Positions 1 through 21,133 of a DNA stretch of 21,133 nt are shown piece by piece. Source of the DNA: a virus; the IMG/VR virus record IMGVR_UViG_3300020021_000248, positions 1-21,133 of that record; one strand, given 5' to 3'. The notes below the pieces were generated by a model. That model was given only the letters and a program-made list of their open reading frames with translations. It did no database searches and was not told where the DNA came from. A program made the translations under genes and the position numbers. How positions within the stretch are numbered: the first letter of the stretch is position 1; each line of letters begins with the position of its first letter.

Positions 1-1
1 C

Positions 2-502
2 GTCCATCTCAAAGGTGAAGTCTCTGCGAAATCGATTATGGGCGTCCAAGACCCTCTCACGACCAACCTCCATCACAACCGGGCCGCTACTTTGCGGGTC
101 GCTTTGGTGGGCGGGTGGATTCGTCACTTGGCCCGGGTCCTTTCGTTGAAGGTCCACCGAGAATGCCGCAATGATGCCCGGGGAGTACTCGACTTGGCTA
201 ACCCAAGGGAGCCGATCCCACACGGGTTTTGGGTCGCTCCGCCGGACTTTGTCCGGCCGTTCCACGTGCATGGTCCCAAAATTGAAGTTTTTCCCGTAGA
301 GGGCTCGGAGCCTCTTCGCATCGCTGATCCTCAGCGGAGGCTGGGGTACATCCGTGTTCCCCGCAATTTCGAGGCGATCAGCCAGGATTTCTTCAATCGT
401 TGGGAAACGAGTGCGCATCTCAACTACGACATGTGGGTGGATGTCTCGTTGATCCAGGCTTTCGACATTCACGGTGTAGAACCCTTCGTGCAAGTCCTTT
501 GA
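2..502 (+). CDS. Unknown protein, C-terminal part (runs off left edge)
   Basis: The reading frame is open from the first bases of the window to TGA at 500-502, so the gene probably starts upstream; an internal ATG at 38 is the first in-window candidate start. Codon use is ordinary for this window and the opposite strand has no competing long frame. The visible ~166 residues have no recognised domain, are rich in Pro, His and aromatic residues, and include WVAPPDFVRPFHVHGPKIEV in the middle. No signal peptide or membrane span is evident. The final 30 bases carry a GGTGTAGAAC element (473-482) that may drive the next gene. Function not assigned. The coding call is fairly safe; the true start is not visible. 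Confidence 0.6.
   Translation, partial: VHLKGEVSAKSIMGVQDPLTTNLHHNRAATLRVALVGGWIRHLARVLSLKVHRECRNDARGVLDLANPREPIPHGFWVAPPDFVRPFHVHGPKIEVFPVEGSEPLRIADPQRRLGYIRVPRNFEAISQDFFNRWETSAHLNYDMWVDVSLIQAFDIHGVEPFVQVL
473..482 (+). promoter_or_regulatory. GGTGTA-type element, possible promoter
   Basis: GGTGTAGAAC lies inside the end of the upstream gene, 35 bases before the GTG at 518. It matches the recurring GGTGTAnAAT element found before several genes here. CACG/CGTG arms (470-473 and 487-490) flank it. No clear -35 box. It may be chance, because it is within coding sequence. Confidence 0.35.
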
Positions 503-517
503 TACACCGACAGGGTA

Positions 518-778
518 GTGGCCTACTACTCCTTCGTAGTGTTAGCCCGGCAACCCGTGGGCTTCCCAAAGCCGATGGTCATGCTCGATGCCGGGATGAA
601 CGTTTTTTCCGCCGAAGTCGAGGACATCGCCTTGTTCTCGGCACAGCTCAAAGAAGAGGGTGTGACGGTGCAGCAAATGAACCGTCTTGACGCCCACGAG
701 CCCGGCAACCCTTCAGACATCGTGCTCGAGGGAGACCCACCGCTCTTCCTTGGAGGTAATGATGGGGTCTCGACCTAG
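518..778 (+). CDS. Small conserved-looking hypothetical protein
   Basis: 86 residues from GTG 518; an upstream CAGGG stretch is only a weak SD. The protein begins MAYYSFVVLARQP and has alternating hydrophobic strands and one acidic helix (VEDIALFSAQLKEEG), consistent with a small alpha/beta fold; no family recognised. Its end overlaps the next gene by 20 bases (ATG 759), which suggests translational coupling. An alternative frame over the same bases (400-690) looks like a shadow because it is rich in Arg, Ser and Gly. Function unknown. Confidence 0.65.
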   Translation: MAYYSFVVLARQPVGFPKPMVMLDAGMNVFSAEVEDIALFSAQLKEEGVTVQQMNRLDAHEPGNPSDIVLEGDPPLFLGGNDGVST

Positions 779-1040
779 ATCTTCGCCTCCCCCGCCTCGT
801 GGGTTGACCAAAGAGGCTGCCAAGCAAGCTGTCTTGGGGATGGCGGCCGTGTCCCAACGTCCACTGCTGGTTGGGGTAGCGGCTGTACGTCTGGGTGTCC
901 TTTGGTCTCTGGATGATACCGAGGCTCTTTTTTCTGAGCTGGTGGAAGCGGGCGAGCTTCGGCCCATTTCTCGAGAAGAGCGAGGCACTTACGGCCTCCA
1001 CGAGGGCTATGTGCTGGCCGGTGTAAATAGTAGGAAGTGA
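759..1040 (+). CDS. Small protein with possible winged-helix C-terminus
   Basis: The start is placed at ATG 759 (a second in-frame ATG follows at 762) because GGAGG at 752-756 is directly upstream; the frame stays open further 5' but that part reads as non-coding Ser/Thr/Pro sequence. About 93 residues: a basic Pro-rich N-terminus (SRPRSSPPPPRG), then a helical body with hydrophobic spacing (VLWSLDDTEALFSELVEAGE) and a Gly-Thr-Tyr turn that resembles the recognition helix and wing of a small winged-helix domain. That fold is an inference. The stop overlaps the next start as GTGA (1037-1040). Confidence 0.6.
   Translation: MMGSRPRSSPPPPRGLTKEAAKQAVLGMAAVSQRPLLVGVAAVRLGVLWSLDDTEALFSELVEAGELRPISREERGTYGLHEGYVLAGVNSRK
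1018..1029 (+). promoter_or_regulatory. CGGTGTAAATA element, possible promoter for 1037 gene
   Basis: CGGTGTAAATA matches the recurring element; TAAATA (1024-1029) would place a transcription start close to GTG 1037, seven bases downstream, giving a nearly leaderless message. It lies within the end of the preceding gene. Confidence 0.4.
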
Positions 1041-1282
1041 GTCGAGATCAACGACGCAACACTGCCCTAGCGGTGTTACATGCTCATCAGAGGAACGGGA
1101 AGATCCTGCCTGAGGACGTTCCCAAGTTCGAGATGATCATCCGTCGGTGTCGTACCCTGGAAGATCACGTTCAAGTGATGGCTGCCCTGACCCATTACTT
1201 GAGCGACTTGAAGACAGCACCTGACCGGTACGCTCGTCTTCTGCGGGACGACCTAGGACTCGACGATGCCGAAGACGTATAG
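1037..1282 (+). CDS. Small helical hypothetical protein
   Basis: 81 residues from GTG 1037, overlapping the previous stop by four bases (GTGA) and preceded by AGGAA. The sequence is mostly helical and charged: Arg/His-rich N-terminal half, acidic C-terminus ending DDLGLDDAEDV. No Cys, no membrane segment, no family recognised. The next gene starts at 1266, inside its last codons, so it is part of a tightly coupled string that leads into the ATPase. It might be an accessory subunit of that ATPase; this rests on position only. Confidence 0.65.
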   Translation: MSRDQRRNTALAVLHAHQRNGKILPEDVPKFEMIIRRCRTLEDHVQVMAALTHYLSDLKTAPDRYARLLRDDLGLDDAEDV

Positions 1283-1991
1283 GACCTCGCGACCCGAGAT
1301 CAACAAGCTATTCCCGAGAGGGCTGCCGGCGATCGGCGTGACGCTCATTGTGGGGAACCCTAAATCGGGCAAGACCTTGTTGGTGATGGACATTGTTCGT
1401 GAAGTCCTGAAAACGCCTGGCGACAGGGTGTTGGTCCTGTGTGAAGACCCTGCCCTGTGGCAAAGGACCATCGACCACGCGAATCTTACGGCTCGATCTT
1501 CTTTTAACACCGACGACACAGCGGCTACGCTCACGGTGGTCGACAACGCGCAAATCAGTGCTCCTGTGATTCACCTTGCTCAGCACGGACCGGTGCTGAT
1601 CACGGCAAGCAGCCTCACGGTTCAAACGGCGTTCAACCAAACGGCTGAAGTCATGCTGCGGATCGATCGTCTGGAGAACGGGATCGGTAAGCTGACGGTC
1701 GTGAAGTCTCGCCACGAAGTGATGGCCAACGGTAACGTGGACTTGGCGGCCGTCCTGTTCAAGGTCGACCCATCCATGGGTTTCGTGAATCAAGACTATC
1801 AGCCCCCTGTCCAAAAGTCCGGTAACGTGCAATGGGTTCACAAGAAAATAAACCTCATGCGGCACATCCTAGCTGTCGACGACTTCGTTGAATGGTGTCG
1901 TAAGGTAGCGCAGCATGCCGATCATCTATCTGAAGGGCGACGCCACGGTTCCTCAAGCCAAGGGTCCGAAAATCATTGCACATATAGCTAA
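1266..1991 (+). CDS. RecA-fold P-loop ATPase, RadA/DnaB-like
   Basis: 241 residues from ATG 1266. Walker A is GNPKSGKT at residues 30-37. A hydrophobic strand GPVLITAS (108-115) sits where Walker B is expected but lacks the usual Asp. Further on, AEVMLRIDR (127-135) followed by LTVVKSRHE (143-151) matches the RadA/DnaB pattern in which 'AD/EvvlrleR' precedes a KNRfG-like Lys-x-Arg motif. A DNA-dependent ATPase role in replication or recombination is therefore likely; a loader role is also possible. It is shorter than full RadA or DnaB (about 450 residues) and has no zinc finger or primase-binding domain. The last ~26 residues overlap the macro gene by 77 bases and are Ser/His-rich, so the original stop may have been lost. 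Confidence 0.75.
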   Translation: MPKTYRTSRPEINKLFPRGLPAIGVTLIVGNPKSGKTLLVMDIVREVLKTPGDRVLVLCEDPALWQRTIDHANLTARSSFNTDDTAATLTVVDNAQISAPVIHLAQHGPVLITASSLTVQTAFNQTAEVMLRIDRLENGIGKLTVVKSRHEVMANGNVDLAAVLFKVDPSMGFVNQDYQPPVQKSGNVQWVHKKINLMRHILAVDDFVEWCRKVAQHADHLSEGRRHGSSSQGSENHCTYS

Positions 1992-2379
1992 CGACAGAGG
2001 CGGTTGGGGCAAGGGCTTCGTTCTCGCGCTCTCGAAGCGGTGGAAGGACCCTGAACAATACTACCGTCGGTGGTACGCCTCGAAAGAGGGGTTCGCTCTC
2101 GGGGCTGTACAGGTGGTAGAAGTTCGGGACAACCTGTGGGTGGCCAACATGGTGGCCCAGCGGGGCTACAAGGCGGGCAGCAACGGGCCACCCATTCAGT
2201 ACCCGGCCCTCAAGAGCTGCCTGGAGAAGCTAGCGGAAGAGGCGGACGTCCGCCAGGCGTCTATCCACATGCCGAGGATAGGAACTGGGCTCGGGGGCGG
2301 GAGCTGGATCGTGATTGAGCCTTTGATCAAGGAAGCTCTCGGAGATCGTTCGGTTTTTGTGTACGACTACGGCAAGTAG
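1915..2379 (+). CDS. Macro-domain protein (ADP-ribose-binding)
   Basis: 154 residues, a single macro domain of normal length. Visible motifs: N-terminal strand IYLKGDAT; IAHIANDRGGWGKGF (residues 21-35), which is the ADP-ribose-binding Asn plus the Gly-rich loop; and HMPRIGTGLGGGSW (about 118-131), the second phosphate-binding loop. It ends YDYGK. Family members of this type bind ADP-ribose and can remove ADP-ribose from proteins or nucleic acids, or hydrolyse ADP-ribose-1''-phosphate. In phages, roles in countering ADP-ribosylating or NAD-based host defences have been proposed for such domains; that role is inferred here. It starts inside the tail of the ATPase gene and has only a weak SD (TAAGG). 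Confidence 0.88.
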   Translation: MPIIYLKGDATVPQAKGPKIIAHIANDRGGWGKGFVLALSKRWKDPEQYYRRWYASKEGFALGAVQVVEVRDNLWVANMVAQRGYKAGSNGPPIQYPALKSCLEKLAEEADVRQASIHMPRIGTGLGGGSWIVIEPLIKEALGDRSVFVYDYGK

Positions 2380-2410
2380 GACATTAGCTGTCCTATCTCG
2401 CTAAAATAGG
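2377..2410 (+). other. Two mutually exclusive hairpins after the macro gene
   Basis: TAGGACA (2377-2383, including the stop codon) pairs with TGTCCTA (2389-2395). CCTAT (2392-2396) can instead pair with ATAGG (2406-2410). The two helices share bases, so only one can form. There is no U-tract, so a classic terminator is unlikely. Confidence 0.5.
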
Positions 2411-2425
2411 CAGGTCTCGGCTCTC

Positions 2426-2452
2426 TTGAGGGTGTGGCGTTCGGTGTAAGGA
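2426..2452 (+). promoter_or_regulatory. Promoter of the vWA gene (TTGAGG / CGGTGTA)
   Basis: TTGAGG (2426-2431), a 15-base spacer, then TAAGGA (2447-2452) preceded by TCGGTG. The block TTGAGGG-N2-TGGC-N2-TCGGTGTA is repeated almost base for base before the RyR gene (10478-10500), so it is a shared signal rather than chance. Confidence 0.65.
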
Positions 2453-2474
2453 CGAGGCAACAAGGAGCCTCCCA

Positions 2475-4814
2475 ATGACGAGCTACAAGATCAACGACTC
2501 TCTCTTTCTGGTTCAACAGCAGGTCAGCAAAGAGGCGGCCAAGCCAGCTGTCGTCGAAGTCCCGACCAATCACCTGTTGGTGATCGACTGTTCGGGCAGC
2601 ATGTGGGGTGAGTTGGCGAAGATCGCCACGCAGCTCAAGGCCAAGCTGCCGAAGATCCTCAAGGAGGACGATACCGTCTCCATCATTTGGTTCTCGGGTC
2701 GCGGGCAGTGTGGAGCCCTCCTCGAGGGTGAGCGCGTTAGCAACCTGGCGGAGCTGGAGACCATCAACCGGCAGATCGACCGTTGGCTGAAGCCCATTGG
2801 GCTCACAGGCTTCAAGGAGCCCCTTCAGCTCGTGGGCAGTGTGGTGGAGAAGGTCACCAAGAAGGCCCCCAAGGGCAGTGCCTTCAGCCTCTACTTTCTG
2901 ACCGACGGTTGTGACAACCAGTCGACACGTCCTGAGATCATGAAGGCCGTCGAAGACGCGGGCTCGAAGGTGTCGACTACGACCTTCGTCGAGTACGGCT
3001 ACTACGCAGACCGCACGCTGTTGACGCAGATGGCCGAGAAGTGCGGCGGCGTGCTGATCTTCGCCGAGACCTTCGACACCTACGCTCCCAGCATCGAAGC
3101 CGCTATGCAGAAGAAGGTGACGGGCGCCAAGCGGGTCGAAGTGAAGATCCCCGGCGACCCCGTCAATGGCTTTGCCTACTCGTTGGCGGACGGCGATTTG
3201 ACGGCCTACGCGATCGAAGCGGGTGCCGTGAAGGTGCCGGAGGATCTGGCGGAGCTGTGGTACGTCACTCCAAAAGCGGAGGGCAAGATCGAAAACCTCC
3301 CACGAGATCCCCACGCAGCGGGCCAAGCCTCGTATGCGGCCCTGAGCCTCTATGCTCAACGTATGAATTCGAACGTTGTGTTCGCCTTACTGAAGGCGAC
3401 GGGCGACGTCCAGTTCATCGAGCAGTTCGCCAACTGCTTCGGCAAGCAGAAGTACAGCGAGTTCACAGAGGCTGCCAAGGGAGCTACCTTCAACGCCGCT
3501 CTGCGTCTCGTCAAAGGGTACGATCCTAACAAGATCCCACCGGACGACGCCTTCACGGTGCTCGATCTGTTGAAGGTCCTGAGCAGCGACGACGGCAACC
3601 GTGTCTTGCTGGACAGCAAGGACTTCAAGTACTCGAAGATGAGCCGTGGCCGTGTCGACGCCGACACCCAGCTGACGGCGGAAGAGCAGGAAGAGATTTC
3701 CAAGCTGACGGTCGAGATGGGCAAGACGAAGGACGCCAAGAAGATGGCGACGTTGGCGGCCAAAATCGCAGCTGTGACGGCCAACAAACCCGCCCCGTTG
3801 AAATTCGTGGCCGACCAACAGCCCAACGGCTATCCGATCTCGACTCTCGGGTACAACGAGGACCGTCCGAACATCAATTTCTTGGTCCGTAAGACGGGCA
3901 CTGTGGATCTGAGCGGACGGTCCGCACCCTCGAAGGTGCCCGCCAGCTTCCCGACGTTCATCTTCCGCAACTACAACGTCATCAAGGACGGACTCGTGGG
4001 TCTCGACCGTTTGCCGGTCCGCCTCACGGCGGGCACCATCCGGGCCCTGAAGGCCGCTGGGATGCCGATCGAAGCCATCCAGAACCCTGAGGGTGAGACG
4101 CTGGAGGAGACACGTACGCGGGTCAAGAAGGCGGGCGACGACCGTGAGGTCAACGTGGTGTTCGACATCAAAGCGTTGCCCATCATCAACCGTAAGATGG
4201 TCAAGGAGGTGTCGGCCAAGACGCTCTTCGAGACCGAGTGGTCACTCGCTAAGGCGAGGGCCTCACAAAAGGTGTACAGCGCCTACTTGAAGGACCTGGC
4301 TCCGAAAGAGAGCAAAGGGTTCATTGAGCAGTACGGACAGGAAGCGGCTGATTGGCTCAAGGAGCAGGGGTTCACCGATTACTCGGGCTTTGCCCCCAAG
4401 TCCGTGCAAGCGGAGTCGACGGACGTCTACATGGGCAAGGTCTTGGCTGTGAAGCTGAAGGGCTACTCGACCATCCCGTCGCTCGCCGAGGCCAAGAAGA
4501 AGATCGCTGCCGGCAAACCCAACCCGCCCACGCTGCTGATGAAGCCCTCTATCGATGAGGCGGAAGCTCAGATCACGAAGACGGGTAGTGACAAGGCCGC
4601 TTTGGCGACTTGGTTCGAGGCCAAGAAGAAAGAGGCAACCACTCGGGTTCGTGAGCTGATCTACACGATGGCTCAGATCAAATTTGGCGTGGTGGTCGGG
4701 CAAACCTGGCCGGTCGAATTTAAGAGCCTCGATGAAAATTCCTTGGACCTCGACCTCGACGGCTTGAAGCTCAGCTTCACCCTGGAGATGAGTGAGGAAG
4801 AAATTCGCATATAG
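2475..4814 (+). CDS. Large vWA-domain protein
   Basis: 779 residues; strong SD AAGGAG (2462-2467) seven bases before ATG. Residues ~31-215 form a von Willebrand factor A domain with a complete MIDAS metal site: DCSGS (38-42), T111 in GLTGF, and D144 in FLTDG. Such domains bind a partner through a divalent cation. The remaining ~560 residues are not recognised: a Lys/Ala/Asp-rich helical stretch (about 410-450) and a C-terminus with repeated LDLDLDG-type acidic strands. No signal peptide or membrane segment, so cytoplasmic or virion location is likely. The gene has its own promoter-like element upstream and is followed after 19 bases by a homing endonuclease. Long minus-strand frames over it are shadows. 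The partner is unknown. Confidence 0.85.
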   Translation: MTSYKINDSLFLVQQQVSKEAAKPAVVEVPTNHLLVIDCSGSMWGELAKIATQLKAKLPKILKEDDTVSIIWFSGRGQCGALLEGERVSNLAELETINRQIDRWLKPIGLTGFKEPLQLVGSVVEKVTKKAPKGSAFSLYFLTDGCDNQSTRPEIMKAVEDAGSKVSTTTFVEYGYYADRTLLTQMAEKCGGVLIFAETFDTYAPSIEAAMQKKVTGAKRVEVKIPGDPVNGFAYSLADGDLTAYAIEAGAVKVPEDLAELWYVTPKAEGKIENLPRDPHAAGQASYAALSLYAQRMNSNVVFALLKATGDVQFIEQFANCFGKQKYSEFTEAAKGATFNAALRLVKGYDPNKIPPDDAFTVLDLLKVLSSDDGNRVLLDSKDFKYSKMSRGRVDADTQLTAEEQEEISKLTVEMGKTKDAKKMATLAAKIAAVTANKPAPLKFVADQQPNGYPISTLGYNEDRPNINFLVRKTGTVDLSGRSAPSKVPASFPTFIFRNYNVIKDGLVGLDRLPVRLTAGTIRALKAAGMPIEAIQNPEGETLEETRTRVKKAGDDREVNVVFDIKALPIINRKMVKEVSAKTLFETEWSLAKARASQKVYSAYLKDLAPKESKGFIEQYGQEAADWLKEQGFTDYSGFAPKSVQAESTDVYMGKVLAVKLKGYSTIPSLAEAKKKIAAGKPNPPTLLMKPSIDEAEAQITKTGSDKAALATWFEAKKKEATTRVRELIYTMAQIKFGVVVGQTWPVEFKSLDENSLDLDLDGLKLSFTLEMSEEEIRI

Positions 4815-4821
4815 TTCGTGC

Positions 4822-4827
4822 TAGACT
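4822..4827 (+). promoter_or_regulatory. TAGACT -10 box, leaderless start of GIY-YIG gene 1
   Basis: TAGACT is followed by exactly six bases and then GTG 4834; no SD is present. This spacing (TAnnnT-N6-RTG) is the usual leaderless arrangement and is also seen at 14885-14897 and on the minus strand at 6776-6764. Confidence 0.4.
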
Positions 4828-4833
4828 TGGGTT

Positions 4834-5565
4834 GTGGCTAGTTCTCAACTCCAGTCTTGGTTCATATACACCTTGGAAGATCCCCGCTACCCGGGAGTAA
4901 TCCGGTATCTAGGTTGGACGGTGGACCCGGGCAAACGTCTACAAGGGCACTTAGCAGGTGCAAAATCGGGTCGGGACAAAACACGCTGCGGTGTTTGGAA
5001 GCGGTCCTTGTTGCGAGAGGGTTTGAAGCCAGTACTGAAAATAGTCGAGACTGGAAGCGGTGAAGGATGGCCAGCTGTCGAGATTCGGTGGATTGCTGAT
5101 TTGAGAAATGAGGGTCAACCACTCTTGAATCATACCGAGGGTGGGGAAGGATTTCGTGGGAGACACTCTGAAGAAACCAAGTCTCGCATGAGTGCCGTTG
5201 CTAAGGGGAGGCCAAAGCCACCACGCGGCGAAGAGCATGTGAAGAACCTGGCCGCAGCTCTTAAGGCCCGTCAGTACACGCCAGAGCTGCGGGCTAAGAT
5301 GCGAGAGGCCCACCTTGGGCAGCAGGTGCCCCAAGAGCGCAGGACCCGAACGAGTGCCACCATGAAAGCGATGTTGGCGGCCAATCCTGATTTGGCTACT
5401 CGGCGGGGGGATGTCTTGAGAGCACGTATGGCTCAACCGAAGGCCCGAGCTGAGAAGAGCGCAGAGTTGAAGGCCTTCTGGAGCGATCCCATAAGAAGAG
5501 CCGAACGTATTGCAGCTCAGAAGGCGGGGCATGCTAGAAAGAGAAGCACTGGCCAACCCTCCTGA
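4834..5565 (+). CDS. GIY-YIG homing endonuclease 1 with NUMOD3-type repeats
   Basis: 243 residues from GTG 4834. The GIY-YIG nuclease core is at residues ~9-100: FIYTL (10-14) and RYLGWT (24-29) stand for the GIY and YIG motifs, R35 is the likely catalytic Arg, E83 the likely metal ligand, and LLNHTEGGEG (97-106) the typical exit motif. Residues ~107-165 carry NUMOD3-like DNA-binding repeats (GFRGRHSEETKSRMS; ARQYTPELRAKMREAH), then a basic helical tail. It would cut a specific DNA site to spread its own gene. It lies free-standing between the vWA gene and a small HTH gene, not in an obvious intron, and is followed by a hairpin and a folded 57-base element. Confidence 0.88.
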   Translation: MASSQLQSWFIYTLEDPRYPGVIRYLGWTVDPGKRLQGHLAGAKSGRDKTRCGVWKRSLLREGLKPVLKIVETGSGEGWPAVEIRWIADLRNEGQPLLNHTEGGEGFRGRHSEETKSRMSAVAKGRPKPPRGEEHVKNLAAALKARQYTPELRAKMREAHLGQQVPQERRTRTSATMKAMLAANPDLATRRGDVLRARMAQPKARAEKSAELKAFWSDPIRRAERIAAQKAGHARKRSTGQPS

Positions 5566-5596
5566 GTGCGAACAGGTGCTTTCTTATAGGGGTTTT

Positions 5597-5620
5597 AAAT
5601 CGACACTGTCGATTTCTTTT
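5597..5620 (+). terminator. Hairpin plus T-rich tail after GIY-YIG gene 1
   Basis: AAATCGAC (5597-5604), loop ACT, GTCGATTT (5608-5615), then CTTTT. The 8-bp stem is perfect and the tail is T-rich on the plus strand, as in a Rho-independent terminator. The stem is AT-rich, so it might instead be an operator palindrome. Confidence 0.5.
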
Positions 5621-5642
5621 CTCCTGCGTATTCTGAGTTTTG

Positions 5643-5699
5643 GGGTTACCCTGAAGAGGCGATCGACAAAGTCGTCGGTCAACTTCAAGAGAGTAACCC
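5643..5699 (+). other. Nested three-stem RNA structure abutting the 5701 start
   Basis: Three co-linear helices: GGGTTAC (5643-5649) with GTAACCC (5693-5699); TGAAG (5652-5656) with CTTCA (5683-5687); GATCGAC (5661-5667) with GTCGGTC (5674-5680, one G-U). About 19 pairs in 57 bases, ending one base before ATG 5701. The region between the genes at 5565 and 5701 contains no credible ORF. Confidence 0.6.
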
Positions 5700-5700
5700 T

Positions 5701-5922
5701 ATGAATCAAGAGACTGTTGAACTATTCGAGTACATAGCCACAGCCTACAAGGCAGCAGGTTTCCCGCCTATCCACAGCTGGACGTTCGGCCCCAATGATG
5801 GTGACGACGTCACTCCTTACCGTGAGCTGCGAGCGTACGGGCTGATCCAAGGATTCACGATGGGGGAGCGGGAGTGGCGCCTTACTCAATCAGGTTTGGA
5901 GAAAATCCTAACTGATGAGTAA
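5701..5922 (+). CDS. Small winged-helix-like protein
   Basis: 73 residues from ATG 5701. The shape is helix (TVELFEYIATAYKAAG), turn, helix (PYRELRAYGLIQG), a short strand pair (FTMGEREWRLTQSG) and a final helix, which is typical of a compact winged-helix DNA-binding domain such as phage regulators. No catalytic motif. There is no clear SD; the start abuts the 57-base folded leader, so translation may be controlled by that structure. It faces the minus-strand pair that ends at 5986. The fold call is by pattern only. Confidence 0.65.
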   Translation: MNQETVELFEYIATAYKAAGFPPIHSWTFGPNDGDDVTPYRELRAYGLIQGFTMGEREWRLTQSGLEKILTDE

Positions 5923-5985
5923 AGGACGGCGGCCACTCAAAGAAGGACCCTCGCTTGCGCTACTCCGAAGCACAAGTGGAGGTGG

Positions 5986-6219
5986 CTAGATTACAAGGGT
6001 CGACACAACAAGGTCACACACAACTTCGAATCGGGTCAGGAGGGTCATCATAGCCCTCCTGAAGTCCGAGTCCTCAACGGAAGCGACGGACCTGTATGTG
6101 TCGTTGTGTAGGACCACGAGCCACGCATGGCCTTGCGAGTACGTGATGATTCCCCGCAAGCCGTATTCGGCAAAGCGGCGATTGATGGTGCGATGGTAGG
6201 CCCAGTAGGCGTCGGTCAT
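5986..6219 (-). CDS. Small hypothetical protein, minus-strand island
   Basis: 77 residues, read leftward from ATG at 6219 with AGGG just upstream. It begins MTDAYWAYHRTINRRFAEYG and has strand-like ITYSQGHAWLVVLHND and a hydrophobic C-terminus (VVCDLVVSTLVI) too short and mixed to call a membrane span. Plus-strand frames here are less plausible. It lies 35 bases downstream of the 6764 gene on the same strand, so the two probably share a transcript. Function unknown. Confidence 0.6.
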   Translation of the reverse strand: MTDAYWAYHRTINRRFAEYGLRGIITYSQGHAWLVVLHNDTYRSVASVEDSDFRRAMMTLLTRFEVVCDLVVSTLVI

Positions 6220-6254
6220 GCCCTAGGACGGCGAAGTCCTTCAGGGTCTGACAG

Positions 6255-6764
6255 CTACTGGAGACGCTCGACCACCCACTGCTTGCGATCCGGTAGTTTC
6301 TCCATCGGGCCCTGCACGTAGACCTTCCAGCGAGAGTCCGAGAGCCGCCGAGGTACGGGCAGTTCTTGCCGGATAAACGCCTGGTTGAGGGCGTAGTCGC
6401 TTCGTATCTTGGTCAAAGCCTTGAGGTCCGTGACCCGGTAGGTGGCGATGAACGAGTCCTCTCCTAGACGTTCCAGGATGCGCCACTCCCCGCACTGGTC
6501 GATCAACAAGGAATCGGGTCCACTGATCAGGTCGGGGCCGTGGTGGACCTCGAAGGGCAGCGCCCGCCCCTCTTGAATGAGGTCGTACCACGGGTAGCTG
6601 TAGGCCCTGGGTGGGGCCTCTGGGAACACTTCCTTGTCTTCTTTGAGACGCTGCAATAGCGAGGAATGGTCGGCGTCGATTTTGAGCTGTTGGGCATTCG
6701 AGAGCATGATGCCGTTCGCTTCTCGAATTTCCAACCAGCGCATGAAGGCGTCAAGGGGCTCCAT
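6255..6764 (-). CDS. Hypothetical protein, minus-strand island
   Basis: 169 residues from ATG 6764. A helical N-terminus (AFMRWLEIREANG) is followed by Pro/Tyr-rich segments (APPRAYSYPWYDLIQEG) and a C-terminal half with alternating strands and many Trp/Arg residues (KVYVQGPMEKLPDRKQW). No recognised family, no Cys, no signal peptide. The start is supported by TAGGGT-N6-ATG (leaderless spacing) or alternatively by AAAGG directly touching the ATG. Its promoter region (6765-6798) is shared with the divergent 6799 gene. Minus-strand location within an otherwise plus-strand array suggests an independently regulated or acquired pair. Confidence 0.65.
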   Translation of the reverse strand: MEPLDAFMRWLEIREANGIMLSNAQQLKIDADHSSLLQRLKEDKEVFPEAPPRAYSYPWYDLIQEGRALPFEVHHGPDLISGPDSLLIDQCGEWRILERLGEDSFIATYRVTDLKALTKIRSDYALNQAFIRQELPVPRRLSDSRWKVYVQGPMEKLPDRKQWVVERLQ

Positions 6765-6770
6765 CCTTTC

Positions 6771-6776
6771 ACCCTA
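6771..6776 (-). promoter_or_regulatory. TAGGGT box of the minus-strand island
   Basis: On the minus strand TAGGGT is followed by six bases (GAAAGG) and ATG 6764. On the plus strand of the same 34-base divergent gap, TATCAT (6775-6780) and GGTGTA (6781-6786) could serve the 6799 gene. Confidence 0.35.
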
Positions 6777-6798
6777 TCATGGTGTACTCGCTCAAGTC

Positions 6799-7161
6799 AT
6801 GCCGTTTGCTGCCGTAGAGATTAAACAAGGGGAGACCGCTCACGTGACGGTCAAGGCCATCATGGACTTCGCCGCCATCGAGGGGTGTAACTTCATGTCT
6901 TTCGAGCTGCTGGGGATCCTGCTTCTAGGTCGGATCAAGTTCGTACGGTTCCGTACGGAGAGTAAGTCCCTCCAGGATGTCCTGCTGAAGCTCGACCGCG
7001 GGGTCGTGTATCAGAAGGGTGGCGGCTATCTATTGAGGTTTCCAGGGGAAGCCATGCCGAGCCCGGTCAACATTTTGACCATGACGTCGGTGGGGGAACC
7101 TAACATCAAGAGGACCTATCGTGGACCTGGCGTAAAATACTGGGAGAGGCAATTTCTATGA
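6799..7161 (+). CDS. Hypothetical protein
   Basis: 120 residues from ATG 6799; the frame extends further 5' but that part lies over the minus-strand gene, so the first ATG in the divergent gap is preferred. It starts MPFAAVEIKQGETAHVTV, contains a hydrophobic helix (FELLGILLLGRIKFVRF, about residues 36-52) and ends in a basic stretch. The helix is short and followed by Arg/Lys, so soluble packing is as likely as membrane contact. The stop overlaps the next start as ATGA (7158-7161). Function unknown. Confidence 0.65.
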   Translation: MPFAAVEIKQGETAHVTVKAIMDFAAIEGCNFMSFELLGILLLGRIKFVRFRTESKSLQDVLLKLDRGVVYQKGGGYLLRFPGEAMPSPVNILTMTSVGEPNIKRTYRGPGVKYWERQFL

Positions 7162-7457
7162 GCACCTGTGGTTTTGATGAATCGTGGGTCGGCCGTTGTA
7201 AAGAGCCCTCCGGTGCGACGGAGCGGTGTTCGAAACACGCTGATCTTAAATGCACGTCATGTGGAGCACCTGCCGTCAGATCCTGTGACCATACAGGGGG
7301 TTTCGTCTGTGGGGCACCCCTCTGCGGGGACTGCCGGCACAGCCCGCCTGTGAAGGATTCGCTCAATCTTTTCGGTATGGGTGGAGACCATAAGCCGAGC
7401 GAAATCGCGATCGAGGAGTGGCGGAAGCATTGGGCGGCCGAAGGGTCCTTGTTGTAA
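7158..7457 (+). CDS. Cys/His-rich zinc-binding protein
   Basis: 99 residues, start coupled by ATGA overlap and by GGGAGAGG upstream. Likely metal ligands are C4, C14, C24, H27, C32, C35, C43, H45, C51, C56, C59 and H61, enough for two or three zinc sites; spacing such as CTSC and CGDCRH recalls B-box or treble-clef fingers. The C-terminal third is an acidic amphipathic helix (SEIAIEEWRKHWAAEG). It could bind protein or nucleic acid. A strong hairpin begins one base after the stop. No family assigned. Confidence 0.7.
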   Translation: MSTCGFDESWVGRCKEPSGATERCSKHADLKCTSCGAPAVRSCDHTGGFVCGAPLCGDCRHSPPVKDSLNLFGMGGDHKPSEIAIEEWRKHWAAEGSLL

Positions 7458-7458
7458 A

Positions 7459-7486
7459 TTACGGCCCCCTTGTAAGGGGGCCGTAA
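7459..7486. terminator. 12-13 bp GC-rich hairpin without U-tract
   Basis: TTACGGCCCCCTT (7459-7471) and AAGGGGGCCGTAA (7474-7486) are perfectly complementary, with a loop of about four bases. On the plus strand the tail is A-rich, not T-rich, so it is either a U-less terminator or an mRNA 3'-end stabiliser. Confidence 0.6.
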
Positions 7487-7498
7487 AAAACGACGCAC

Positions 7499-7528
7499 CC
7501 TACGAATTATTTCGAAAATAACGATAGG
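7499..7528. promoter_or_regulatory. AT-rich palindrome upstream of the DndB-like gene
   Basis: TTATTT (7507-7512), CGA, AAATAA (7516-7521) is a perfect palindrome, with an imperfect outer pair CCTA (7499) and TAGG (7525). It stands out in this GC-rich window and could be an operator for the 7593 gene. Confidence 0.4.
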
Positions 7529-7560
7529 GCCCGCACTGTGTTGGCGTAGGGGAGGTTTGC

Positions 7561-7593
7561 GTGAAGGTTACTGACCTTTCGCAGAAAGAAAAA
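7561..7593 (+). other. SD-led GTG start, possible N-terminal extension or leader ORF
   Basis: GGGGAGG (7549-7555) lies five bases before GTG 7561. This frame reads VKVTDLSQKEK and then continues out of phase to a stop at 7684-7686. A -1 shift at the five-A run (7589-7593) would join it exactly to the ATG at 7593. It may be a leader peptide, a recoding site or a missing A in the sequence. Confidence 0.4.
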
Positions 7594-8795
7594 TGTCACA
7601 TACGTACAACGCTATCCGAGGGCACTTCGGTTCACTCGACACTTACCTCATCCAGATTCGGCCCGCAGAGATTCCAGAGATCGTAGGACACGATCCTAGG
7701 GACCTTTCTAAAAAGCGGCCCAAGGACTTGCGGCAGGGTGCGATTCACGACCTGTACGACAAGGTACAACGGGGTATCGAGACGGACCTCGTCGAAGAAC
7801 TCCGTGAATACGTAGAACAGTACAGTCAACCTGATTCTGAAGGAGTTGGGGCTCTTCCAGCCTTAGCTGTAGGCATGACGATGCCTCTTGATTTTAGGCC
7901 TTTCGAGGGTCAGGACGTTGTAAATGGAGTGGTCGGTCGTCTGACCATTCCAAGTTACTATGAACTTCCTGGGAAGGCTCTTTATCTGGACGGGCTAAAA
8001 CGAGCTTGTGCTGTGCTTGCTTGTTATCAACCAGAGGATGGGAGCGTTTCAATTCTTGACCCTGTCAACATTGCGGTGATGATTTTCGTCCCGAAACCAG
8101 GGCACACTCTCTCGGAGAAAGACCTTAAGCAACTGTTCTACGACTTCAATTCGAAGGCCACTCCTATCACAAGGCAGCAAGCTATTACGCGAGACAGTCG
8201 CGACCCTTATCTTCAGCTTGCTCGGGCTCTCGCCGAATCCGAGGTGCTCATCAAGAACGGAGGGGTAGACACCGATCGAGTGCAGCTTAAGAAGGGTGGG
8301 GTTCACGTGGCCACATTCTCGAATATGGTTACTTTTGTTCGAGGGGCCCTTGAGGGTCAAGCTGCTGCCGATCAAGCACGCAAGTCCGGGCCTAATCTTA
8401 CGAAAGAGAACTTAGATTCCTTCAAGGGCGAGCTTCTTTCGTTTTTAGGGTCTTTCGTTGAGGGCATGACCCCGGAAAAATTCAAGGATCAGGAAGAGCA
8501 CTTCCACTTGATGGCCGCGGGTTGGATGGCCTTGGGGGTGATCTTCCACGAGATTCGTATTCGTAGGCACATCACAGGAGAAGCTCTTGCCGAATATGGT
8601 CGTCGGACAGGGCGGATCCCGTGGAGGAATGACGCACCCCTCTGGACACATCTTCGTGTTCAGAAAACTGATGCTCGGGGAGTAGTGAAGTACGGTTGGT
8701 TAGTTCAGGGCAGCCATGTACCTGGAAGGGAAATTGTGAAGGTTCTTCGTAAAGAGCTTGGACTTATCCCTGATCCCGCAATTGCTGCTGAATGA
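7593..8795 (+). CDS. DndB/DGQHR-family protein
   Basis: 400 residues from ATG 7593. The N-terminus AIRGHFGSLDTYLIQI fits the 'RG...YYV' opening strand of the DGQHR family. DGLKR at 133-137 is the family DGQHR signature with two substitutions, and the segment 184-205 (DFNSKATPITR, then DSRDP) is the strongly conserved DndB-type block. DndB proteins regulate phosphorothioate DNA modification clusters, and DGQHR relatives occur in 7-deazaguanine DNA modification systems. No dndCDE, dpdA or queuosine genes are visible, so this is an orphan here. Its third codon positions look poorer in G/C than those of the vWA or ClpX genes, hinting at separate origin. ATG 7593 lacks a good SD; see the upstream GTG. 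Confidence 0.82.
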   Translation: MSHTYNAIRGHFGSLDTYLIQIRPAEIPEIVGHDPRDLSKKRPKDLRQGAIHDLYDKVQRGIETDLVEELREYVEQYSQPDSEGVGALPALAVGMTMPLDFRPFEGQDVVNGVVGRLTIPSYYELPGKALYLDGLKRACAVLACYQPEDGSVSILDPVNIAVMIFVPKPGHTLSEKDLKQLFYDFNSKATPITRQQAITRDSRDPYLQLARALAESEVLIKNGGVDTDRVQLKKGGVHVATFSNMVTFVRGALEGQAAADQARKSGPNLTKENLDSFKGELLSFLGSFVEGMTPEKFKDQEEHFHLMAAGWMALGVIFHEIRIRRHITGEALAEYGRRTGRIPWRNDAPLWTHLRVQKTDARGVVKYGWLVQGSHVPGREIVKVLRKELGLIPDPAIAAE

Positions 8796-8816
8796 CCTAG
8801 GTTCTTTTGATTAGCA

Positions 8817-8845
8817 GGCCGTAGGTGTGGACACACCCTACGGCC
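8817..8845 (+). other. Hairpin enclosing the start codon of GIY-YIG gene 2
   Basis: GGCCGTAGG (8817-8825) pairs with CCTACGGCC (8837-8845), and TGTG (8826-8829) with CACA (8832-8835); one C bulges. The GTG start (8827-8829) is inside the helix, so translation should be blocked when it folds. Confidence 0.65.
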
Positions 8846-9717
8846 GCATTTACTTGCTTCGGAATCTGACCAACGGGCGGGTTTACGTAGGCCAGACTAA
8901 AGGGTCGTTGAGCAGCCGATGGAAAAGGCATCAATCGACTGCGAAAACGTCGCAGGCTCCGTTGCACCGGGCTTTGAGAAAGTCCGGCCCTGACTTTTTT
9001 CAAGTAGAAGAGCTGGAGCTGTGTGCTGACTCCGTTGCGTTGAACTTGGCTGAAGCCAAATGGGTCGCTTATTACTGCTCAAACGTTCGAGGTGTTGGTT
9101 ACAATTGCACGAGCGGTGGGGATGCCGGTCATGTGTTCACCGTCGAAGCCCGTGAGAGGATCTCCTCCTCCCAAAAGAAACGTTTGCAAGATCCTCAGGT
9201 GAAAGCTCGGATGGCCATGTCAGCTCGACGCCAATGGTCAGATCCTGACTTCCGAACCCAAGCTTCTCGACGAGCCAAACTACAGTTCGGGAACCCTGAA
9301 GCACGTCAGGCTTCCTCTCGCCGGCAAAAGCAGATGATGGCGGAATGTCCAGAGCGTCGAGGACAGCTAGCAGCGTACAATCAGACGATTGAGGCTCGAG
9401 TGGCCAAATCACTCAGCCGAAAGAAATTCTTTCAAGAGAACCCTGAGAAACGAAAGGCTTTCTCTGTCGTGCAGCGGACTCGCCTTGCACAGCAAGGCGA
9501 GTCCAAGGCGGACTTCATCCTGAAGGCCCTGGAAGGTGGTGAACGCCTGTCCCGAGATCTTGTGAGCGAACGTTATCCAATAGACCGGGTAAACGAGGGC
9601 TTGAGCCGTTACCAAAAAGTGGGATTCGTAAAGTCTCGACCGTTGTTGCCTGAAGAACGTCCAGACATCTGTGGTCGATGTCGTTCGAGAGCAAAGGTGT
9701 GGTCTCTATGCGCGTAG
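8827..9717 (+). CDS. GIY-YIG homing endonuclease 2 with HTH-like tail
   Basis: 296 residues from GTG 8827. GIY-YIG core: GRIYLL (6-11), VYVGQT (19-24), catalytic R31, probable metal ligand E76 and exit motif YNCTSGGDAGH (92-102). A NUMOD3-like segment follows (TVEARERISSSQKKR), then repeated basic 'NPEARQA/ DPQVKAR' helices as in phage GIY-YIG enzymes. The C-terminal ~75 residues look like a winged helix (FILKALEGGERLSRDLVSER) with a final CGRC...C that may bind zinc. It would cleave a cognate site and home. It sits between the DndB-like and amidase genes and overlaps the latter by 10 bases. Start codon and interior both carry strong hairpins. Confidence 0.88.
   Translation: MDTPYGRIYLLRNLTNGRVYVGQTKGSLSSRWKRHQSTAKTSQAPLHRALRKSGPDFFQVEELELCADSVALNLAEAKWVAYYCSNVRGVGYNCTSGGDAGHVFTVEARERISSSQKKRLQDPQVKARMAMSARRQWSDPDFRTQASRRAKLQFGNPEARQASSRRQKQMMAECPERRGQLAAYNQTIEARVAKSLSRKKFFQENPEKRKAFSVVQRTRLAQQGESKADFILKALEGGERLSRDLVSERYPIDRVNEGLSRYQKVGFVKSRPLLPEERPDICGRCRSRAKVWSLCA
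9476..9504. repeat. Perfect 13-bp hairpin inside GIY-YIG gene 2
   Basis: GGACTCGCCTTGC (9476-9488), loop ACA, GCAAGGCGAGTCC (9492-9504). A perfect 13-bp stem with a 3-base loop is not expected by chance in 21 kb. It lies just before the C-terminal HTH-like part and is read through as coding sequence. Confidence 0.8.
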
Positions 9718-10481
9718 CAGCAATTCAAATGGCTCCCAGGTTCAAGGACCGCCCAGGAAACCTGAAGACGGCCCTCATCCTAGCCACGCAGGCCGCCCAA
9801 GCGGGAGCCCGGCTGATCGTGCTCCCTGAACTGTGCACGACAGGCTACAGTTTCATGAGCGCTGAAGAGGCTCGTCCTTTTGCGGAGCACATCGAGGATT
9901 GGCCCAACAGCTGGTCAAAATCGAACCCGCCCGGCTCGCTCTTCGCTATGCAGGGGCTGACGTCCAAGTACCAGTGTGCGGTCGCTTGGGGGATCGCGAC
10001 GATCTCGGACACCGACAAGCTGTACAACAGCCAAGTTCTGATGACTCCGGACGGCAAGATCACGACCTACAACAAGGTGAACTTGTGGGGCAACGATTTC
10101 CTTTGGGCTGAAGGGGGCCAGCAGAGCCCCCCTATCGTGACCTTTGGGGGCCAGAAAATCGGCCTGCTGATCTGCCGGGACGTACGTGACCGGTCAAGCG
10201 ATTTCAAGGACTTCTACGAGAAGGGGGACGCCGACATCGTGGCGTTCAGCTCGAACTTTGGGGACGGCGGCTTCCCCAGCACCTCCTGGATGGACTTCGC
10301 CAAAGAGAACCGCTGCACCTTTGTAGTTTCGAATCGTTACGGGCAGGAGGGGCCCAACAACTTCGGTGAGGGCGGGATATGCATCATTGAGCCCCCGCCC
10401 AAGGGCCGTGAGTACGGCCGGGTGCATTGTGAGGGACTCAAGTGGAATGAGCCCTGCATCGTTTACGCTGACGTTCCTTGA
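9708..10481 (+). CDS. Carbon-nitrogen hydrolase (nitrilase superfamily amidase)
   Basis: 257 residues from ATG 9708, chosen over an upstream in-frame GTG because AAAGGTG (9694-9700) is well placed and the protein opens with the family strand MRVAAIQMAP. The catalytic triad is complete: E41 in LPELCTTGY, K123 in YNKVNLWG and C156 in LLICRDVR. Length is normal for a single-domain amidase. The family hydrolyses C-N bonds in amides, carbamoyl groups or glutamine; the substrate cannot be read from sequence. FLWAEGG before the Cys resembles the N-carbamoyl or omega-amidase branches loosely. It overlaps the endonuclease gene by 10 bases. In a phage it could serve nitrogen, NAD or base metabolism (inference). 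Confidence 0.88.
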   Translation: MRVAAIQMAPRFKDRPGNLKTALILATQAAQAGARLIVLPELCTTGYSFMSAEEARPFAEHIEDWPNSWSKSNPPGSLFAMQGLTSKYQCAVAWGIATISDTDKLYNSQVLMTPDGKITTYNKVNLWGNDFLWAEGGQQSPPIVTFGGQKIGLLICRDVRDRSSDFKDFYEKGDADIVAFSSNFGDGGFPSTSWMDFAKENRCTFVVSNRYGQEGPNNFGEGGICIIEPPPKGREYGRVHCEGLKWNEPCIVYADVP

Positions 10482-10512
10482 GGGCCTGGCCGTCGGTGTA
10501 TAAGACCCACCG
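10478..10512 (+). promoter_or_regulatory. Promoter of the RyR gene (TTGAGG / CGGTGTATAAG)
   Basis: TTGAGG (10478-10483), 15 bases, TATAAG (10499-10504), with TCGGTG immediately before. The layout matches the vWA promoter nearly base for base. CGGTG (10494-10498) and CACCG (10508-10512) form an inverted repeat around the -10 box, a possible operator. Confidence 0.65.
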
Positions 10513-10550
10513 AACCCCGAACCAACGAAAGGCCAGGTTCCAATGAAGTC

Positions 10551-10958
10551 GTGAACGCTGACGAGAAGGTATCACGGTGTGCCCGAGCGGCCCACAACAC
10601 CATGGTGACGTATTGCCGTATGCACGGCGATTACACCATCAAGGAGTGGGATGACGCGGAGGGCTGGCAGCGTGAGAGCACCATCAACATGGTGAAGTCT
10701 GTGCTGGCCGGCAACTACAGCCCGAAAGGCGAGCACGAGCGCTGGACCAAAGAGAAGCTCGAGAAGGGCTACATCTATGGTGCGGTCAAGAACGACGACA
10801 AGGATAAGGGTCCGCTCACGAACCCCAATCTTGTCTCCTACGAGCAGCTGCCGATCCTTCAGCGTATGAAGGACTCGCTCTTGATCGTGGTGACGGTGGG
10901 CACAGCCGCCCACTACGGTCTGAGTGTCGTGAAAGTGCCGGAGCTGGCCTTCGCCTAA
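10551..10958 (+). CDS. RyR-domain protein
   Basis: 135 residues from GTG 10551. Residues ~8-112 match the ryanodine-receptor RyR repeat as found in bacteria and phages: ARAAHNTMVTYCRMHGD (11-27), WDDAEGWQRESTINMVK (33-49), an HERW (62-65) plus KGYIYGAVKND (72-82) block, and LVSYEQLPILQRMKDSL (94-110). RyR domains in prokaryotes are thought to bind nucleotide-type ligands or partners in signalling and conflict systems; the ligand here is unknown. A better SD (AAAGG/CAGG) serves an ATG at 10543 that stops after three codons (Met-Lys-Ser), with the TGA overlapping the GTG. It ends opposite the minus-strand gene across a hairpin. Confidence 0.85.
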   Translation: MNADEKVSRCARAAHNTMVTYCRMHGDYTIKEWDDAEGWQRESTINMVKSVLAGNYSPKGEHERWTKEKLEKGYIYGAVKNDDKDKGPLTNPNLVSYEQLPILQRMKDSLLIVVTVGTAAHYGLSVVKVPELAFA

Positions 10959-10963
10959 CGGGC

Positions 10964-10989
10964 AGGGGGCCGGGGAGACTCGGCCCCCT
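10964..10989. terminator. GC-rich hairpin between convergent genes
   Basis: AGGGGGCCG (10964-10972), 8-base loop, CGGCCCCCT (10981-10989). Placed between the stops at 10958 (+) and 10988 (-), so it can act for both transcripts; no T-run on either side. Confidence 0.6.
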
Positions 10990-11476
10990 ACGGGATTCTG
11001 CTCAGCACGTCACGAACGAGCCGCATGAGTGCAAGCCCCGCAAGCTCGGGCTCAGCTGTCGCGTGGGCGCTGATCATTCCGTGAAAGTCCAGATGTCCGT
11101 CCAGCATGTAGGGCGTGTACCCGAAAGCCATGAACGCTTGGTCGCCCCGGATCGCCAGGGTGAGGTTGAAGGCGTCGATGGGCTGCGGGGGTGAGAAGAA
11201 CCAGAAGATCTTCCCCTGGCTCTCGCTACCGTTCATGAAGTAGCGGTCCCCCTGCTTCTTGTGTAAAAGCTCCAGGAGCCGGGGCAGCAGGGCTCCGATC
11301 GAATCCCTGGCGTCATCCAGTGCTTGGAGGGCCGGGGTATCGGGCAGGTACGCCGAGCGGGTGAAGAAGTACTCCAGCGCTTCTTGGGGGATCGTGGGCT
11401 GCCAGCCCATTTGGGCCTCGCGAATGGCCCAAATGGCCGCCACCTTCCTCGCTTGACGCTTTTGCGCTGATAGCAT
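10988..11476 (-). CDS. Hypothetical protein on the minus strand
   Basis: 162 residues from ATG 11476. N-terminus is basic and helical (MLSAQKRQARKVAAIWAIRE), followed by a helical middle and an alpha/beta C-terminal half (YFMNGSESQGKIFWFFSPPQ; DQAFMAFGYTPYML). No catalytic signature, Cys cluster or membrane span. No SD is seen upstream. It is divergent from clpX with only 49 bases between starts, so the two promoters probably overlap. Function unknown. Confidence 0.65.
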   Translation of the reverse strand: MLSAQKRQARKVAAIWAIREAQMGWQPTIPQEALEYFFTRSAYLPDTPALQALDDARDSIGALLPRLLELLHKKQGDRYFMNGSESQGKIFWFFSPPQPIDAFNLTLAIRGDQAFMAFGYTPYMLDGHLDFHGMISAHATAEPELAGLALMRLVRDVLSRIP

Positions 11477-11497
11477 GCACTCGTAGGGGTCCTAGAA

Positions 11498-11521
11498 AAG
11501 GATTTTCGGTGTAGAATCCTT
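11498..11521 (+). promoter_or_regulatory. clpX promoter, GGTGTA inside an inverted repeat
   Basis: TCGGTGTAGAAT (11506-11517) matches the recurring element; TAGAAT would start transcription about two bases before ATG 11526. AAGGATT (11498-11504) and AATCCTT (11515-11521) flank it as a perfect 7-bp inverted repeat with GGTGTA in the loop. Confidence 0.65.
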
Positions 11522-11525
11522 GGAG

Positions 11526-12833
11526 ATGCCCGAGATCGACGAATGCACCGGCTGCGGCCGATTCCGAAACGAAGTCCGCCAGCTCGTTCAGATTTCTGCG
11601 AAGGCGGCTGTTTGCAACAATTGCATCAGGGCCGCTGCCGAGAAGCTGATCCAAGAAAAGAAAGCCGCTTCATCCAAAGAACAGAAGCCGCTCCCGAAAC
11701 CGAAGGAGATCAAAGCGCTGCTAGACCGCTACGTGATCTCTCAAGATCACGCGAAGAAGGACATCGCGGTCGCGGTCTACAATCACTACAAGCGACGAGA
11801 AGCTCTCCGTGTAGGGATGGAGCTTGGGGTCGAGATCCAAAAGAGCAACATCTTGCTGAGCGGTCCGACGGGTTGCGGTAAGACCCAGATTGCTCGTACG
11901 ATTGCTCGCATCCTGGGCGTTCCCTTCTACGTTGCGGACGCCACCAAGCTGACGATGGCTGGCTATGTGGGAGACGACGTCGAGAGCTTGCTTCAAGGGT
12001 TGCTGGCCGCTTGTGGTGGCGACGTGCAGCAAGCCCAGTGGGGCATCGTGTTCGTGGATGAGTGCGACAAGATCGCTCGAAAGAGTGGGCGGGGCGCTAC
12101 CGGTTACCGTGACGTGACGGGTGAGGGCGTGCAGCAAGCTCTCCTGAAACTTGTCGAAGGTGGCAAGGTGAGCGTCCCTCGAGGTACGGCCAAGATGGGG
12201 ATGACCAACGATTACGACTTGATCGACACGGAGAACATCCTGTTCATCTTCGCTGGTTCTTTCGCCGGCATCGAAGACATCGTCAAGGACCGTATCAACA
12301 AGAGCGCGAAGGTGGGCTTCGGAGCTTCTGCCCGTCGAGACGTCGACAACACTGAGGTCTACACGGTACTCGAAGAAGCCGACTTCTTGGAGTTCGGTGT
12401 TATCCCTGAATTGTTGGGCCGCCTTCCCGTCCACACGTCAGTCTTGCCTCTCACTGAGGACGAGATGGTGCGGGTGTTGATGGAGCCCGACGACGCTCTT
12501 GTGCGACAGTTTCAGGCCCTCTTCAGCATCGACAACATTGATCTCCAGTTCGACATCGATGCTTTGAGGGAAATCGGTCGGGAGGCCAAATCCCGACCCA
12601 CCGGTGCGAGGGCGCTGAGGAGCATCCTCGAGAGGGTGACCAAGGAGTACGCCTACGAGTGCCCCAGCGACCCTACTGTGAAGGGGATCCGCATTTCCAA
12701 GGAAGTTGTGGAGGGTAAGGTGACGGCTTTGGTGGAGCGGGTAGTGGTCGAAGAGGCGGTTGTTTCTTTGGGAGAGGACCCTTTAGTGGCTCAATTGAGG
12801 CAAAGGGCTCATTCCGACGGGCCCTTATCCTAG
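11526..12833 (+). CDS. clpX: ClpX ATPase, phage-type
   Basis: 435 residues from ATG 11526 (a TTG at 11520 is also in frame); family length is about 420-430. N-terminal zinc domain C7-x2-C10 and C30-x2-C33; Walker A GPTGCGKT (113-120); pore loop GYVG (146-149); Walker B VFVDECDK (175-182, Ile to Cys after the Glu); RDVTGEGVQQALLKL (195-209); arginine finger in LLGRLP (R299); sensor 2 TGARALRSI (R362). The ClpP-docking IGF loop is present as VGF (263-265), so it can probably dock on host ClpP. The RKH pore loop that reads ssrA tails is replaced by TAKMGMTND (221-229). It would unfold chosen proteins for degradation or remodelling. No clpP in the window. Near-leaderless transcript suggested. Confidence 0.95.
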   Translation: MPEIDECTGCGRFRNEVRQLVQISAKAAVCNNCIRAAAEKLIQEKKAASSKEQKPLPKPKEIKALLDRYVISQDHAKKDIAVAVYNHYKRREALRVGMELGVEIQKSNILLSGPTGCGKTQIARTIARILGVPFYVADATKLTMAGYVGDDVESLLQGLLAACGGDVQQAQWGIVFVDECDKIARKSGRGATGYRDVTGEGVQQALLKLVEGGKVSVPRGTAKMGMTNDYDLIDTENILFIFAGSFAGIEDIVKDRINKSAKVGFGASARRDVDNTEVYTVLEEADFLEFGVIPELLGRLPVHTSVLPLTEDEMVRVLMEPDDALVRQFQALFSIDNIDLQFDIDALREIGREAKSRPTGARALRSILERVTKEYAYECPSDPTVKGIRISKEVVEGKVTALVERVVVEEAVVSLGEDPLVAQLRQRAHSDGPLS

Positions 12834-12848
12834 TCCATTTATGGGGAT

Positions 12849-12862
12849 CTCCTAAGCAGGAG
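12849..12862 (+). promoter_or_regulatory. Hairpin that sequesters the SD of the 12871 gene
   Basis: CTCCT (12849-12853), AAGC loop, AGGAG (12858-12862): the SD AGGAG is one arm of a perfect stem, extended by GGGG (12843-12846) with CCCC (12863-12867). Located in the 37-base gap after clpX. Confidence 0.55.
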
Positions 12863-12870
12863 CCCCCGGA

Positions 12871-13497
12871 ATGAGTCTTGTACAGCGTTTGGTTGCCAGG
12901 AAGAAGCAAGCGTCCGTCACCCTACGCCTAGTGAGGCGGTACAAGGAAGCTCTGGGCCCGATGGTAATCGGCCCAAGAGGGCTCCAGAAGCCAGGCGGAA
13001 CGGATCTCGCCTTGCAAGAGGGGGCTGCTTACTGGATCGGCGCCAGCTCGTCCCCCAAGATGGTGATCGTCACTGACGTGAACGACAAGCTGGTGAAGTA
13101 CAAGCTGTACCCTTTCACCGGCGGTGCGTTGACGATGGAGCGTTGGATCTTTGCCGACCTGGCGGCCAAAGGCTCGGAGCAGCATCTGAAGCAGTACGGG
13201 TCTCACATGGACCCGGGCCTCAAGCACTCGCTGGAAGCGCTTCTTCGAGGCGGTAAGGGCCGCAAAGAGGATATCGAAGGCTATCGCCCGGTGACGATGA
13301 CGCTCGCTCCGGCGGACGGCCAGGCGGGGAACGACCTCTGGTACGCGGCCGAAGAGTACGGCAACGTCGGGGGCCAGCATCAAGATGATGGCAGCATGCT
13401 GTATGTGGTGGACTGCGAGAAGCGAGAGGTCGAGCAAGTCAAGAACGACCCGCGTTTCAAACTGGTCAAGGTCGAGAACCGTTCGAGTGCTGACTGA
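12871..13497 (+). CDS. Unknown protein with N-terminal RLVAR tag
   Basis: 208 residues from ATG 12871, SD AGGAG eight bases upstream (buried in a hairpin). N-terminus is basic and helical with RLVARKKQA (6-14) and a second copy-like RLVRRYKEAL (19-28). The rest is alpha/beta: ALQEGAAYWIGASSSPKMVI (47-66), a lysine-rich middle strand, and an acidic C-terminal half (EEYGNVGGQHQDDGSMLYVV). No catalytic motif recognised. The next gene, four bases on, has the same RLVAR at residues 6-10, so the two products may be sorted alike, for example into the virion (inference). Confidence 0.75.
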   Translation: MSLVQRLVARKKQASVTLRLVRRYKEALGPMVIGPRGLQKPGGTDLALQEGAAYWIGASSSPKMVIVTDVNDKLVKYKLYPFTGGALTMERWIFADLAAKGSEQHLKQYGSHMDPGLKHSLEALLRGGKGRKEDIEGYRPVTMTLAPADGQAGNDLWYAAEEYGNVGGQHQDDGSMLYVVDCEKREVEQVKNDPRFKLVKVENRSSAD

Positions 13498-13500
13498 GCG

Positions 13501-14874
13501 ATGAACGCCTCCACACGCCTAGTTGCTCGCTACAAGAGCGCATTCGAGTTCCCTACGGAGGATGCTCGCAAGAAGTACTTGCACGAGCACCCGAAGGCCG
13601 ATCCCAAGAACCACACCGTCAAAGAAAAGAGTGACGAGGCGGCCAAGCCCGAAGAGGGTGAGCCCAAGCCAGAGCACGAACTCGAAGACGAGGGCGGCCA
13701 AAAGGGCAAAGAAAAGCCTGCGGGCAAGGGCTTCTTCAAGGGTTTGTCTGAGAAGGCTAAGGCGTTCGTCACCAAGTCGAGCGCGGCCGTCCAGAAGTTC
13801 GTCTCGGACGAAGAGCACCGTGCCAAGGTCATGGTGGATGCGGGCAAGACCATCTTGGCCTCGCCCAAAACGTACGCCAAGCGTCTTGTCCAGACCGCTC
13901 AAGAAGAGGTCCACGAGTTCAAGCTGGCGGGGCAAGCGCTGAAGAGTTTGGCTCAGGGCAAGAAGATGGACCACCATCAGAAGAAGGCCCTGAAGACGGT
14001 TGCGATCCACATGAGCATTGCCGTTGCGGCGGCGGCTCTTTCGAGCACTAGCTTGCTCGCAGGTGCTGCGGCTTTCGGCAAGGGCATGGTTCAGAAGATC
14101 GCCCTCAAGTCAGCCGCTCACGCCTTGGAAAAGGTACATCTCGTCCAAGAAATCACGCACATCGGGCACGGGGCGCATGAGCTGTTCGAAGTCATGCACC
14201 ACCTGATAGCGGCCGACCAGGGTGAGGACGACAAGCGAACGGTCGACAAGATCGACCCCGAGGAAGCATTCGCCATCCTGGTCATGCAGAGCGTCGTCAA
14301 GGCCATGAAGGAGCTGAACGACGAGGACATGGCGGATATCTTGGAAGACGCTTCAGGCGAGCAAGAGAAGCAAGCATTCAAGGTCGGGGCTGTGGTAGCG
14401 AGCGAGCTGCCGGCCCTTTTGGCCGAGGGTGAGGCGCTTTTCAACCAGGTCAAGGGCTGGGTGGCTCGCTTCAACAGCGTGCTCATGGCCGCTCGTGCTG
14501 AGGCTCAGACGTTGGAGGGAACCAACCGGGTCTGGCAGCATCGAGTGGTGTCCTATTTCAAGGACAGCGAAAGCGTGTTGGAGAAGCTTCGTGACCTGGA
14601 CCAGACGCTGGACGACCTCTACGTCGAGACCCCCGCCTTGGCGCAGGTCATCAATTCAGCTCGTCAAGCTGTGAGAATTCCTCAGAAAGCTGAGATTTCG
14701 TATGCCATCTCGGATATCGATTTCCAGCCCGACCCCGATACGGGTCGGGACGGCATCACCTACGACATCGACACCTTGAAGGCGTGGGCGAGCGCGGTGG
14801 AGGATTGGTCTCGCAAGGGTGGGCCGGCGATGCGTCAACTCACAAGCAAAGCGAAACGGTTGCTGCAAGTCTGA
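13501..14874 (+). CDS. Large helical protein, RLVAR tag, candidate virion protein
   Basis: 457 residues from ATG 13501, three bases after the previous stop. Order: RLVARYKSAFEF (6-17); KKYLHEHPKADPKNHTV (24-40), a short block I recall as an N-terminal prefix in other large-phage proteins (memory, not checked); a Glu/Lys/Pro-rich linker (41-80); long amphipathic helices (81-165); an Ala-rich hydrophobic region with about 20 apolar residues (168-192) that could insert into a membrane; a His-rich stretch (HLVQEITHIGHGAHELFEVM); and an acidic helical C-terminus. Could be a virion-associated or membrane-acting protein. No enzyme motif. Function not assigned. Confidence 0.75.
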   Translation: MNASTRLVARYKSAFEFPTEDARKKYLHEHPKADPKNHTVKEKSDEAAKPEEGEPKPEHELEDEGGQKGKEKPAGKGFFKGLSEKAKAFVTKSSAAVQKFVSDEEHRAKVMVDAGKTILASPKTYAKRLVQTAQEEVHEFKLAGQALKSLAQGKKMDHHQKKALKTVAIHMSIAVAAAALSSTSLLAGAAAFGKGMVQKIALKSAAHALEKVHLVQEITHIGHGAHELFEVMHHLIAADQGEDDKRTVDKIDPEEAFAILVMQSVVKAMKELNDEDMADILEDASGEQEKQAFKVGAVVASELPALLAEGEALFNQVKGWVARFNSVLMAARAEAQTLEGTNRVWQHRVVSYFKDSESVLEKLRDLDQTLDDLYVETPALAQVINSARQAVRIPQKAEISYAISDIDFQPDPDTGRDGITYDIDTLKAWASAVEDWSRKGGPAMRQLTSKAKRLLQV

Positions 14875-14896
14875 CCCTTTGGTGTAAATTCAGGGT
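14874..14896 (+). promoter_or_regulatory. GGTGTAAATT promoter of DUF1848 gene
   Basis: GGTGTAAATT (14881-14890); TAAATT is followed by six bases and GTG 14897, the leaderless spacing. ACCCT (14874-14878) and AGGGT (14892-14896) flank it, so the element again sits in an inverted repeat. Confidence 0.55.
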
Positions 14897-15733
14897 GTGA
14901 CCCCCACTCTGAGCGGAAAAGCCGAAAACATCCCCTACTCGTTGTCTCGTTGGACCGATGTCCCGGCGGCGAAGTGGCCTTGGATGCGGCAGCAGCTCGA
15001 CCAGCAGTGGATGCTGGCTATAGACCAGCGGACGAGCGTGCCTGCCCGGTGGTCTCTGAAGCCTGAGGACACGCTTGGCCTCATGTTTTGGACCAAGGAC
15101 CCCACCAACCTGATGGCTGAGCCCCGGCTACAGGACTACCGGGTGAAGGTTCACGTGACCGTCACGGGATGGGCGGAAGTTGAGAAGGGCTGCCCCGGCC
15201 TCTACGCGGCGGCTAATGAACTTAGGAAAGCAGCCCAGCACTTTGGGCCCGAGAACGTGTACTGGCGTTTCTCTCCGGTTCCTTTGCTGCCTCCGGAAGA
15301 GCTGTTCGACGTCGTGAAGCGCTTTAGGGCCATCGCCAAGATAGCGTCCTACGGGGGTGTCCAGAAGGTGTTCGTGTCGTTCTTGCAGAACAACGACTTG
15401 ATGGCCGAACCCCGTACGGCAGAAACCAAGCTTGAATTGCTGAAGCGTTTTGCTGACGATTCGCACGGCATCAAGGTTGAGCTGTGTGCGGACGATCGTT
15501 CGATCTTAAGTCCAAATTTTCAGCATCCAAATCTCTCGCTAGGTGTTTGTGCCCCTCCAGAGGATTTCTCTTTGCCGGGCTCGGAATGCGACACTTGTGG
15601 TTGCGGCTTTGCAGTTGACCCTTTCACGATCAACGAGAGCTGTACCTTTGGGTGTCAGTACTGCTACGCTGCTGACAAGAGTTTGTCGCCCAAGAAGCGC
15701 AATACGGCTCGAACACTACCCGTCCTCCGCTAA
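14897..15733 (+). CDS. DUF1848-family protein with C-terminal Fe-S-type Cys motif
   Basis: 278 residues, full family length. Matches to DUF1848 in order: SRWTDVPA (17-24, family SRRTDIPA), FWTKDP (64-69), VTVTGW (87-92), YWRFSPV (122-128) and the C-terminal CGCG...SCTFGCQYCYA, where C249-x3-C253-x2-C256 is the radical-SAM-like Cys triad; C231, C234 and C236 may bind metal too. The motif sits at the C-terminus as usual for this family, so the gene is not truncated. The family is thought to be a TIM-barrel Fe-S protein related to radical SAM enzymes; no reaction is established. GTG 14897 has no SD and looks leaderless. Confidence 0.85.
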   Translation: MTPTLSGKAENIPYSLSRWTDVPAAKWPWMRQQLDQQWMLAIDQRTSVPARWSLKPEDTLGLMFWTKDPTNLMAEPRLQDYRVKVHVTVTGWAEVEKGCPGLYAAANELRKAAQHFGPENVYWRFSPVPLLPPEELFDVVKRFRAIAKIASYGGVQKVFVSFLQNNDLMAEPRTAETKLELLKRFADDSHGIKVELCADDRSILSPNFQHPNLSLGVCAPPEDFSLPGSECDTCGCGFAVDPFTINESCTFGCQYCYAADKSLSPKKRNTARTLPVLR

Positions 15734-15742
15734 GGAGCTGCC

Positions 15743-16018
15743 ATGCTAGACCCCCAATGGATACCCGCTGATGAAGACTCGGCCGATCTCACGGACGAGG
15801 AAATTGCGGGAGCTGTCGAAACTGCTGACAGCAACGCCTTCGTGAAAGCGCTCGAAGAAGGGATCCGCCCGCTAATCCGCCCCAACGTGGCGGCGGCCAT
15901 CCAAAGTCAGGAGCTGCGTAAGCGTAAACCCCATCTTTACTGCCGGACGCGAGTGGCTCTCGACAGCGAACCTGATAAAGTGTTGCTGTTCCGCGTAGAT
16001 TGGCTGCAAAACAGCTAG
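15743..16018 (+). CDS. Small acidic hypothetical protein
   Basis: 91 residues from ATG 15743 with AAGGAG (15732-15737) overlapping the previous stop. Acidic N-terminal half (DEDSADLTDEEIAGAVE) then a basic end (ELRKRKPHLYCRTRV). Mostly helical. No family recognised. Leads into the Cys-cluster gene five bases after its stop, so the two are probably translated together. Confidence 0.65.
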   Translation: MLDPQWIPADEDSADLTDEEIAGAVETADSNAFVKALEEGIRPLIRPNVAAAIQSQELRKRKPHLYCRTRVALDSEPDKVLLFRVDWLQNS

Positions 16019-16022
16019 AAAG

Positions 16023-16496
16023 ATGGTTCGCATGGCCTCTTGCGGTTGTAACTCCACTCCTTGTTCGTGCTCCAGCGGTTCCTCCATGGGGGTACCGGAC
16101 GTTTCGGTACGACCTATTTCGGCTTGCACTTGTAACGGCAGCCCTTGTTCGTGCGGCTGTGGCGTTCAAGATCACATGCCGGCTTTGCCATCGCTGTGCG
16201 ACCTCAACCGCGTGAACAACGTGTGGGTCGACGGTGTGGTGGACGCAAACGGCCAGGGCGGGATCTGCATGCTCGACACGATGGAAGAGTATCAGGTCAT
16301 CCACTCCCTTCAGCGTAGCCAGCGGGCCAAGGACGACCTGTTCAAGGTGACGTCGAACGAGTACCTGAGAAACCTGGCCACCACGACGTTGCTGCACCCG
16401 ACCATCAACGAAGGGGACCAGCTCCAGAAGGAAATCAATCAGGGGACGATCCCGTTCTACACTCAGTTCCGGGGTCAGCCTCCCTTCGCTCAATGA
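16023..16496 (+). CDS. Protein with duplicated CxCNxxPCSC cluster
   Basis: 157 residues from ATG 16023 (ATG 16032 also possible) with AAAG close upstream. The first 60 residues hold ten Cys: CGCNSTPCSC (7-16) and CTCNGSPCSC (35-44) are two copies of C-x-C-N-x2-P-C-S-C, followed by CGC. Such dense CxC spacing recalls metallothionein-like or disulfide-knot modules; metal binding is likely but unproven. The C-terminal ~100 residues are ordinary alpha/beta sequence (VNNVWVDGVVDANGQGGI, then acidic helices). The stop overlaps the next gene as ATGA. No family recognised. Confidence 0.7.
   Translation: MVRMASCGCNSTPCSCSSGSSMGVPDVSVRPISACTCNGSPCSCGCGVQDHMPALPSLCDLNRVNNVWVDGVVDANGQGGICMLDTMEEYQVIHSLQRSQRAKDDLFKVTSNEYLRNLATTTLLHPTINEGDQLQKEINQGTIPFYTQFRGQPPFAQ
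16041..16154 (+). repeat. Two direct copies encoding CxCNxxPCSC
   Basis: Copies at 16041-16070 and 16125-16154; 23 of 30 bases are identical, including AACNNCNNCCCTTGTTCGTGC-like ends sharing CCTTGTTCGTGC. Indicates an internal duplication under protein-level constraint. Confidence 0.7.
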
Positions 16497-16825
16497 GCCG
16501 GTCCCTTCGCCGAATCAGCCGCAACCAAGAGGCCAAGAAGGCCCTCTTGGATTTGTCGAAGCTGTCGACCGCGATCCCCGACCTTCAGAAGAACATTCGA
16601 GGCGTTATCGATGCTCTTCCGGCAAACGTGACGGCCGACGAGGACACGCAGAAGCTGCTGGCCGCTTTGGTGGACGACTGTCAGACGCTAGCTCAGCAGA
16701 ACGCGATCCTGCGGGAGGGCTTTATCAGGCTGTTGGTTGTTTTGAGCGGCGATTCCGAAGAAAATATCCGGAAGGTTGAGGCGGAAATCCACGCCGACCT
16801 AGTGAAAGAGTACGAAGGCACGTGA
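16493..16825 (+). CDS. Small coiled-coil-like protein
   Basis: 110 residues, start coupled by ATGA overlap. Nearly all helix: basic N-terminus (MSRSLRRISRNQEAKK), then heptad-like Leu/Ile spacing (LLDLSKLSTAIPDLQKNIRG; LLAALVDDCQTLAQQN) suggesting a coiled coil. No Cys cluster or catalytic motif. Its TGA overlaps a GTG (16822) and is followed at once by ATG 16826, giving two possible downstream starts. Confidence 0.65.
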   Translation: MSRSLRRISRNQEAKKALLDLSKLSTAIPDLQKNIRGVIDALPANVTADEDTQKLLAALVDDCQTLAQQNAILREGFIRLLVVLSGDSEENIRKVEAEIHADLVKEYEGT

Positions 16826-17053
16826 ATGGCAAAAACGAGACTCCTGACGAAGCCCCCCAAGAAGGCAACCTCTCCGGCCGATTGGGAGCGCCTGGCGAGC
16901 CGAGCCATCGCTCAAGCGGAGTTGGCGAAGGACAGCAGAGCCTCAGCAATCCGGAACGCCCTCGCTACGGGGAACTCGGCCCAAGCGCTAAAACGCCTGG
17001 GCATCATTGGGGAGGCCGACATTCAGAGAGAGTTCCCCATCCGCGAGAAATAG
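16826..17053 (+). CDS. Small helical protein, possible N-terminal half of a split gene
   Basis: 75 residues from ATG 16826, right after the previous stop. Basic N-terminus (MAKTRLLTKPPKKATS), then two Ala-rich helices. It ends ...EFPIREK at TAG 17051-17053, and the adjacent frame continues IEALEEKLTR as if the same helix went on. This frame is preferred over the GTG 16822 frame, which reads as Gly/Pro/Ser-rich noise until 17041. Either a free-standing small protein or the first half of a 16826-17355 protein joined by a -1 shift. Confidence 0.6.
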   Translation: MAKTRLLTKPPKKATSPADWERLASRAIAQAELAKDSRASAIRNALATGNSAQALKRLGIIGEADIQREFPIREK

Positions 17054-17355
17054 AAGCTCTCGAAGAAAAGCTGACGAGAGCCTTCCAGGGCGGGGATCCG
17101 GGGAAGGCGTGGGAGGTCTCCCGACAGCTGGTGGAACTGGCCAAAGAGTCAGTAGCGGAAGCCGCTCGTGCGCGATTCAAGGTGAATTTCGGCACTCCAA
17201 GGTGTGATAGCTGCGAGGGCCTGAAGGCCGGGCCTGATGTGGCGGCCACCTGTTTTCAGGTTCGACAGTGCTTCTACGGCAACATCAAGCAGGGTGAACT
17301 GACCCCCAAACAGGGTCGAGTCCTCAAACTATTTTTAGGGTTGGACCCGACTTGA
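17050..17355 (+). CDS. Cys-containing helical protein or C-terminal half of the preceding gene
   Basis: From about 17050 this frame looks coding: IEALEEKLTRAFQGG, EVSRQLVELAKESVAEAARA, then CDSC...C...C in a C-terminal part that may bind metal, ending KLFLGLDPT. No ATG, GTG or TTG lies near the point where coding character begins; ATA 17050 overlaps the TAG of the previous ORF, and the frame is formally open from GTG 16822. One extra A in the AAA at 17048-17050 would fuse it in frame to 16826-17053. Start is therefore unresolved. Confidence 0.5.
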   Translation: MEALEEKLTRAFQGGDPGKAWEVSRQLVELAKESVAEAARARFKVNFGTPRCDSCEGLKAGPDVAATCFQVRQCFYGNIKQGELTPKQGRVLKLFLGLDPT

Positions 17356-17377
17356 CCTTGACCCTGGAGATGGGTAC

Positions 17378-17434
17378 GTGTAATTAGAGAGTCGTGACCC
17401 CTAACAAGGGTCCCCCTGATACATGTAAAGGAAA
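17378..17434 (+). promoter_or_regulatory. Leader of the H1-like gene: CGTGTAATTA box, hairpin, SD
   Basis: GTGTAATTA (17378-17386) is a near match to the GGTGTA element; TAATTA would start transcription near 17393. GACCC (17396-17400) and GGGTC (17408-17412) form a small hairpin. AAAGGAAA (17427-17434) is the SD for ATG 17441. Confidence 0.45.
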
Positions 17435-17440
17435 CACCCT

Positions 17441-18547
17441 ATGAAAACACAACAGCCATCCAAGCCGTCGAATTGGCTTCTGATGAGCGATGCGCTCAAA
17501 ACTCTGGCATCCGGATACGAACAGCTCGATGTGGTGGAACGAAATGGAGGTCTCACCCTTCCTTCGATCACTGCTGCCGCATCCCTGAACGGTCATAGCA
17601 ATGGCCACAGCAACGGACACGGCAATGGTCATGCTGCTGCGAAGGCGTTGCCGATCGCGCAGAAGGTCAAGAAAGCAGCCCTCAAGGCGCTGCCAGCGGC
17701 TCCTGTTGCCACTACCACTGCATTGGCGGTCAGCAAGCCTGTGCAAGCCAAGGCCCCGAAGGTCAAAGCAGTCGCCAAGGTGAAGGAGCCCAAAGCGGCG
17801 AAGGCCCCGAAGGTCAAAGCAGTCGCCAAGGCGAAAGAGCCCAAAGCGGCGAAGGCCAAGGCTGCCAAGCCCGCCAAAGCGGCGAAGGCCAAGGGTGCTC
17901 CCGCGAATGCGATTGCCGCTGGTCGTCGTGCGGTAGCGGACGGTCTCCGCCCGAAGCTGGTCGAAGCTGTGGCGATCGTGATGGGCACTGAGACCCTGAA
18001 GGCCGGCGACATTCTCGCTCGTCTGACGGAGCGAGGTTGGGAGCCTGGGGCTTCCAACAAGCAGTCGTACATCTCGTACACGCTGTCCGACAACGAAGAA
18101 GTGTTCAAGCGTGGCAACCGTGGTGAGTACTCGGTCAAGAGCCCGAAGAACTACGTCGAGCTGACGGCGCAGTGGAAGTCCGGCAAGATCACGCCGAAAG
18201 CCAAAGCGCCCGTCGCTAAGGCGGCTCCCAAGGTCAAGGCGGCTGCGAAAGCAGCCCCCAAGGCTAAGGCTGCCAAGAAGGCCAAGGGAGGCAAGACGTC
18301 GGGAAAAGCCGAAGGGGTCGCTAGCACGGACACTGGTGAAGCTGAAGTTCTCACAACCGCATCGCAGTCCGAAGTGACTCAAGCGGAAGTGAAAGCTGAA
18401 GCGGCGCCAGTGGCTGGCGACCCACCAACCACGACACCGGACGCAACGGCTTCGATTTCCAGCACCTCGGCTACTGACAATTCGCTCCAAGAATTGGGTA
18501 TCGGGGAGTCGGAAATCGGTGAGTGTCCTTTCGACTCGCCCAACTGA
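17441..18547 (+). CDS. Histone-H1-like Ala/Lys/Pro-rich protein with a central winged helix
   Basis: 368 residues from ATG 17441. Order: helical N-terminus (1-48); four Asn-Gly-His units (50-64); AlaLysPro-rich basic arm (66-153) with a 17-residue tandem repeat APKVKAVAKxKEPKAAK; a compact domain (about 165-233: KLVEAVAIVMG, ILARLTERGWEPG, YISYTLSDNEEVFKRG, GEYSVK) that looks like a HARE-HTH/winged-helix module; a second basic arm (252-290); and a long Ser/Thr/Glu tail (291-368). Basic arms of this kind occur in H1, HctB and AlgP and bind DNA without sequence preference. A role in condensing phage or host DNA is likely. The 368-residue minus-strand frame opposite is an artefact of the repeats. 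Confidence 0.85.
   Translation: MKTQQPSKPSNWLLMSDALKTLASGYEQLDVVERNGGLTLPSITAAASLNGHSNGHSNGHGNGHAAAKALPIAQKVKKAALKALPAAPVATTTALAVSKPVQAKAPKVKAVAKVKEPKAAKAPKVKAVAKAKEPKAAKAKAAKPAKAAKAKGAPANAIAAGRRAVADGLRPKLVEAVAIVMGTETLKAGDILARLTERGWEPGASNKQSYISYTLSDNEEVFKRGNRGEYSVKSPKNYVELTAQWKSGKITPKAKAPVAKAAPKVKAAAKAAPKAKAAKKAKGGKTSGKAEGVASTDTGEAEVLTTASQSEVTQAEVKAEAAPVAGDPPTTTPDATASISSTSATDNSLQELGIGESEIGECPFDSPN
17750..17851 (+). repeat. 51-bp tandem repeat, two copies
   Basis: Units 17750-17800 and 17801-17851 differ at only two of 51 bases. They encode 17-residue Ala/Lys/Pro/Val units of the H1-like protein, in frame, so copy number could vary between strains by slippage. Confidence 0.85.
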
Positions 18548-18664
18548 GCCCTTCCGGGATGAAGCTCAGCGGTCTTGGCAAATAGTCAAAGGCTACTGAG
18601 CTTCGAGGGCCTTCTCCTCGGCAAGAAGTTCATTTTGGTCTCGATCCAACGTGGGTGCGAGACC
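18548..18664 (+). other. Three consecutive hairpins in the 142-base gap after the H1-like gene
   Basis: GAAGCTCAG (18561-18569) with CTGAGCTTC (18596-18604), extended by GCCCT (18548) with AGGGC (18606); CTTCT (18611-18615) with AGAAG (18624-18628); GGTCTCG plus ATCCA (18637-18648) with TGGGT, a bulged G and CGAGACC (to 18664). No credible ORF and no T-run. Possibly a structured RNA, 3'-end element or leader of the 18690 gene. Confidence 0.6.
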
Positions 18665-18689
18665 GCTTACTGGGGTATCGAAGGGACGC

Positions 18690-19202
18690 ATGAAGGTTGG
18701 TGACATCGTCCTGTATCAAGAAGCTCGTTGGAAGGTCATCGGCCATTCCGACAGCTTCCGTACTTGTCAGCTCGTGGCCTTCGACAACCGCAAGTTAGAG
18801 GTGCCTGACGACCTCGAACTGGGGGATACCCCGGAGCTGCGGGTTCTCTATCATCCGCCCGCGCAATGGCCGTTCGCCATCTGTGGCACGACCCGGGGCG
18901 GCCCTCTAAAGTCAGTCGCACGCGGAAACGTCGGGCTCAGTCCCATGGAGGATTGGGTCCCGAGCGACTTCTTGCGAGCCAACGGTGCTATTTTCTTCAA
19001 CCCCAAGCTGCGTCTGCGGGTCGGGGAGATATTGGTGGGCGTCCATCAGGATGACACTCGAAGCCGTATTACGATCACGAAAGCGTTTGGAACGCTGAAT
19101 CGTCGTAAAGCGCGGGCTCAGGATCCCGTCAAAGTGAGGGGGCCCCTCAGCTCGCTTGATCGTTTGTTGAATTCCGACATCTTAGATGAAGATGAAGACT
19201 AG
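18690..19202 (+). CDS. Hypothetical protein, SH3-like N-terminus
   Basis: 170 residues from ATG 18690, chosen for the SD GAAGGGA just upstream; the frame is open to 18651 but that part overlaps a strong hairpin. The opening MKVGDIVLYQEARWKVIG reads as a small beta-barrel of the SH3/KOW kind; the middle is Pro/Gly-rich and the end acidic (SDILDEDED). No catalytic motif. It overlaps the YkgJ gene by 17 bases. Function unknown. Confidence 0.7.
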   Translation: MKVGDIVLYQEARWKVIGHSDSFRTCQLVAFDNRKLEVPDDLELGDTPELRVLYHPPAQWPFAICGTTRGGPLKSVARGNVGLSPMEDWVPSDFLRANGAIFFNPKLRLRVGEILVGVHQDDTRSRITITKAFGTLNRRKARAQDPVKVRGPLSSLDRLLNSDILDEDED

Positions 19203-19812
19203 GCTGCCTCTGCTGGTGCAGAGGTCGGTCGCCGAAACCAAGTCCTCCCGAGCCGAGTTAGCTCAGAGCTATGAGTTGCAGCTCCGTAGCCGGCTTTCCG
19301 ATATTGGGGCTGAGATCACCTGCCGCAAGGGTTGCAGCCACTGCTGCTACTACCCTGTGTTCCTTACGCTGCTGGAGGGCATCGCGCTCTACCAGGGCCT
19401 CAAGGAAAAGGGGCTCTGGTCCCGGCAACTCCGAGACGCCTTCCAGAGGCACTCTGACATGACCCGTGGGCTCGCTTCCGAGGTCTGGACCCTCAGCCTC
19501 ATCGCCTGCCCCCTGCTCGATTCTAAGGGCACCTGTCGGGCCTACGAGGACCGTCCGTTCGCCTGTCGGATCACCTACTCGGTCGGCAACCCCAGCGATT
19601 GCCACCCCCACGTCCTTGGTCCCGGCATGCTGGCCAAGCGAGAACTCTTTGAAGCCCTCACCCCAAAGGAGACGGAGACCCTCAACCAGCACCACCTCCG
19701 TCATTTCCGCATCCCGCTTTCAGGAGCGGTCCTCTACGGGGAGCGGATCACTAACGGCGAGCTGGAGCTGGAAGACTGTGCGAGCGCTATTCAGGAGATG
19801 ATCCATGCCTAA
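19186..19812 (+). CDS. YkgJ-family cysteine-cluster protein
   Basis: 208 residues from ATG 19186 (ATG 19192 also possible; no SD, so coupling to the previous gene is likely). The YkgJ/FliB-type Cys cluster is clear: C46-x3-C50-x2-C53-C54 in CRKGCSHCCYYPVF, then CPLLDSKGTCRAYEDRPFAC (108-127) and C139. The family is believed to bind zinc or an Fe-S cluster; its biochemical role is not settled and some members link to protein modification. The C-terminal helical part has two His (NQHHLRHF). Next gene starts 8 bases before its stop. Confidence 0.82.
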   Translation: MKMKTRLPLLVQRSVAETKSSRAELAQSYELQLRSRLSDIGAEITCRKGCSHCCYYPVFLTLLEGIALYQGLKEKGLWSRQLRDAFQRHSDMTRGLASEVWTLSLIACPLLDSKGTCRAYEDRPFACRITYSVGNPSDCHPHVLGPGMLAKRELFEALTPKETETLNQHHLRHFRIPLSGAVLYGERITNGELELEDCASAIQEMIHA

Positions 19813-20083
19813 CTGTCTGGTTTGCGGGGCCGACAAGAAGCGGGAAAACATGCACATCATCGTGCTCACCGAGGCGGAGCAGAAGCTGCTGTCCGAGCCC
19901 CTCGCCGAGTACCTGTATTGCCAGCCCTGTTGGGGCATCCTATCCAACCCCGTGACCGCTCCTGCGCTTATTAGCGGAATTGCTCGACACCACCTTCAGC
20001 AAGCTGGTGTAAGCCAGTCCAATCAACTCGCCGACAAGTTCCGTCAAGACTTGGCAGATCGCGCCACTACCCGAAGGTCCTAA
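19805..20083 (+). CDS. Small zinc-finger-like protein
   Basis: 92 residues from ATG 19805, SD AGGAG (19793-19797) seven bases upstream. CLVC (4-7) and CQPC (39-42) form a four-Cys zinc knuckle with ~31 residues between; the rest is helical (ISGIARHHLQQAGVSQSNQL) with a basic tail. It might support the neighbouring YkgJ protein or bind nucleic acid. Stop and next start overlap as TAATG. Confidence 0.7.
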   Translation: MPNCLVCGADKKRENMHIIVLTEAEQKLLSEPLAEYLYCQPCWGILSNPVTAPALISGIARHHLQQAGVSQSNQLADKFRQDLADRATTRRS

Positions 20084-20754
20084 TGCAAGCCTCCCGAGAC
20101 GAGATCCTGAAGAACTTGGAGACGCTTCGAGCCCAACAGGGCGAAGAGGCTTACCGTCAAGCACGCGACAGCTTGGCGTTGATGCTGGTCGGGCAGCCTC
20201 GGGGAGAGGAATTTTTGAAGGACGCCTTCCCTGATCTCGACATCGAAGGTCTCCGAGAAATGGCTCGTCAAGCCGCCGCAGAGAAAACCGCTCAAGCTCC
20301 CGTCAACGATATGCTGGCTCTCATCCGCACCCACGTTCCCCACTTGCAAACCGAAGCTCAGCTGGACATCTTCATGACGGCCTTCAACGCCTTCACGTTG
20401 ACGTTCGACAGCTACTTCGCCAACAACCCGGAGGCGGCCCTCAAAGCTCGGGCGACCGTCAACCAAGCGCTCGACCTTGCCCAGCAGGCGGGGACCGTGG
20501 CTCAGCAGGTGGCGGAGATGCCGGCCGAAGATCGTAGCTCTGAAGCTCAGAAGTTCGTCGAGACCCCCAGGCTCTTCACTGAAGCGGACGAAAAGGTCCG
20601 GCTCCTCGCTGAACTAGGGACCCTCACTTCCAAGAATGAACTGAACAATTGGTATCGAAACGAGCGAAAGCGAATCGACGGAGTGGTGTCTAAGACCCTT
20701 CGTGATGAGTTATTTGACGCCATTCGGATCAAGCACAGCCAGTATTCAAACTGA
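20083..20754 (+). CDS. Helical protein of unknown function
   Basis: 223 residues, start coupled by TAATG. Almost entirely helical: N-terminal amphipathic helices (MQASRDEILKNLETLRAQQG), Ala/Gln-rich middle (NQALDLAQQAGTVAQQVAEM), and a C-terminal basic segment (NNWYRNERKRIDGVVSKT; ELFDAIRIKHSQ) that could bind nucleic acid or protein. No membrane segment and no Cys. Family not recognised. Confidence 0.7.
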   Translation: MQASRDEILKNLETLRAQQGEEAYRQARDSLALMLVGQPRGEEFLKDAFPDLDIEGLREMARQAAAEKTAQAPVNDMLALIRTHVPHLQTEAQLDIFMTAFNAFTLTFDSYFANNPEAALKARATVNQALDLAQQAGTVAQQVAEMPAEDRSSEAQKFVETPRLFTEADEKVRLLAELGTLTSKNELNNWYRNERKRIDGVVSKTLRDELFDAIRIKHSQYSN

Positions 20755-20763
20755 GGCTCAACC

Positions 20764-21133
20764 GTGACGCCCTCGGAGATCAACGCTCCGAGGGGGGTCC
20801 GTATTCGGATCGAGTACACGGACCAACCCCTTTATCGGTACGGCAGTTACGAGCCCGCTAAGGGGTGGTTCACCACACAGCGAAAACGCGCTCCCATCGT
20901 CAACAGCGAGGAAATGCGTGAAGAGGGATTGGCGTACTTCCGAGCGGCCCTCAAAGAACAGGGTGTAGCGGGAGAGGTCTCGCTCGAAGAAGTAGCGAGC
21001 TTCGATCCTGATTGGTGCACTCCGCCCGGCGGCACCATCCGGGAATGTATGGAGCAGACCCCGTTGACGGAAGCGGAGCTTGCCGAGAAGCTGGGCCTAC
21101 CGGACGTGAAGGGTCTCCTTGAAGGTGAGACGG
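20764..21133 (+). CDS. HigA-like XRE-type HTH protein, N-terminal part (runs off right edge)
   Basis: Frame open from GTG 20764 to the window end (123 codons), nine bases after the previous stop; TGAGG upstream is a weak SD. The first ~75 residues are a strand-rich region (VRIRIEYTDQPLYRYGSYEP) not typical of HigA. Residues ~82-122 match the HigA/VapI-type helix-turn-helix: DPDWCTPPGGTIRECMEQ then LTEAELAEKLGLPDVKGLLE, where the Pro-Pro-Gly-x-Thr-Ile segment is characteristic. It probably binds DNA; antitoxin function is not shown and no toxin is visible. An inverted repeat overlaps its first codons. Confidence 0.7.
   Translation, partial: MTPSEINAPRGVRIRIEYTDQPLYRYGSYEPAKGWFTTQRKRAPIVNSEEMREEGLAYFRAALKEQGVAGEVSLEEVASFDPDWCTPPGGTIRECMEQTPLTEAELAEKLGLPDVKGLLEGET
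20770..20794. repeat. 9-bp inverted repeat at the start of the HigA-like gene
   Basis: CCCTCGGAG (20770-20778), 7-base spacer, CTCCGAGGG (20786-20794), perfect. It begins at codon 3 of the gene. Could be an autoregulatory operator, an mRNA hairpin slowing initiation, or a terminator of the upstream gene. Confidence 0.6.

Follow-up and report, generated by a model that had tools for sequence, protein, structure and literature searches.

A stable fold predicted at positions 5643 to 5699, lying directly in front of a small orphan ORF and behind a homing endonuclease gene in a viral sequence, raises the question of whether it is an RNA element in its own right or a by-product of the sequence in which it lies. 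The sequence analyzed here (the window) is an entire IMG/VR virus record of 21133 bases (IMGVR_UViG_3300020021_000248). In it, a macro-domain ORF (1915 to 2379) stands 5' of the plus-strand gene for a vWA-domain protein of 779 amino acids (2475 to 4814), which matched PHROG 2426 at 3.4e-173 and VWA_3 slightly below the Pfam cutoff, and behind which the endonuclease family is inserted; its 3' end is complete, as judged by comparison with the tails of 23 relatives. On the same strand follow HEG1, a putative free-standing GIY-YIG/NUMOD3 homing endonuclease gene for 243 amino acids with a GTG start (4834 to 5565), a 135-base gap (5566 to 5700), which carries a perfect 19-base palindrome at 5597 to 5615 as well as the fold, and the small ORF (5701 to 5922), which specifies 73 amino acids from ATG 5701. 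Farther 3' lie two minus-strand ORFs and then ORF 6634-7161. A tRNA search of the window found none, and an Rfam scan of the window gave 0 matches at the gathering score.

RNAfold assigned the plus-strand segment 5643 to 5699 a free energy of -24.5 kcal/mol (z = -4.22), which none of 200 dinucleotide shuffles reached, and the hairpin was also present when longer flanks were folded. The nested hairpin reported in the initial annotation was thereby confirmed. Of the three helices (7, 5, and 7 bp) that it had described, the outer and apical 7-bp helices were borne out with pair probabilities above 0.97, but in the middle RNAfold preferred 4 bp plus 2 bp over the 5-bp helix, which is a minority alternative (-21.3 for the full 7/5/7 structure versus -24.5 for the preferred fold; probabilities of 0.13 and 0.20 for the end pairs of the 5-bp helix). 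The accompanying view that the whole 135-base gap is structured proved weaker than claimed, the entire gap having a z of -2.42 with 4 of 200 shuffles as good. When 5566 to 5800 was folded, bases 5693 to 5701 were paired with probabilities above 0.9, so that the start region of ATG 5701 was covered, and the 3' arm of the fold holds the weak Shine-Dalgarno match of this start. That ATG 5701 has no clear Shine-Dalgarno sequence was a fair description, there being only a weak AAGAG/GAGAG match 7 nt upstream, with a duplex energy (-4.2 kcal/mol) no more extreme than those of other starts in the contig.

The initial annotation had proposed energy relative to shuffled controls as a check on the fold, and the fold withstood it for the site alone but only weakly once the whole contig was counted. 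Raw energies as low or lower were found in 577 of 21077 plus-strand windows of 57 nt, which formed 56 clusters. After correction for composition, the site was among 7 to 8 plus-strand clusters of the contig, on a regression z that overstates the absolute z (-5.4 versus -4.2 for the site) and serves for ranking only. Eight locally shuffled copies of the plus strand, scored with a refitted version of the regression, contained 1, 2, 1, 2, 0, 1, 0, and 1 equally strong clusters (8 in all). With 7 to 8 real clusters versus about 1 in shuffled sequence, the contig exceeds chance, but any single fold at this level has a fair chance of being accidental; the fold at 5643 to 5699 is unusual, yet in 21 kb chance alone should produce about one site like it on each strand. 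Of all 21077 windows, 1260 had at least 29 noncoding bases, whereas among the 75 windows with a z no higher than that of the site there were 35 of this type, and a fold with a z of -5.4 or lower was held by 5 of the 15 gaps of at least 29 nt, both counts being based on a hand-chosen gene set in which 5566 to 5700 was treated as noncoding. Because strong folds are in excess in gaps, some of these hairpins may be real 3'-end or leader structures, and this enrichment speaks for the fold as the best argument against dismissing it.

Most of the gap is an open frame, which the earlier reading had missed. The frame of ATG 5701 is open on the plus strand back to 5599, directly after a TAA at 5596, and its 34 codons (5599 to 5700) read IDTVDFFSPAYSEFWGYPEEAIDKVVGQLQESNP followed by MNQE; begun at 5599, the product would have 107 residues. 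ATG, GTG, and TTG are all absent from this segment, and its first codon is ATC (5599), with AGGGG 6 nt upstream (duplex, -6.4 kcal/mol). AUC is among the seven codons that start translation in Escherichia coli well above background, according to a study cited in PMC12350097. A start at 5599 and a truncated gene without its start codon are equally likely. In codon usage, the segment scored 0.158 per codon; windows taken in the true frame from genes of the contig scored 0.235 (SD, 0.163), and the segment ranked at their 29th percentile, whereas it exceeded 96% of off-frame windows. A segment both open and scoring as high was obtained in 8 of 5000 dinucleotide shuffles and in 164 of 6585 off-frame gene windows (164 of the 2419 that were open). 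The best score, 0.276, belonged to the half that carries the fold, and scores of 0.085 and -0.123 were obtained for the 73-amino-acid ORF and for an overlapping ORF at 5576 to 5704, respectively. The codon score is a weak witness of coding, given that HEG1, certainly a gene, gets -0.043. Only 2 of 4000 synonymous codon permutations within the ORF folded as well as the real stretch, as did 49 of 4000 sequences with codons drawn from the contig's usage. This hints at structure beyond coding in the stretch 5643 to 5699, and since the site had been chosen for folding well, the permutation result can only be taken as suggestive. A programmed frameshift into frame 1 near 5593 to 5600 was considered by eye and rejected, as the slippery heptamer TTTAAAT would lead into a different frame. 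The overlapping ORF, when taken from 5510 to 5704, ends as ATGA on the start at 5701, a layout of translational coupling with codon usage that is noncoding-like.

Searches for relatives of the 107-residue frame gave none by tblastn in phages (E values up to 1) or in plasmids, by peptide patterns in viral_contigs and genome_contigs, in the records of loci L002 and L003, or, among the matches listed, in 85 loci gathered via neighboring genes; relatives sought via the neighboring minus-strand ORF were likewise not found. A PDB sequence search with the same frame gave no match, and a single-sequence structure prediction of the 107 residues (mean pLDDT, 46.5) was too poor to use. The product of ORF 5701-5922 matched no family in Pfam or PHROGs and gave one irrelevant match below the cutoff in NCBIfam; the designation as a small HTH gene found no support, a helix-turn-helix being recognized by none of the three collections. 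At the DNA level, the gap and ORF were compared with 87 loci (among the matches listed), where the best blastn hits were chance-level 14-mers at an E value of 0.32 and nhmmer gave one match at 0.78. A covariance model of the fold, run over the window and 84 loci (846928 bases; among the matches listed), recovered nothing but the fold and the minus strand of the same site; a model based on a single sequence has little power, and diverged forms may have escaped it.

HEG1 is predicted, from its domains and its place, to be a free-standing homing endonuclease that does not lie inside an intron. Its product matched NUMOD3 at 22 bits (above the Pfam cutoff of 20.4), GIY-YIG at 18.9 bits (under the cutoff of 22.6), and PHROG 314 (homing endonuclease) at 1.6e-8. 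A vWA profile recovered at least 80 loci, and among the matches listed, relatives of HEG1 stood directly behind the vWA gene in two of them, L014 (48% identity; GIY-YIG, 29.1, above the cutoff; NUMOD3, 34.1) and L019 (37% identity by tblastn and 43% by alignment; NUMOD3, 35.3). A second scan with an endonuclease profile returned the same two places, L014 and L019 only. Residues Y12, Y25, G27, R35, H39, E83, and N99, which we take to be the catalytic positions of HEG1, are invariant in all three of these endonucleases. No Rfam intron was found at the gathering score in the window or in five relatives, and 4815 to 6000 gave two matches below threshold (E values of 1.6 and 7.2), far below the family cutoffs; the suggested trace of an intron found no credible counterpart there.

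A comparison of loci L019 and L015 gave a direct view of this interval. Their left flanks (6276 nt) share 96.4% identity and their right flanks (2791 nt) 99.3%, and between these, at the 3' terminus of the vWA gene, L019 has 1288 nt (6268 to 7555) where L015 has 63 nt (6274 to 6336). The 1288 nt comprise a different vWA end, the endonuclease, a 204-nt gap, and a 90-amino-acid ORF, and behind them stand the last bases of the vWA end of the L015 type. The exchange fits homing with exchange of flanking sequence, as is described for phage endonucleases in PMC10448857 and PMC2988022. In L024, which is collinear with the window, only 35 nt separate the vWA gene from the homologue of ORF 6634-7161, and the endonuclease and small ORF are absent. 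Other genes occupy the interval behind the vWA gene in L008 and L009, which indicates that sequence is exchanged here. Behind the insert of the window, a search for the remains of a second vWA end found none, and homing in the window's phage is suggested by place and gene order only. The comparison with an endonuclease-free relative that had been proposed thus showed the uninterrupted vWA end for L019, whereas for the window it gave only the gene order of L024. Similarly, the idea of a trace of a homing site holds for the neighborhood, with L014 and L019 as carriers behind the vWA gene, but not for the fold itself. On the minus strand of the first 110 nt behind the vWA stop in L013 and L084, a resemblance to a partial tRNA gene was seen by eye.

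Compared with the T4 seg genes and their relatives as described in PMC2988022 and PMC10448857, HEG1 is like them in being an intact-looking GIY-YIG/NUMOD3 ORF between genes, and its family is like them in having relatives at the same place, a near-identical occupied and unoccupied pair, and an exchange boundary at the endonuclease. It differs in standing behind a vWA gene of large environmental phages and in the varying trailing ORF, and its cleavage activity is predicted. What trails the endonuclease is not shared by its carriers: the gaps to the next ORF (135 nt in the window, 33 nt in L014, and 204 nt in L019) are mutually unlike, and the trailing ORFs of the window and L019 have an unconvincing match of 18 residues (pairwise E value of 0.006), with no match in the other two pairs. 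The L014 gap folds no better than chance sequence (z = 1.32), being matched or outdone by 192 of 200 shuffles. The L019 gap (7081 to 7284) folds strongly (z = -5.32; 0 of 200 shuffles) into a shape unrelated to that of the window, and an Rfam scan of L019 gave no match. Since the trailing gaps and ORFs differ in the three carriers, the endonuclease insert does not regularly include the fold.

We therefore considered what the fold is most likely to be. The best explanation, which we hold with as much doubt as confidence, is that it is part of the nonconserved cargo of a homing insert behind the vWA gene and a by-product of coding-like sequence. The endonuclease would cut the allele of the vWA 3' end that has no insert, and repair would copy the endonuclease together with neighboring sequence into the cut allele; the small orphan ORF may be such neighboring DNA or may have arrived separately. 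The fold would lie mostly in the coding-like front of the frame of this ORF, whose start codon is possibly lost or hidden, and the hairpin would be a by-product of the ORF sequence that has no dedicated RNA function. On read-through transcripts from upstream, initiation at ATG 5701 would nevertheless be lowered, simply because the hairpin covers the start region. We infer, on this reading, that 5599 to 5700 may be translated and that the fold is without function. The insert as such belongs to a known kind, that of free-standing phage homing endonucleases followed by variable sequence.

The main rival is a leader hairpin over the ATG 5701 start region, in which the fold closes the start on read-through transcripts and is opened by the passage of a ribosome or by transcription starting inside the leader. 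We consider this possible but on balance unlikely. The nearly complete pairing of 5693 to 5701 in the context 5566 to 5800 and the ability of the real fold to outdo nearly all synonymous permutations are in line with it, and ORF 5510/5576-5704, ending as ATGA on the start codon, would suit translational coupling; however, the codon usage of that ORF is noncoding (-0.123), promoter-like sites were absent from 4700 to 6300 in a scan of the sigma-70 type, and no relative was found that could show covariation. Hairpins that sequester the ribosome-binding sites of T4 late genes and homing endonuclease genes, described in PMC2988022, provide precedents in T4-type phages, and the fold of the window is like them in being a stable hairpin over a start region that lies downstream of other genes, probably on one message. 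Yet those precedents concern the own start of the endonuclease or of a late gene, whereas the fold of the window stands before an ORF behind the endonuclease and covers a weak Shine-Dalgarno match. In the translational switch bound by the 73-residue product that the initial annotation had suggested, the fold would likewise cover the start region of ATG 5701, but Pfam, PHROGs, and NCBIfam recognize no helix-turn-helix in this product. A further variant with two starts appears highly improbable: AUC 5599, behind AGGGG and inside the palindrome at 5597 to 5615, would yield 107 residues, and AUG 5701, shut by the hairpin, would yield 73 residues when opened by ribosomes translating the long form. 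If this were true, the proportion of the long and short products of a cargo gene within an endonuclease insert would be governed by the mRNA of that gene itself.

The remaining rivals turn on the palindrome and on the fold as a 3' or independent structure. The hairpin noted at 5597 to 5615 is present as a perfect palindrome with 9-bp arms and a 1-nt spacer, followed by a T-rich stretch, and it may be a putative terminator of the endonuclease message or a putative operator. It is conceivable, but rather unlikely, that the two structures form the 3' end of the vWA-HEG1 message, with 5597 to 5615 as an intrinsic terminator and the 57-base fold as a second terminator-like or RNA-protecting hairpin. 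Like a Rho-independent terminator, the palindrome combines a stem-loop and a T-rich stretch behind a gene, and it was among the matches in a scan of the region for terminator-like sites; it differs in having only 3 G-C pairs among the 8 of its stem and an interrupted T run (tail, CTTTTCTCCT), and the scan found 2 sites versus 1.4 expected by chance. The gap survey lends this reading some weight, as several of the strong folds in 5 of 15 contig gaps of at least 29 nt lie right behind gene ends, and L008 and L009 have strong hairpins right behind the vWA gene, followed in L008 by a short T-rich stretch. The 57-base fold, in contrast, has no T run after it and abuts a start codon downstream rather than a gene end. 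We regard it as very unlikely that 5597 to 5615 and a related half-site at 5662 to 5674 are operator DNA bound by the small ORF's own repressor product, with the RNA fold incidental. The perfection of the palindrome would accord with an operator, as would the repeat of ATCGACA..GTCG 63 bp apart and the six occurrences of TCGACANTGTCGA with at most two mismatches, versus 1.0 expected; however, the other four of these six sites fall within unrelated genes or at their edges, and the product of the small ORF has no recognized DNA-binding domain, its single-sequence model proving nothing. Least credible is a small structured RNA of its own or an intron remnant, which the stability of the site alone would favor. 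The proposal of a small structured RNA found no Rfam family at the gathering score (the matches with E values of 1.6 and 7.2 being below threshold), and the covariance model found no second copy in the 84 loci (among the matches listed); moreover, the vWA gene is complete.

Taken with the cargo reading preferred above, the lack of any relative found, the coding-like DNA, and the expectation of about one such hairpin per strand by chance indicate that the fold at 5643 to 5699, real but orphan, is probably ordinary by present evidence. Its own import is little, and the neighborhood is of more use: L015 and L019 show, as a natural before-and-after pair, how an endonuclease and an unrelated small ORF came to stand behind a vWA gene, and this pair makes the question of endonuclease-carried sequence directly testable. 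The locus also illustrates that where a gap taken for intergenic contains a strong-looking fold, an in-frame extension may have been overlooked at the same place, and that such a fold is not necessarily an RNA element.

Other parts of the window contained further hairpins and a second endonuclease. Very strong hairpins, mostly without a T run, lie right behind gene ends at 7458 to 7592, 18548 to 18650, and 20755 to 21133. A DndB-like gene (7593 to 8795; PF14072, 4.3e-14) adjoins a second GIY-YIG endonuclease gene (endonuclease 2, GTG 8827), whose product scored above the Pfam GIY-YIG cutoff; the DndB-like gene lies in an interval between ORF 6634-7161 and the nitrilase gene that is missing between their homologues in L003, L009, and L024. 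The start of endonuclease 2 lies in a strong hairpin (8797 to 8873; z = -4.33; 0 of 300), and the start of its homologue in L008 (ATG 7722) lies in a 9-bp hairpin of other sequence (7700 to 7745; z = -1.96; 13 of 300). GTG 8827 is preceded by CTTTTGATTA and ATG 7722 by CCTTTGATTA. Both hairpins resemble those that cover the ribosome-binding sites of T4 endonuclease genes (PMC2988022), and endonuclease 2 of the window matches that class better than the 57-base fold does.
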